A DNA stretch of 57,750 nt from Candidatus Desulfofervidaceae bacterium (GTDB taxonomy: Bacteria > Desulfobacterota > Desulfofervidia > Desulfofervidales > Desulfofervidaceae). The notes under the pieces are model-generated. The model searched no databases, was not told where the DNA came from, and worked only from the letters and a program-made list of their open reading frames with translations. Location: contig JAMOPI010000012.1 in assembly GCA_027064585.1 (NCBI GenBank), forward strand, positions 1 to 57,750, read 5' to 3'. The position numbers were made by a program, and so were the translations under genes. Positions 1-57,750 of this stretch are shown here, in pieces. The number at the start of each line of letters is the position of its first letter. The stretch's first letter is position 1.

Positions 1-102
1 TTCAAAAAATGGATGCGGGAGGCGGTAGGATTTTTATTTGCTCTTTTTGTCTTGATCTGGAATGAGCAATATGAAAAGCAATTGGGGCCGGTTGGAAGCT
101 AA
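1..102 (+). CDS. C-terminal end of an unidentified protein (partial)
   Basis: Frame 1 is open from the window edge to a TAA at 100-102 and encodes 33 residues. They comprise a basic start, a hydrophobic stretch that could be one membrane helix (about residues 9-19), and a charged polar tail. The family cannot be recognised from so little. An open frame of this length at an edge can occur by chance, so this is a tentative call. Confidence 0.35.
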   Translation, partial: FKKWMREAVGFLFALFVLIWNEQYEKQLGPVGS

Positions 103-108
103 AACAGA

Positions 109-125
109 GTTTTTCAGGGACGACT
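109..125 (+). repeat. 17-nt sequence repeated in inverse orientation at 57626-57642
   Basis: GTTTTTCAGGGACGACT occurs here and as its exact reverse complement near the other end of the window. Both copies are intergenic. Flanking bases are only loosely similar. It is probably a member of a dispersed short repeat family; no transposase is adjacent to either copy. Confidence 0.6.
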
Positions 126-211
126 AAACTATTTTTAAGCAAATAGAAGGATTTCTTGCAGAGGGGATGGAGCTATGTTATAGTCTTTATAAAGATAAAG
201 GAGATGTTAGG

Positions 212-1015
212 ATGATTAGACAACCCATTGTCGCTGGTCAGTTTTATCCAGATAGCCCAGAGCTACTTAAGCAGTATCTAGACCGATATATAGTTAAGTC
301 TAAACAAAAGGAGCCGGCCTTAGGGGCAGTATGCCCTCACGCAGGCTATATATTTTCGGGAGGGGTAGCCGGGGCCGTATATGGCAAGCTAGCCATCCCA
401 GATACAGTCGTTATTTTAGGGCCAAATCATACAGGTATCGGTGATCCCTTTGCGGTTATGGCTGAGGGAGTATGGGTTACCCCTTTGGGCGAGGTAGAGA
501 TAGAAGAAAAACTGGCTGCACTTATCTTAAATGAAACAGAACTTTTTAGCCCAGATGTAAATGCCCATCGTTATGAACATTCCATAGAGGTACAATTGCC
601 CTTTTTGCAATACTTTAAGAAAGATTTTCGTTTTGTGCCCATCGTTTTGTCCCATACCTGGTATAGTAATTGTGAATTATTGGGTAATGCCCTTGCCAGA
701 GCAATAAAGAATTTTGGTCAACCAGTGCTTATCATTGCCAGTAGTGATATGACTCACTATGAACCTGATAAACAGGCAAGGGTAAAAGATAAGATGGCCA
801 TTGACCAGATCTTGGCCCTAGATCCAGCAGGGCTTTATGAGGTTGTGCATACTAACAACATTACTATGTGTGGTATTATTCCGGCCACCGTCATGCTGGT
901 TGCCTCTAAACAGTTGGGTGCACAAAAGGCAGAGCTTGTGCATTATGCTACTTCTGGAGATATTTCTGGTGATTATGGCAGTGTTGTTGGATATGCTGGT
1001 ATCATCGTCAAATGA
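212..1015 (+). CDS. amrB: AmmeMemoRadiSam system protein B (MEMO1 family)
   Basis: This is a 267-residue MEMO1-family protein, related to class III extradiol dioxygenases. The N-terminal [16 protein letters not shown] signature, the [13 protein letters not shown] segment and the [10 protein letters not shown] segment near residue 177 are typical. In bacteria the family occurs with an AMMECR1 protein and a radical SAM enzyme in the AmmeMemoRadiSam set, whose reaction is not established; those partners are not in this window. The start at 212 is preferred over the upstream ATG at 167 because AAAGGAG lies about 9 nt before it and family members begin at this methionine. The stop overlaps the region just before gltX, so the two are probably co-transcribed. 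Confidence 0.85.
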
Positions 1016-1026
1016 AGGGGAGAGAA

Positions 1027-2421
1027 ATGAGTAAGGTTGTTACGCGCTTTCCACCAAGTCCAACCGGCCATTTGCACATCGGTGGGGCGAGAACTGCTTT
1101 GTTTAACTGGCTTTTTGCCAGACACCATCATGGCAAATTTGTTTTAAGGATTGAGGATACAGATAGGGTTCGCTCTAAACCAGAATATGTAGACGACATT
1201 CTCGCTGGCCTAAAGTGGCTTGGTCTTAACTGGGATGAAGGTCCTTATTTTCAATCCCAGCGCATGGAAATTTATAAACAACACATTGAAAAGCTCCTCG
1301 CCGAAGGAAAGGCTTACTACTGCTATTGTACGCCGGAGGAGTTAGAAAGAAAACGTAAAGAGGCCATGGCCAGAGGGGAAAAACCTCGTTATGATGGCAC
1401 TTGCCGATTTAAAAACCTCCCCCCCAAACCAGGGGCAGTAGTGCGGTTTAAGAGCAATCTTGTGGGAGAAACAGTCGTCAATGACCTTATTCATGGCCCT
1501 ATTGTATTTAACAATGCCGAATTAGACGATTGGATTCTCCAGCGCAGTGATGGCACGCCGACATACAATTTTGTCGTAGTAGTGGACGATGCCACCATGG
1601 GTATCACGCATGTCATCAGGGGTGATGACCATATTAATAATACCCCAAAGCAAATCCAGCTTTATGAGGCCCTTGGGTATGAACCACCAGCCTTTGCCCA
1701 TGTGCCCATGATTTTAGGACCAGATAAGACCAAATTAAGTAAAAGACACGGTGCGGCCTCGGTGCTTGAATATAAGGAAATGGGCTTTTTACCTGAAGCC
1801 ATGGTCAACTTCTTGGCCCGCCTTGGTTGGTCCTATGGCGATCAGGAAATTTTTAGCCTGCAGGAGCTCATTGAAAAGTTTGATATTAAACGCATTGGCA
1901 AGTCAGCGGCGGTGTTTAATCAGGAAAAACTTCTCTGGCTCAATGCTCATTACATTAAAGAAACACCGGATGAAAAACTGGCTGATTTGCTAGTGCCTTT
2001 TTTAGAAAAGAAGAAATATCCACCTGCCCCTAAGGAATATGTTGTCAAGGTGGTGCAGACCCTGAAGACAAGGGCCAAAACCCTGGTTGAAATGGCGGAG
2101 ATGGCCGACTTTTATTTTCTTGAAGACATTGCCTATGACCCCAAGGCCGAAAAAAAGTTTCTGGTGCCAGAGGTAAGGCCGGCCCTAGAAGAAATGCTTA
2201 AGGCCATGCAGCAAATGCCATCCTTAAATGAAGAACAACTTGAGCAAGTCTTTAGGGCAATCCAGCAAAAATATGGTCTCAAACCCCGCAACTTTGCGCA
2301 GGCCATTCGCGTTTCCCTTACAGGGCGCACTGTTAGCCCGGGCCTCTTTGAGGTCATGACCGTTTTGGGTAAGGAACGGGTGATCAAGCGCCTGAAAGCG
2401 GGCATTGATAGGATAAAATGA
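1027..2421 (+). CDS. gltX: glutamyl-tRNA synthetase
   Basis: This is a class I aminoacyl-tRNA synthetase of 464 residues that charges tRNA-Glu in the cytoplasm. The HIGH-type motif HLHIGG lies at residues 15-20 and the KMSKS-type motif KLSKRHG starts near residue 236. A Cys-rich zinc-binding insertion (CYC...C) lies around residues 98-127, and the C-terminal half is the helical anticodon-binding domain. The start at 1027 follows the purine-rich GGGGAGAG; an upstream ATG at 1012 overlaps the amrB stop and would add five non-conserved residues. Bacteria with indirect Gln-tRNA charging use a non-discriminating form of this enzyme; the sequence alone does not settle which form this is. Confidence 0.95.
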
Positions 2422-2441
2422 AGGGTTGACCTCTTACTACC

Positions 2442-3113
2442 ATGCAGCAGTTGATAGAATCCCCCCTTTCTCCTATCACGCAGCAGTTGATGGATATTTA
2501 TAACACCCTTTATCAGCACTTTGGCCCCCAACACTGGTGGCCAGGGGAGACTCCTTTTGAAATTACGGTAGGTGCCATTTTAACGCAAAACACGGCCTGG
2601 AGGAATGTAGAAAAGGCCATTTTAAACCTAAAAAGGGCGGGTCTTTTAGCACCAGAGGCCCTTTATAGACTGCCTTTACCCTATTTAGCCACGCTTATTC
2701 GGCCAGCGGGATTTTTTAATTTGAAGGCCAAGCGCTTAAAAAACTTTCTGGAATTTTTATTTAAAGAATATGAAGGTGACTTAGACCGCATGTTTAAAGA
2801 AGATACCAACACCTTACGGGAAAAACTGCTTAAAGTACGGGGAATTGGTCCTGAGACGGCCGACAGCATCCTTCTTTATGCTGGAGGCAAACCCACCTTT
2901 GTCGTAGATGCCTATACCAGACGCATCCTCTCTCGTCACAACCTCATTTCTGAAGAGGCCGATTATGAAGAGATAAGAAGTTTCTTTATGGATCACCTCC
3001 CGGAAGACGCTGGTCTTTTTAACGAATACCACGCCCTCTTAGTGGCCTTGGGCAAGACATACTGCCGCCCAAAGCCTTTATGTGAAAAATGTGTCCTGAA
3101 AGATTTATTTTAA
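2442..3113 (+). CDS. endonuclease III-related DNA glycosylase (MagIII-like)
   Basis: This is a helix-hairpin-helix-GPD base-excision repair glycosylase of 223 residues. The HhH segment reads VRGIGPETADSI. The catalytic lysine of endonuclease III (in GVGRKTA) is replaced by Glu, whereas the conserved Asp is kept in FVVDAYTRR. This pattern resembles MagIII-type monofunctional 3-methyladenine glycosylases rather than AP-lyase enzymes. Cysteines for the C-terminal [4Fe-4S] loop read C-x5-C-x2-C, but the fourth position is Phe, the last residue of the protein. A 12-nt direct repeat (2444-2455 and 2480-2491) in frame at the 5' end makes the start uncertain; 2490 is an alternative. It lies 20 nt after gltX. 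Confidence 0.8.
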   Translation: MQQLIESPLSPITQQLMDIYNTLYQHFGPQHWWPGETPFEITVGAILTQNTAWRNVEKAILNLKRAGLLAPEALYRLPLPYLATLIRPAGFFNLKAKRLKNFLEFLFKEYEGDLDRMFKEDTNTLREKLLKVRGIGPETADSILLYAGGKPTFVVDAYTRRILSRHNLISEEADYEEIRSFFMDHLPEDAGLFNEYHALLVALGKTYCRPKPLCEKCVLKDLF

Positions 3114-3138
3114 ATATAATTAGCTAAACAGCAAGATG

Positions 3139-3179
3139 TCCACCCAGCTGGCCAAAGGTCTTTGGGCAAGCCCGGTGGG
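3139..3179. other. imperfect nested inverted repeat in a convergent gap
   Basis: The 79-nt gap between the converging glycosylase gene and ihfA contains CCACC (3140-3144) matched by GGTGG (3174-3178), enclosing CCAAAG (3152-3157) matched by CTTTGG (3160-3165). There is no strong U-tract on either strand, so a terminator role is only a possibility. Confidence 0.3.
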
Positions 3180-3192
3180 AATATGAAAATCG

Positions 3193-3468
3193 CTAAATCT
3201 TCTCTAATTCCCGACTGGCCTTAAAGGTAACAGTGGCATAGGCCGGCACGTGGATCATTTCACCTGTAGCTGGATGTTTGACCCGTTTGGACTTACGTAA
3301 TACTGGCTGCCACTTGCCAAAGCGTACAATCTTAACCTCTTCACCTTGTTGCAGGCGCGTTTTTATAATGTCCAGTGTTTCGTTAACCACGTCTTTAATC
3401 AACAATTTAGGTAATCCCATTTGTTTATGAATGTGTTCTATGATGTCTTTCTTCGTCATTTTCATCAC
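3193..3468 (-). CDS. ihfA: integration host factor / HU family DNA-binding protein
   Basis: This is a 91-residue HU/IHF-fold protein. It has the N-terminal helical dimerisation part (TKKDIIEHIHKQMGLPK) and the beta-arm region with VRFGKWQPVLRKSKRVKHPATGEMI, where HPATGE replaces the usual NPxTGE loop that intercalates into DNA. It is the last gene of the thrS-to-pheT operon, and its ATG overlaps the pheT stop by 4 nt. The pheS-pheT-ihfA order is the arrangement found in many proteobacteria, which supports the alpha-subunit assignment. IHF bends DNA and acts as a dimer; the beta partner is not in the window, so a homodimeric HU-like protein is possible. Confidence 0.85.
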   Translation of the reverse strand: MMKMTKKDIIEHIHKQMGLPKLLIKDVVNETLDIIKTRLQQGEEVKIVRFGKWQPVLRKSKRVKHPATGEMIHVPAYATVTFKASRELEKI

Positions 3469-5870
3469 CTCACCGTGATTTGAAATTGCTTTAATATTTT
3501 ATTTACGATCGTTTTATGGATTTTTTCTACCTCTTCATCAGTAAGTGTGCGGTCAGGAGCACGATAGACAAGACGATAAGTTAAACTTTTAGTTCCTTCA
3601 GGGATTCCTTTTCCTTGATAAACATCTATGATAGAAATTTTTTCTAAGTAAGATACCTTTAGGTCAAAAACAAAATCCTCTATCTCCTGGGCTACAAAGT
3701 CCAAGGGTACAATAAAGGCGGCGTCTCTACTGGTAAAGGGAAACTTAGGTAGAGGTTTAAACCGTTTTTGGTCAGGCATACAACCAAGCAGGGCATCAAT
3801 ATCCAGCTCAAACACAAAGGCCGTATATTTTAAATCCCAAGCCTCTTGTACCTCAGGATGAATTTCACCTAAATAACCAATAGTTTTATCCTCTTTAATT
3901 ACATAGGCCGACCGCGCCGGATGCAGATAGGGAATGTCTTCCTGAAAGACAAATTTTACTCCTTCTATTCCTATAGCCTTAAGTAGGGCTTCTATGTTGC
4001 CTTTAAGGTCATAAAAATCTGCCTCTTGGGGAGGATTAAAGTGCCAGGAGAAATCATAGTGATAACCACTTAAGATACCACCTAATTTATATCTTTCTTC
4101 AGGAAGATTATTTTCTTTGTGTTGGAAAAAGACCTTACTCAACTCAAACAACCGCAGATGACTAATCTGCTGACGCCTGTTGTAATCACAGGCCTCTAAT
4201 AGGCCAGGGATAAGGGTAGAACGCATGACCGCCCGCTCGCTGGTAAGGGGATTAAGGAGTTTTGGTACCTTACGTAAAGGGTGATTTTGAGGAAGACGCA
4301 ACTTATCAAAAATTTTAGGATCAATAAAAGCATAAGTAATGACTTCTGACCAGCCCAACCCGGCCATGATGTCTTTGATCTGTTCCCGAATCTTTTGGGC
4401 AAAGGAAATTGGTTTTGCTTTAAGAGGGATAACCGGAAAAGAAGAGGGAATATTTTCATAGCCATAAAGACGGGCAACTTCCTCAATGAAGTCAATTTCT
4501 CTTTCTAGATCATGCCGATAACTTGGTGGGATAAGCTCTAGGGTATTATCGCCTTCTTTCACCTCTATCTGCAAGGCCTTAAGTATATCTACTACTTGTT
4601 CCTTTTTTATTTCCATCCCCAAAATTTGTTTTACGCGTGGGATGCGGAGAAAGACACGCTTGGGCCGATAGGGCTTAGGATAGACGTCAATAGCCCTTGG
4701 AGCTACCTTTCCTGCAGCAAGAAGCTGCATCAGGTAACTCGCCCGCTGGGCAGCAAAAAAGGTGTCTTCAGGATCTACTTCCCTTTCAAAGCGGTAAGAA
4801 GCCTCGGTAGAAATACCTAGCCGCTTGGCCGTCTTACGAATGGTGACCGGGTTAAAATAGGCACTTTCTAAAAAGACATGTCTGGTTTCAGGAGTAATTT
4901 CTGAATTATGCCCGCCCATGATCCCCGCCAGGGCAATGGGTCCTTTAAGGTCGCAAATAAGAAGATCTAAAGAAGTTAAAGCATGTTCCTTACCGTCTAA
5001 GGTAGTAATTCTTTCCCCTTCTTTGGCCAAGCGCACAATGATATGTTTTTTGGCAATCCTTTCGGCATCAAAGGCATGTAAGGGTTGACCGCATTCTAAC
5101 ATGACATAATTAGTGATATCTACGATGTTATTGATCGGTCTAATGCCGGCCAAAAGCAACCTCGCCTGCATCCACCAGGGAGAAGGACCTAATTTAATGT
5201 CTCTAATGAGCCGACCCACATAACGATAGCAGTGGTCTGGATGAACGACTGTAACTTTAAATTCCTCATCAGCAGGTGCCCCCGTTTCTTCTATATTTAC
5301 TTCAGGATAGCGAACTTTTTGTTTAGTCAAGGCCGCTATTTCTCTAGCTACACCTAAGATGCTTAAACAATCGCCCCGATTTGGGGTAATAGAGACTTCA
5401 AGAACAGCGTCATCAAGTCCAAGGGCCTCGGCCAAGGTGAGGCCTATTTTTAAATCTTTAGGTAAGGTCCAAATGCCACTGTGGTCTTCACCCAAGCCTA
5501 ATTCCTTTTGGGAACAAAGCATGCCTGGAGATTTTATCCCCCTTATTTTGGTCTTTTTTACCTCTAACCCAGAGGGAAGCTTGCATCCAGGTAATGCCAG
5601 GGGTACCCGCATACCTTCTCTTACATTGGGAGCACCACACACAATTTCAAGTTTGTCCTCGCCTAAAGAAACCACACAGATTTTTAATCTGTCGGCATTG
5701 GGATGGGGCTTAACGGTTTCTATTTGACCTACGACGACCTTTTTAAGATAAGAAAAGGGTTCTTCTATGCCTTCTACTTCCAACCCGGTCATGGTCAACC
5801 GTTCGGCCAGCTCTGCCGGGGAATAGGGAAAATCTACAAATTCTTTCAACCACTTAACCGGTACAAGCAT
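3465..5870 (-). CDS. pheT: phenylalanyl-tRNA synthetase beta subunit
   Basis: At 801 residues this is the usual length for PheT, which forms an alpha2-beta2 enzyme with PheS to charge tRNA-Phe. Domains in order are: an N-terminal tRNA-binding OB fold (about 40-150, with CGAPNVREGMRVPLALPG), the B3/B4 editing domain (about 210-390), B5 (about 400-475), a catalytic-like core, and a C-terminal ferredoxin-fold anticodon-binding domain starting near PKFPFTSRDAAFIVP. It lies 10 nt after pheS and overlaps ihfA by 4 nt, so it is translated within the same polycistron. Confidence 0.96.
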   Translation of the reverse strand: MLVPVKWLKEFVDFPYSPAELAERLTMTGLEVEGIEEPFSYLKKVVVGQIETVKPHPNADRLKICVVSLGEDKLEIVCGAPNVREGMRVPLALPGCKLPSGLEVKKTKIRGIKSPGMLCSQKELGLGEDHSGIWTLPKDLKIGLTLAEALGLDDAVLEVSITPNRGDCLSILGVAREIAALTKQKVRYPEVNIEETGAPADEEFKVTVVHPDHCYRYVGRLIRDIKLGPSPWWMQARLLLAGIRPINNIVDITNYVMLECGQPLHAFDAERIAKKHIIVRLAKEGERITTLDGKEHALTSLDLLICDLKGPIALAGIMGGHNSEITPETRHVFLESAYFNPVTIRKTAKRLGISTEASYRFEREVDPEDTFFAAQRASYLMQLLAAGKVAPRAIDVYPKPYRPKRVFLRIPRVKQILGMEIKKEQVVDILKALQIEVKEGDNTLELIPPSYRHDLEREIDFIEEVARLYGYENIPSSFPVIPLKAKPISFAQKIREQIKDIMAGLGWSEVITYAFIDPKIFDKLRLPQNHPLRKVPKLLNPLTSERAVMRSTLIPGLLEACDYNRRQQISHLRLFELSKVFFQHKENNLPEERYKLGGILSGYHYDFSWHFNPPQEADFYDLKGNIEALLKAIGIEGVKFVFQEDIPYLHPARSAYVIKEDKTIGYLGEIHPEVQEAWDLKYTAFVFELDIDALLGCMPDQKRFKPLPKFPFTSRDAAFIVPLDFVAQEIEDFVFDLKVSYLEKISIIDVYQGKGIPEGTKSLTYRLVYRAPDRTLTDEEVEKIHKTIVNKILKQFQITVR

Positions 5871-5880
5871 AAATTGACCT

Positions 5881-6939
5881 CTAAAATTGCCTTAAAAAGC
5901 GCAGGTGGTTTTCAAAGAAAAGGCGAATGTCATCAATGCCATACTTAAGCATAGCAATACGTTCTACCCCTAAGCCAAAGGCAAACCCAGTCCATTCTTC
6001 AGGGTCATAACCTACCTGGATAAATACGGCTGGGTCTACCATACCACACCCCAAGATTTCCAACCAGCCCGTGCCCTTACACACCCGGCAGCCCTTTCCT
6101 CCACAGATAACACAGGAGATGTCCATCTCGGCACTGGGTTCAGTAAATGGGAAATAGCTCGGCCGAAAACGGACACCGATCTTCTCTCCGAAAATGGCTT
6201 CCATAAAGGCCGTTAAAATGCCCTTTAGATGGGTAAAAGAGACATTTTTATCCACCAATAAGCCTTCTACCTGATGAAACATAGGGGTGTGGCTAACATC
6301 GGCATCGCACCGGTAGACTGCCCCCGGGGCAATGATACGTACCGGTGGAGGCTGGTTTTTCATCACCCGGATTTGAATAGAAGAGGTATGCGTACGCAAA
6401 AGGATGTCATCTTTTTCTTTAGGAAAGTGAGGAGAAAGCTTTGCTTCTTTGGCGACAAAGAAGGTATCATGCATATCCCTGGCCGGGTGATGGGGTGGAA
6501 TATTAAGGGCATCAAAGTTATAAAAGCCTACTTCCACATCTGGCCCTTCGGCAATCTCAAAACCCATCCGTAAAAAGATATCACAAATCTCCCTTAAGGT
6601 TTGGGTAATAGGATGTAAAGTGCCATAAAAATATGCCCGTCTGCCTGGGAGGGTTATGTCTAACCGAGGGCCTGTAGATAACTCCGCTTGTTTAAGGGCC
6701 TTTAGCCGCTGTTCAAGGGCCGTCTGGATCTTTTCTTTGACCTCATTACCCTTCTGCCCAATAGTAGGCCGCAGTTCAGGCGGTACGTCTTTAATGCCCC
6801 GCAGAATAGCATTAACGATTCCCTTGCGTCCCAGATACCTTACCCTAATTTCTTCTAAGGCCTCTTGGTTGTGAGCTATTTCTATAGCCGAAAGTGCCTC
6901 TTTTTCTATTTCTTCCAGACGGGCAAGTATTTCTTCCAT
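5881..6939 (-). CDS. pheS: phenylalanyl-tRNA synthetase alpha subunit
   Basis: This 352-residue class II synthetase catalytic subunit has an N-terminal coiled-coil tRNA-binding arm (about residues 1-90). The class II core contains the motif-2 region ([17 protein letters not shown]) and the motif-3 region [16 protein letters not shown] near the C-terminus. It also has the [16 protein letters not shown] insertion near residue 280, a Cys-rich loop seen in many bacterial PheS proteins. It lies 3 nt downstream of rplT in the large translation operon. Confidence 0.96.
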
Positions 6940-6942
6940 CGT

Positions 6943-7302
6943 TTAAGCCGCCAACTTCTCCTTGGCCAGTTCTACTAACTTAGCAAACCCACTGGGATCA
7001 TGCACAGCCATATTAGCCAACATCTTCCGATTTACCTCTATGCCTGCCAGCTTTAATCCATGCATAAACCGACTATAACTTAAACCGTTTTGCCGGGAGG
7101 CCGCATTAATCCGCAAGATCCACAACCGTCTGAAATCCCGCTTACGGGCCTTTCTATCGCGATAGGCATAATTTAGAGCCCGAAAGACAGTCTCTCTGGC
7201 CCTGGCATACCACCTACCACGAGCACCCCAATAACTCTTCGCCAGTTTTAAAATCTTCTTATGCCGTCTTCTCCTCTTTGTTCCTGTCTTTACCCTTGGC
7301 AT
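6943..7302 (-). CDS. rplT: 50S ribosomal protein L20
   Basis: This 119-residue L20 has the typical basic N-terminal tail ([16 protein letters not shown]) and a globular C-terminal half ending in [10 protein letters not shown]20 is an early 23S rRNA assembly protein and, in E. coli, represses the infC-rpmI-rplT message. It follows rpmI by 13 nt. No L20 operator pseudoknot could be identified by eye. Confidence 0.97.
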
Positions 7303-7315
7303 TTTCTCACCTCAC

Positions 7316-7516
7316 TTAGAAAGAATTTGGGATCAAGCGCCGCACACGTTTCATATCTGTCTTGCACACCAAGGCAAATTGCCGCAGGCGGCGTTTACGT
7401 TTAGGATTTTTTTTGCTTAAAAGATGACTGTGCCAGCCCTTTCCCCTTCTTACCTTGCCACTACCCGTAATCTTAAAACGTTTAGCTGCACTTCGATTAG
7501 TTTTAATTTTAGGCAT
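7316..7516 (-). CDS. rpmI: 50S ribosomal protein L35
   Basis: This 66-residue L35 is highly basic and has the family's MPKIKTNRSAAKRFK start and the SHLLSKKNPKRKRRLR segment. AAGGAG precedes the ATG. It lies between the small Cys-rich exported protein (7534-7902) and rplT. In most bacteria rpmI follows infC directly, so the intervening gene is a lineage-specific insertion. Confidence 0.97.
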   Translation of the reverse strand: MPKIKTNRSAAKRFKITGSGKVRRGKGWHSHLLSKKNPKRKRRLRQFALVCKTDMKRVRRLIPNSF

Positions 7517-7533
7517 TGTCTACTCCTTAAGAG

Positions 7534-7902
7534 TTATTTTGAAGGACAAAAATTAGCCGACGGGTTTTTAGCACACTCTGCTCTTATTTTTGACCTAAGC
7601 TCTTTAAGATATTCTCTTTCTTGGCGTCTTAATATTTTTATCTCTTTTACATGCTGACAAAATGGTTCTTCGGGATACTTTTTGCACAGCTCTTCCCTTT
7701 CTTGCCGCATTTCCTTAAGAATTGCCCCAATTTTTTTGCGTGTTTCCTTTATCTTTTGGCAAGTAGAATCTTCTGGCTGAGCAGAACAAAACTTTCTTAC
7801 CGTAATTCTTACCTTACCCCTAGGTATCTTTGCCCAACCTACTCCTCCTAACAAAAAAATGCCAATTATACTACCTACTATCGCTGCCTTTCTCCAAGAC
7901 AT
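7534..7902 (-). CDS. small exported Cys-rich coiled-coil protein of unknown function
   Basis: I do not recognise this 122-residue protein. Residues 1-24 look like a Sec signal peptide with cleavage after GVGWA. The mature part is highly charged and helical (KIKETRKKIGAILKEMRQER and similar), likely coiled-coil. It has six cysteines that fall roughly in pairs (near 39/48, 73/82 and 109/118), each pair about nine residues apart, suggesting three disulfides or metal sites around helical hairpins. This resembles in outline small periplasmic metal- or stress-responsive helical proteins, but no motif proves it. It sits inside the ribosomal operon between infC and rpmI, with 17 nt to rpmI, and must be co-transcribed. 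Confidence 0.75.
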   Translation of the reverse strand: MSWRKAAIVGSIIGIFLLGGVGWAKIPRGKVRITVRKFCSAQPEDSTCQKIKETRKKIGAILKEMRQEREELCKKYPEEPFCQHVKEIKILRRQEREYLKELRSKIRAECAKNPSANFCPSK

Positions 7903-7923
7903 GTTTATTCCCTCCTTAAAAAC

Positions 7924-8436
7924 TTACTTGGGTACCAAAAACATAACCATATTCCGGCCTTCCATTTGCGGCGGCTTATCTACCTTGGCAATGTCCTTCA
8001 CTTCCTCTATGATCCTATCCAGTAAGGCCTTGCCCAAATCTTTATGTACCACTTCCCTTCCCCGAAACCAAATCATCACCTTAACCCGGGCTTTATCCTC
8101 AGTTAAAAAGCGTTTAATATGCTTTAATTTAAACTGAAAATCATGTTCTTCTATTTTGGGCCGAAGCTTTATTTCTTTTATCTGCACTTGCGCCTGTTTT
8201 TTCTTGGCCTGCTGTTGTTTTTTCTTCTGTTCATACTTATACTTGCCATAATCCATAACCCGGCACACGGGCGGATTGGCATTGGGTGCTACCTCTACCA
8301 GGTCAAGCCCTTCTTCTTCAGCCCGTCGCAAAGCTTCCTGAATACTCACAATCCCAATTTGTTTTCCGTCTACGCCAATTAAACGCACTTGCCTTGCCCT
8401 GATCTGCCGATTTACTCTTACTCTGTCCCTGCTAAT
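7924..8436 (-). CDS. infC: translation initiation factor IF-3, AUU start
   Basis: The 170-residue product has the IF3 N-domain ([20 protein letters not shown]), a lysine/glutamine-rich linker and the C-domain ending FLVPK. The first GTG in frame (8388) would cut off the conserved segment [12 protein letters not shown]. Reading upstream in the same frame reaches ATT at 8436-8434, preceded by AAAGGAGG about 8 nt before, and no ATG/GTG/TTG lies between. This ATT overlaps the thrS stop TAG by one base. E. coli infC also begins with AUU, which IF3 itself discriminates against, giving autoregulation. The same control is therefore likely here. Confidence 0.88.
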
Positions 8437-10363
8437 GGGGATTCCCTCCTTTTGTTTTTGGTATTCTTGCCTCTTTTTGCAGCAATTCTATAAAGGCGTC
8501 AAGAGGCATACTACCCAAATTTTCACCTGTCCTACGTCTAGGTGTAACCGTTTGAGATTGAACCTCATTATCTCCAATCACTACCATAAATGGAATCTTC
8601 TGTAACTGCGCCTCTCTAATCTTATACCCAAGTTTTTCATTCCTAAAGTCAGCCTCTACCCGAAAACCGGCATTTAATAACGCATCTAACACCTTTTGTC
8701 CATACTCTATCTGCCGATCGGTGATGGTTAAAACCCTTACCTGTACTGGGGCCAGCCAAGTGGGAAAGGCACCGGCAAAGTGCTCGGTCAATACCCCGAT
8801 AAATCTTTCTAATGCCCCTAGGATTACCCGGTGTACCATCGCCGGGCGGCGTCTTTGTCCATCGCTGTCCACATAAGTGAGGTCAAAGCGCTCTGGAAGG
8901 GCAAAGTCGCACTGAATGGTGGCGCACTGCCACTTGCGTCCTAAGGCATCCTTTAATTTAATATCAATTTTAGGTCCATAAAATGCCCCTTCTCCTTCGC
9001 AGATGTTGTATTTTAACCCCTTGTTTTCCATCGCTTGGATAAGGGCACTTGTGGCATGTTCCCAAATTTCATCAGAACCGATGGACTTCTCTGGACGGGT
9101 GCTTAATTCTACTTCATACTCAAAACCAAAAATACCTAATACATCCTCTATAAAGTCCAATACCCCTCGTATTTCAGCAAGCAATTGATCCGGCCGACAA
9201 AAGATATGGGCATCATCTTGCGTAAATTGCCTGACCCGAAGCATGCCATGTAAGACGCCAGACTTTTCATGTCGGCAGACCGTGCCTAGTTCAAAATACC
9301 TTAACGGCAGATCACGATAGCTCCTGATCTTGGACTTATAAATCAGGATATGAGCCAAACAGTTCATGGGCTTGATACCATAGAGCTGGCCGTCTATTTC
9401 GGTAAAATACATGTTTTCTTTGTAATAATCCATATGGCCTGAGCGCTTCCATAATTCAGCCTTAAGCAACTGCGGGCCCATGACCATCTGATAGCCCCGT
9501 CTTAGGTGCTCACGAATTTCAAACTCTTCTAGGATGTGCCTTAAAATGGCTCCTTTGGGTAAATAGACAGGGAAACCGGCTCCGATTTCTTCAAACTGCG
9601 TGAAGAGTTCAAGTTCTTTCCCCAATCGGCGGTGATCCCGCTTTTTGGCCTCTTCTAAGAAGTTAAGATACTTTTTTAAATCCTTTTTGTCAAAAAATGC
9701 CGTGCCGTAAATGCGTTGCAGCATCGGGTTTCTTTCATCTCCCCGCCAGTAGGCACCGGCCACTGAAAGGAGTTTAAAGGCCTTTATCTTGCCTGTGTGT
9801 TCAATATGTGGTCCCCGACAAAGGTCAATAAAGTCTCCCTGCTGATAGATGGAAACGGTATCCTCAGGAATTTCGTCCAAGATTTCCAACTTATAGGTCT
9901 CGCCCATGGAGGCAAACAACTGCCTAGCCTCTTCCTTGGAGATCTCTTTGCGCTGAAATGGTTCTTTCGCCGCTATAATACGGGCCATCTCCTCTTCAAT
10001 CTTCTTTAGATCGTCTGGGGTAAACCCAGGTGGGTAGTCAAAGTCATAGTAAAATCCGTTTTCAATGGCTGGCCCAATGGTAACCTTTGCCTCAGGAAAG
10101 AGGTGTTTAACCGCTTCCGCCATTACATGGGCAGTGCTGTGACGCAAGATTTCAAGGCCTAAGGAAGAATCGGTCGTAATAGGCTCAACGACAGTATTCC
10201 TTTCTAAGGGTAAACTCAAATCTACGGCCTTTCCGTCTACCTTAGCCGCCACCAATTTGTCTTCACTAATTTTACCTAAAGAAAGTAGAACCTCTTTAAC
10301 GGTCGTACCCTTTTTAAACCGTCCTACCTTTTCCCCTAACCGGACTTCAATTTCTTCTTCCAT
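8432..10363 (-). CDS. thrS: threonyl-tRNA synthetase
   Basis: At 643 residues this is the normal size. It contains an N-terminal TGS domain (about 1-63), an editing domain with [16 protein letters not shown] near residues 74-90, and the class II core. The core contains [20 protein letters not shown], which carries a zinc-ligand Cys, then a C-terminal anticodon-binding domain. The start at 10363 is chosen because GGAG sits about 6 nt upstream; the longer open frame runs back into the tRNA-Val gene. Its last codons carry the infC ribosome-binding site. Upstream tRNA-Val leaves only about a 20-nt thrS leader, so an E. coli-type thrS operator is unlikely. Confidence 0.95.
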
Positions 10364-10383
10364 ATTTTCTCCACATAAAAAAA

Positions 10384-10458
10384 TGGTAGGCACGGGCGGG
10401 ATCGAACCGCCGACCTCTACCGCGTCAAGGTAGCGCTCTCCCACTGAGCTACGTGCCT
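10384..10458 (-). tRNA. tRNA-Val (anticodon GAC)
   Basis: The 75-nt gene folds as a full cloverleaf: acceptor AGGCACG/CGTGCCT, D-arm GCTC/GAGC, anticodon stem CTACC/GGTAG with loop TTGACGC (anticodon GAC), T-arm GGCGG-TTCGATC-CCGCC, discriminator A and an encoded CCA. It reads into thrS 20 nt away and has its own promoter just upstream, so tRNA and thrS probably share a transcript. Confidence 0.97.
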
Positions 10459-10470
10459 ACACCTATCGGC

Positions 10471-10499
10471 AATTTACCAAGTTTACGGCCTTCTGTCAA
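10471..10499 (-). promoter_or_regulatory. sigma70-type promoter for tRNA-Val/thrS operon
   Basis: Read on the minus strand: TTGACA (10499-10494), a 17-nt spacer, then TAAATT (10476-10471). The predicted start lies only a few nt before the tRNA 5' end at 10458. No second promoter is visible between the tRNA and thrS. Confidence 0.75.
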
Positions 10500-10557
10500 G
10501 AAGTTATTTTTACAAGTTTAAAAGTTAAGGGCAGAAATAGGGAGAGTAAAGATAACT

Positions 10558-10574
10558 CAAAATCCGTGATTGAT
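10558..10574 (+). repeat. 17-nt direct repeat, second copy at 57406-57422
   Basis: CAAAATCCGTGATTGAT is present identically at 57406-57422 in the same orientation. This copy is in the 409-nt divergent gap between tRNA-Val and fdhA; the other is in the gene-free end of the window. Apart from the promoters and leader described separately, the rest of this gap is AT-rich and shows nothing recognisable. Confidence 0.5.
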
Positions 10575-10722
10575 ATTTTGGTGGTTAACATAATTTTTTT
10601 AAATTTTTTACTAGCATTTAGGTAAAGACTTCGTTTAGAAAATTTGACGTATTTTATAAAGACTTTAAGGTATTTTTATGGGGCAATTGCAGATTTTGGG
10701 AAAATTGGGAATAAAAAAACTA

Positions 10723-10759
10723 TTGACTTTTGACAACACCTTGTGATAAATGATATATG
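10723..10759 (+). promoter_or_regulatory. candidate promoter for fdhAB
   Basis: TTGACA at 10730-10735 is followed after 16-18 nt by GATATATG (10752-10759). An overlapping alternative is TTGACT (10723-10728) with GATAAA at 10745-10750. Both fall about 110-145 nt before fdhA and upstream of its leader motif. Confidence 0.55.
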
Positions 10760-10786
10760 GAAACGGAAAATAAGAGAAGTTTCCCC

Positions 10787-10800
10787 AAAAAAGGAGGTGG
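10787..10800 (+). promoter_or_regulatory. SD-like leader motif in fdhA 5' UTR
   Basis: AAAAAAGGAGGTGG lies about 30 nt after the predicted transcription start and 67 nt before the fdhA ATG. The true fdhA ribosome-binding site is a separate GGGGGG near 10855. A similar element occurs in the aprB and dsrA leaders. It matches the anti-SD end of 16S rRNA and recalls the STAB-SD mRNA-stabilising element known from Bacillus. Confidence 0.45.
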
Positions 10801-10867
10801 TCAACGGGAGAAGAGAGGAAACTCTAACGGAAAAGATATTTAATCAACAAAAGGGGGGATTTGAGCG

Positions 10868-13800
10868 ATGAAGTTAACAAGAAGAGATTTTATGAAGTTT
10901 AGTGGATTGGCAGCCGCAAGCGTTGCCTTGGGCAATTTGGGCTTTGATTTAAAACCTGCTTATGCCCATGCCCAAATTTTAAAAATCAGAATGGCTAAAG
11001 AAACAACAACCATTTGTCCTTATTGCGCTGTTGGTTGTGGTATTATTTGTCATACAGATTTGGTTACGGGAAAAGTAATTAACACCGAAGGTGATCCTGA
11101 CCATCCTATCAATGAAGGGGCGTTATGTGCTAAAGGAGCTGCTCTTTATCAGATGATCAATAATCCCAATCGTATTACCAAACCTTTGTATCGTAGGCCT
11201 TATAGCGACAAGTGGGAAGAAGTAACCTGGGAATGGGCCTTAGAGCAAATTGCCAAAAGGGTAAAGGAAACGAGAGATAAATATTTCATCCGCTTCAATG
11301 ATAAAGGTCAGGAAGTAAATAGGGTAGAGGCCATTGCCCATGTAGGTAGTGCCGCTTTAGATAATGAGGAATGTTGGTTGATTCAGGCAATGATGCGGGC
11401 GCTTGGACTTGTATACATAGAGCACCAGGCCCGTATCTGACACAGCGCTACGGTAGCGGCTCTGGCAGAGTCGTTTGGACGTGGTGCCATGACCAATCAC
11501 TGGATTGACATCAAAAATTCTGATGTCATTCTTATTATGGGAAGTAATGCGGCCGAAAATCATCCCATCTCCTTTAAGTGGGTAACAAGAGCCAAAGAAA
11601 ATGGTGCAACCCTTATCCATGTAGATCCTAGATTTACAAGAACCTCTGCGAAAGCAGATATATATGCCCCTATTCGTTCAGGAACAGATATCGCCTTCTT
11701 AGGTGGTTTAATCAATTACATCATTCACAATAAGAAGTACTTTAAGGAATATGTGGCCGAATATACGAATGCTTCTTTCATCGTAAATAAGAAGTTTGGC
11801 TTTAAAGATGGATTATTTGCTGGGTACAATCCAAAAACGAGAAGCTATGATAAATCCTATTGGGCCTTTGAACTAGACAGACACGGTGTGCCCAAACGGG
11901 ATAAGAGCCTTAAACATAGAAGATGTGTGTTTCAACTCCTTAAAAAGCACTTCTCTCGTTATACCTTAGATAAAGTTTCAAAGGTTACAGGAACACCCAA
12001 AAATCTATTGAAAAAGATATATGAAGTTTATGCCTCTACAGGTACGAAAGACCGTTCTGGAACCATTATGTATGCCATGGGCTGGACACAGCATACAGTA
12101 GGTGTACAGAACATTCGTGCAATGTGTATCATCCAGTTACTCCTGGGTAACATCGGTGTGTCTGGTGGAGGCGTAAACGCCCTGCGTGGTGAATCCAATG
12201 TGCAAGGTTCTACGGACCATTGCATTCTTTTCCATATTTGGCCAGGTTATTTAAAAACACCACGGGCATCTTTAAAGACACTTGTTGATTATAATAAAAA
12301 ATATACACCTGTATGCCCCGATCCCATGAGCGCTAACTGGTGGCAAAATTATCCGAAGTATTCTGTCAGTTTCTTAAAGGCTATGTTTGGTGAAAATGCT
12401 ACAAAAGAAAATGATTTTGGCTATAAATGGATGCCTAAGTTGGACGATGGCAAGAGCTATGCTTGGTTAGTGCTCTTTGATGAAATGTATAAAGGAAATA
12501 TCAAGGGTTTCTTTGCTTGGGGACAAAATCCGGCCTGTAGTGGAGCAAATGCAAACAAAAACAGACAAGCCTTAGCTAAGTTAGATTGGTTAGTTAATGT
12601 GAATATTTTTGAAAACGAGACTGGTTCCTTCTGGAAGGGTCCAGGCATGGATCCAAAGAAGATAAAAACCGAAGTTTTCTTCCTGCCCTGTGCTGTATCG
12701 GCAGAAAAAGAAGGTAGTATTACCAACAGTGGTCGTTGGATGCAATGGCGTTATCAAGCGGCTAAACCACCTTGTGGTGTAAAGGGCGACGGTGAAATTA
12801 TGGTAGAGCTCATGAACAAAATCCGTGAGCTCTATAGAAAAGAAGGGGGTGTTTTCCCTGAACCAATCCTTAACTTGAACTGGCCTAAAAAGTATGACCC
12901 GCATCAAGTGGCAAAATTGATCAATGGTTATTTCACCAGAGATGTCGTTGTTAAAGGAAAACACTTTAAGAAAGGCGAGCAGGTACCAAGTTTTGCCTAT
13001 CTCCAAGACGATGGCAGCACTTGTTCTGGTAACTGGCTCTATTGCGGTAGCTACACCGAGAAGGGTAACATGGCGGCAAGAAGAGATAAAACGCAGACAG
13101 AAATGCAAAAAAGAATTGGTCTCTTTCCTAACTGGGCCTGGTGCTGGCCAGTTAACAGACGCATTCTCTATAACCGTGCTTCCGTAGATAGAAACGGACA
13201 GCCTTGGAATCCGAAAAAGGCGGTTATTAGATGGACAGGTAGAGGTTGGGAAGGAGATGTGCCTGATGGTGGATGGCCACCACTTTCTTATGGCAAGAAA
13301 TCTCGCTATCCCTTTATTATGCGTAAATGGGGATTTGGGCAAATCTTTGGACCTGGTCGGGCCGATGGGCCATTCCCCGAACATTATGAGCCATTAGAAT
13401 CACCGCTTAAGAAAAATCCGTTCAACTCGCAGCGTATTAATCCAGTGGTAAAGCTTTTCCATACAAATGCAGATAGGTGGAAGACTGCTGATCCAAGGTA
13501 TCCCATTGCTGCTACTACCTACCGGGTTACCGAACACTGGCAAACAGGTGTATTAACCAGATGGCAACCATGGTTGGTAGAGGCTGAACCGCAGCTCTTT
13601 GTAGAAATGAGTGAGGAGTTGGCCAAACTAAAAGGCATTAAAAATGGTGATCGGGTAGTTGTAGAATCTCCAAGAGGGAAGTTAATCGCGGTAGCGATTG
13701 TAACAAAGCGGTTAAAACCGCTCAAGATTGAAGGGAGAGTGGTACATGAAGTTGGTTTGCCTTGGCATTTTGGTTGGGTTGTGCCAAAAGACGGTGGTGA

Positions 13801-13891
13801 TAGTGCGAACTTGCTGACTCCTTCGGTAGGTGATCCGAACACGCTGATTCCTGAAACAAAGGCATTTATGGTGAATGTATATAAACTGTAA
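10868..13891 (+). CDS. fdhA: formate dehydrogenase catalytic subunit, selenocysteine-containing
   Basis: This is a 1007-residue molybdopterin oxidoreductase with one in-frame TGA (11438-11440) at codon 191, read as selenocysteine. The context RI-U-HSATVAALAESFGRGAMTN is the classic active site of Mo/W formate dehydrogenases, and both flanking frames belong to the same family. Residues 1-33 form a Tat signal with TRRDFMKF. The N-terminal [4Fe-4S] site is Cys50, 53, 57 and 87. The C-terminal molybdopterin-binding domain includes TYRVTEHWQTG. It oxidises periplasmic formate to CO2 (or the reverse) and partners FdhB downstream. Standard gene callers will split it into 10868-11440 and 11489-13891. 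No integral-membrane cytochrome subunit is adjacent, so a soluble periplasmic enzyme is expected. Confidence 0.95.
11438..11474 (+). promoter_or_regulatory. Sec codon and bacterial SECIS hairpin in fdhA
   Basis: The UGA at 11438-11440 is followed after 15 nt by a stem of GCGGCTCT (11456-11463) and AGAGTCGT (11467-11474) with two G-U pairs and an apical GGC. Position and GGCUCUG content match the short hairpin bound by SelB directly after UGA in bacterial fdh genes. Confidence 0.75.
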
Positions 13892-13898
13892 AGTTAGA

Positions 13899-13924
13899 AG
13901 GAGGTGGCAAAGGTGCCACCTCCT
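13899..13924 (+). other. perfect 11-bp hairpin between fdhA and fdhB
   Basis: AGGAGGTGGCA (13899-13909) and TGCCACCTCCT (13914-13924) form a perfect stem with a 4-nt loop, starting 8 nt after the fdhA stop. No U-run follows, so it is not a typical terminator. It could protect the fdhA 3' end or tune fdhB expression. The left arm also contains an SD-like AGGAGG that the stem would hide. Confidence 0.7.
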
Positions 13925-13953
13925 CAAATAGATTATAAAGGGAGGATCAAACA

Positions 13954-14688
13954 ATGGGAGGAAAGAGCTTTTTTATAGATACAAGCCGGTGCACAGCGTG
14001 CCGTGGTTGTCAGATTGCCTGTAAGGAATGGCACGGGCTGCCGGCGACAAAGACAACACAGGTAGGATGGGGTAACCACCAAAATCCTAAAGATCTGAAT
14101 TTTTATACATATAAATTGGTGCGGTTTAGTGAGCATGAACGAAATGGTAAGGTTGTTTGGTATTTCTTTCCTGATCAGTGCCGGCATTGTCTTGAGCCTC
14201 CATGTAAGGATGTAGCCGATGGCTATGTTAAGGGGGCAATTGTAAAAGATCCAGAAACAGGGGCGGTAATTTATAATTTAGAAAAGCTTAAAAAGGTACC
14301 TTTTGATGAGTTATTGGATGCTTGTCCTTATCATATTCCAAGACAAGATCCTAAAACGGGTATGGTTGCAAAGTGTGATATGTGCATTGACAGGGTTAAG
14401 GCAGGGTTATTGCCTATGTGCGTAAAAACCTGTCCTACTGGGGCTATGAACTTTGGTGATCGGGAAGAAATGCTTGCTTTAGCCAAGAAACGTTTAGCAG
14501 AGGTGAAAAAGAAATTTCCTAATGCCCAGCTCTTAGATGCCGATTCTGTGCGGGTTATTTATTTGGTTTTAGATGATCCCAAACTTTATCATGAATATGC
14601 AGTTGCCTCTAAGGATGTGGGTATTACCCGTAAGGTAGCTTTAAAGAAATTATTTGATCCAATGGGTTGGTTGCAGAGCTTGGTATAG
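13954..14688 (+). CDS. fdhB: formate dehydrogenase iron-sulfur (beta) subunit
   Basis: This 244-residue ferredoxin-like electron-transfer subunit has four clusters' worth of cysteines: CTACRGCQIAC near residue 13, CRHCLEPPC near 75, then single Cys positions leading to CDMCIDRVKAGLLPMCVKTCP near 145-165. It lacks both a signal peptide and the C-terminal membrane anchor of the E. coli FdnH type, so it is presumably co-exported with FdhA through Tat as a complex. GGGAGG precedes the ATG. A terminator follows directly. Confidence 0.93.
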   Translation: MGGKSFFIDTSRCTACRGCQIACKEWHGLPATKTTQVGWGNHQNPKDLNFYTYKLVRFSEHERNGKVVWYFFPDQCRHCLEPPCKDVADGYVKGAIVKDPETGAVIYNLEKLKKVPFDELLDACPYHIPRQDPKTGMVAKCDMCIDRVKAGLLPMCVKTCPTGAMNFGDREEMLALAKKRLAEVKKKFPNAQLLDADSVRVIYLVLDDPKLYHEYAVASKDVGITRKVALKKLFDPMGWLQSLV

Positions 14689-14715
14689 CTTTTTTTAAGT
14701 TGAACCTAATTAAGT

Positions 14716-14752
14716 GGCCACCTTCAGTTGGGAAGGTGGCCTTTATTTTTTT
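14716..14752 (+). terminator. rho-independent terminator after fdhB
   Basis: GGCCACCTTC (14716-14725) pairs perfectly with GAAGGTGGCC (14732-14741), followed by TTTATTTTTTT. It separates fdhAB from the fdhE-tat genes, which would therefore need partial read-through or their own promoter. Confidence 0.9.
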
Positions 14753-14814
14753 CTTCTCTTGCTATAAGAGGAGCTTTTTGTTAAAAAAGTGGTTAGAAGG
14801 ATAAGGAGGAAGAT

Positions 14815-15651
14815 ATGTCTGAAAAACTTAAGGCCTTTAAAAGCCGCTTGCAAGCTTTGAAAAAGAGGTATCCGGCTTATGAGCACTTTTTTGATTTCTA
14901 TGCTCAAGTTATTTTAACGCGTAAAGGTTTTGAAAAAACTCCACAGGTAAAGGTGCCGAAAATAGAAAAACAGGTGTTTGATCTAAAACTGAAAGAAGGA
15001 TTTCCTCTGCTATCACCCGATGAGTTTAGCCTAGATACAAATCACGCCCAGGAGCTTTTCTTCCGTTTGTGTGAAAGTTTAAAAGGAATTCCTGAAACTA
15101 AAGAGAAGGCTGAAAAGATTGAAGCCTATTTTAAAGATCACCCTGAAGATTTACCTCAAGCCTTTAAAAGCTTCCTAGAAAAGAAGGATTTTTCCCCAGA
15201 TGGATTAGATGAAAATGTATTTAATTTTCTTCTCTTTCAGAGTCTTAAGCCTTCTTTGCATGCCTGTGCAGAAGGATTGACCCCTTTGTTAAAGAATGTA
15301 TACTGGGATAAAGGCTATTGCCCAATTTGTGGCCATTATCCCTACATGGCTGCCTTAAGAGAAAATGGGAAAAAATTTGCTAAGTGTTCTTTTTGTGAAT
15401 ATGAATGGCAAATTGAACGCATCTTTTGTCCCTTCTGTGGACATAAGGATCACAAAAAATTAAGATATTTTGAGGTAGAGGGAGAAGAGGGTTATCGGGT
15501 TTACCTCTGTGAAGCTTGTAAATGCTATTTAAAAACCGTGGATGAGAGGGTCTTAGCCGATGTAGTTGATCTTGAGTTAGAGGATATTGCTACCATCCAT
15601 TTGGATATTTTGGCTGAAAAAGAGGGTTATAAGAAAAAGATGGAGGCCTAG
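14815..15651 (+). CDS. fdhE: formate dehydrogenase accessory protein FdhE
   Basis: This 278-residue protein has the FdhE C-terminal half with four rubredoxin-like knuckles: CPICG (near 173), CSFC (near 195), CPFCG (near 207) and CEAC (near 234). FdhE is required for maturation of exported formate dehydrogenases and binds the catalytic subunit before Tat export. AAGGAGG precedes the ATG. It is followed without any gap by tatA, which ties the maturation factor to the export machinery. Confidence 0.92.
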   Translation: MSEKLKAFKSRLQALKKRYPAYEHFFDFYAQVILTRKGFEKTPQVKVPKIEKQVFDLKLKEGFPLLSPDEFSLDTNHAQELFFRLCESLKGIPETKEKAEKIEAYFKDHPEDLPQAFKSFLEKKDFSPDGLDENVFNFLLFQSLKPSLHACAEGLTPLLKNVYWDKGYCPICGHYPYMAALRENGKKFAKCSFCEYEWQIERIFCPFCGHKDHKKLRYFEVEGEEGYRVYLCEACKCYLKTVDERVLADVVDLELEDIATIHLDILAEKEGYKKKMEA

Positions 15652-15921
15652 ATGTTTGGGATTGGTATGCAAGAATTATTAGTTATCTTTGTTATCGCCC
15701 TTTTGGTTCTAGGTCCGAAACGCCTACCTGAAGTTGCAAGGGCCCTAGGTAGAGGTGTAAGAGAATTCCGCAAGGCAACAAGTGAAATTAAAGAAAGTGT
15801 AGATTTAGAAGGGCACCTACGGGAAATAGAACAAGAGGTAATTAGCGAGGATTTATCTTCCGAAAAAAAAGAAGAACAGAGGAAAATTGAAGAAAAGAAA
15901 ACCGAAGAAAATAAGGTGTAA
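15652..15921 (+). CDS. tatA: Sec-independent translocase protein TatA/TatB
   Basis: This 89-residue protein has the TatA/B plan: a short N-terminal membrane helix (MQELLVIFVIALLVLGPKRLPEVARALGRG) with the conserved Phe-Gly-like hinge replaced by LGPKRLPE, an amphipathic helix, then a very charged E/K-rich tail. The LGPKRLPE hinge and GRGVREFRKA helix are closer to TatB or TatA of delta-type organisms; the sequence does not separate them firmly. The ATG lies directly after the fdhE stop, and tatC starts 5 nt downstream. Confidence 0.9.
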   Translation: MFGIGMQELLVIFVIALLVLGPKRLPEVARALGRGVREFRKATSEIKESVDLEGHLREIEQEVISEDLSSEKKEEQRKIEEKKTEENKV

Positions 15922-15926
15922 TACCT

Positions 15927-16706
15927 ATGGCTGAAGAAGAGCTGAAACTTCCCTTTACAGCCCATCTAGAAGAACTGCGACAGCGGTTGCTTATTTCCCT
16001 TATTGCTATTGCCATTGGGGCTGTCATTTCTTTTGCCTTTGCTAAGCAGTTGTTTTATATCCTAGCTAGACCTTTAGTGAAGATGCTCCCTCCTGATCAG
16101 CCGATGATCTTTACGGCCCTGACAGAGGCCTTCTTTACTTACTTTAAAGTTGCCCTTTTAAGCGGCTTTGTCCTGGCCAGTCCTGTGGTTTTTTATCAAC
16201 TGTGGAAGTTTATCGCTCCTGGGCTCTATGAACATGAAAGGCGTTTTGTTGTTCCTTTTGTTATCTCAGCAACTGTATTTTTTCTCCTAGGAGGACTCTT
16301 TGCCTACTTTGTTGTTTTCCCTTTTGGCTTTAAGTTTTTTTTAGGCTTTTCTACTGATTATCTCAAACTCCTTCCCAAAATGAATGAATATTTTTCTCTC
16401 ACCCTAAAACTTCTCTTTGCCTTTGGTCTTATCTTTGAAATGCCTGTGATTACCTTTTTTCTTGCGAAAATGGGTGTGGTGAATGCCCAGATGTTAAGTT
16501 CCAAGAGAAGATACGCCATTGTTATCATTTTTATCGCCGCTGCTATCTTGACGCCACCTGATGTAGGAACACAACTTCTTATGGCCGGTCCTCTCCTTCT
16601 TCTTTATGAAATAAGTATCTGGGTGGCGCGTATTTTTGGACGCAAACCAATTAAAATTGAAGAAGAACCACAAAAAGATAATGTGGCAGCTAATAAGGGC
16701 AAATAA
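15927..16706 (+). CDS. tatC: Sec-independent translocase protein TatC
   Basis: This 259-residue polytopic inner-membrane protein has six hydrophobic segments. The N-terminal signature LPFTAHLEELRQRLL carries the conserved Glu of the twin-arginine recognition site, and AILTPPDVGTQLLMAGPLLLLYE is the last conserved block. TatC binds RR signal peptides such as the one on FdhA encoded upstream. Its 3' end overlaps the start of the CXXC mini-protein by 26 nt. Confidence 0.96.
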   Translation: MAEEELKLPFTAHLEELRQRLLISLIAIAIGAVISFAFAKQLFYILARPLVKMLPPDQPMIFTALTEAFFTYFKVALLSGFVLASPVVFYQLWKFIAPGLYEHERRFVVPFVISATVFFLLGGLFAYFVVFPFGFKFFLGFSTDYLKLLPKMNEYFSLTLKLLFAFGLIFEMPVITFFLAKMGVVNAQMLSSKRRYAIVIIFIAAAILTPPDVGTQLLMAGPLLLLYEISIWVARIFGRKPIKIEEEPQKDNVAANKGK

Positions 16707-16830
16707 AACAAGTTGTTTTTTTATCTTGCTTGGTCTGATTTTATTTTTTTTGGGTATCCATTTACAAGAGGCAAAGGTCTTTTGGCGAGAGGGTATAAGA
16801 GTCTGTCTTAGCTGTATGGGCATAAGGTAA
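16681..16830 (+). CDS. CD1871A-like CXXC mini-protein (49 aa)
   Basis: The ATG lies inside the tatC 3' end in another frame, and the product is a single membrane helix (FFILLGLILFFLGIHL) followed by EAKVFWREGIRVCLSCMGIR. The C-terminal pattern GEA..V...I.ICLxCIGI is that of the small CD1871A-type CXXC proteins commonly encoded next to NapH-like 4Fe-4S membrane proteins. Exactly that neighbour starts at the next base (16831). A redox or cofactor-relay role with the neighbour is inference. It is too short for most automatic annotation. Confidence 0.75.
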   Translation: MWQLIRANKTSCFFILLGLILFFLGIHLQEAKVFWREGIRVCLSCMGIR

Positions 16831-17739
16831 ATGAGACGTTTGGTACAACTGGTTTGGCTCTTTTTATCCAATGGCTACTTTTCCTTTCTTGGTCGCCATA
16901 AAATTTATGCGGGTCCGCTTAAAGGTATCTGTGCCCCTGGTTTGAATTGTTATTCTTGTCCTGCTGCTACCTTAGGCTGTCCCATTGGTGGACTACAACA
17001 CTTTATGGCCAGTCTTAGGCCTAACTTACGCCATGGCCTTTATATGGCCGGTTTTTACATCCTGGGGACATTAATGATGATTGGTGCCTTTGTTGGCCGT
17101 ATGGCCTGTGGTTGGGCCTGTCCTTTTGGGCTTTTGCAGGAGGTTTTGTATAAATTGCCTACTCCTAAATATAAGCTGCCACAAGGATTAAAATATATCA
17201 AATATGGCATTCTCCTTTTTTTCGTTTTTCTCTTTCCTGCCCTTATTGTTGATAGGCTGGGTTATGGGCAGAACTGGTTTTGCCGCTTCCTTTGTCCAGC
17301 TGGCACCTTGGAGGCAGGTATTCCTCTTTTATTTCTTATCCCAGACCTGCGTGCCCAGATAGGCTGGTTGTTCTTCAATAAACTTTTTATTCTTATTGTT
17401 TTTTTATTGCTTATGGTCTTTTTTAAACGTCCATTTTGTCGTATTCTCTGCCCCCTTGGAGCCTTTTACTCCTTTTTTAACCGCATTAGCCTTCTTAAAA
17501 TGTATGTAAACAAAGATATGTGCACTAAGTGCAATCTTTGCTATCAACACTGCCCGATGGAATTAAAGGTTTACGAAGACCCAAATCAGTTAGAGTGTAT
17601 TCGCTGTTTTATTTGTCAAGAGGTATGTCCCCAGAAGGCAGTTACGGTTGGTTTTGGGCATAGTCACACCACGGTTTTAGGGGACAAATCTCACATTGCG
17701 GCTTGCGCGCCCGACAGATCTTGCGACCATGCCAGGTAA
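16831..17739 (+). CDS. NapH/MauN-type membrane 4Fe-4S ferredoxin protein
   Basis: This 302-residue protein has about five membrane helices. It contains the paired CxxxCP motifs of this family, near CGWACPFGLLQE and CRILCPLGAFYS, plus CRFLCPAG, and a C-terminal double-cluster ferredoxin domain (CTKCNLCYQHC and CIRCFICQEVCP). Family members pass electrons between quinol and periplasmic redox proteins. The CXXC mini-protein is directly upstream. The last 98 nt overlap nth on the other strand, so its final 30 or so residues after the ferredoxin domain are doubly coding. Confidence 0.88.
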   Translation: MRRLVQLVWLFLSNGYFSFLGRHKIYAGPLKGICAPGLNCYSCPAATLGCPIGGLQHFMASLRPNLRHGLYMAGFYILGTLMMIGAFVGRMACGWACPFGLLQEVLYKLPTPKYKLPQGLKYIKYGILLFFVFLFPALIVDRLGYGQNWFCRFLCPAGTLEAGIPLLFLIPDLRAQIGWLFFNKLFILIVFLLLMVFFKRPFCRILCPLGAFYSFFNRISLLKMYVNKDMCTKCNLCYQHCPMELKVYEDPNQLECIRCFICQEVCPQKAVTVGFGHSHTTVLGDKSHIAACAPDRSCDHAR

Positions 17740-18268
17740 GCTGAAGGGAAAATTTTGTCCACTTTTCGGTAGGAATAATTTTCATTAAGTCGCGTTCAAT
17801 CTTTTCTGGATCTTTTTCTTTGGTTAACCCTAGACGTTGGGCCACCCGGCGGACATGTGTATCTACTACAATCCCTGGGATACCAAAGGCATTACCCAAA
17901 ACGACATTGGCCGTCTTCCGTCCCACACCGGGTAAGGCTGTTAGCTTTTCTAAATCAGCCGGTACTTTGCCATTATACTTTTCAACCAGTTGCTGGCAGC
18001 AAGCCTTGATATTTTTAGCCTTGTTTTTGTAAAAACCTGTTGGCTTTATCTCTTGTTCCAATATGGCCAGATCGGCCTGGGCGTAATCTTGAGCGGTTTT
18101 ATATTTCCTAAAAAGAGATTTAGTAACTTGATTTACCCTCTCGTCTGTACATTGGGCCGAGAGGATAGTAGCAATAAGAAGCTCCAAGGGATTAGTATAA
18201 TTAAGGGCTACCTTTACATCCGCGTAGTGTTTATCTAATAGTTTTAAAATAGCCTCTATTTTTTCCAT
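17642..18268 (-). CDS. nth: endonuclease III
   Basis: This 208-residue base-excision glycosylase/AP lyase matches E. coli Nth in length. It has the HhH segment LPGVGRKTANVVLG with catalytic Lys, the catalytic Asp in IVVDTHVRRVAQRLG, and the complete C-x6-C-x2-C-x5-C iron-sulfur loop near the C-terminus. The start at 18268 is chosen because family members begin there and because a TTGACA/TGTATA promoter places the transcription start within a few bases of it; no SD is visible. Overlaps the 3' end of the NapH-like gene by 98 nt. Confidence 0.93.
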   Translation of the reverse strand: MEKIEAILKLLDKHYADVKVALNYTNPLELLIATILSAQCTDERVNQVTKSLFRKYKTAQDYAQADLAILEQEIKPTGFYKNKAKNIKACCQQLVEKYNGKVPADLEKLTALPGVGRKTANVVLGNAFGIPGIVVDTHVRRVAQRLGLTKEKDPEKIERDLMKIIPTEKWTKFSLQLTWHGRKICRARKPQCEICPLKPWCDYAQNQP

Positions 18269-18274
18269 GCTCAT

Positions 18275-18304
18275 GATATACATTCTAAAAGTCTGGTTTG
18301 TCAA
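18275..18304 (-). promoter_or_regulatory. promoter of nth, apparently leaderless
   Basis: On the minus strand TTGACA (18304-18299) is followed after 16 nt by TGTATA (18282-18277); the nth ATG at 18268 is 8 nt further on. Upstream, 18305-18553 is AT-rich with no gene or clear element. Confidence 0.6.
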
Positions 18305-18553
18305 CTGGTGTTTTATACAGTCTTAAACTTATTTAACAACGAGGTAACAAAGGATATTTATTAGAAGTTATCCTTAAAAAACTCTTAGGAGTCCTATTTC
18401 CCAAAGCAGAGGTTTGATTTTAACCTTTGATTGTTTTCCCACTGGTTTTAGAATGGTCAGATTTACCCTTAACTGTTATTTCAAACAATTTTAGTCTTAG
18501 TTTCGGTCTGATTTTTCTGGAAGATAACTATCGGTTAAATTATAAAAAAATCT

Positions 18554-19054
18554 CTATTTTCCCGTAAATCCTTTGCGAATCTTCTCAAAATAATGTGCTG
18601 ATGGGGATTTTGAGCCAGAAGAAGTCATAAACTCTTCGTTAGGTAATCCCACTACAAATTGGCTAAAATAAACGTGACTTACTTTACTTTTACCTAAAAC
18701 CTGGTTGACAGCCTTTTTAATTTCTTGCTTTAAAAAAAGCGGATCTGTACCTAAATTCTGGCAAATTTCTTTCTGGCTAAAGAGATCAACAAGGGCGTTT
18801 TTAATTTCATTTTGTTTTTGGGAAAATTCTTTTTTATCGCCTTCTAGCTGGAAGTACATTTCTGCCTGGACGGACTCAGGTATTTCTGAGCATAAGATAT
18901 TCCCCTTAAACTTTAATTTATGCATAGACTTGCCCTTGGTGCCAGTAAAGAAAAAATAAGAATAAAAAGGCAAATGCTCTCTGAAAATGTAGGCGAGAAT
19001 AATAAGCAATAACACAAATAAAATGAAGATAGTACCTTTAAGTTTAGATGTCAT
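18554..19054 (-). CDS. FliL-like membrane protein
   Basis: This 166-residue protein has an N-terminal membrane helix (about residues 7-24) and a periplasmic domain resembling the flagellar FliL fold. It contains the conserved pattern of an amphipathic LKQEIKKAVNQVLG helix followed by VSHVYFSQFVVG. FliL stabilises the flagellar motor stator, but here the gene stands alone with no other flagellar gene, so it may be a stand-alone homologue with another partner. No SD is visible. Confidence 0.6.
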   Translation of the reverse strand: MTSKLKGTIFILFVLLLIILAYIFREHLPFYSYFFFTGTKGKSMHKLKFKGNILCSEIPESVQAEMYFQLEGDKKEFSQKQNEIKNALVDLFSQKEICQNLGTDPLFLKQEIKKAVNQVLGKSKVSHVYFSQFVVGLPNEEFMTSSGSKSPSAHYFEKIRKGFTGK

Positions 19055-19184
19055 AGGTTTAACTCTAATTCCAAATGTTTATTTTAGCAAGTAAATCTGT
19101 ACACATTTAATAAATAACAACTATTCACCACTTAGGTAAGGCCAAAACCTTTAAAACACGCCTTAAAAACAGTTCAGATTTGTC

Positions 19185-19212
19185 TTGACAAAACAGCCTT
19201 TTTAGGTAAAAA
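19185..19212 (+). promoter_or_regulatory. promoter of the 97-aa gene, apparently leaderless
   Basis: TTGACA (19185-19190), a 16-nt spacer and TAAAAA (19207-19212) are followed after only 8 nt by the ATG at 19221. There is no SD. Confidence 0.6.
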
Positions 19213-19220
19213 ACACAAAC

Positions 19221-19514
19221 ATGGAAGCCCTGTTACACCGTTTGGCCGAGCAGATTCTTAACCTGGATGAGGCCTCTCTTACTAGTCTCTTAGAAAAATA
19301 TCGGCAAAAGGTAAATAATTTTGAGCCCACCCGCGAGTGGGAAAGGGCGGTCATTATCCTCTTTATGATTAATGGGGTAAAGGCCAAAAATGCCATCTTT
19401 AACGAACAGATGCTTAAACGCAACGCCTCTTTTGCTCCCCCACAACCACCGCAAAAGATTTCTAAGCCACCTAAAAAATCTTTGCAGCGAGGACATTTAA
19501 AGGTAGTCAAATAA
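19221..19514 (+). CDS. small conserved-looking protein of unknown function (97 aa)
   Basis: I do not recognise this protein. It has an acidic helical N-terminal half (LAEQILNLDEASLTSLLEKY, EWERAVIILFMINGVKAKN) and a basic, proline-rich C-terminal tail. No cysteines, signal peptide or membrane helix are present. It probably forms a two-gene unit with the DUF1992 gene, which begins one base after its stop. The strong promoter at 19185 supports it being real. Confidence 0.65.
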   Translation: MEALLHRLAEQILNLDEASLTSLLEKYRQKVNNFEPTREWERAVIILFMINGVKAKNAIFNEQMLKRNASFAPPQPPQKISKPPKKSLQRGHLKVVK

Positions 19515-19515
19515 G

Positions 19516-19905
19516 ATGTGGATTTTCACTAAGCTTGCTGAAAGACGGATCCAAGAAGCCATGCAAAATGGCGAGTTTGATAACTTGCCTGGTAAGGGCA
19601 GGCCTCTAAAACTAGACGACGATAGCCATGTTCCGCCTGAATTACGCATGGCCTATAAAATTCTAAAAAACGCTGGTTGTCTCCCGCCTGAATTAGAGGT
19701 TAAAAAAGAGATTATTGAATTAAAAGACCTCTTAGAAACACTTGAAGATGAAAAGGAAATCTATCTCTGTTGTCGCCGCTTAAACTTCCTCATTATGAAA
19801 CTCAACATGCGGCGATCTGTCTCTCCCCTTCTAGAAGAAGACCAGGTATATTACAAAAAAATTGTCTACCGCATGGCCAAAAGACGGGGAAAGGTTAAGT
19901 TTTAA
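19516..19905 (+). CDS. DUF1992 (DnaJC28-domain) protein
   Basis: This 129-residue protein has the DUF1992 signature: AERRIQEAMQNGEFDNLPGKGRPL near residues 6-28, then PPELRMAYKILKNAGCLPPE. The domain occurs in bacteria and in the eukaryotic DNAJC28 protein; its biochemical role is not known. It is co-transcribed with the 97-aa gene and ends 3 nt from the convergent rsgA. Confidence 0.85.
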   Translation: MWIFTKLAERRIQEAMQNGEFDNLPGKGRPLKLDDDSHVPPELRMAYKILKNAGCLPPELEVKKEIIELKDLLETLEDEKEIYLCCRRLNFLIMKLNMRRSVSPLLEEDQVYYKKIVYRMAKRRGKVKF

Positions 19906-19908
19906 CTT

Positions 19909-20814
19909 TTAATCACACCACTCTTTAAGTTCTTCAAGAAAGACCTTTTGCATTTTCAAATAGCTTTTATAACGAACACATGCAATTTCTCCCTTTTTGA
20001 CGGCTTCTTTAACCCCACAATCTGGTTCAGTTGTATGCGTACAATCAGGAAAACGACAGGAGTAACCTTGGAATTCCGGGAAATAATCCTTTATCTCTTT
20101 TTTATCCATCCAAAGAGAGGCTTCTACCTTAGAAAAACCAGGTGAATCACCAACAAAAGAGTTATTCCCAAAGGGTATAAGCTTTACCCCTCTAGAGGTG
20201 TGTTTGCCTCTTTTGGTTTTGCGGCTTATCTGACCACTTTTAAGTTTTACCCCTGTAATTTTTGAAAGAAGGGCACTTTTTCCAACCCCCGAAGGCCCAG
20301 CCAAAACACAAATTTCTCCTTGTAAATAGGAAATGAGTGCTTCAATTCCTTCACCGGTAACTGCACTTACCTTTAAGACGTCATAACCTACCTTTTTATA
20401 TATCTCTTCCCATTGCTTAAGTTCATCAAAATCCTCTTGCGAAAGAAGGTCAATTTTATTAAACACAATCACCGTGCTAATGCCTTCCTTGGCATAGATG
20501 ACTAAGAGATTGTCAAGTAAATAGTTTTGAAAATCCGGTTCCTTTAAGCTTACAACCACAATGGCCCGATCCACATTAGCAATTCGTGGTCTTAGCAAAA
20601 GATTTTTTCTTTCCTTTATTCTCTCAATGGCAAATGTTCCATCCTCGGTCAGGGTGCCATACACATAATCTCCTGCCCAAATCTTATCTGATTTTTTTAC
20701 TTTACCTCTGGGCACACCCCGATATACCTTTTTTTCATCCAACTGGTACACCCCTATAAATTGGGCTTCTCTTTCTATCACTAATCCCTGTATTAAATTC
20801 ATGTTTTTGCTCAT
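19909..20814 (-). CDS. rsgA: ribosome small subunit biogenesis GTPase RsgA
   Basis: This 301-residue GTPase has the circularly permuted motif order of RsgA: G4 NKIDLL first, then G1 AGPSGVGKSALLS, then G3 DSPGF. An N-terminal OB fold and a C-terminal zinc finger (CRFPDCTHTTEPDCGVKEA) complete the protein. RsgA checks late 30S assembly. Two close starts exist (residues 1 and 5); neither has a strong SD. It is the last gene of the serS-rfaE1-DUF4416-yicC-rsgA operon. Confidence 0.95.
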   Translation of the reverse strand: MSKNMNLIQGLVIEREAQFIGVYQLDEKKVYRGVPRGKVKKSDKIWAGDYVYGTLTEDGTFAIERIKERKNLLLRPRIANVDRAIVVVSLKEPDFQNYLLDNLLVIYAKEGISTVIVFNKIDLLSQEDFDELKQWEEIYKKVGYDVLKVSAVTGEGIEALISYLQGEICVLAGPSGVGKSALLSKITGVKLKSGQISRKTKRGKHTSRGVKLIPFGNNSFVGDSPGFSKVEASLWMDKKEIKDYFPEFQGYSCRFPDCTHTTEPDCGVKEAVKKGEIACVRYKSYLKMQKVFLEELKEWCD

Positions 20815-20826
20815 AGGTTGATCAAA

Positions 20827-21699
20827 TTACTCAATATTTTGTACCTGCTGACGCATTTTTTCTAATTCGGTTTTGATCTCTACTACTTGCTGGCTGATGA
20901 AGGTATCATTGGCCTTTACACCTAAGGTATTGGTTTCCCGATGCATTTCCTGTAAGAGAAAATCCAACTTGCGGCCAATAGGTTCATCAGTATTAAGAAG
21001 ATTGGCAAACTGTTTAATGTGGCTTTTTAAACGTACAATTTCTTCGGTAATGTCACTCCGCTCAGCCCAAAAGGCCACTTCCTGCACCAGCCGGCTTTCA
21101 TCTACTTCTTGTCCGATGATCTCTTTAATGCGTTGTTTAAGGCGCTGGCGATAATTTTCTATGACCTTTGGCGCCTGTCCTTCTATGGCCTCCACTAGTT
21201 CCTTCACATACGTAAGCCGTTTTTCTAAATCTTCTTTTAAATTTTCTCCTTCCTTTTGGCGCATTTCGTTTATTTTGCCAAGTATTTCGCGGAGGGCCTC
21301 TTCCAATGGAGGCCAAAAGAGCTCACAATCACTTTCCTCTTCCTCGGTAGTAAAAATATCTTTTACTCCCAAAAACATGTCTACCGTAATCTCTCCCTTT
21401 AGGGAAAGGCCAGTCTTTAACTGCTCAAGCAGCTTTTTATAAGCCCTGGCTGCCTCCCAGTTGATGGTAATAGTGTTGAGTTCTTCTATATTCCCACTCA
21501 TTTTAATGATACAATCTACCCGCCCCCGATGGATATAAGTGCTGATAAGGCGTTTAATCCGTTCTTCTAGAAGAAAAAGCTTTTGCGGTACTTTAAGCAC
21601 GATATCACGATAACGGTGATTAAGAGTCCGAATTTCAAGCGTAAAGGTAAGATTTTCCCAAACCTTCTCACCTCTGGCATAGGCAGTCATGCTTTTCAT
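20827..21699 (-). CDS. yicC: YicC/YloC family endoribonuclease
   Basis: This 290-residue protein starts MKSMTAYARGEKVW and contains IRTLNHRYRDIVLKVP, both typical of YicC. The C-terminal DUF1732 part has LLQEMHRETNTLGVKAND. YicC-type proteins are recently recognised endoribonucleases that act on RNA in the cytoplasm. It overlaps the DUF4416 gene by 4 nt. In many genomes yicC precedes gmk; here rsgA occupies that place. Confidence 0.93.
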   Translation of the reverse strand: MKSMTAYARGEKVWENLTFTLEIRTLNHRYRDIVLKVPQKLFLLEERIKRLISTYIHRGRVDCIIKMSGNIEELNTITINWEAARAYKKLLEQLKTGLSLKGEITVDMFLGVKDIFTTEEEESDCELFWPPLEEALREILGKINEMRQKEGENLKEDLEKRLTYVKELVEAIEGQAPKVIENYRQRLKQRIKEIIGQEVDESRLVQEVAFWAERSDITEEIVRLKSHIKQFANLLNTDEPIGRKLDFLLQEMHRETNTLGVKANDTFISQQVVEIKTELEKMRQQVQNIE

Positions 21700-22226
21700 C
21701 TTCTTTCCCTGCGTTGATAAAGATATTTTTTGCGTATAAGCCTCAAAATTTCTTTAATTGGCTCGCTGGCATAATCAGGATAGGTCCAAGGCAATGCCTG
21801 AAAATCTCCCTTTTGGTAAATTAGGGTTAAATCAGCATAAACACCATCCCTTAAATAGATACGATGGGTGTAGTTTTTCCCCGTGACTAGGACTAACCTT
21901 TCGGCGGTAAGATAACCCGGATCAAGATTAATCTGTCGCTTTTGTGATATGGCGTATCTTTGTTCTAAGGCATTTGTTTTGACCTTAATTGCCGGCAAGT
22001 CTTGAGGAGAAATTAGTTCTAAAAAACTAATTAAACGGCGAAAAAGAGGCTGTCCCATTTCAGGATAATAATAATCAGTATGGTCAAAGGACAATATTTC
22101 ACTCATAAAGTCAATAGGGCCAAAGAGGACAGTTAACTCTTGGATAACTGTCTCGGCTACTTTTTCTTTGTGAAAGATGAGACTCATGACCAGTTTGGCA
22201 GGCGGAGGGAGCTTAAGGGTGCTCAT
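21696..22226 (-). CDS. DUF4416 family protein
   Basis: This 176-residue protein matches the DUF4416 pattern: KLVMSLIFHKEKV near the start, a central FDHTDYYYPEMG segment and the conserved INLDPGYLTAERLVLVTGKNYTHRIYL block. The family is common in Deltaproteobacteria-like and thermophilic bacteria; its function is unknown. It overlaps rfaE1 by 14 nt and yicC by 4 nt, so it is translationally coupled to both. Confidence 0.85.
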   Translation of the reverse strand: MSTLKLPPPAKLVMSLIFHKEKVAETVIQELTVLFGPIDFMSEILSFDHTDYYYPEMGQPLFRRLISFLELISPQDLPAIKVKTNALEQRYAISQKRQINLDPGYLTAERLVLVTGKNYTHRIYLRDGVYADLTLIYQKGDFQALPWTYPDYASEPIKEILRLIRKKYLYQRRERR

Positions 22227-23208
22227 GACTTAAGGCCTTTAACAATTGGTTTCTGTTAACCGTGGCCGTACCTACTTCACCAACGACGATACCTGCCGCC
22301 AGATTGGCCAGATAAGCGGCCTCTTTTAACTCGGCCCCGCTCGTCCAGGCAGCCGTTAACGTGGCGATAACCGTATCTCCAGCGCCGGTGACGTCATAAA
22401 CCTTTTTAGCCATGGCCGGAATATGAGTAATGCCATTCTTTTCAAAAAGGGTCATTCCTTCCTCTCCTCTTGTTATCAACACCGCCTGCGTGTGGAGGGT
22501 AGAGAGCAATCTTTGTCCTGCTTCTTTTATCAACTCTCCGGTAATGTCATTATAACCATTGAAACCACTCGCCTGCAGGGCCTCGTAGTGATTAGGGGTG
22601 ATAATGGTTACTCCTTCATAAAGAGGAACATTCTTTACCTTAGGGTCTACGGCCAGGATGACCTCTTTTTTCTGCAATAGCTTCTTTAAACCCTCCATTA
22701 AGGGCGCACAAATTACGCCCTTGGCATAATCAGAAATAAGAATGGCATCTATCTCACCCAAATGACTGGCAATGAAGTCCAGAATTTTTTTCGTTGTTTC
22801 TGGCTGGATAGGATTACGTTTTTCCTTGTCTACCCTTACCACCTGCTGGCTATGAGCGATGATGCGGGTTTTGACCGTAGTGGGACGTTCTTTTTCTACT
22901 ATTAACCCGCCATTTTCTAACCCTAGTTTCTTTATCTCTTTTTTTAACAACCTCCCTGTTTCATCGTCCCCGATCACTCCAGTTAAAATTACCTGTGTTT
23001 CTAGGGCGACAAGGTTATTGACTACATTCGCTGCCCCTCCTAGCCTTAAAGATTCATCCATTACCTCCACTACTGGCACTGGTGCTTCTGGGGAAATGCG
23101 GTTGACCTTTCCCCAAACAAATACATCCATCATCACATCTCCCAGGACCAATATCTTGGCCTGGGGCAATTGATGGATAATTTCTCGTAGCCGTGAGCGT
23201 GAAAACAT
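22213..23208 (-). CDS. rfaE1: heptose-7-phosphate kinase (RfaE domain I)
   Basis: This 331-residue PfkB-family kinase phosphorylates D-glycero-beta-D-manno-heptose 7-phosphate for ADP-heptose and LPS core synthesis. GGAANVVNNL near residue 57 and the C-terminal TGAGDTVIATLTAAWTSG with catalytic Asp are the PfkB signatures. The E. coli HldE cytidylyl/adenylyltransferase domain is absent, so this is the separate-kinase form and another gene must encode RfaE2. It lies 4 nt after serS. Confidence 0.9.
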   Translation of the reverse strand: MFSRSRLREIIHQLPQAKILVLGDVMMDVFVWGKVNRISPEAPVPVVEVMDESLRLGGAANVVNNLVALETQVILTGVIGDDETGRLLKKEIKKLGLENGGLIVEKERPTTVKTRIIAHSQQVVRVDKEKRNPIQPETTKKILDFIASHLGEIDAILISDYAKGVICAPLMEGLKKLLQKKEVILAVDPKVKNVPLYEGVTIITPNHYEALQASGFNGYNDITGELIKEAGQRLLSTLHTQAVLITRGEEGMTLFEKNGITHIPAMAKKVYDVTGAGDTVIATLTAAWTSGAELKEAAYLANLAAGIVVGEVGTATVNRNQLLKALSHEHP

Positions 23209-23212
23209 AACT

Positions 23213-25617
<2,405 letters not shown>

Positions 25618-25619
25618 AA

Positions 25620-26351
25620 ATGTATGCCAATCCTTTTATCTTTTCTATCCAGCTCTTTAGAGCTTGTTTACGCCGTCCCTTTTTTTTCACTGAGCTCTGG
25701 AAACAAATTTGCATTATTGGGGCTGATTCTTTACCCCTTATTTCTACCGCCGCTGCCGCTGTAGGCATGGTTCTGGGTTTTCAAACTGGTTCTACGCTAG
25801 CCCGGTTTGGGGCACAAAAATATTTGGCTGCCATTGTTGGTCTTTCTATGGTAAGAGAATTAGGTCCAGTAATTACCGCCCTTCTTGTTGCCAGTCGGTC
25901 AGGTTCAGGAATTGCGGCCGAAATTGGATCTATGAAGGTTACCCAACAGATTGATGCCTTACGCGTAAGTGCTGTTCCTCCCCTGAATTATCTCGCCGTC
26001 CCACGCACCTTAGCCTGTGTTGTTTGCTTACCTCTTTTGACTGTAATTGCCGATGTTATTGGTATTATTGCTGGGGGCATGGTAAGTGTTATTATGGGCC
26101 TAAGCACAGCCAGGTGGTATGCCAAGGTTACTGGAGAATTCATTGAGTTTGTTGATTTTTTCCCTGGATTAATTAAGGCCTTCTTTTTTGGACTTATTAT
26201 CGCTTTAGTAGCAACCTATTTTGGTTTTAACACCAAGAGAGGTACCCAGAGTGTGGGCAGGGCAACTACTGCCGCCGTCGTTACGGCCTCCTTAGGTATA
26301 TTGCTTTCGGATGTGTTTTTAACCAGAGTATTACTTTTACTTTTTGAGTAA
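25620..26351 (+). CDS. mlaE: MlaE-family lipid ABC transporter permease
   Basis: This 243-residue inner-membrane protein has about five helices. The MlaE-family core is present: GFQTGSTLARFGAQKYLAAIVGLSMVRELGPVITALLVASRSGSGIAAEIGSMKVTQQIDAL (in part) and later GFNTKRGTQSVGRATTAAVV. It forms the membrane part of the Mla system, which moves phospholipids between outer and inner membranes. No SD is visible; it may depend on transcription through the mgtE remnant. mlaF and mlaD follow at short gaps. Confidence 0.92.
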   Translation: MYANPFIFSIQLFRACLRRPFFFTELWKQICIIGADSLPLISTAAAAVGMVLGFQTGSTLARFGAQKYLAAIVGLSMVRELGPVITALLVASRSGSGIAAEIGSMKVTQQIDALRVSAVPPLNYLAVPRTLACVVCLPLLTVIADVIGIIAGGMVSVIMGLSTARWYAKVTGEFIEFVDFFPGLIKAFFFGLIIALVATYFGFNTKRGTQSVGRATTAAVVTASLGILLSDVFLTRVLLLLFE

Positions 26352-26368
26352 ATCTTCGGGAAAACTGG

Positions 26369-27124
26369 ATGGAATATATCGTAAAGGTGGAGAATCTTTT
26401 TAAATCCTTTGGTCAGCTAAAGGTTTTAGAGGGGATTAGTTTTGAGTTATTCCCTGGTGAAATTTTGGTAATTCTTGGTGGAAGTGGAAGTGGCAAGTCG
26501 GTATTGTTACAGATTCTGGTGGGACTTTTACCAGCAGACAAGGGACATATCTGGTTACACGGCCAAGAAGTAACCCGATTTAAGAAAGAGGAAGATTGGT
26601 ATCCCGTCAGATTAAAAACAGGCTTTTTGTTTCAAATGGGTGCTCTTTATGATTCCATGACTATTTATGAAAATGTTACCTTTGCCATGCGTCGCCACCT
26701 ACGTCTTTCAGAAAAAGAGATGCAAAGACGGGTAAAGGAAATCTTAAAGGCCGTGCACTTAGAGGGTGTAGAAGATAAATATCCAGCCGAACTTTCAGGG
26801 GGAATGCAAAAGCGTGCCGCTTTAGCCAGGGCAATTGCCCTTAATCCTCCTCTTATCCTTTATGATGAACCTACTACTGGCCTTGATCCCATTCACAGTA
26901 CCATGATTAGCCACTTTATCCGCCATCTGCAAAAAAAGTATAACATTGCCTCTATCGTTGTGACACATGATCTTGGATGTGCGTATAAGGTAGCAGATAG
27001 GATAATGCTTCTGTATAAAGGCAATTTTGTATTTAGGGGTACCTTACAAGAACTTAAAGAGACAGATAATCCATATATCAAACAATTTTTAGAAGGGGCC
27101 CTAGAAGGGCCTATGCAGGGGTAA
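26369..27124 (+). CDS. mlaF: MlaF-type ABC transporter ATPase
   Basis: This 251-residue ATPase has Walker A GGSGSGKS near residue 36, the Q-loop in LFQMGALYDSMT (typical of MlaF), the signature LSGGMQKRAALARAIA, Walker B LILYDEPTTGLDP and the switch His in VVTHD. It energises MlaE. It lies 17 nt after mlaE and 3 nt before mlaD. Confidence 0.94.
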   Translation: MEYIVKVENLFKSFGQLKVLEGISFELFPGEILVILGGSGSGKSVLLQILVGLLPADKGHIWLHGQEVTRFKKEEDWYPVRLKTGFLFQMGALYDSMTIYENVTFAMRRHLRLSEKEMQRRVKEILKAVHLEGVEDKYPAELSGGMQKRAALARAIALNPPLILYDEPTTGLDPIHSTMISHFIRHLQKKYNIASIVVTHDLGCAYKVADRIMLLYKGNFVFRGTLQELKETDNPYIKQFLEGALEGPMQG

Positions 27125-27127
27125 AAA

Positions 27128-28177
27128 ATGAAAGAAAAATGGTTTTTTGTCCTTAAAACGATTATATTTCTTGCCTTTTCCTTTGCCCTTCTAGGCACAG
27201 TCATTGTCTTTTTGGGTAAAGGAAAACACTTTTTTAAAAAGACCTTTATTTTAAAAACCTACTTTCAATCTGTGGGAGGACTTTCGCTAGAATCCCCGGT
27301 TTACCGTTATGGCCTGCGGGTAGGAAGCGTAGATGAATGTCGTTTTATGCCAGACGGAAGGGTGGAAGTGATCATGCGGATAGAAGAAAAATTTCATAAT
27401 CAGTTTCGGCAAGGATGCTATGCTCGCATTGTGCCTGTAGGTATTTTGGGAGATAAGGCCATTGATATAGTAGGAGGAAAACCAGATGGGGTCATTTTAC
27501 CAGCGGGTAGTATAATTGCCTCAACAGAACCTTTTGATTTAAATGACCTAGCCGAGAGAGTAAAGCCATTATTAGATGATATAAGTGCGATTGCTCACAA
27601 CCTGGCAAATATTACTAGCGATATTCAGCGAGAACACAAAACCTATTGTAAAATCATTCGTAATGTGGCTACAATTACCGAAAGTATTGCCAAAGGAGAA
27701 GGAACTCTTGGTAGGTTAGTAAAACAAGATGACCTATACCAAGAGGCTAATTTGACCCTTAGACAAGCACGATCTGCCATGAAAGAAATAAATGAAATTG
27801 CTGATACTATACAGAAATGTAGTCAAGATTTTCAGCCCGTAATAGCAGAAACAAAAAGGGCAGCAGAGAATCTGACAGTTTTACTTGAGAATATAGAAGC
27901 TTTTATCCGCAAATTAGATAGATGGTCTCAAGAGGCCGAGATTATTATTAACAATTTTTCTTATACCAGTCAGCAGATAAAAAAGGCGTCAACCGATTTA
28001 CCCACTATTACTTCTAACTTACGTAAGGCTTCTGAAGGGGCAATAGAGGTTATTGAAGCAGCCAAGAAAAATTGGCTTATTCGTCGTTATTTGAAAAAAC
28101 AAAAAAAAGAGCAGAAAAATAAACCCTCAAAGGGAAAATTGCCGTGGGAAGAACCGCCTAAAACATGGTGGGAATAA
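27128..28177 (+). CDS. mlaD: MlaD-type MCE-domain lipid-binding protein
   Basis: This 349-residue protein has one N-terminal membrane helix (about 10-30), an MCE domain (about 38-120, with SVGGLSLESPVYRYGLRVGSV and ARIVPVGILGDKAIDIV) and a long helical, coiled-coil tail to residue 300 or so. The tail is basic at the end. MCE proteins form hexameric rings that carry lipids across the periplasm. The long tail is more like PqiB/YebT or larger MCE proteins than short E. coli MlaD. No mlaB or mlaC homologue is adjacent. Confidence 0.9.
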   Translation: MKEKWFFVLKTIIFLAFSFALLGTVIVFLGKGKHFFKKTFILKTYFQSVGGLSLESPVYRYGLRVGSVDECRFMPDGRVEVIMRIEEKFHNQFRQGCYARIVPVGILGDKAIDIVGGKPDGVILPAGSIIASTEPFDLNDLAERVKPLLDDISAIAHNLANITSDIQREHKTYCKIIRNVATITESIAKGEGTLGRLVKQDDLYQEANLTLRQARSAMKEINEIADTIQKCSQDFQPVIAETKRAAENLTVLLENIEAFIRKLDRWSQEAEIIINNFSYTSQQIKKASTDLPTITSNLRKASEGAIEVIEAAKKNWLIRRYLKKQKKEQKNKPSKGKLPWEEPPKTWWE

Positions 28178-28276
28178 TAAAAACTCATTTTACCTGTCCC
28201 GAGTCATAATAAAACTTGTGAGGGAAGAAGTGGCTATTCCTCGTAATATTCTTCTAAAAATTACTTATTTTTTTTC

Positions 28277-28305
28277 TTGACAGACAGGATAGTCTGTGCT
28301 ATAAA
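28277..28305 (+). promoter_or_regulatory. strong sigma70-type promoter of aprBA with internal palindrome
   Basis: TTGACA (28277-28282), a 17-nt spacer and TATAAA (28300-28305) form a near-consensus promoter preceded by a T-rich tract. The inverted repeat ACAGAC-N6-GTCTGT (28280-28297) fills the spacer and overlaps the -35, an ideal place for a repressor operator. The rest of the 28178-28433 gap holds only AT-rich sequence and the leader motif. Confidence 0.8.
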
Positions 28306-28334
28306 AGCAACGGTTTATATTTGGCGAGTAAAAA

Positions 28335-28348
28335 GAAAGGGGGTGAGG
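28335..28348 (+). promoter_or_regulatory. SD-like leader motif in aprB 5' UTR
   Basis: GAAAGGGGGTGAGG lies about 25 nt after the predicted start of transcription and about 86 nt before the aprB ATG. It matches GAAAGGAGGTGAGG in the dsrA leader with one difference. No start codon follows at usable distance, so it is not an ordinary ribosome-binding site. Confidence 0.5.
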
Positions 28349-28433
28349 TAGGGTATTAAAAGTTGAATAGGAAAGCAACGCAAGTTTAATCTTTTTAAAA
28401 AAAACAAATTTATTAAAAGTGGGAGGTGTAGAT

Positions 28434-28880
28434 ATGCCAAGTTTTGTCAAGGTAGAAAAGTGTGATGGTTGTCAGTCGGCTCCTAGAACTGCTTGCCAGT
28501 ACATTTGCCCTAATGATTTGATGGTTTTAAACAGGGAAATTATGAAGGCTTACAACCGTGAGCCTGAAATGTGCTGGGAGTGTTACTCCTGTGTAAAGAT
28601 TTGTCCACAACAGGCTATTGAGGTGAGAGGTTACACTGACTTCTGTCCATTGGGTGCTAGCGTTATTCCTATGCGTGGAACTGATGCCATTATGTGGACC
28701 GTTAAATTTAGAAATGGTACTATTAAGAGATTTAAGTTTCCTATTCGGACCACACCAGAAGGGTCTATTGATCCTTATGATGGTATTGCGCCGGCAGATC
28801 GCTCTAAGATTAAAGACAACTTCTTGATGGGTGAGCCCGATCTATTAGAAGTTAGCGAGCTACCTACAGTGAAGAAGTAG
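28434..28880 (+). CDS. aprB: adenylylsulfate reductase beta subunit
   Basis: This 148-residue cytoplasmic iron-sulfur subunit carries two [4Fe-4S] clusters (CDGCQSAPRTACQYIC near residue 9 and CWECYSCVKICP near 43), the C-terminal half wrapping around AprA. It passes electrons to the FAD of AprA for APS reduction to sulfite and AMP. The start at 28434 follows GGAGG by about 8 nt; an in-frame GTG-type start 5 codons upstream is less likely. Confidence 0.97.
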   Translation: MPSFVKVEKCDGCQSAPRTACQYICPNDLMVLNREIMKAYNREPEMCWECYSCVKICPQQAIEVRGYTDFCPLGASVIPMRGTDAIMWTVKFRNGTIKRFKFPIRTTPEGSIDPYDGIAPADRSKIKDNFLMGEPDLLEVSELPTVKK

Positions 28881-28927
28881 TGTTTAGCTGAACTTTAGAA
28901 AATAAAAACTTTAGGAGGTAAATGGTT

Positions 28928-30832
28928 ATGGCAGATTTTGAAGTTGTAGAATTGAGCACCGATTTGTTAATTGTCGGTGGTGGCATGGCTGCCTGTGGGG
29001 CAGCGGTAGAAGCCAAATACTGGGCCGGTGACGATATTAAGGTTTTGCTAGTAGATAAGGCCGCCATGGAAAGAAGTGGTGCGGTTGCACAGGGTCTTTC
29101 CGCGATCAATACCTACATCGGTATGAGCGGACGCGCTGCTCCTGAAGTAGGTGGCACTACTGGTACTCATACGCCTGAGGAATTTGTTCATTATGTCCGT
29201 CAGGATCTGATGGGTGTCGTTAGAGAGGATTTAGTCTATGATGTGGCTCGTCATGTTGATGGTTCTGTTCATCTTTTTGAGAAGTGGGGTCTGCCGATTT
29301 GGAAGAACGAAGAGGGTAAGTATGTTCGTGAAGGTAAGTGGCAGATCATGATTCACGGTGAATCCTATAAGCCTATCGTGGCTGAGGCTGCTAAGAAAGC
29401 TCTGGGCGAGGAGAATATTCTTGAACGTGTCTTCATTGTAAAGCTCTTGCTTGACGAGAAGGTTCCCAATAGAATTGCTGGGGCTGTTGGTTTTAGTGTA
29501 AGAGAAAACAAGTTCTATTACATCAAGGCTAAGGCCATTATTTGTGCTTGTGGTGGTGCAGTCCACATCTTCCGTCCAAGATCTACTGGTGAAGGTTATG
29601 GTCGTGCTTGGTATCCACCATGGAATGCTGGTTCTACCTACTCCATGATGTTGGAAGTTGGTGCTCCAATGGTTAATATGGAGTGTCGTTTTGTGCCTGC
29701 CCGTTATAAAGACGGCTATGGGCCTGTTGGTGCGTGGTTCTTGCTCTTTAAGGCCTATGCTACCAACGCCTTTGATGAAAACTACCTTGAAACCAGAAAG
29801 CCTGAGCTTGAAAAGTATGCTCCTTATGGAACTACCAAGCCTGTACCAACTTGTCTGCGTAATCATGCAATGATGCTTGATATGTTTGAAGGCAAGTTCC
29901 CGATCTTTATGAGGACAGAGGCGGCTATGCAGGCCATTATGAAGGCTGATCCTAAGCGGGCCAAGAAGCTTGAGGCTGAAGCTTGGGAAGACTTCCTTGA
30001 TATGACTGTTAGCCAGTCTGTCCTTTGGGCAGCTGAAAACGTTGAGCCTGAGAAAAAGAAATCTGAAATTATGCCTTCTGAACCTTACTTGATGGGTTCC
30101 CACTCTGGTGCCAACGGTGCTTGGTGCTGTGGTCCTGAAGATCTCATGCCTGAAGAATACAGGTCTGACTTCCCTGGCCTGTATAACAGAATGACTACCG
30201 TAGAAGGTTTATTTACTGCTGGTGACGGTGTAGGTGCCTCTGCTCACAAGTTTTCCTCTGGTTCTCACACAGAGGGAAGAATTGCGGCTAAGGCTGCTAT
30301 TCAGTACATCCTGGATCATCAGGACTTTGAACCCAATCCTCGCGGCAGCGTGGAAGAATTAAAAGAGCTTGTTTACAAACCTCTTAAGACTTTTGAAGAG
30401 CATAAGAACTACACCACTGATCCTAATGTTAATCCATTCTATATCAGACCGAAACAGTTTGTCTTCCGCCTTAATAAGATTATGGATGAGTACTGTGGTG
30501 GTATCGGCTTCAACTACACCACTAATGAGCCTGCTCTGTTGATGGGTCTGGAAAAACTCCAAGTGCTCAAGGAAGACGCTGAGAAGTTGGCTGCTGAAGA
30601 CCTTCACGAGCTTATGAGGGCTTGGGAAAACTATCACCGTCTGCTCACTGCTGAGTGTCATCTGCGCCACATTCTTTACAGAAAAGAAACTAGGTGGCCT
30701 GGTTACTATTACAGATCTGACTATCCCGAACTTGATGAGCAAAACTGGAGGAAGTTTGTCCTTTCTCGGATCAATCCTGACACCGGCGAGTGGGAGGTCT
30801 ATGAAAGACCTTATATCCCGATTATTGACTAG
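28928..30832 (+). CDS. aprA: adenylylsulfate reductase alpha subunit
   Basis: This 634-residue flavoprotein reduces APS (adenosine 5'-phosphosulfate). The FAD-binding motif LLIVGGGMAACGAAVEA is near residue 17. The conserved KFSSGSHTEGRIAAKAA segment lies in the FAD domain, and the C-terminal LTAECHLRHILYRKETRWPGYYYRSDYP block is typical. The start at 28928 is preferred over the ATG at 28922 because AGGAGG lies at better spacing. A terminator follows; qmoABC is immediately downstream on the same strand. Confidence 0.97.
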   Translation: MADFEVVELSTDLLIVGGGMAACGAAVEAKYWAGDDIKVLLVDKAAMERSGAVAQGLSAINTYIGMSGRAAPEVGGTTGTHTPEEFVHYVRQDLMGVVREDLVYDVARHVDGSVHLFEKWGLPIWKNEEGKYVREGKWQIMIHGESYKPIVAEAAKKALGEENILERVFIVKLLLDEKVPNRIAGAVGFSVRENKFYYIKAKAIICACGGAVHIFRPRSTGEGYGRAWYPPWNAGSTYSMMLEVGAPMVNMECRFVPARYKDGYGPVGAWFLLFKAYATNAFDENYLETRKPELEKYAPYGTTKPVPTCLRNHAMMLDMFEGKFPIFMRTEAAMQAIMKADPKRAKKLEAEAWEDFLDMTVSQSVLWAAENVEPEKKKSEIMPSEPYLMGSHSGANGAWCCGPEDLMPEEYRSDFPGLYNRMTTVEGLFTAGDGVGASAHKFSSGSHTEGRIAAKAAIQYILDHQDFEPNPRGSVEELKELVYKPLKTFEEHKNYTTDPNVNPFYIRPKQFVFRLNKIMDEYCGGIGFNYTTNEPALLMGLEKLQVLKEDAEKLAAEDLHELMRAWENYHRLLTAECHLRHILYRKETRWPGYYYRSDYPELDEQNWRKFVLSRINPDTGEWEVYERPYIPIID

Positions 30833-30842
30833 TTAGAAAGCA

Positions 30843-30880
30843 AAGGGGCTCCGAGGGATAACCTTGGAGCCCCTTATTTT
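30843..30880 (+). terminator. terminator between aprA and qmoA
   Basis: AAGGGGCTCCGAGG (30843-30856) pairs with CCTTGGAGCCCCTT (30862-30875) with one G-U pair and a 5-nt loop, followed by ATTTT. The U-run is short, so partial read-through into qmoA, which lacks an obvious promoter, is likely. Confidence 0.8.
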
Positions 30881-30925
30881 CTGGTCTTGGATTCGTTCTG
30901 AAAAAATAGACCCCGGAGGAGCAGC

Positions 30926-32191
30926 ATGGCAGGTGAAAAGAATGTAACCGAAACTATTTTAGTTGTAGGCGGGGGGATGAGTGGGCTTACGGCAGCGGTA
31001 GAGGCAGGAGAAGTTGGATATGACGTTATTCTTTTAGAAAAAAGGCCTTATTTAGGTGGGCGTGTGGCCCAACTCCATGAATATTTCCCGAAACTTTGTC
31101 CCCCATTTTGCGGTTTGGAAATAAACTTTAGGAGAATTAAGGAAAATCCTCGTATTAAGTTTTTTACTTTGGCAGAAGTAGAGAAGATTAGCGGTCAACC
31201 GGGTAATTTTGATGTTACGGTAAAAATTAAACCGCGGTATGTTAATAGCAATTGTACTATTTGTGGTAAATGTGTAGATGCCTGCCCTAAGGAAAGAGTG
31301 GATGAATATAATTATGGCCTTTCTAAGACAAAGGCCATTTATTTACCCCATGAAATGGCCTTTCCTGCTAAATATGTCATTGATGACAGCGTTTGTGACA
31401 AATGTGGGAAGTGCGTAGAGGCTTGTCCTTATAATGCCATTGATTTAAATGATCAGCCTAAAACTGTAAATTTCAAGGTGGGAGCCATTATCTGGGCAAC
31501 AGGCTGGAAGCCTTATGATGCTACCAAAATGGATAATTTGGGATTTGGGAAATATCCCAATGTGATTACCAATGTCATGATGGAACGACTTGCTGCTGTT
31601 AATGGTCCTACTAAAGGCAAGATCTTGCGTCCTTCTGATAAGAAGGAGGTAAAGAGTGTTGCCTTTGTCCAGTGTGCAGGTTCAAGGGATGAGAATCACC
31701 TTCCTTACTGCTCGGCCGTCTGTTGCTTAGCTTCTATGAAGCAGGCAATTTACATAAAAGAACAATATCCTAAGGCCAAGGTCTATATCTTTTATATAGA
31801 CTTGCGCGCCTTTGGTCGGTTTGAGGATTTTTATAATCGTGTAAAGGAGTATGAAGGTATAGAATTTATTAAAGGTAAAGTAGCCAAGATTACCGAAGTG
31901 CCAGAAACCAAAAACCTTATTGTAGAGGCCGAGGATATTCTCTCTGGCAAAAAGACACAGCAAGAGGTAGAAATGGTTGTGTTGGCCACGGGCATGATGC
32001 CCACGACGGCCGAAGAAAAGGTGCCTGCGGATAACGTTAGTTATGATGATTTTAATTTCCTGCTCTCCGATCTCCAAGACAATGGTATCTATGCCGCTGG
32101 GTGTGTAAAGAGGCCGATGGATGTGGCTTCTTGTGTCCAAGATGCTACGGGAGCAGCCCTTAAAGCCATTCAATCTATTGTGAGGAGGTAA
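30926..32191 (+). CDS. qmoA: QmoA, flavoprotein subunit of the Qmo complex
   Basis: This 421-residue HdrA-like protein has the FAD motif LVVGGGMSGLTAAVEAGEVG near residue 11 and two ferredoxin-type clusters (CTICGKCVDACP near 111 and CDKCGKCVEACP near 152). QmoABC takes electrons from membrane menaquinol to AprBA. GGAGGAG precedes the ATG. qmoB starts 5 nt after its stop. Confidence 0.95.
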   Translation: MAGEKNVTETILVVGGGMSGLTAAVEAGEVGYDVILLEKRPYLGGRVAQLHEYFPKLCPPFCGLEINFRRIKENPRIKFFTLAEVEKISGQPGNFDVTVKIKPRYVNSNCTICGKCVDACPKERVDEYNYGLSKTKAIYLPHEMAFPAKYVIDDSVCDKCGKCVEACPYNAIDLNDQPKTVNFKVGAIIWATGWKPYDATKMDNLGFGKYPNVITNVMMERLAAVNGPTKGKILRPSDKKEVKSVAFVQCAGSRDENHLPYCSAVCCLASMKQAIYIKEQYPKAKVYIFYIDLRAFGRFEDFYNRVKEYEGIEFIKGKVAKITEVPETKNLIVEAEDILSGKKTQQEVEMVVLATGMMPTTAEEKVPADNVSYDDFNFLLSDLQDNGIYAAGCVKRPMDVASCVQDATGAALKAIQSIVRR

Positions 32192-32196
32192 CTCTA

Positions 32197-34440
32197 ATGG
32201 ACAAAAAGATCGGGGTTTATATTTGTAAAGGCTGTGGCATTGGGGATGCAATAAATGTTGAAAAATTAGCCCAGATTGCCACAGAAGAATATAAGTTGCC
32301 TTGTAAAATTCACGATAATTTATGTAGTGAAGCTGGGGTTAATCTCATAAAGAGTGATATAGAAGGCGAGGGTATTAATACCGTTGTTATTGCCGCCTGT
32401 TCTCACCGTGTTAACTGGGATGTTTTTAACTTTGGCCCCAATGTCTGGGTGGAAAGGGCGAATATTCGGGAGCAGGTAGCCTGGTGTCAGCCGCCTAATA
32501 ATGACTTTACGCAGGAAATGGCTGAGGATTATCTCCGTATGGCCATTGCTAAGGCCGAAAAGGTAACCATCCCTACAGGATACAAAGAGGGAGAGTACAA
32601 TAAGACTATTTTGGTTGTGGGTGGTGGTATTACGGGTCTAACGGCAGCCTTGGAAGGTGCTAATGCTGGATATGATGTGGTCTTAACCGAAAAAGAAGCC
32701 GAATTAGGTGGTTGGGTAAGAAAATGGTGGAAGATTTATCCTTATCAGCCGCCGTATAAGGAACTTCAAGATAGTGGTATAGAAGAAAAAATTAAGGTCG
32801 TTAATGATCATCCCAAGATCACCGTTTATACCTCTACTAAAATTAAAAAGACTGAAGGACAGCCAGGACAGTTTAAGATAACTTTAGATAGGGCAGGTAA
32901 AGAGGAACAAATTACGGTTGGATCTATTATCTTGGCCGTTGGTTGGAAACCCTATGATGCAACCAAATTAGAGCATCTAGGGTATGGAAAGTATAAAAAT
33001 GTGATTACAAATATAGAAATGGAAGAAATGGCTAGAAATGGCCAGATTGTTTCCCCGGCCACAGGGCAGCCGGCCCAAAATGTGGCTTTCATTCAGTGTG
33101 CGGGACAAAGGGATCCTGATCACCTGCCATATTGCTCCTCCTATTGTTGTCTTGTTTCCTTAAAGCAGGCCATGTATGTGCGCCAGCTCAATCCCGATGC
33201 GAAGACCTATATCTTCTATCGGGATATGCGTACGCCAGGCCAATATGAAGAATTTTATAAAAATGCCCAAAACGATGTTGGTATTTTTCTCACGAAGGGA
33301 GAGGTTGTCGGTATTACAGAGAATGAGGATAAAACCCTTAATATTGAGGTAGAAAATACCCTTCTGGGCGAGAAAATTGTGGTTAAGGCCGACTTGGTTG
33401 TTCTGGCCATAGGCATGGTTTCCAATATGGAAGGTATTCCTACCACAAGGGATGAAGTGATTAAGGCCTATGGTCTTACTGGGCAGGAAGAGCCTGAGGT
33501 TATTGAAAAGACAATCAGAGAAACACCGCAACCTTGGGAAGGCATTTTAAATTTGGCCTATCGCCAAGGACCTGAGGTGCCTCTTTTGAAATATAGTTTG
33601 CCAGACTCTAACTTTATTTGCTTCCCTTATGAGTCTCGTCGTACAGGTATTTATCCGGCCGGTTGTGTCAGGCAACCGCAGGATATTGAGGCTTGTATGC
33701 GGGATGCGAGGGGAGCGGTTTTAAAGGCCATTCAGTGTATGGAGATGGAATCGCGTGGTGAGACCGTGCATCCACGTTCAGGTGATTTGAGTTATCCTGA
33801 ATTCTTCTTCCAGAGATGTACACAGTGTAAGCGTTGTACACAAGAATGTCCATTTGGTGCCTTGGATGAAGATGAAAAGGGTACACCTAAGCCCAATTAT
33901 TTCCGTTGCCGGCGGTGTGGAACCTGTATGGGTGCCTGTCCAGAGCGCATTATTGGTTTCCAGAATTATAATGTAGATATTATTTCTTCTATGATTAAAG
34001 CCATATCTGTGCCAGAAGATGATGAAGAAAAACTCAGAATTCTCTGTTTTGCCTGTGAGAATGACGCTTATCCTGCCTTAGATATGGCGGGTATCAACCA
34101 TCTTCAATATTCACCTTTAATTCGGGTAATTCCAGTGCGTTGTCTTGGATCAGTTAACTTGGTCTTTATCTCTGATGCCCTTTCACGCGGTATTGATGGT
34201 GTGTTGCTTCTTGGCTGTAAGTATGGTGATGACTATCAGTGCCACTTTATCAGAGGTAGCGAGTTGGCAAATTACAGAATGGGTAAGTTGGCTGAGACAT
34301 TGAATAATTTAGGTTTGGAAGCAGAGAGGGCCCAACTTGTGCAGGTGGCGATTACAGATTATGATAAATTGCCCAAAATTATTAATGATTTTATAGAAAA
34401 GGTTAAAGAAATAGGTCCTAATCCATTTAAAGGATGGTAA
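32197..34440 (+). CDS. qmoB: QmoB, flavoprotein/ferredoxin subunit of the Qmo complex
   Basis: This 747-residue HdrA-like protein has an N-terminal segment with CKGCGIGDA, then the FAD motif ILVVGGGITGLTAALEGANAG near residue 138. Two [4Fe-4S] sites (CTQCKRCTQECP near 546 and CRRCGTCMGACP near 575) follow. The C-terminal domain resembles MvhD/HdrD-type Cys-containing modules (ILCFACENDAYPALDMAG, LLGCKYGDDYQCHF). This fusion is characteristic of QmoB. It is 5 nt after qmoA and 15 nt before qmoC. Confidence 0.95.
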   Translation: MDKKIGVYICKGCGIGDAINVEKLAQIATEEYKLPCKIHDNLCSEAGVNLIKSDIEGEGINTVVIAACSHRVNWDVFNFGPNVWVERANIREQVAWCQPPNNDFTQEMAEDYLRMAIAKAEKVTIPTGYKEGEYNKTILVVGGGITGLTAALEGANAGYDVVLTEKEAELGGWVRKWWKIYPYQPPYKELQDSGIEEKIKVVNDHPKITVYTSTKIKKTEGQPGQFKITLDRAGKEEQITVGSIILAVGWKPYDATKLEHLGYGKYKNVITNIEMEEMARNGQIVSPATGQPAQNVAFIQCAGQRDPDHLPYCSSYCCLVSLKQAMYVRQLNPDAKTYIFYRDMRTPGQYEEFYKNAQNDVGIFLTKGEVVGITENEDKTLNIEVENTLLGEKIVVKADLVVLAIGMVSNMEGIPTTRDEVIKAYGLTGQEEPEVIEKTIRETPQPWEGILNLAYRQGPEVPLLKYSLPDSNFICFPYESRRTGIYPAGCVRQPQDIEACMRDARGAVLKAIQCMEMESRGETVHPRSGDLSYPEFFFQRCTQCKRCTQECPFGALDEDEKGTPKPNYFRCRRCGTCMGACPERIIGFQNYNVDIISSMIKAISVPEDDEEKLRILCFACENDAYPALDMAGINHLQYSPLIRVIPVRCLGSVNLVFISDALSRGIDGVLLLGCKYGDDYQCHFIRGSELANYRMGKLAETLNNLGLEAERAQLVQVAITDYDKLPKIINDFIEKVKEIGPNPFKGW

Positions 34441-34455
34441 AGAGGAGGGAAAAAG

Positions 34456-35580
34456 ATGGCAAACGGGCGCTTAGTGGAGCCAGATGTAAAATTTATCAAT
34501 GATGTTATTCAAACAGGTGGGTCTTCACTTAAGAAATGTTTTCAATGCGCAACCTGTAGTGTTGTTTGTCCCTTGTCGCCGGAAGATGATCCATTTCCAC
34601 GAAAGCATATGATTCTAGCCCAGTGGGGACAAAAACAGGCCTTAATAAAGGATAGGGCAATCTGGCTATGTCATAACTGCAATGACTGTTCCCATTATTG
34701 TCCGCGGGGGGCTAGACCAGGCGATGTCTTGGGAGCTATTAGGGCCTTTGCGATTGAAGAATATGCCACACCTAAATGGTTGGCAAGATTTGTTCGTCAG
34801 CCTAAGAACTTGTTTGTATTGTTTGTTATCCCTATTGTGTTATTCCTTATTATAGCTCTTCTTAATGGCACCCTTCCTCCTAAAAGCCCGGAGATAAAAC
34901 CTCATAATTTTATTCCGGTTATTACTGGTGTGGATATTGTCTTTGTACCTTTAGCCTTATTGCTAGTGATTAGTCTATTTAAGAGCCTGAGCCGGCTGTG
35001 GAAGGATATGAGTGTGGGGCTTGAGCCTCCGAGTGCTTATCAGATGCTCCTCAAAGGCGGATGGTGGGGAATTATTGTTTCCTCTCTTAAGGAAATTTTA
35101 CTTCATGAGCGCTTTCGTAAATGTGGTGCCGCTAAGGAAAGGACAGTTCCCCACTTGCTGTTGTTATGGAGTTTTATTGGATTGGCGATTGTAACGGCAT
35201 ATGTATTTGTGGCTGAAGATATTTTCCATGCAGAATGCCCATTTCCTTTGAGTCACCCAATAAAATTATTGGCTAATTTGAGTGCGATTGCCCTTTTGAT
35301 AGGTATCTTTTGGCTGGCAAAAAACCGCTTGGCCGATAAGGATTCAGTATCAACGGGTTGGGACTGGAGTTTAATTTTTGTCATTATGGCTGTAGGTGTA
35401 ACGGGTGTATTAGCAGAGGTATTCCGCTTGGCAGAGGTTGCTTTCTTGGCTTATGGTTTTTATCTGCTCCACCTGTCTAGTGTGTTTGTGCTCTTTATTT
35501 ATCTGCCGTTTTCTAAGTTTGCTCACCTTGCTTACCGGACATTGGCGTATATACATGAGAAATACTATAGTAAGGTGTAA
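34456..35580 (+). CDS. qmoC: QmoC, membrane heme/ferredoxin subunit of the Qmo complex
   Basis: This 374-residue fusion has an HdrC-like N-terminal ferredoxin domain (CFQCATCSVVCP near residue 28 and CHNCNDCSHYCP near 73) and a cytochrome b-like C-terminal half with about six membrane helices and several histidines. It is the quinol-interacting subunit. GAGGAGGG precedes the ATG. The dsrAB promoter lies 17 nt after its stop. Confidence 0.95.
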   Translation: MANGRLVEPDVKFINDVIQTGGSSLKKCFQCATCSVVCPLSPEDDPFPRKHMILAQWGQKQALIKDRAIWLCHNCNDCSHYCPRGARPGDVLGAIRAFAIEEYATPKWLARFVRQPKNLFVLFVIPIVLFLIIALLNGTLPPKSPEIKPHNFIPVITGVDIVFVPLALLLVISLFKSLSRLWKDMSVGLEPPSAYQMLLKGGWWGIIVSSLKEILLHERFRKCGAAKERTVPHLLLLWSFIGLAIVTAYVFVAEDIFHAECPFPLSHPIKLLANLSAIALLIGIFWLAKNRLADKDSVSTGWDWSLIFVIMAVGVTGVLAEVFRLAEVAFLAYGFYLLHLSSVFVLFIYLPFSKFAHLAYRTLAYIHEKYYSKV

Positions 35581-35596
35581 CTAATGAAATTTTTTC

Positions 35597-35625
35597 TTGA
35601 CAAAAAAGAAGCAACAGACTATATA
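35597..35625 (+). promoter_or_regulatory. sigma70-type promoter of dsrAB
   Basis: TTGACA (35597-35602), a 17-nt spacer and TATATA (35620-35625), preceded by a T-rich tract (TTTTTTC) identical to that before the aprBA -35. No palindrome like that of aprBA was found here. Confidence 0.75.
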
Positions 35626-35642
35626 TTAGGCAGTTTGGTTTT

Positions 35643-35656
35643 GAAAGGAGGTGAGG
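35643..35656 (+). promoter_or_regulatory. SD-like leader motif in dsrA 5' UTR
   Basis: GAAAGGAGGTGAGG begins about 12 nt after the predicted transcription start and 78 nt before the dsrA ATG. The functional dsrA ribosome-binding site is a separate AAGGAGG at about 35720. GAAAGGAGG matches the STAB-SD core described from Bacillus. Confidence 0.55.
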
Positions 35657-35733
35657 GAGGACACCAAAAAGTGGAAATTTTGAACTTAGGTTGAGGGTAA
35701 TAAAACAAAAAGTTTAAGCAAGGAGGTAAGTAT

Positions 35734-37155
35734 ATGGCGGCCGAAGGACAAGAAAAACTTTGGGAGACTAAAAAATATGATGATGTAAGAATTTATTCAG
35801 ATGAGGAAATTTGGAACTATACAGATGAGGAGTTGGCTAATTATAAATGCAAGCATGATATTCCTCTTTTGGAAGAGTTAGAGGAAGGGCCTTGGCCAAG
35901 CTTTGTAAGCGATATCAAGCAAGAGGCCCTACATAGACACAAACTGCCACCAGACAAGTTGATGATTCCTGCTGATGTTTGTGATGACCTTTTAGGTCAG
36001 GTTGAGCTATCTTATGTAGAAAAGGAGACACACTGGAAACACGGTGGTATCGTTGGTGTTTTTGGATATGGCGGTGGTGTAATCGGAAGATACTCTGATC
36101 AGCAAGAGAAATTCCCCAGTATTTGGGCTTTCCATACCCTTCGTGTGAATCAGCCTGCAAGTAAGTTCTATAAGACTGATTATCTAAGGGCCCTCTGTGA
36201 TATCTGGGAATATAGAGGAAGCGGTTTAACCAATATGCATGGTTCCACAGGTGATACTGTTTTGCTTGGCACCCATACTGAACAGTTAGAACCTATTTTC
36301 TTTGATTTAACCCATGACCTTGGTGTTGACCTTGGTGGTTCTGGCTCTAACTTAAGAACACCTTCCTGTTGTGTGGGCAAGGCTAGATGCGAGTTTGCCT
36401 GTTATGATACGCAGGATATCTGTTATGAGCTGACCATGTATTATCAGGATGAGCTTCACAGGCCAGCCTTCCCATATAAGTTTAAGTTTAAATTTGATGG
36501 TTGTCCAAACTGCTGCGTGGCTTCTATTGCCCGTGCTGATATGTCTTATATCGGTACTTGGAAAGATGATATTCGCATTGACCAAGAGGCAGTCCGTGCT
36601 TATGTAGCTGGGGAACTTAAACCTAATGCAGGTGCCTTTGGTGATAGAGATTGGGGTCCATTTGACATCCAAAAAGAAGTTATTGACCTTTGTCCAGCCC
36701 AGTGCATGGAATGGGATGGTAAAGAATTAAAAATTAATAACAAAGAATGTGTCCGTTGTATGCACTGTATTAACGTTATGCCAAGGGCACTCCGGATTGG
36801 AACAGATACAGGATGCAGCATTCTGTTTGGGGCAAAGGCACCTATTTTAGAGGGTGCGCAGATGTCCTTATTGGCCATTCCATTCATTCGGGTAGAGAAG
36901 CCTTATGACAATATTAAAGCAATTGTAGAAAGAGTTTGGGATTGGTGGATGGAAGAAGGAAAGAACCGTGAACGTTTGGGTGAGCTGATTCAGAGAAAGA
37001 GCATTCAAGAATTTATAAAGGTGCTCGGTGTGCCGGCTATTCCACAAATGGTAAAAGAACCTCGTTCCAATCCATACATCTTCTGGAAAGAGGATGAGGT
37101 GCCTGGTGGATGGGAGAGAGACATTAAAGAGTTTAGGAAGAGACATCCGAGATAA
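35734..37155 (+). CDS. dsrA: dissimilatory sulfite reductase alpha subunit
   Basis: This 473-residue siroheme protein of the sulfite/nitrite reductase family reduces sulfite with DsrB in an alpha2-beta2 complex. Siroheme-[4Fe-4S] ligands lie in [12 protein letters not shown] near residue 212 and GCPNCC near 256; the inserted ferredoxin domain has CPAQCMEW...CVRCMHC around 320-350. It is somewhat longer than the 437 residues of Desulfovibrio vulgaris DsrA. AAGGAGG precedes the ATG. Confidence 0.97.
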
Positions 37156-37175
37156 AAAAACAAGGAGGTGCTATT

Positions 37176-38357
37176 ATGTCGCTTGGTAAGTTTGGTTATT
37201 ACAATCCAGACAAACCGCTAGAAGATAGAATTACGGATATAGGTCCACCACATTATGAGCAGTTCTTTCCACCTATTATTAAAAGGAATTATGGGAAATG
37301 GTTGTATCATGAAATTTTAGAGCCTGGTCTTATAGTACATGTTTCTGAGACCGGGGAGAAGGCCTACACGGTTAGGGTAGGTGGTGCGCGTTTAATGAGT
37401 GTCCAGCATATCCGTGAGATTTGTGATATTGCTGACAAATACTGTGATGGTTATGTGCGGTGGACAACGAGAAATTGTATTGAATTTATTACCGATAGTG
37501 AAGAAAAAGCTAGAGAATTAATGAAAGATTTGGAAAGCCGTAAATTCCCTAAGGGAAGCTATAAATTCCCTGTTGGCGGCACTGGATGTAGTATTACTAA
37601 CATTGTTCATACCCAAGGTTGGATCCACTGCCATACACCGGCTACAGATGCCTCTGGTATCGTGAAATCTGTCCATGATGCTCTTTTTGATTACTTCAAG
37701 ACCATGAAACTGCCGGCCAAGCTGCGTATTTCCTTGGCTTGCTGCTTGAACATGTGCGGTGCGGTTCATTGTTCTGATATTGCTATCTTGGGTGTTCACC
37801 GTAAACCTCCGATGGTTGACGATGAGGTATTGGCAAAGATATGTGAAATTCCGCTCGTTGTTGCTGCCTGTCCACTGGGTGCTATTCGTCCAGCTAAGAC
37901 TGAAGACGGCCGTAAGACGGTACGGGTGAATCAAGATCGGTGTATGTTCTGTGGTAACTGTTATACCATGTGCGCAGCTATGCCTTTGGCAGATAAGGAA
38001 GGTGATGGTGTAGCTATATTGGCTGGTGGTAAGATTTCCAACCGGAAGACTCCACCTAAGTTTTCCAAGGTGATTGTTCCATACATACCCAATGAACCAC
38101 CACGTTGGCCAAAGGTGGTAGATACGATTAAGAAAATTGTGGAAGTCTATGCTAAAGATGCTCGGAAATATGAACGCTTAGGCGAATGGGCTGAGCGGAT
38201 TGGTTGGGAGAAGTTCTTTGAAAAGACAGGTATTCCGTTTACGGAAAAGAGCTTGGACGACTATCGTTTGGCCTATGATACCTACCGGACGACAACACAC
38301 TTTAAGTACACTGAACATGTCTGGCAGTTAGCGAAGGCGCTTGAAGAGGCTGAATAA
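37176..38357 (+). CDS. dsrB: dissimilatory sulfite reductase beta subunit
   Basis: This 393-residue partner of DsrA contains [20 protein letters not shown] near residue 136 and [16 protein letters not shown] near 189, the siroheme-cluster region. A ferredoxin domain has [11 protein letters not shown] near 256. It lies 20 nt after dsrA with AAGGAGG. A terminator-like hairpin separates it from dsrD. Confidence 0.97.
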
Positions 38358-38373
38358 GGTAGCGTATAATATA

Positions 38374-38409
38374 GTGCCCCTCTCTTAGAGAGGGGCACAT
38401 AATTTTTTT
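38374..38409 (+). terminator. terminator/attenuator between dsrB and dsrD
   Basis: GTGCCCCTCTC (38374-38384) pairs perfectly with GAGAGGGGCAC (38388-38398), followed by ATAATTTTTTT. As no promoter is evident before dsrD, read-through probably sets its level below that of dsrAB. Confidence 0.9.
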
Positions 38410-38427
38410 GTAAAAAGGGGTGGTGTC

Positions 38428-38688
38428 ATGGCATCCATTGATGAAATCAAAAAAGTAATTGTTGATTTTGCTACAAATACTAAAAAAACAAAATTTTATT
38501 TTAAAGATATGGAAAAGGCAGTGCAAAAGGTAATTCCTGATGCTAAGCCAAGGGAAATTAAAAAGGCAGCTACTGCTTTGGTAAACGAAGGGACATTGGT
38601 ATATTTTTCTACTGGAAGCAGCACCATGTATGGTTTGAAGGGAAGAGGGATCTCGCTTGAAACAGAAGAGACAGGGAAGGCTGATTAA
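38428..38688 (+). CDS. dsrD: DsrD, sulfite reductase activator
   Basis: This 86-residue winged-helix-like protein matches DsrD: KVIVDFATNTKKTKFYFKDMEKAV then LVNEGTLVYFSTGSSTMYGLKGRG. DsrD is now regarded as an allosteric activator of DsrAB, not a DNA-binding regulator. AAGGGGTGGTGTC precedes the ATG. Its presence places the organism among sulfate reducers working in the reductive direction rather than sulfur oxidisers. Confidence 0.95.
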   Translation: MASIDEIKKVIVDFATNTKKTKFYFKDMEKAVQKVIPDAKPREIKKAATALVNEGTLVYFSTGSSTMYGLKGRGISLETEETGKAD

Positions 38689-38714
38689 AAGGATGTGTAA
38701 GGATATTGAAAATT

Positions 38715-38742
38715 AAAAGAGGGGCTTTTGCCCCTCTTTTTT
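38715..38742 (+). terminator. rho-independent terminator after dsrD
   Basis: AAAAGAGGGGC (38715-38725), loop TTTT, GCCCCTCTTTT (38730-38740), continuing into further T residues. It marks the end of the sulfate-reduction transcript. Confidence 0.92.
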
Positions 38743-38764
38743 ATTCATTAATTTTAATTCTCTC

Positions 38765-38792
38765 TTGACTTTTTCTTTGATCCATTTAAAAT
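38765..38792 (+). promoter_or_regulatory. promoter of the TPR-YkgJ gene pair
   Basis: TTGACT (38765-38770), a 16-nt spacer and TAAAAT (38787-38792). The TPR gene starts 31 nt downstream with AAAGGAGAG between. Confidence 0.65.
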
Positions 38793-38823
38793 TCACCTAA
38801 ACTTAAACAAAGGAGAGATAACC

Positions 38824-39456
38824 GTGGGATTTGTACCTAAGGACATTGAGCGTTTTATTTATGAACAAAAATTATTGCTTGCCCAACAACCTGAATGCGC
38901 AACGGCCCATTATAATTTGGGCGTGGCTTTATTACGACAAGGGAAATTGGATGAAGCCTTAGATGCCTTTGAAGAGGCGGTAGAGACAGGGCAACGCATG
39001 TTTGAGGCGTTTGTCAATATTGGCTACATTTATTTTAAAAAGGGTGACATGGAAAAGGTTGTTCTGGCTAATAAGCGGGCGGTGGAGATTGAACCCCGTT
39101 ATGCCCGCGGTTACGCAAATATGGGTTTTGCCTATTTACAATTGGGCAAGACCGATGAGGCCATAGAGGCCTTAGAAAAGGCTATTGAACTCAATCCTAG
39201 AATTGTACAGGCTTATGCCAATTTAGCCAATGCTTACTTACAAAAGGGAGATATTGATAAGAGCATTGAGATAAATAAAAAAGCACTTGAGATTGCTCCA
39301 GATTTTGGCTTGGTGCATAATAATATTGCCTATGCCTATTATCTCAAGGAGGAATATGAAAAAGCCATTGCCCACTGTGATAAAGCAAGAGAATTGGGTT
39401 TTCAGGTACATCCTGATTTCTTAAAAGAGCTAGAACCTTATCGGCAGAAGGGATAG
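38824..39456 (+). CDS. tetratricopeptide-repeat protein
   Basis: This 210-residue protein is built almost wholly of five or so TPR units (for example AHYNLGVALLRQGKLDEALDAFEEAVE and AYANLANAYLQKGDIDKSIEINKKALE in part), with no signal peptide, so it is cytoplasmic. It starts with GTG behind AAAGGAGAG. TPR proteins mediate protein contacts; location between dsrD and YkgJ suggests, but does not prove, a link to sulfite reduction. Confidence 0.88.
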   Translation: MGFVPKDIERFIYEQKLLLAQQPECATAHYNLGVALLRQGKLDEALDAFEEAVETGQRMFEAFVNIGYIYFKKGDMEKVVLANKRAVEIEPRYARGYANMGFAYLQLGKTDEAIEALEKAIELNPRIVQAYANLANAYLQKGDIDKSIEINKKALEIAPDFGLVHNNIAYAYYLKEEYEKAIAHCDKARELGFQVHPDFLKELEPYRQKG

Positions 39457-39459
39457 ACA

Positions 39460-40092
39460 ATGGAGCTATTTGATTTCTTTGGTGAATACGAGATCTGGGC
39501 GAAGAAAGCAGATATTCTCTTTAAGAAGATTGCTCATGATTATCCAGAATGTGTGCGCTGTCGGTTGCACTGTGCCGACTGTTGCTATGCCCCATTTGGG
39601 GTGTTTTTGATAGAGGCGGCTTATATAAACTACCACTTTAATCGTTTAGATCCAAAACAAAAAAAGGAAATTTTTAGGCGAATTGAAAAGACAGAAACTC
39701 AGCTTCTCGCCGCAAGAGATCGGTTACATGTCTTTGATGATAATCCAAAGATGAAGGTCTTTGGTTTGGGTAAACAGCGGGTAAGATGTCCTTTCTTAAA
39801 TGAGCAGGATGAGTGCGACTTATATGACAGACGTCCTATTATATGCCGAATCTACGGCGTGCCCTTTGAGGTGAACAAAGAGGTTCATGTGTGTGGTCTG
39901 TCTGGTTTCAAAAAGGGAGTAACTTATCCCGTGGTGAAGCTGGATAAAATATATGACAACTTAAGACGGCTTTCAGAGGAAATGCTTGTTTGGGCTAGAT
40001 CTCCCCATCCTGAACGTTCTCTTCTTTTAATCCCCTTAAGCCGCGCCATCAGAATGCCTTTGGATCATATCATTCAGGGAATGATTGAATAG
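39460..40092 (+). CDS. YkgJ-family Cys-cluster protein
   Basis: This 210-residue protein has the YkgJ pattern of CVRCRLHCADCC near residue 26, then CPFL...CDLYDRRPIICRIYG around 104-125, which binds zinc or an iron-sulfur cluster in related proteins. Function is not known. It lies 3 nt after the TPR gene and overlaps the next, opposite gene by 23 nt at the 3' end. Confidence 0.85.
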   Translation: MELFDFFGEYEIWAKKADILFKKIAHDYPECVRCRLHCADCCYAPFGVFLIEAAYINYHFNRLDPKQKKEIFRRIEKTETQLLAARDRLHVFDDNPKMKVFGLGKQRVRCPFLNEQDECDLYDRRPIICRIYGVPFEVNKEVHVCGLSGFKKGVTYPVVKLDKIYDNLRRLSEEMLVWARSPHPERSLLLIPLSRAIRMPLDHIIQGMIE

Positions 40093-41182
40093 CCTGAAAG
40101 AGTGCTTGTGTGTGTTGAGGAAGGTTTTTTTCTAAAATAGAAAATTCTTCTTTGCCTTCATATAAGCGCAAGAGTTGGTTTAAAAGCAGGTTTAATTCCT
40201 TCTGGCTAAAGGCCTTAAGAAGATCTAATAACTCAATATTATCTAGCTGACATGTTGCCTTTAATTCCTCTTTTCTTTCTTGCATGGTCTTAAAAAAGCC
40301 GACAAGAACACCCTTTAGATAAAAGGGATCAAAAAGGCCTATTTTGCCGACACCGTCAAAGCGGTCTAGCCGTATACGTAGACTCAGATTTAAAAAGAAA
40401 TAAATCAGGGCCAAAATGGGATTGACTTCTTCTTGTGAAAGGAACTCCATAAAGGCTCCATATCCTCTTACGGTGGTTAGTCTTACCTTTATTTCTGTAT
40501 CGGCTCTAACAATAAAGTCTCCAGCCGCATGATGCCAAGGATATATCTGGGCAAAGGAAGAAAAATCGTAATAAAGACTGAGAATGTAAGCAATTTCTTG
40601 AAAAAGGGTAAAGGCCTCCCTTTTACTTAGATAGCGATAACCCCTTTTAAAATCCCATAAGACAATCTGTGTCTGTTTGTTTTTGTCTAAGGTAAGATGA
40701 AATTCATGATAATCCTCAAACCATTCTACCAGGGCTAAAGTCATATCATTTAAATCGGCCAAAACATATACCTTAGGTAAATATGGATAAGGAAATTTAT
40801 GATGCAGTGTGTTAAGCAGTTTGTATTCTCTTTTAAGCCATACAGCCTTTTCCTTTTCAGTTGCTACATTTACTCCAAAAACAAAACGGTTTTTTTTAGT
40901 ATGCACTTCTATCCTGGCGGGGTGATAAAAGGCACCGTGTTTTTCTGCCTGAATAATGATTTTTTGGATAGTATCAGAGAAAGGCTGGGCTGTTTGTTGA
41001 GTAATGGCAGAGATGAGGAAATGAAAATTATCCTGGCTTAAAAAGGTCTTTATTGTTTCAAAGTACCGAATATATGGCGTCCTCGCCCGATCCCCTTCTA
41101 AGGCAATATAGGCATTGGTCGCATCTACAGGGATGATTTTTTTAGGACCGGCTACGCAGTAAATCCATTGACACTTATTCAC
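40070..41182 (-). CDS. protein of unknown function, possible degenerate kinase fold
   Basis: I do not recognise this 370-residue protein. The middle part (about 90-240) resembles a kinase or phosphotransferase fold: a beta-rich start (HTKKNRFVFGVNVATEKEKA), a helix with REYKLLNTLHHKFPYPYLPKVY, a hinge-like LALVEWFEDYHEFHL and YPWHHAAGDFIVR where a catalytic loop would be. But the expected HxD is not clear, so it may be inactive. It is downstream of, and overlaps by 8 nt, the HEAT-repeat gene, forming a two-gene operon running against dsr and dsrN. Confidence 0.7.
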   Translation of the reverse strand: MNKCQWIYCVAGPKKIIPVDATNAYIALEGDRARTPYIRYFETIKTFLSQDNFHFLISAITQQTAQPFSDTIQKIIIQAEKHGAFYHPARIEVHTKKNRFVFGVNVATEKEKAVWLKREYKLLNTLHHKFPYPYLPKVYVLADLNDMTLALVEWFEDYHEFHLTLDKNKQTQIVLWDFKRGYRYLSKREAFTLFQEIAYILSLYYDFSSFAQIYPWHHAAGDFIVRADTEIKVRLTTVRGYGAFMEFLSQEEVNPILALIYFFLNLSLRIRLDRFDGVGKIGLFDPFYLKGVLVGFFKTMQERKEELKATCQLDNIELLDLLKAFSQKELNLLLNQLLRLYEGKEEFSILEKNLPQHTQALFQAIQSFPE

Positions 41183-42254
41183 CTTTAATGGCCTTAATTG
41201 CCTCTTTAGCCAGCTTGGCTATGGTTACTTCCTGAAGTTTATGATCAATGAAAATCTTGATCTTGATCTGATCTTTAAGTAGATCTTCTAATAAAGGCTT
41301 AGCTGGTTTTTCCTTAAAGATACCTAAACACCAAGCGGCGTGTCCTCTGATGGTGGGATCGGGGTCAGTAACCAGTTTATACAAGGCCGGCACAGCCTTT
41401 TTAACGGCTTCTAAATCTACCTGAGCAATACGACCGATACCCCAAAGGACTTCTTGCCGAGCACTATCGTCTAAAAAGAAGGAGACAAAAGAAGGAATAA
41501 AGTTTTTTAAGAATTTAGGATTCTGACTAATAATTTCGGCAGCTGCTCCTAAGGCACCCCAACAGGAGGCCGCGGTATCAGAACGGGCGTAAAGGATGTT
41601 ATGCAAGAGTTTAGTAACGATGTCTGGCCGTCTTTTTAAATAAAAACTACACACCTGTCCTAAGGCATAAATAGCCTGCCAGCGAAACTGTTCATCCACG
41701 GCATAAAGTAAACGCTGTAGGGCCGGAATAACCCTTGTATCTTCTTGGGCAAGGGCAAGAAGTTCATCCCATTTTTCTTCTTTGACCAGATTTTCTACTA
41801 AACGTTTGGAAAAACGAGCCGAACGTTTAGGTGTAACTTCTTTAACCACTAGCTCTTTGGCCTTTTCTTTTACCCCTTGAGCCGTAACTTCCTGGACATC
41901 ATCGTGTAAACGGAGAAAGAGAAGCTTTCCCCTAACCTTGCGGCCCTCATGCCCTCCGCCTACAACGATCTTATGTGAAATGCCATCATAGTTATCCAAC
42001 ACTGCTTCTACATAATCTTCTTCAGGTAAAAGTCCCCAAGCCAGATCCCAATCCTCATTACAGGCAAACAAAAGGGCCTCTACAAAGGCGGCGCCTTGAT
42101 GGTAGCCTGTAAAGTCATATACATAAACTGCTCCGCAGTTTTTACACACGCCAAGAGGAAATTCAAAATTACTAGAGACTAGCTCCTGCGGTGGATCAAT
42201 TAACTCATCACAAAAGGGACAGCGTGGTGGATATACCTTCGGTATAAGAGGCAA
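41175..42254 (-). CDS. zinc-ribbon plus HEAT-repeat protein, TTG start
   Basis: This 359-residue protein has an N-terminal zinc ribbon (CPFCDELI...CKNCGAVY, residues 12-40), a middle basic region and a C-terminal HEAT-repeat array (about 175-359, with ALQRLLYAVDEQFRWQAIYALG and IRGHAAWCLGIFKEKPA). The start is TTG at 42254, with GGAGG 7 nt before it. It resembles what I recall as the DVU0298-type proteins of sulfate reducers; that match is from memory and unchecked. It has its own promoter, and the unknown gene at 40070 follows. Confidence 0.75.
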   Translation of the reverse strand: MPLIPKVYPPRCPFCDELIDPPQELVSSNFEFPLGVCKNCGAVYVYDFTGYHQGAAFVEALLFACNEDWDLAWGLLPEEDYVEAVLDNYDGISHKIVVGGGHEGRKVRGKLLFLRLHDDVQEVTAQGVKEKAKELVVKEVTPKRSARFSKRLVENLVKEEKWDELLALAQEDTRVIPALQRLLYAVDEQFRWQAIYALGQVCSFYLKRRPDIVTKLLHNILYARSDTAASCWGALGAAAEIISQNPKFLKNFIPSFVSFFLDDSARQEVLWGIGRIAQVDLEAVKKAVPALYKLVTDPDPTIRGHAAWCLGIFKEKPAKPLLEDLLKDQIKIKIFIDHKLQEVTIAKLAKEAIKAIKGE

Positions 42255-42283
42255 GAGGAAACCTCCATTTTTTATTTGCGACC

Positions 42284-42312
42284 TTTTTATCAGAGGTAAA
42301 AAGGTGTGTCAA
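42284..42312 (-). promoter_or_regulatory. promoter of the HEAT-repeat/unknown gene pair
   Basis: On the minus strand TTGACA (42312-42307), a 17-nt spacer and TAAAAA (42289-42284). The TTG start with GGAGG lies about 30 nt downstream. Confidence 0.7.
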
Positions 42313-42384
42313 GGAAGGGGTGATCTTTCTTTTTGGAAATTTTTGAGTTAAAAAAGAAAATGATCTTTAGAGAGGAGGTAAAAG

Positions 42385-42624
42385 ATGCCAATCTATGAGT
42401 TTCGTTGTCTTCAGTGTGGGCATGTGTTTGAGCTTTTTCGGGTAAGGTCGGATGAAGAGATAGAGATGAAATGTCCTGAGTGTGGTGGAGAAAATATTGA
42501 AAGGGTCATGAGCCGCGTCGGAGGAATTTCTGTAAAAGGAAGTGAGACCATGCCGCGTTCTACCTTCCGCTCATGTGCTGGGGGAACATGTGCGACCATA
42601 GAAGTGCCTGGACCGGAAAGATGA
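42385..42624 (+). CDS. FmdB-family zinc ribbon protein
   Basis: This 79-residue protein begins [16 protein letters not shown] and has a second [14 protein letters not shown] knuckle, the FmdB/CxxC_CxxC regulatory-type ribbon. Such proteins accompany many metalloenzyme operons. AGAGGAGGT precedes the ATG. Its stop overlaps the dsrN start (ATGA), so the two are translationally coupled. Confidence 0.9.
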
Positions 42625-44015
42625 CGAATCTCCCACGGCTGATCATTTCAGGACTAAGTGGCGATGCGGGCAAAACGGTTATTAGTACGGGTTTAACACG
42701 TGTTTTATCCAGACACAAAAGAGTCATCCCTTTTAAAAAGGGGCCGGATTATATTGATATGGCCTGGTTGGCCTTAGCCGCTGAGCGGCCTTGTTATAAT
42801 CTGGATCTCTTTTTTATTAATAAGGATCAGCTTTATCAGGCCTTTTTGTACAATGCCGCTAAGGGAGAGGTAGCCATTATAGAGGGTAACCGTGGGCTTT
42901 ACGATGGCTTGGATGTAGAAGGCAGTGCCAGTACAGCCACTTTGGCCAAACTCCTGCAAGCGCCTGTCTTTTTAATTATCAATTGCACCAAAGTAACTCG
43001 CACCGCGGCTGCTTTGGTCTTAGGCTGTATGCAGATGGATAAAGAAGTGCCGATTAAAGGCGTAATTTTAAACCAGCTTGCCCGTGCCCGGCATGAAAAT
43101 ATTATTAAGGAGTGTATTAAAAAATATTGCCAAATACCAGTCGTAGGGGCCATTCCCCGTTTAAGGAATGTAACCTTTCCAGGCAGACATCTAGGTCTTG
43201 TGCCACCCCAAGAGCATCCTAAGGCTGAAGAAGCAATTGAGACAGCGGCAGAGATTGTAAGTAAATATCTAGACCTAGATACCATCTGGCAGATAGCCAG
43301 TCAGGCACCACCATTAAATGTATCTTCAACCCAACAACTTTTTCCGCAAAAATCTTCTCTTGGTATTCGTATTGGCGTTATCCGGGATAGTGCCTTTCAG
43401 TTTTATTATCCTGAAAACCTGGAGGCCCTGGTGAGAGAAGGGGCAGAGGTGGTAGAGTTTAGTGCCTTAAAAGAAGAACGCCTGCCAGAAATAGATGCCC
43501 TTTATATTGGGGGTGGTTTTCCTGAAACACATGCCGAAATCCTGGCTAATAACTATCGCTTACGCCAGGCCATTAAAGAGGCGGCTGAAAGGGGGTTGCC
43601 TATTTACGCTGAATGTGGGGGATTGATGTATCTATGTAAGGAGCTCATCTGGCAGGAAAAAAAATATCCGATGGTAGGAATCTTTCCAGCGCTTATTGGA
43701 GTTAGTAAAAGGCCCCAGGGGCATGGCTATGTCATGGCTGAGGTTACGGCCCCTAATCCTTACTTTCCGGTAGGTGAGGTCTTAAAGGGACATGAATTTC
43801 ATTATTCCTATGTCTTAAGTTGGGAAGATACGCCTTATTATGCCTTTACCCTTAAAAAAGGCCACGGGGTAGACGGTAAGCATGACGGATTGATATATAA
43901 AAATATCCTGGCCGCCTATACCCATCTTCATGCCTTGGGAACTGAAGGTTGGGCAAGAGGAGTAGTTCAGCAGGCCTTAAATTATAAAAATACTCGGAGA
44001 GGAGATAATGTGTAG
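42621..44015 (+). CDS. dsrN: DsrN/CbiA-type siroheme or cobyrinate amidase
   Basis: This 464-residue glutamine-dependent amidotransferase has an N-terminal P-loop dethiobiotin-synthetase-like domain ([16 protein letters not shown] near residue 9) and a C-terminal class I GATase domain with [13 protein letters not shown] carrying the nucleophile Cys near 335 and a late HLHA. In sulfur-metabolising organisms this homologue (DsrN) is thought to amidate siroheme to the siroamide found in DsrAB; cobyrinate a,c-diamide synthase (CbiA) is the alternative. Absence of other cobalamin genes and the dsr context favour DsrN. It starts at 42621, overlapping the fmdB-type stop. Confidence 0.82.
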
Positions 44016-45990
44016 AGTTAGAGTTAAATTGGCTATCATCTTTTTTTGTTTACTTTTTTGGCCATCCATTACCTTGGCAAAGGATAATTCTTATGGAGCA
44101 ATTATTCTTTTAGACGAGGTAAAAAACAGCTTTGATGCTCAAGGGCGGGAGGTGTGGTATGAACACGAACTTATCCAGGTATTAAATCAAAAAGGCATCC
44201 AGGAGTTTGGTGAGGTTGTTATTCCCTTTTCTACCAAATACCAAAGGCTTAAAGTGCTTAAGGCTGTAACCATTTTACCAAACGGACAACGGGTAAAGCC
44301 AGCAAAGAATGCCTATAACATTGTGTCTCCTCCCTTTGTTATGCAGGCGCCTATCTATTCGGACATCAAGTATCAGACCGTTTCCATGCCTGCCCTCTGT
44401 CCTGGGGCAGTGATAGAATATGCCTATGAGCTGAGAACAATCAAGTCTTACATGCCTGGGCAGTTTTGGGCCAAAAATATTTTTCAACAGGAGTATCCGG
44501 TCAAACGGGCTATTTATGCCTTAAGTGTACCTAAAAGCAAGATACCTAAAATTATTTTAAAGCACATACACTTGCGGCCTAAAAAAGAAGTAAGAGGTGA
44601 CCAAATTACCTTCATCTGGGAAGTGCAAAATCTACCGGCCATTGATGCAGAACCTTATGCTCCGCCTTTAGAGGAACTGGCTGCTTCTATTGCCCTTTCT
44701 ACTGTACCTTCTTGGGACAAGGTAGCCCGCTGGTATTATGACTTGGCCAAAGATGCTCTTAAGCCCGATATAGCTATTAAGAAGAAGGCCAAGGAGCTAA
44801 CAAAGGACTGTAAAGACGAGTGGGCAAAGATAAAGGCCATCTATAATTATGTTGCCCAAAATATCCGCTATGTTGGAGTAGAATTTGGCATCAATGGTTA
44901 TAAACCCCATCCAGCCAGCCAAATCTTTCGGCTACGCTATGGTGATTGTAAGGATCACTCTACCCTCTTAATTGCTATGCTACGAAGTGTGGGGATTAAG
45001 GCCTATGCAGTACTTATCCCTACGACCGAGATTGCCAATTTAAACGAAAGGCTTCCTATGCCTGGGGCCTTTGATCATGAGATTACGGCCGTCTTGGTTC
45101 ATGGGAAATACATATTTTTAGACAGTACGGCCGAAAGCACGCCTTGTGGTCAACTGCCGCCTTCAGATCAGGGAAGAAGGGTCTTATTAGTCAAGGATGG
45201 AAAGGCCATTTTAACTACTACCCCTATCTTTGGGCCAAAGGCAAATCAGGAGATATATAAGGCCAGGTTTTGGCTTGATGCCGAAGGAGCCTTAAAAGGC
45301 ACAGGTAAGCTAGTTTATACTGGCGTATATGCCATGTTTAGACGGGAGCAATTTATCCACATGACCGCACAGCAGCGGCAGCGAACGATAGAGAAAATCA
45401 TAAACAACTTTAGCCCAGGCGCCCGGTTGTTGGGGATGGAAATTTCTCCTTACCAAGATCTCAACCAGTCCAATGTGAGGGTAGGTTTTAGGATAAAGGA
45501 CGATGCTTACGCTACCAGGACGGCTCATCTTTTATCCTTTCATCCACCTCTGCCTTCTTTTTCCCACCTCATTTCATTAGTGGCAGCGGCCAAGCGCCAT
45601 TATCCTTACCGTCTGGGCTATTGCCTGCGCAAAGTAGCCGAAGTAGAAATTCACTTGCCCCAAGGCTATCGCTGTATCTTCTTGCCTGAGGACTATCGTT
45701 ATACTAATGATGTTGGACGATTGGAGATACGCTGGAGAAAGAAGGGAGACGTTATCATTTGTCATGAGGTTTTAGAGGTAAGCCAGGCTGAGATTCCAGT
45801 TGATAAATATGCTCAGTTGCGGCATCTTTTTACCCTAGCGGTCAAGTTAAACCGCAATCAGGTTATTATTCTCAAAAAGACGCTGCTTGCAAAAAGGGTA
45901 AAAGGGCCTGTTCAAGAAGCACTAAGATCTCCTTTAACTGCCCACCAAAGGCAGGAGTGCGGCCAAAGAGATGAATGCGCTGTTTTGTAA
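44008..45990 (+). CDS. exported DUF3857/transglutaminase-like protein
   Basis: This 660-residue protein has a signal peptide (about 1-25, ending SITLA), a DUF3857 beta domain (about 30-240) and a transglutaminase-like domain with the catalytic triad Cys314 (RYGDCKDHS), His357 (FDHE) and Asp372 (FLDST), then a C-terminal beta domain. It is periplasmic or surface-exposed; such proteins are usually thought to be proteases or amidases rather than cross-linkers. It overlaps dsrN by 8 nt with GGAGAGGAG before the ATG. The last 119 nt also code for the BPL-N protein on the other strand. Confidence 0.85.
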   Translation: MCRVRVKLAIIFFCLLFWPSITLAKDNSYGAIILLDEVKNSFDAQGREVWYEHELIQVLNQKGIQEFGEVVIPFSTKYQRLKVLKAVTILPNGQRVKPAKNAYNIVSPPFVMQAPIYSDIKYQTVSMPALCPGAVIEYAYELRTIKSYMPGQFWAKNIFQQEYPVKRAIYALSVPKSKIPKIILKHIHLRPKKEVRGDQITFIWEVQNLPAIDAEPYAPPLEELAASIALSTVPSWDKVARWYYDLAKDALKPDIAIKKKAKELTKDCKDEWAKIKAIYNYVAQNIRYVGVEFGINGYKPHPASQIFRLRYGDCKDHSTLLIAMLRSVGIKAYAVLIPTTEIANLNERLPMPGAFDHEITAVLVHGKYIFLDSTAESTPCGQLPPSDQGRRVLLVKDGKAILTTTPIFGPKANQEIYKARFWLDAEGALKGTGKLVYTGVYAMFRREQFIHMTAQQRQRTIEKIINNFSPGARLLGMEISPYQDLNQSNVRVGFRIKDDAYATRTAHLLSFHPPLPSFSHLISLVAAAKRHYPYRLGYCLRKVAEVEIHLPQGYRCIFLPEDYRYTNDVGRLEIRWRKKGDVIICHEVLEVSQAEIPVDKYAQLRHLFTLAVKLNRNQVIILKKTLLAKRVKGPVQEALRSPLTAHQRQECGQRDECAVL

Positions 45991-47239
45991 TTTCTGGCTG
46001 TGGGGCGTGCAGGAGAGTCAGTTCAGGGTGGTTGAGGTAAAGTCGTTCCTGTAAAAGCAAGTGTTTGGCTTTTTCTAAAAATGCAGGTAAAAGCTGGGAG
46101 ACCTGCGTAAGAAATTCCACACAACCTAAGGGGGCATAAGGAAAGAAATTCTTTAGCTGTTTTTCTAATTCTTTAAGTATAAGATAAAGGGTGAGGTAAT
46201 GAAATCCCCTTATCCCTCGCCGCCAACGGATCATCCAGGTATTTACCCGATACCACAAAAATTGCCGCTTACCAAACTCCATAAATGCCTGCATAAGTTT
46301 TCTCAATCTACGGCTCAGGGGAAGGGCCTTTTCTGTGCGTTCCATTTGTATCTCTGCCCGTGGCAGATTAGGGTAGGACGTAGAGGGAAGAAGATATTGC
46401 CAGAGGTTAAAAAGGGCTAGGCCCTCCCAGGGATTATCAGGGGTGTCTAGATGAGGATAGGTCAGGACGACCTTTCCCTGACCATATCGGCTTTCTATCA
46501 CGGCCGGCTGGTCTATCAAAACATCGGGGTCAAGGTGTAACCGGTACTGCCTTTCAAAGGCAGTTAGGTCGGCGTATTGTTTGAGGTCGCTAATATTTAA
46601 ATCACTCACATAAAAATCTGAGGTAATACCGGCATAGGTAGCAATGATGTCTATTTGTCCGGTAGTGTCAAACAGGGCTGGCCACCAGACATAAAAGCTG
46701 GCCCTTGGTGAAAGGCCTTCCCAAAAGGGATGATGAGAGGGAGAAAGCCTTATTTTTCCATAAAAGTTAGCAATGTTTCTCTCTTTTTTGCGCCCACATG
46801 GTACTAGTCCTAGCCCATCTCTTTCCTTTAAGGCCAGACCACATCCGCCACAGATGCCCAGATAATTTCCACCCGCAGCCACAAAGACCTTAATGGCTTC
46901 CCGTCCTTCTTGTCCTAATACTTCGTTTTTTAAACTGGTCCAGCCTCCAGGAACAAGCAGGATGGGAAACTCACTTAACCGGCCAGCCTTAATTTCCCTT
47001 GCTGTAATGATATAAAAAGGAATGCCCAAGGTTTTAAGCTGCCAATAGGCCATCAGACCAAAGAGATAACTGCCTTCCCAAAAGAGGGCGATGGGACCGT
47101 ATTTACAAAGGGAAGCATCCTTAAAAGGCGAGAAAAGAAACTTCCTACCTTTGCGATAGACAGATTTATTTTCCCTTAATTGCGAGACGACCTGCTGAAG
47201 GATACGTGTTCCCTTAGCTGGCGTCCAGGTAAGGAACAT
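45872..47239 (-). CDS. BPL-N / class I amidotransferase-like protein
   Basis: This 455-residue protein has an N-terminal half like the biotin-protein ligase N-terminal (class I GATase-like) domain: ILLVPGGWTSLKNEVLGQEG and YLGICGGCGLAL with a nucleophile-elbow Cys. The C-terminal 160 residues are helical and not recognised. The start at 47239 overlaps the upstream metallo-hydrolase stop (TAATG) and has AAAGGAG before it; a longer frame starts at 47272. Enzymatic role unknown. Confidence 0.7.
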   Translation of the reverse strand: MFLTWTPAKGTRILQQVVSQLRENKSVYRKGRKFLFSPFKDASLCKYGPIALFWEGSYLFGLMAYWQLKTLGIPFYIITAREIKAGRLSEFPILLVPGGWTSLKNEVLGQEGREAIKVFVAAGGNYLGICGGCGLALKERDGLGLVPCGRKKERNIANFYGKIRLSPSHHPFWEGLSPRASFYVWWPALFDTTGQIDIIATYAGITSDFYVSDLNISDLKQYADLTAFERQYRLHLDPDVLIDQPAVIESRYGQGKVVLTYPHLDTPDNPWEGLALFNLWQYLLPSTSYPNLPRAEIQMERTEKALPLSRRLRKLMQAFMEFGKRQFLWYRVNTWMIRWRRGIRGFHYLTLYLILKELEKQLKNFFPYAPLGCVEFLTQVSQLLPAFLEKAKHLLLQERLYLNHPELTLLHAPQPEITKQRIHLFGRTPAFGGQLKEILVLLEQALLPFLQAASF

Positions 47240-47952
47240 TACGGGATCTGTCTCCTTTGGGCTACGGACCAAGCATGATTAGGAAGTAGAATATCAGCCA
47301 TTTCTTTAATCTTTTTAGCACTTTCATAGGCATCAATAGCATTGATGTGAATGCCAGGGGTAACGACCGGGCCAATCTTGGGAAAGTTCTTTTCGTTGCA
47401 GCAAAAGCCGGTAATAATGGCCTTGCCTTCGGTGGTATTTACCACTACCGACTGCCCACCAGGGGTGTGGCCAGGGGTGAAGACAACCCTAATGCCATCT
47501 ACGATTTCCTGGTCTCCTTCAATGGTAATTACATTAAGTCCGTCAAGAATGTCCGAATAATAACGATGGTCAATTGGATGAGGATTTAAGAAAAACTCAT
47601 ATTCAGCCTTCTGCACATAGATTTTGGCCTGGGGACATTTATAATCATTTTCACAATGATCATTATGAAGATGGGTATGGATAATGATATCTATGTCTTC
47701 TGGTTTTAATCCTACCTTGGCCAAGGCATCCTCGAAATAAAGGATGTCTACGCCGTATTTCTCTTTTAGCTCATCGGGCACGACGAAGTCTTCAAGCCCT
47801 GTATCTACAAGTATATTTTTATCACCACCCTTAAGATAAAACATGATAATCGGGATCCAAATGCGCTCTCCATAAAACTTTAGATAGGTCATCATTCCCT
47901 GATCAGTTTCTTTTGCCCCTACGACCAAGGGATAAATTGTATAGGTAGTCAT
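47239..47952 (-). CDS. metallo-beta-lactamase-fold hydrolase, lactonase-like
   Basis: This 237-residue MBL-fold enzyme has the metal-binding HTHLHNDHCEN near residue 91 and later HTPGGQ and NHAW ligands. Overall form resembles N-acyl-homoserine-lactone lactonases (AttM/AiiA type), but the substrate cannot be told from sequence. AAGGAGGG precedes the ATG. It is translationally coupled to the BPL-N gene downstream. Confidence 0.82.
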   Translation of the reverse strand: MTTYTIYPLVVGAKETDQGMMTYLKFYGERIWIPIIMFYLKGGDKNILVDTGLEDFVVPDELKEKYGVDILYFEDALAKVGLKPEDIDIIIHTHLHNDHCENDYKCPQAKIYVQKAEYEFFLNPHPIDHRYYSDILDGLNVITIEGDQEIVDGIRVVFTPGHTPGGQSVVVNTTEGKAIITGFCCNEKNFPKIGPVVTPGIHINAIDAYESAKKIKEMADILLPNHAWSVAQRRQIP

Positions 47953-48113
47953 GACAACCCTCCTTCTCTCCGCTCAGACGCTCCAGAACATCTGAGCCTT
48001 GAAAAATTAAAATTACCATTTCCCATTATAGGGAGGGCTATAATGCTTGTCAATTATTGACCATTAGTTAAAACTTTGTTACATTTAGCGCAATCCTTAA
48101 GAAGGAGGGAATA

Positions 48114-48521
48114 ATGCGTTGCTGGGTAAAACAGTGGTGTATGTTATTAACTTTACTTTGTTTATGCGGATGTGCAGCAGCATTGGTAGGGGCTGGCGCA
48201 GGGGCAGGTATTGCGGGGTATAAATTTATTGAAGGAGAATTACGGGTAGATTATATTGGTGTATCCTATCAAAAGGTGCGAAGAGCTGTCCATCAGGCCT
48301 TAAAAGATGCCAATATTCCTATAAAAAAAGAGGAATATGATGCCATTAATACCAAGATTAAGGCCAAAAAGGCAGATGGGAGGTCTGTTATTTTAAAGAT
48401 AGAAAATAATCCCTCTGGTATAGTTCGTGTAAGCATCCGCGTAGGCGTCTTTGGCGATCAGGATGCCTCTTTAATTATCAAAAAACTTATAGATAAACGG
48501 CTAGGGCTTAAAAATAAATAA
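48114..48521 (+). CDS. DUF3568-type lipoprotein
   Basis: This 135-residue protein has a lipoprotein signal with lipobox LCGC-AA near residue 20, a Gly/Ala-rich stretch (ALVGAGAGAGIAGY), then the DUF3568 domain (VSYQKVRRAVHQALKDANI and VSIRVGVFGDQDASLIIKKL). It is presumably anchored in the outer membrane; function unknown. AAGGAGGG precedes the ATG. It converges with and overlaps the prepilin peptidase by 21 nt. Confidence 0.82.
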   Translation: MRCWVKQWCMLLTLLCLCGCAAALVGAGAGAGIAGYKFIEGELRVDYIGVSYQKVRRAVHQALKDANIPIKKEEYDAINTKIKAKKADGRSVILKIENNPSGIVRVSIRVGVFGDQDASLIIKKLIDKRLGLKNK

Positions 48522-49250
48522 ATGAAGCAATTGGGGGTAAAACAAAACACAAATAGCCCCTAAGGTTAGGAAGGGACCAAAGGGAATAGGGCAGTAACGG
48601 CCTTTTCCGGTTGCTATAAGCCAAATAATTCCGGTTATGCTACCTGTAAGTGAGGCAATAAAGAGGACAAGGGGAATTGCCTGCCAGCCTAAAAAGGCCC
48701 CAATCATAGCCAAAAGTTTAATATCTCCTCCGCCCATGCCTTCTTTTTTGGTGAGCAAATAATAGCCATAGGCAACTAAAAATAAAATTCCTCCTCCTAA
48801 AAGGACACCTAAGAAAGCATCTTTAAAAGAAAGAGGAAGGAAAAAACTGGCCGTTAGTCCCAACAAAATCCCAGGTAAAGAGATGACATCTGGGATGATC
48901 TGCCACTTAAGGTCAATAAAGGAAACAACGATCAAGGCATAAAGAAAGATAAGATAAAAAAGGGTATTTAAAGAAATTCCCCATTTTTGATAAGCAAAAA
49001 GGGTGAGGAGGCCTGAAATAAATTCTACCAAAGGATATTGCCAAGAGATAGGTTTGTGGCAATACCGACAACGGCCTCTAAGCAGGATAAAACTCAGCAG
49101 AGGGATGTTGTCATACCACTTAATCTTATGCTGACAATAAGGGCAATGAGAAGGTGGAAAAATAATAGATTTACCTTCAGGAAGCCGATAGATGCATACA
49201 TTAAGAAAACTTCCCATAACCAGGCCTAAAATAAAGCTAAAAAAAAGCAT
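48501..49250 (-). CDS. pilD: prepilin leader peptidase/N-methyltransferase
   Basis: This 249-residue polytopic A24 aspartic peptidase has an N-terminal domain with two CxxC pairs (CPYCQHK near 36 and CRYCHKP near 61) and the two catalytic Asp motifs, in SFIDLKWQIIPD and GGGDIKLLAMIGAFLGW. It cleaves and methylates type IV prepilins or type II secretion pseudopilins. No pilus gene is in the window. It abuts mnmG by 1 nt. Confidence 0.94.
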   Translation of the reverse strand: MLFFSFILGLVMGSFLNVCIYRLPEGKSIIFPPSHCPYCQHKIKWYDNIPLLSFILLRGRCRYCHKPISWQYPLVEFISGLLTLFAYQKWGISLNTLFYLIFLYALIVVSFIDLKWQIIPDVISLPGILLGLTASFFLPLSFKDAFLGVLLGGGILFLVAYGYYLLTKKEGMGGGDIKLLAMIGAFLGWQAIPLVLFIASLTGSITGIIWLIATGKGRYCPIPFGPFLTLGAICVLFYPQLLHLFIFKP

Positions 49251-51127
49251 TATTTTATGACCTTTTTCTTGGTTAAATAGACATGTAAAATACTAATAGC
49301 AGCTGGGGTAATCCCTGAAATCCGGGCAGCCTGGCCTAAAGAAGTAGGCCGTATTTTAGACAACTTTTCTTTAACTTCATTAGAAAGTCCAGGGATACTG
49401 GTGTAATCAACATCAGGAGGGATCTTTATATCTTCTAGCTTTTTGAACCGGGCTACCTGTTCTTCTTGATGCTTGATATAACCCTCGTATTTTACCTGAA
49501 AGGAAACCTCTTCGGCCACGGCCTGAGGTAAATCTTTTAGGTATTCGTCAAAGATAGCAAGGTCATAAATATGGACTTCTGGCCGCCTTAGGATATCCTT
49601 TAAGGTGGCTGGGGTTTTCAGAGGGGCTGTACCAATATTTTTAAGTGTATCATTGATACCAGCCGTTGGTCTCAGCTTAATTTCAGAAAGACGTTTAAGT
49701 GTTTCTTCAATTAGCCGCTTTTTCTCTAAAAAACGCCTGTAAGTTTCTTCATCAATCAATCCGAGTTCATATCCAAGTGGCATTAGACGCAAATCGGCAT
49801 TATCTTCCCTTAAAAGCAAACGATACTCTGCCCTAGAAGTAAACATACGATAGGGTTCATTTGTGCCTTTAGTGACCAGATCGTCTATCAACACGCCGAT
49901 ATAGGCCTGTGAGCGGTCCAAGATAACTGGCCCTTCGCCCCGTACATATTTAACGGCGTTAATCCCGGCCATAATCCCTTGGGCCGCTGCCTCTTCATAG
50001 CCAGAGGTGCCATTAATTTGACCAGCAAAGAAGAGCCCTTTTATCAACTTGGTTTCTAAAGAAGGCTTAAGCTGAATGGGATTGGCATAATCATACTCAA
50101 TCGCATACCCTGGCCGGATGATCTCGGCCTTTTCTAACCCTCTAATACTGCGCACCATCTTTAGCTGAATATCAATGGGCAGACTGGTTGGGATACCGTT
50201 AGGATATACTTCGGTGGTATTTAACCCTTCTGGTTCAATAAAGATCTGGTGTCTGGGCTTTTCTGGAAAACGCACAACCTTGTCTTCAATAGAAGGACAA
50301 TACCTGGCCCCTATGCCCTTAATGACACCGGTGAAAAGAGGTGAGCGGTCAAGGCCACTTCTGATAATTTCATGGGTTTTCTCATTTGTATAGGTAATGT
50401 AACAAGGCACTTGTGGCCGGTCTATCTTTTCGGTAGAAAAAGAAAAGGGATGGGGTGGGTCGTCACCGTATTGAGGTTCTAGGACATCGTAATTGATCGT
50501 TCGGCCATCCAAACGTGGACAGGTGCCTGTTTTTAAGCGGCCGATTTCAAAACCAAGCCTTTTTAAACATTCAGAAAGCTTATTAGACGGCGGATCCCCC
50601 ATTCGTCCAGAAGGGAAATTTTTTAGCCCTATATGGATGAGACCCCGTAAAAATGTGCCTGTCGTCAAAATAACGGTCTTGCCTAAGTAGATTTCGTCAA
50701 TACTTGTCCTAATGCCCTTTACCTGTCCGTCTTCTACTAAGACTTCATCTACTACCGCCTGCTTGACCCATAAATTGGGTTGTCTTTCTACAACCTGCTT
50801 CATCCGTTGGCGGTAAAGGTCCATGTCTGCCTGGGCCCGGGAGGACCATACCGCCGGTCCTTTCTTGGTATTGAGGCGTCTGAACTGAATGCCTGTGGCG
50901 TCTATATTTTTGGCCATTTCTCCACCAAGGGCATCAATTTCCTTAACTAAATGGCCCTTGGCTAATCCGCCGATGGCTGGATTGCAGGACATGTGGGCAA
51001 TCCGTTCAGTATTGATCGTAATCAAAAGTGTAGGGTGCCCCATACGAGCAGCGGCTAAGGCCGCCTCACATCCCGCATGTCCTGCTCCCACGACAATGAC
51101 ATCAAAAACTTCAGGATAAACGAGCAT
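49250..51127 (-). CDS. mnmG: tRNA uridine-5-carboxymethylaminomethyl modification enzyme MnmG
   Basis: This 625-residue flavoprotein has the FAD motif VVGAGHAGCEAALAAARMG near residue 12, conserved CNPAIGGLAKGHLVKEIDALGG and the C-terminal helical MnmE-binding domain. With MnmE it modifies wobble uridine in several tRNAs. The start at 51127 lacks any SD but lies 6 nt after a TATAAT -10 box, suggesting a leaderless mRNA. It is followed directly by pilD. Confidence 0.95.
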   Translation of the reverse strand: MLVYPEVFDVIVVGAGHAGCEAALAAARMGHPTLLITINTERIAHMSCNPAIGGLAKGHLVKEIDALGGEMAKNIDATGIQFRRLNTKKGPAVWSSRAQADMDLYRQRMKQVVERQPNLWVKQAVVDEVLVEDGQVKGIRTSIDEIYLGKTVILTTGTFLRGLIHIGLKNFPSGRMGDPPSNKLSECLKRLGFEIGRLKTGTCPRLDGRTINYDVLEPQYGDDPPHPFSFSTEKIDRPQVPCYITYTNEKTHEIIRSGLDRSPLFTGVIKGIGARYCPSIEDKVVRFPEKPRHQIFIEPEGLNTTEVYPNGIPTSLPIDIQLKMVRSIRGLEKAEIIRPGYAIEYDYANPIQLKPSLETKLIKGLFFAGQINGTSGYEEAAAQGIMAGINAVKYVRGEGPVILDRSQAYIGVLIDDLVTKGTNEPYRMFTSRAEYRLLLREDNADLRLMPLGYELGLIDEETYRRFLEKKRLIEETLKRLSEIKLRPTAGINDTLKNIGTAPLKTPATLKDILRRPEVHIYDLAIFDEYLKDLPQAVAEEVSFQVKYEGYIKHQEEQVARFKKLEDIKIPPDVDYTSIPGLSNEVKEKLSKIRPTSLGQAARISGITPAAISILHVYLTKKKVIK

Positions 51128-51133
51128 AATCAA

Positions 51134-51162
51134 ATTATAAACGCAAATTAAGCAAACGTAAA
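51134..51162 (-). promoter_or_regulatory. promoter of mnmG, apparently leaderless
   Basis: On the minus strand TTTACG (51162-51157), a 17-nt spacer and a perfect TATAAT (51139-51134). The ATG at 51127 follows after only 6 nt, so transcription should begin at or beside the start codon. Confidence 0.75.
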
Positions 51163-51250
51163 GCGTGTAAATAAGTTTCCCAAATTCCAGGTTAATGAGT
51201 TTAAATTTTATGTTTTTTTGATCAATACTCTTACATTACTTCTTACGAAA

Positions 51251-51290
51251 GCTACCCTTCCTTGACAGGTAGCAAAGGCAGTGTTAAATG
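51251..51290 (+). promoter_or_regulatory. promoter of aminotransferase-serA with flanking inverted repeat
   Basis: TTGACA (51262-51267), a 17-nt spacer and TAAATG (51285-51290). The -35 box is enclosed by GCTACC (51251-51256) and GGTAGC (51268-51273), a perfect 6-bp inverted repeat with 11 nt between. A further CTACC is at 51296-51300. A repressor site is possible. Confidence 0.6.
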
Positions 51291-51333
51291 TTAGCCTACC
51301 GTTAATTAAAATTTTTTTGAGAGGGAGATACAA

Positions 51334-52482
51334 ATGAATCCACTAGCGAAGCGTTATCTTTTGGCTCCAGGTCCAACACCAGTGCCGCCAGAGGCATTGT
51401 TGGCTATGGCCCAGCCTATCATTCACCACCGTTCACCACAGTTTAAACCGATTTTGGCTAAGGTAGAAGAAGACTTAAAGTATGTCTTTCAAACAAAAAA
51501 CGATGTGCTTATCTTGGCCTCTACAGGAACTGGTGGGATGGAAGGCGCAGTGACAAATACCCTTTCGCCTGGAGATAAGGCAATTGTTGTGCGGGGAGGA
51601 AAGTTTGGCGAACGCTGGGCCGAAATTTGTGGGGCCTATGGGGTAGAGTCTATTAATATAGACATTGAGTGGGGAAGATGTGTTAAGCCAGAGCAAATTG
51701 CCAAGACCCTAGAAGAACACCCTGAGGCAAAGGCCGTCTTTATCCAGGCACATGAAACGTCAACGGGCGTGAAATTTCCCTTAAAAGAAATTGGAGAAAT
51801 CGTAAAGGATAAAGAAAATACTATATTAGTCGTAGATGCCATCTCTGCCTTAGGGGCGATGGAGATTAAGACAGATGAATGGCACCTGGATGTCGTTGTG
51901 GCTGGTTCACAGAAGGCACTTATGCTTCCTCCAGGGCTGGCCTTTGTTTCTTTAAGTGAGAAGGCCTGGCGTTTTGTAGAGAAATCGTCGTTACCCAAAT
52001 ATTATTTTAATTTTACTAAAGAAAGAAAGGCTTTGGCCAAAAACCAGACGGCCTTTACCGCCGCGGTGTCTTTAATTATTGGCCTACGTGAGACCTTAAA
52101 ACGCATTAAAGAAATTGGTCTAGAAAATATCATTGCTTACCATCAGCGACTTTCAAAGGCGGTAAAAACAGCTATTAAAGCAATGGGACTTAGGGTCTTT
52201 ACCAAGGAGAATCCGTCTGAAATCCTGACGGCAGTTGAGGCACCTGAAGGCATAGATGCTCAAGAAATTACTAAGATCATGCGGGAGGAGTATGGCATTA
52301 CCATTGCTGGTGGACAGGCGCAGCTAAAGGGTAAAATCTTCCGTATTTCCCATATGGGCTATGTGGACGAGCATGAAATGATCATGGTCATTGCGGCCTT
52401 AGAACGAACGCTGATTAAGCTGGGCTATAAACTTACGCCTGGTGTAGGGGTAAAGGCCGCGCAAGAGGTGCTGCTTAGTTAA
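51334..52482 (+). CDS. class V aminotransferase (serine-pathway type)
   Basis: This 382-residue PLP enzyme of the AGXT/SPT group contains VLILASTGTGGMEGAV near residue 58, VVDAISALGAMEI and the PLP lysine at about 194 in VVAGSQKALMLPPGLAF. The gene sits 23 nt before serA, so it very probably supplies the amino-transfer step from phosphohydroxypyruvate to phosphoserine in place of a classical SerC, as in other hydrogenotrophic or thermophilic lineages. Serine-glyoxylate or alanine-glyoxylate transamination is the alternative. Confidence 0.85.
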   Translation: MNPLAKRYLLAPGPTPVPPEALLAMAQPIIHHRSPQFKPILAKVEEDLKYVFQTKNDVLILASTGTGGMEGAVTNTLSPGDKAIVVRGGKFGERWAEICGAYGVESINIDIEWGRCVKPEQIAKTLEEHPEAKAVFIQAHETSTGVKFPLKEIGEIVKDKENTILVVDAISALGAMEIKTDEWHLDVVVAGSQKALMLPPGLAFVSLSEKAWRFVEKSSLPKYYFNFTKERKALAKNQTAFTAAVSLIIGLRETLKRIKEIGLENIIAYHQRLSKAVKTAIKAMGLRVFTKENPSEILTAVEAPEGIDAQEITKIMREEYGITIAGGQAQLKGKIFRISHMGYVDEHEMIMVIAALERTLIKLGYKLTPGVGVKAAQEVLLS

Positions 52483-52505
52483 TAAACACCTTAAAGGAGG
52501 AAAAG

Positions 52506-54101
52506 ATGCCACAGCGTTATAAAATTCTGATTACAGACAATCTTTCTCCTAAGGGCATTGAACTTTTAGAAAAGGAGCCTTTGTTTGAGGTAGAAATAGC
52601 TACCGGGCTTTCACCTGAGGAATTGAAGGAAAAAGTAAAAGATGCACATGCTTTAATCATTCGCAGTGCCACTAAAGTAACGGCCGATGTGATTGAGGCA
52701 GCCCAAAGACTTAAAGTCATCGGACGGGCGGGCATTGGTCTAGATAATGTAGACATCAAGGCCGCAACCAAGAAGGGCATTGTTGTTATGAATGCCCCTG
52801 AAGGTAATGTTGTTACCACTGCTGAACACACAATCGCGATGCTTATGGCCCTAGCCCGCAACATTCCCCAGGCTACGGCCTCTTTAAAGGCCGGTAAGTG
52901 GGAGAAAAAGAAATTTCAGGGAAGGGAGCTTTTTCGTAAAACCTTGGGTATTATTGGTCTTGGACGCATCGGTAGCATCGTGGCTGACCGGGCCAAGGGG
53001 CTTAAGATGCAGGTTATTGCCTATGATCCCTTTGTGCGTCCAGAAATTGCCGAAAAGTTAGGGGTAGAGATTGTTTCTTTAGAAGAACTTTATGAACGGG
53101 CCGATTTTATTACCATTCATACTCCTCTTACCCCGGAGACCAAGTACATGATTGACAAAAAGGCCTTTGCCCAGATGAAGGATGGGGTGATGATTGTCAA
53201 TTGTGCCAGGGGTGGCATTATTAAAGAAGAGGACCTATATGAAGCTATTGAACGGGGTAAGGTAGCAGGTGCGGCCCTGGATGTTTTTGAAAAGGAGCCA
53301 CCTAAGGACAATCCCCTTTTAAAACTGGATAAGGTCATCTGTACACCCCATCTAGGGGCTTCTACCAAAGAGGCGCAGACAAATGTGGCTGTTTCTATTG
53401 CTGAACAGATTATTGATTATCTTATCAAGGGTATTGTGCGAAACGCGGTTAATGTGCCTTCTATCAGTCAGGAATTGCTTTCGGCGGTTGGTCCTTATCT
53501 TGTCCTAGCCGAAAAGATGGGAGCCTTTCATGCGCAGGTAGTAAAGGATCCAATTAAGGAGATAGAAATAGAATACATTGGTGATGTAGCTAAAATAGAT
53601 ACTCAACCTATCAAAATTGCCGCTTTAAAAGGATTATTAACGCCCATTGTTGGTGAACAAGTCAACTTTGTTAACGCTGCCTGGATTGCCCAAGAAAGAG
53701 GTATTCAGGTCAAAGAGTCTAAACGGGAGATTCCTACAGACTTTACCAATGTAATTGTTCTTAAGGTAGTAACGGAAAAGGGTGAGAAAAGATCTTTAAC
53801 AGGTACTACTTTCGGTAAAAAACAACCACGTATTGTCCGCATAGATGGCTTTGCCTTAGAGGCGGTGCCAGAGGGACATATGCTGCTTATTCAGAATGTG
53901 GATCGGCCGGGCGTGATTGGTAACATTGGCACCATCCTGGGTCGGCACCAAATCAACATTGGTCGTATGCATGTAGGACAGGATGAGATTACAGGGCAAA
54001 CACTAATTCTGCTCTCTACGAATATTCCAGTGCCTAAACCAGTACTAGAAGAAATTAAAGAGTTGCCGCATGTAATGTCAGCAGTAGCCTTAGAACTTTA
54101 G
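52506..54101 (+). CDS. serA: D-3-phosphoglycerate dehydrogenase, ACT-domain form
   Basis: This 531-residue long-form SerA makes phosphohydroxypyruvate, the first step to serine. The NAD-binding motif LGIIGLGRIGSIVADRAKG is near residue 144; catalytic Arg, Glu and His lie in CARGGIIKEEDL, EKEPP and TPHLGASTKEAQ. The C-terminal part is an ASB domain and an ACT domain (GVIGNIGTILGRHQINIGRM) that binds serine for feedback control. AAAGGAGG precedes the ATG. Confidence 0.95.
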   Translation: MPQRYKILITDNLSPKGIELLEKEPLFEVEIATGLSPEELKEKVKDAHALIIRSATKVTADVIEAAQRLKVIGRAGIGLDNVDIKAATKKGIVVMNAPEGNVVTTAEHTIAMLMALARNIPQATASLKAGKWEKKKFQGRELFRKTLGIIGLGRIGSIVADRAKGLKMQVIAYDPFVRPEIAEKLGVEIVSLEELYERADFITIHTPLTPETKYMIDKKAFAQMKDGVMIVNCARGGIIKEEDLYEAIERGKVAGAALDVFEKEPPKDNPLLKLDKVICTPHLGASTKEAQTNVAVSIAEQIIDYLIKGIVRNAVNVPSISQELLSAVGPYLVLAEKMGAFHAQVVKDPIKEIEIEYIGDVAKIDTQPIKIAALKGLLTPIVGEQVNFVNAAWIAQERGIQVKESKREIPTDFTNVIVLKVVTEKGEKRSLTGTTFGKKQPRIVRIDGFALEAVPEGHMLLIQNVDRPGVIGNIGTILGRHQINIGRMHVGQDEITGQTLILLSTNIPVPKPVLEEIKELPHVMSAVALEL

Positions 54102-54112
54102 GAGGAGAAAAA

Positions 54113-54490
54113 ATGGAGGAGGAAAAGGGATATAAGTTTGTAGATAAACGCCGTATTTTTAAGGAAGATAGCCAGTCAACCCAACAAAACCAAGAAACGC
54201 AAAACACACAAGAAACCCAACAAACGCAGGAGACTCAACCCTTGCCTCCCGTGAACTTTTCTACCTTTATTGTTTCTTTAAGCTCTTCAGCCCTTGTGCA
54301 TTTAGGGGAAATTCCCGATCCCACTACTGGACAATATAATAAAAATCTCATTCTGGCCAAACAGACAATAGATATCCTACAAATGCTTAAAGAGAAGACC
54401 AAGGGAAATCTAGACCCAGACGAAGAAGCCCTTTTGACTAATATTCTCTTTGACCTGCGGGTCAAGTATGTAAAGCAAGTTCAAAAATAG
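54113..54490 (+). CDS. DUF1844 family protein
   Basis: This 125-residue protein has an N-terminal region with a Q/T-rich low-complexity tract (about 20-45) and a C-terminal DUF1844 domain (NFSTFIVSLSSSALVHLGEIPDP and LAKQTIDILQMLKEKTKGNL). The family is common in this phylum and of unknown role. GGAGGAG precedes the ATG; degQ follows after 9 nt. Confidence 0.85.
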   Translation: MEEEKGYKFVDKRRIFKEDSQSTQQNQETQNTQETQQTQETQPLPPVNFSTFIVSLSSSALVHLGEIPDPTTGQYNKNLILAKQTIDILQMLKEKTKGNLDPDEEALLTNILFDLRVKYVKQVQK

Positions 54491-54499
54491 GAGGATAAT

Positions 54500-55948
54500 A
54501 TGTTTAAAAAACGCGTGCCGTTTTGGTCAGTATTAATGGTTGGTTTTTGTGCCTTTATCATTGCTTTTGTCTGGCTAACCGGGATGCAATTCACAAACAA
54601 CCTGCCGGCTGTAGCTAAAAGTGAAGACCAGGTAAAACTTCCTTCTCTGTCTCCTATCGTCAAAAAAGCAGAACCAGCCGTAGTTAATATCAGCACTGTG
54701 CGCATCATTAAAGGACCTGGCCCCGTGTTTAGATATTTCTTTGGCCCCTTTGGCGAAGAAGATCCCTTTAAAGATTTCTTTGAAAGATTTTTTGGCGATC
54801 TTCCCCAAGAAGAAATGAAGCAAAAGAGTTTAGGCTCAGGCTTTATCATTGAGAGTGATGGCTATATCCTAACTAATAATCACGTTGTAGAAAAGGCCAC
54901 TGATATTACCGTTACCCTTTTTAACCGCAAGCAGTATAAGGCCACGATTATTGGAAGAGATCCTAAGACAGATTTGGCCCTCTTAAAAATAAATGCCCAT
55001 AATTTACTAACTTTACCTCTGGGAGATTCTGACAAACTCCAGGTTGGTGATTGGGTCATTGCCATTGGCAATCCCTTTGGTTTGGGGCATACAGTTACGG
55101 TAGGTATTATCAGTGCTAAAGAGCGGGTAATTGGGGCAGGCCCTTATGACAACTTCCTTCAGACCGATGCCGCTATTAATCCAGGCAACAGTGGTGGTCC
55201 GCTTTTAAATCTTAAAGGTGAGGTAGTAGGAATTAATACGGCTATTATTGCCCAGGCGCAAGGAATTGGCTTTGCCATTCCCATTAATATGGCTAAGCAT
55301 ATCGTGCAGCAGCTTAAAAGCCAAGGACGAGTCATTCGGGGATGGCTAGGAGTGATGATTCAAGAGGTAACCCCTCAGATTGCCAAGGCCCTTGGTTTGA
55401 AGGAACCTAAGGGGGCCTTAGTGGCCGATGTTACACCTGGTAGCCCTGCAGACAAGGCGGGGATTAAGAGAGGAGATGTAATTCTGGAATATAATGGGCA
55501 TAAGATACAAGATATGAATGAACTGCCACGGCTAGTGGCCAATACGCCCGTGGGCAAAGAGGTTGAAGTAAAGGTCTGGCGCAATGGGCAGATAAAAAGC
55601 TTGAGGGTAAAAGTAGGGGAGTTAAAAGAGCAAGCCTTACGTGGGGAAAAGAGTGTTTCTAACCACATAGAGCTAGGGCTTGAGGTAAAAGAAATTACTC
55701 CTGATCTAGCCGTAAGATTAGGTGTAAACAAAGGTGTAGTGATTACAGCCATAAAAAGAGGTAGTCCAGCAGCCGAGGCGGGTTTAAGACCAGGGGATGT
55801 AATTTTAGAGATCAATCGTCATCCCATTCGGGATTTAAAAGATTATTACACCATTATTAAGAAGGTTAAACCCAGTGATACCCTCTTATTCTTGGTAAAG
55901 CGTCAAGAAGGCACTATCTTTATTCCTTTAGAGATTCCTAAAGATTAA
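54500..55948 (+). CDS. degQ: Do-family serine endopeptidase (DegP/DegQ)
   Basis: This 482-residue periplasmic protease-chaperone has an N-terminal signal or anchor helix (about 8-30), a trypsin-like domain with catalytic His128 (NNHVVE), Asp158 (PKTDLALL) and Ser231 (GNSGGPL), then two PDZ domains (about 285-375 and 390-475). It degrades and refolds damaged envelope proteins. It lies close behind the DUF1844 gene, with AGGAGG before the ATG, and ahead of an outer-membrane porin, a typical client type. Confidence 0.95.
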   Translation: MFKKRVPFWSVLMVGFCAFIIAFVWLTGMQFTNNLPAVAKSEDQVKLPSLSPIVKKAEPAVVNISTVRIIKGPGPVFRYFFGPFGEEDPFKDFFERFFGDLPQEEMKQKSLGSGFIIESDGYILTNNHVVEKATDITVTLFNRKQYKATIIGRDPKTDLALLKINAHNLLTLPLGDSDKLQVGDWVIAIGNPFGLGHTVTVGIISAKERVIGAGPYDNFLQTDAAINPGNSGGPLLNLKGEVVGINTAIIAQAQGIGFAIPINMAKHIVQQLKSQGRVIRGWLGVMIQEVTPQIAKALGLKEPKGALVADVTPGSPADKAGIKRGDVILEYNGHKIQDMNELPRLVANTPVGKEVEVKVWRNGQIKSLRVKVGELKEQALRGEKSVSNHIELGLEVKEITPDLAVRLGVNKGVVITAIKRGSPAAEAGLRPGDVILEINRHPIRDLKDYYTIIKKVKPSDTLLFLVKRQEGTIFIPLEIPKD

Positions 55949-55959
55949 CTTTAGGTGAG

Positions 55960-55983
55960 GCCTGCTTCCAAGCGGGCTTTTCT
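55960..55983 (+). terminator. probable terminator after degQ
   Basis: GCCTGCTT (55960-55967) pairs with AAGCGGGC (55970-55977), including one G-U, with a very short loop, followed by TTTTCT. Weaker than the others in the window. Confidence 0.6.
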
Positions 55984-56028
55984 AACCTTAATTTATATTT
56001 TTGCCAATAAATTTAGGTGAAAACTAAG

Positions 56029-57375
56029 ATGAAGATGTTCAAATTCATGATTCTTTTGGCCGCCTTTTTTATTCTTTTAGGTGTGAACGCAATGGCCGTG
56101 TCTAATCCTTTTGGAGATCTAAAAGAGGTATCTCTGGGCAATGCTTTTTTAAATATAGGCGGCAGCTTGCGGTTTCGGTATGAGTATCAGAATAACTTTA
56201 ATGCCAAAACCTACGGCAATACCAAGGATAACCATCTCTTAGAGCGCTTTCGGCTTAACATTCATTTAAAGACCCAAAAGGGGCTTGAAACTTTTGTCCA
56301 ATTTCAGGATACTCATTGTCTTGACTGTGCCTTAAAGGTAAGGGACTTTAAGGGTAAGTGCCCTTATGTCAATGAGATGGATGTCCGTCAGGCCTATTTA
56401 GAATGGCGTAAGATAAACAGTTCTCCCTTTGGCTTTAAGGTTGGGCGGCAGCAGATTAACTATCGTGACAATCGGGTCTTTGGGCCCGGTCAGTGGGGAA
56501 ATGTTGGACGTTACAGCTGGGATGCCTTAATGTTTAAATATGAGGGAAGTTACCTAGATCTAGATGCCTTCTTTGCCAAGCGTATCTTTTATCGTCCCAA
56601 GGCCTTTTTGGATGAACACTATCCCTATGATGTCTATGCGCTTTATGGGAAAATCAAACGGTTGCCTGTAAACATAGATGTCTTTTATACTTTTAAATTC
56701 AATCGTGCTGATAAGGACAAATATGGCATCCTGTTTAAAAAAGAGCAGCGCCACACCTTTGGTCTTTACCTTAAGGGCAAACAGCCCCTTTATGGTAAGA
56801 ATTACTTTGTGAGTTATAGTGGACTGTATGCCTACCAGACCGGTTGTTATCCAGGCAGGAGACTGAGGATTTCGGCCTATGGTTGGTATGCCAATTTAGG
56901 ATTGCACTTTAAGGCTTTTGTGCCTCAGGGCTTTTGGTTGCGCTACAGTTACGGTTCTGGAGACAAAAACAGAAATGACCGTAAATCTCAAACATTTGAT
57001 GGCATCTTTGGAGCTATTGATAAATACTTCGGTCGCATAAACATGCTGTGCTGGAAAAATTTGAAGGATTATCAGTTGACCTATCAGTTGAAACCTATAA
57101 AAGGGTTAACAATTACCATAGACCACCACTGGTTTTATCTTGCCCAGAGGGAGGACTATTGGTATTATGCCAATGGAAAACCCGCTAGAGATGTTTCTGC
57201 CACCGGTAGTGATTATTTGGGCAGGGAATGGGATGGCTTTGCAGTGTATGACCTAAATAAACATCTCCAGCTTCAGCTTGGCATCTGCCGTTTTTTACCA
57301 GCTACTGCCCTAGCCAAATCTGGCTTTCATGAAAAGGCAGATTATATTATCTTTCAGACATTTGTCAAATTTTAG
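56029..57375 (+). CDS. outer-membrane porin, alginate-export family
   Basis: This 448-residue protein has a signal peptide (about 1-24, ending NAMA) and a beta-barrel rich in alternating aromatic residues. NIGGSLRFRYEYQNNF, LERFRLNIHLKTQKGLETFVQFQD and FGFKVGRQQINYRDNRVFG are typical of the alginate_exp porin family, and the last residue is Phe as expected for BAM recognition. Substrate is unknown. AGGTGA precedes the ATG at 56029; an earlier GTG at 56017 is possible. Confidence 0.85.
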   Translation: MKMFKFMILLAAFFILLGVNAMAVSNPFGDLKEVSLGNAFLNIGGSLRFRYEYQNNFNAKTYGNTKDNHLLERFRLNIHLKTQKGLETFVQFQDTHCLDCALKVRDFKGKCPYVNEMDVRQAYLEWRKINSSPFGFKVGRQQINYRDNRVFGPGQWGNVGRYSWDALMFKYEGSYLDLDAFFAKRIFYRPKAFLDEHYPYDVYALYGKIKRLPVNIDVFYTFKFNRADKDKYGILFKKEQRHTFGLYLKGKQPLYGKNYFVSYSGLYAYQTGCYPGRRLRISAYGWYANLGLHFKAFVPQGFWLRYSYGSGDKNRNDRKSQTFDGIFGAIDKYFGRINMLCWKNLKDYQLTYQLKPIKGLTITIDHHWFYLAQREDYWYYANGKPARDVSATGSDYLGREWDGFAVYDLNKHLQLQLGICRFLPATALAKSGFHEKADYIIFQTFVKF

Positions 57376-57405
57376 GGGAGGGTGTTTGAAAATTGAACAT
57401 TGATC

Positions 57406-57422
57406 CAAAATCCGTGATTGAT
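57406..57422 (+). repeat. second copy of the 17-nt direct repeat of 10558-10574
   Basis: CAAAATCCGTGATTGAT, identical to the copy upstream of fdhA. It lies in the 375-nt gene-free end of the window, 31 nt after the porin stop. Confidence 0.5.
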
Positions 57423-57484
57423 TGTTAGCATTCCGCAAAAATTGGTAAATTTCTCTTTCTCCTTACTTAAAGTAAATTATACGC

Positions 57485-57620
57485 CAAGGCCTTGTTAAGT
57501 GGTCAAGGGTCTACGCTCGCCTTGTTCGCTGTGGACCTGTGCCAAAGGCGCAGACTGCGCCTTCGGGCTTGGCCTTGATCGCATGAGCGAGCAGAGGCGC
57601 TATAATTCTGGCCTTTTTAA
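57485..57620 (+). ncRNA. candidate structured RNA or foldable GC-rich element
   Basis: This stretch is far richer in G+C than its surroundings and contains nested complementary segments. AAGGCC (57486-57491) can pair with GGCCTT (57610-57615), GGTCAAGG (57501-57508) with CCTTGATC (57573-57580), GTCTAC (57509-57514) with GTGGAC (57531-57536), and AAGGCGCAG (57545-57553) with CTGCGCCTT (57555-57563). A GCC-TTCG-GGC tetraloop is an alternative at 57559-57568. It does not match any RNA I can name, and strand is uncertain. A folded repeat element is an equal possibility. Confidence 0.35.
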
Positions 57621-57625
57621 TAAGT

Positions 57626-57642
57626 AGTCGTCCCTGAAAAAC
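57626..57642 (-). repeat. inverted copy of the 17-nt repeat of 109-125
   Basis: AGTCGTCCCTGAAAAAC is the exact reverse complement of 109-125. It directly follows the GC-rich foldable block. From here to the window end nothing else is recognised. Confidence 0.6.
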
Positions 57643-57750
57643 GCTCTAACCTACCATTTTATCACACATTTTTCTTGAAATAAGGCTGACAAAAATGCAA
57701 AGATATGCTAAAAATCAGCTCAAAACCTTGCAATTTGGGACATCAAAATG

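Follow-up and report, generated by a model that had tools for sequence, protein, structure and literature searches.

Dissimilatory sulfite reductase (DsrAB) drives sulfate respiration, and to our knowledge its assembly, including the loading of siroheme and iron–sulfur clusters, is poorly known. Among kinase-like folds, pseudokinases often act as allosteric switches, WNK carries a relocated lysine, and SelO and SidJ are supposed pseudokinases with other chemistry. The accessory protein DsrD is described as activating DsrAB allosterically (Ferreira et al. 2022, cited in PMC13293266). A large synteny study of Dsr proteins built on a chosen query set leaves HEAT and TPR proteins unmentioned (PMC10504309), and we found no literature joining dsrAB with a HEAT repeat, a pseudokinase, or YkgJ.

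We analyze here a pair of genes from a dsr island, encoding a HEAT-repeat protein (HEAT) and a 370-residue protein (K370). Together they make a strong candidate for a helper, so far overlooked, of the enzyme central to sulfate respiration. Neither K370 nor the pair was found described in the open literature; mention as a "conserved hypothetical protein" in subscription papers is possible.

Genomic Setting of the Gene Pair

The window—the whole 57,750-nt stretch analyzed, from a Candidatus Desulfofervidaceae bacterium—contains the following features around the pair:

35734..38357, + strand: dsrA and dsrB (dsrA by TIGR02064, 606 bits; dsrB by position and homologues)
38428..38688, + strand: dsrD (PF08679, E = 1e-28)
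38824..39456, + strand: TPR protein gene, in the conserved block (profile matches; 65 of the best 80 K370 loci)
39460..40092, + strand: YkgJ-type CxxCxxCC gene (PF03692), in the conserved block (Pfam; 49 of the best 80 K370 loci)
40070..41182, − strand: K370, a 370-aa protein of an unnamed family with a predicted kinase fold, predicted pseudokinase (GTG start; AF2/Foldseek; conserved beside dsr)
41175..41182, − strand: 8-nt overlap of the HEAT stop with the K370 start, GTGAATAA (sequence)
41175..42254, − strand: HEAT protein, 359 aa, with a zinc ribbon, a conserved segment of ~100 aa, and HEAT repeats (TTG start; NF045662, Pfam HEAT models, AF2/Foldseek)
42284..42312, − strand: possible promoter TTGACA-17-TAAAAA 5′ of the HEAT gene (letters present; weak)
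42385..42624, + strand: FmdB-type zinc ribbon gene, divergent from the HEAT/K370 pair (TIGR02605, PF09723)
42573..44015, + strand: DsrN/CobB-type amidase gene (TIGR00379, 456 bits against a cut-off of 261)

The first-pass annotation had proposed two overlapping genes between dsrD-TPR-YkgJ and fmdB-dsrN, and both open reading frames are present there, with 8 nt in common and the flanks as claimed. Conservation supports both genes as real: identity to the nearest relative, a Candidatus Desulfofervidaceae MAG (contig L028), is 51% for K370 and 72% for HEAT, falling to ~28–45% in distant relatives. The HEAT stop/K370 start overlap likely couples their translation, and a GGAGG lies seven bases 5′ of the HEAT TTG start. 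On its other side, the K370 gene converges on the YkgJ gene with a 23-nt overlap. The DsrN/CobB-type amidase presumably serves siroheme amidation, as its family does; its listed open reading frame overlaps fmdB (42573–42624), and translation more likely begins near 42622, where fmdB stops. Beyond dsrN, a DUF3857/transglutaminase protein (44008–45990) overlaps a convergent open reading frame (45872–47272) with a weak BPL_N (biotin-ligase N-terminal) match; NCBIfam names neither of these two. The sole match in an Rfam scan of the window was tRNA.

The annotation had also given the pair a promoter of its own, for which support is weak. TTGACA (42312–42307) and TAAAAA (42289–42284) exist on the − strand with a 17-nt spacer, but the second hexamer fits at just 4 of 6 positions, the promoter scan does not list the site, and the region holds 13 promoter-like sites against 9.4 ± 3.5 expected, within chance. 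Strong terminator-like hairpins of 11 pairs each stand in the dsrB/dsrD gap (38374–38398) and 3′ of dsrD (38715–38740); dsrD and TPR-YkgJ may therefore be separate transcription units or separately controlled.

Association with dsrAB

To place the pair among dsr organisms, we scanned 84,980 species genomes using K370 as the sole query and no dsr gene, which confirmed 369 relatives, the best 80 of which were kept. Among these best 80, dsrA, dsrB, or dsrD lies within 8 kb in 61 loci, and dsrA/B is present in 13 of the 16 loci with ~8 kb on both sides. By record names, the dsr-linked loci of this set fall in Deltaproteobacteria/Desulfobacterota, Nitrospirota, and Bacillota, with Desulfotomaculum copahuensis (L067) and a Peptococcaceae MAG (L072) as Bacillota K370 loci. 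Several gene orders keep the linkage across the three phyla: HEAT-K370 facing dsrD-TPR-YkgJ; K370 facing dsrN-dsrD-dsrB-dsrA; and TPR-K370-dsrA-dsrB-dsrD-dsrN, another common order, which is without HEAT. Fifteen of the 19 loci without dsr nearby belong to genomes in which dsrA scores over the curated cut-off at another site, and many of the 19 are cut by contig ends. Rarer K370 homologues outside dsr organisms are possible among the 289 weaker relatives beyond the best 80.

Co-occurrence was measured in 148 evenly drawn Desulfobacterota genomes, 74 with and 74 without dsrA. K370 is found in 23 of them, from 13 families: 22/74 dsrA-positive and 1/74 dsrA-negative genomes (Fisher P = 1e-6, relatedness uncorrected), leaving 52 with dsrA and no K370 and 73 with neither. 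K370 is thus encoded with dsrAB and co-occurs with it as a Dsr accessory protein would, with one exception, G097. The tie to sulfate/sulfite reduction that the first-pass annotation had suggested, and the co-occurrence with dsrAB that it had proposed to check, are both borne out by these counts. Its further suggestion, restriction to sulfate reducers, stands in part: in the profile searches K370 is nearly absent from dsrA-negative genomes, but G097 departs clearly from it.

G097 is 99% complete and keeps K370 with its motifs in the absence of dsrA and dsrB, which counts against a strictly DsrAB- or siroheme-bound role. Its K370 gene (L134, G097:C31) lies near a contig end, beside ThiF/MoeB-type and MoaD-type genes. 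A second apparent case of K370 without dsr, G158 (L077), was rejected: its dsrN is interrupted by a 100-N gap and a DsrC-like gene is retained, so faulty assembly may account for the absence of dsrAB. The gap, at 13973–14072 of L077 and 3045–3144 of L139, is on MAG chromosome CP070689, where dsrAB was not found. G156, G159, and G160 have K370 and no dsrA or dsrB over the cut-off; these are assemblies without reported completeness.

Within dsr-bearing lineages, K370 is patchy. Sampling of Nitrospirota (n = 100) found it in 1/39 dsrA-positive and 0/61 dsrA-negative genomes, and sampling of Bacillota (n = 299) in the center genome only (0/298 others). Because K370 is missing from 52/74 dsrA-positive Desulfobacterota and 38/39 dsrA-positive Nitrospirota sampled, DsrAB does not universally require K370. 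Mapped on a DsrA tree of 74 rows, K370 presence is clustered (8 changes against a shuffled mean of 19.1; 0/500 shuffles as low), and the clade of 17 rows to one side of the midpoint root is free of it. K370 therefore goes with particular DsrAB lineages.

Such a distribution, patchy and clustered, would also arise if HEAT and K370 stood beside dsr by history only, as an inherited or transferred island acting in an unrelated process, and the persistence of K370 in G097 fits that account. We nevertheless judge it very unlikely, given a linkage that persists over three phyla and several gene orders and the near-absence of K370 from dsrA-negative genomes.

The HEAT Protein and Its Partnership with K370

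The HEAT protein has a CPFC...C..C zinc ribbon, conserved among homologues, followed by a conserved segment of ~100 residues and C-terminal HEAT repeats (PF13646, PF13513, and PF03130 over cut-off in the window protein), as the zinc-ribbon/HEAT label first given to it implied. Residues 153–354 match NF045662 (161.4 bits; cut-off 75), which by sequence places the protein, as a long version, in the curated DVU0298 family. Of the "two unassigned genes" in the original description, K370 is indeed without a named family, but HEAT belongs to a curated one to which no function is assigned; the remark on similar HEAT proteins in other sulfate reducers was sound, as the DVU0298 family is found in them. 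One table lists DVU0298 as the D. vulgaris CO dehydrogenase (PMC2901600), apparently in error for a different locus tag. The AF2 model of HEAT (pLDDT 88.8) retrieves generic ARM/HEAT solenoids alone in Foldseek, and its N-terminal part gives no clue.

Full-length HEAT occurs in 30 of the 148 Desulfobacterota genomes, 28 of them dsrA-positive. DVU0298-type proteins, short or long, occur in 61/74 dsrA-positive and 4/74 dsrA-negative genomes of the same sample and are a near-marker of dsrAB. The source genome itself encodes a second, stand-alone short DVU0298-type protein of ~220 aa (G000:C17:21405-22037; L002), 26% identical to the HEAT part.

HEAT and K370 travel together, as the first-pass annotation had supposed. 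Full-length HEAT is codirectional with K370 in 42/42 loci and directly upstream in 36, about 20 of which overlap or touch K370 (ends extrapolated). Sequence distances correlate at 0.76 for K370–HEAT, 0.48 for K370–DsrA, and 0.80 for HEAT–DsrA. In the window's family, HEAT-K370-YkgJ-TPR forms one block even away from dsrABD (G074, G038; L005/L138, L004/L216), and where one genome holds dsr at two loci, a K370 block accompanies both (L030, L031). The partnership is not obligate: some dsr-linked K370 loci are without a nearby HEAT gene, and full-length HEAT is missing from 8 of the 22 genomes with both K370 and dsrA, 7 of which have a short DVU0298-type protein.

Dsr clusters without K370 show a different arrangement, in which HEAT is followed by a second TPR domain (L157 4273–6047) or fused to one (L159 4865–6613, L178 3484–5346, L183 11362–13110); this domain may take the place of K370. 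In L159 and L178, the surroundings of the HEAT gene include two distinct CxxCxxCC-type proteins.

Predicted Structure and Conserved Residues of K370

K370 has zero matches in Pfam and NCBIfam, 20 homologues searched against them give scattered chance matches alone, and searching PDB sequences with a profile of K370 returned nothing useful. K370 is a new family, both among dsr accessory genes and among kinase-like folds, and is absent from Pfam and NCBIfam. Its AF2 model, from a 21-sequence alignment, has a pLDDT of 92.2 and a pTM of 0.91; in a Foldseek search of the PDB, kinases account for all of the 50 best matches shown (best E 1.7e-5, probability 1.00), with TM-scores of 0.46 at most. Profile–profile comparison did not tie K370 to Hanks or APH kinases taken from relatives: hhalign against PF00069 and PF01636 gave probabilities of 0.5% and 0.1%, equal to unrelated controls. 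Because profile comparison gives no signal, it is the predicted structure that carries the kinase kinship. K370 is accordingly predicted to have a bilobal protein-kinase fold, in agreement with the kinase-like outline noted at first; the structure prediction proposed as a check gave kinases and no unrelated fold among the matches shown.

Residues were mapped to kinase sites by their position relative to the predicted strands, with 95–96 homologues aligned. The β-3 lysine is absent: strand 99–107 has no Lys in the VAxK place, and an invariant Lys81 occupies the glycine-loop position. The equivalents of the HRD Asp, the DFG Asp, and the catalytic-loop Asn are His217 (94/95), Thr237 (88/95), and Asp222. 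The helix-C glutamate has a counterpart at position 119, acidic in 95/95 homologues (E82/D13). Nineteen residues are invariant: K81, G83, P136, W154, E160, H162, W176, W216, A220, G221, D222, F223, L235, R239, R271, D273, G277, G295, and H357. Weak matches in G005 and G042 were set aside as a degenerate relative in which AGDF and the Arg are kept and the Lys and histidines are lost.

Without canonical kinase catalytic residues in this mapping, K370 is a predicted pseudokinase. Many of the invariant residues fall in kinase ligand-cleft segments (glycine loop, hinge, catalytic loop, and DFG place), and we therefore infer a bound ligand or altered chemistry and not a passive scaffold. Altered chemistry would make K370 an atypical active transferase of kinase fold, with a rebuilt site, modifying DsrAB, DsrC, or a cofactor. 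In such a site, Lys81 would pair with Glu119, His217 and Asp222 would act from the catalytic loop, and Arg239 would hold the DFG place. The constancy of K81, E160, H162, D222, R239, R271, D273, and H357, with H217 kept in 94/95 and position 119 always acidic, exceeds what a passive scaffold needs, and the relocated lysine of WNK and the chemistry of SelO and SidJ are precedents. The HRD and DFG Asp equivalents are nonetheless His and Thr, the mapping comes from a predicted model, and K370 shows no profile similarity to kinases; we consider an active transferase unlikely.

Proposed Function

We tentatively favor, at a little below an even chance, a two-protein accessory system that serves reductive-type DsrAB, likeliest in maturation or assembly, with K370 as a ligand-binding pseudokinase and HEAT as its scaffold. 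The genes, their conservation, their pairing, and their linkage to dsr are observations; the mechanism that follows is a proposal. HEAT and K370 would be made as a cotranslated pair of the reductive-type dsr island. The old nucleotide cleft of K370, lined by K81, E119, E160, H162, H217, D222, and R239, would bind a ligand, which could be a nucleotide, metal, or cofactor. HEAT, through its zinc ribbon and solenoid, would present K370 or the ligand to a client, most probably DsrAB. The likeliest step would be cofactor loading or a check of the holo-enzyme, together with the TPR and CxxCxxCC proteins. We favor maturation or assembly because the neighboring DsrN amidase, CxxCxxCC protein, and FmdB handle cofactors or metals by family. 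The scaffold or assembly role that the first-pass annotation had suggested is thus kept as a proposal, and its link to siroheme as a more tentative one.

The gene set around K370 weighs against the leading alternative, in which the pair regulates sulfite reduction: K370, as a pseudokinase sensor of a nucleotide, sulfur, or redox ligand, would control DsrAB/DsrC activity or dsr expression via HEAT. DsrN, FmdB, and the CxxCxxCC protein look more like cofactor or metal handling, and neither K370 nor HEAT matches a DNA-binding or signaling domain. Regulation would suit the patchy presence among dsrA-positive genomes, as expected of a dispensable modulator, the conserved residues kept in G097 without dsrAB, the frequent service of pseudokinases as switches, and the position of the K370 gene adjoining dsrD, whose product is described, in PMC13293266 (citing Ferreira et al. 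2022), as an allosteric activator of the enzyme. We hold it to be doubtful; among the alternatives it ranks first, followed by the atypical active enzyme and then by mere genomic proximity.

A bolder form of the accessory-pair reading, which we regard as distinctly unlikely, makes K370 a kinase-fold enzyme with a reinvented active site (Lys81/Glu119, His217, Asp222, Arg239), dedicated to reductive DsrAB, scaffolded by HEAT, and completing or licensing the sulfite reductase. If true, K370 would supply a missing factor in the production of active DsrAB outside sulfate reducers. K370, HEAT, the CxxCxxCC protein, and the TPR protein form a short gene list that makes DsrAB assembly a directly testable question.

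Comparison with Known Systems

Like DsrD, K370 and HEAT are encoded beside reductive dsrAB, as putative accessory proteins, but neither matches a DsrD model. The window HEAT protein differs from the DVU0298 family in its extra zinc ribbon and ~100 residues. It resembles the PBS-lyase HEAT proteins (CpcE/F and NblB type) in its HEAT_PBS and HEAT_2 matches over cut-off, whereas its match to NblB itself is weak (E = 0.003, 17.1 bits against a cut-off of 300). With protein kinases, the K370 model shares the strand order of the N-lobe, a helix C between strands 3 and 4, a hinge, a helix E, and a catalytic-loop hairpin. K370 differs from this superfamily in having no profile match, in lacking the β-3 Lys and the HRD and DFG Asp in the predicted mapping, and in carrying an invariant set of its own.
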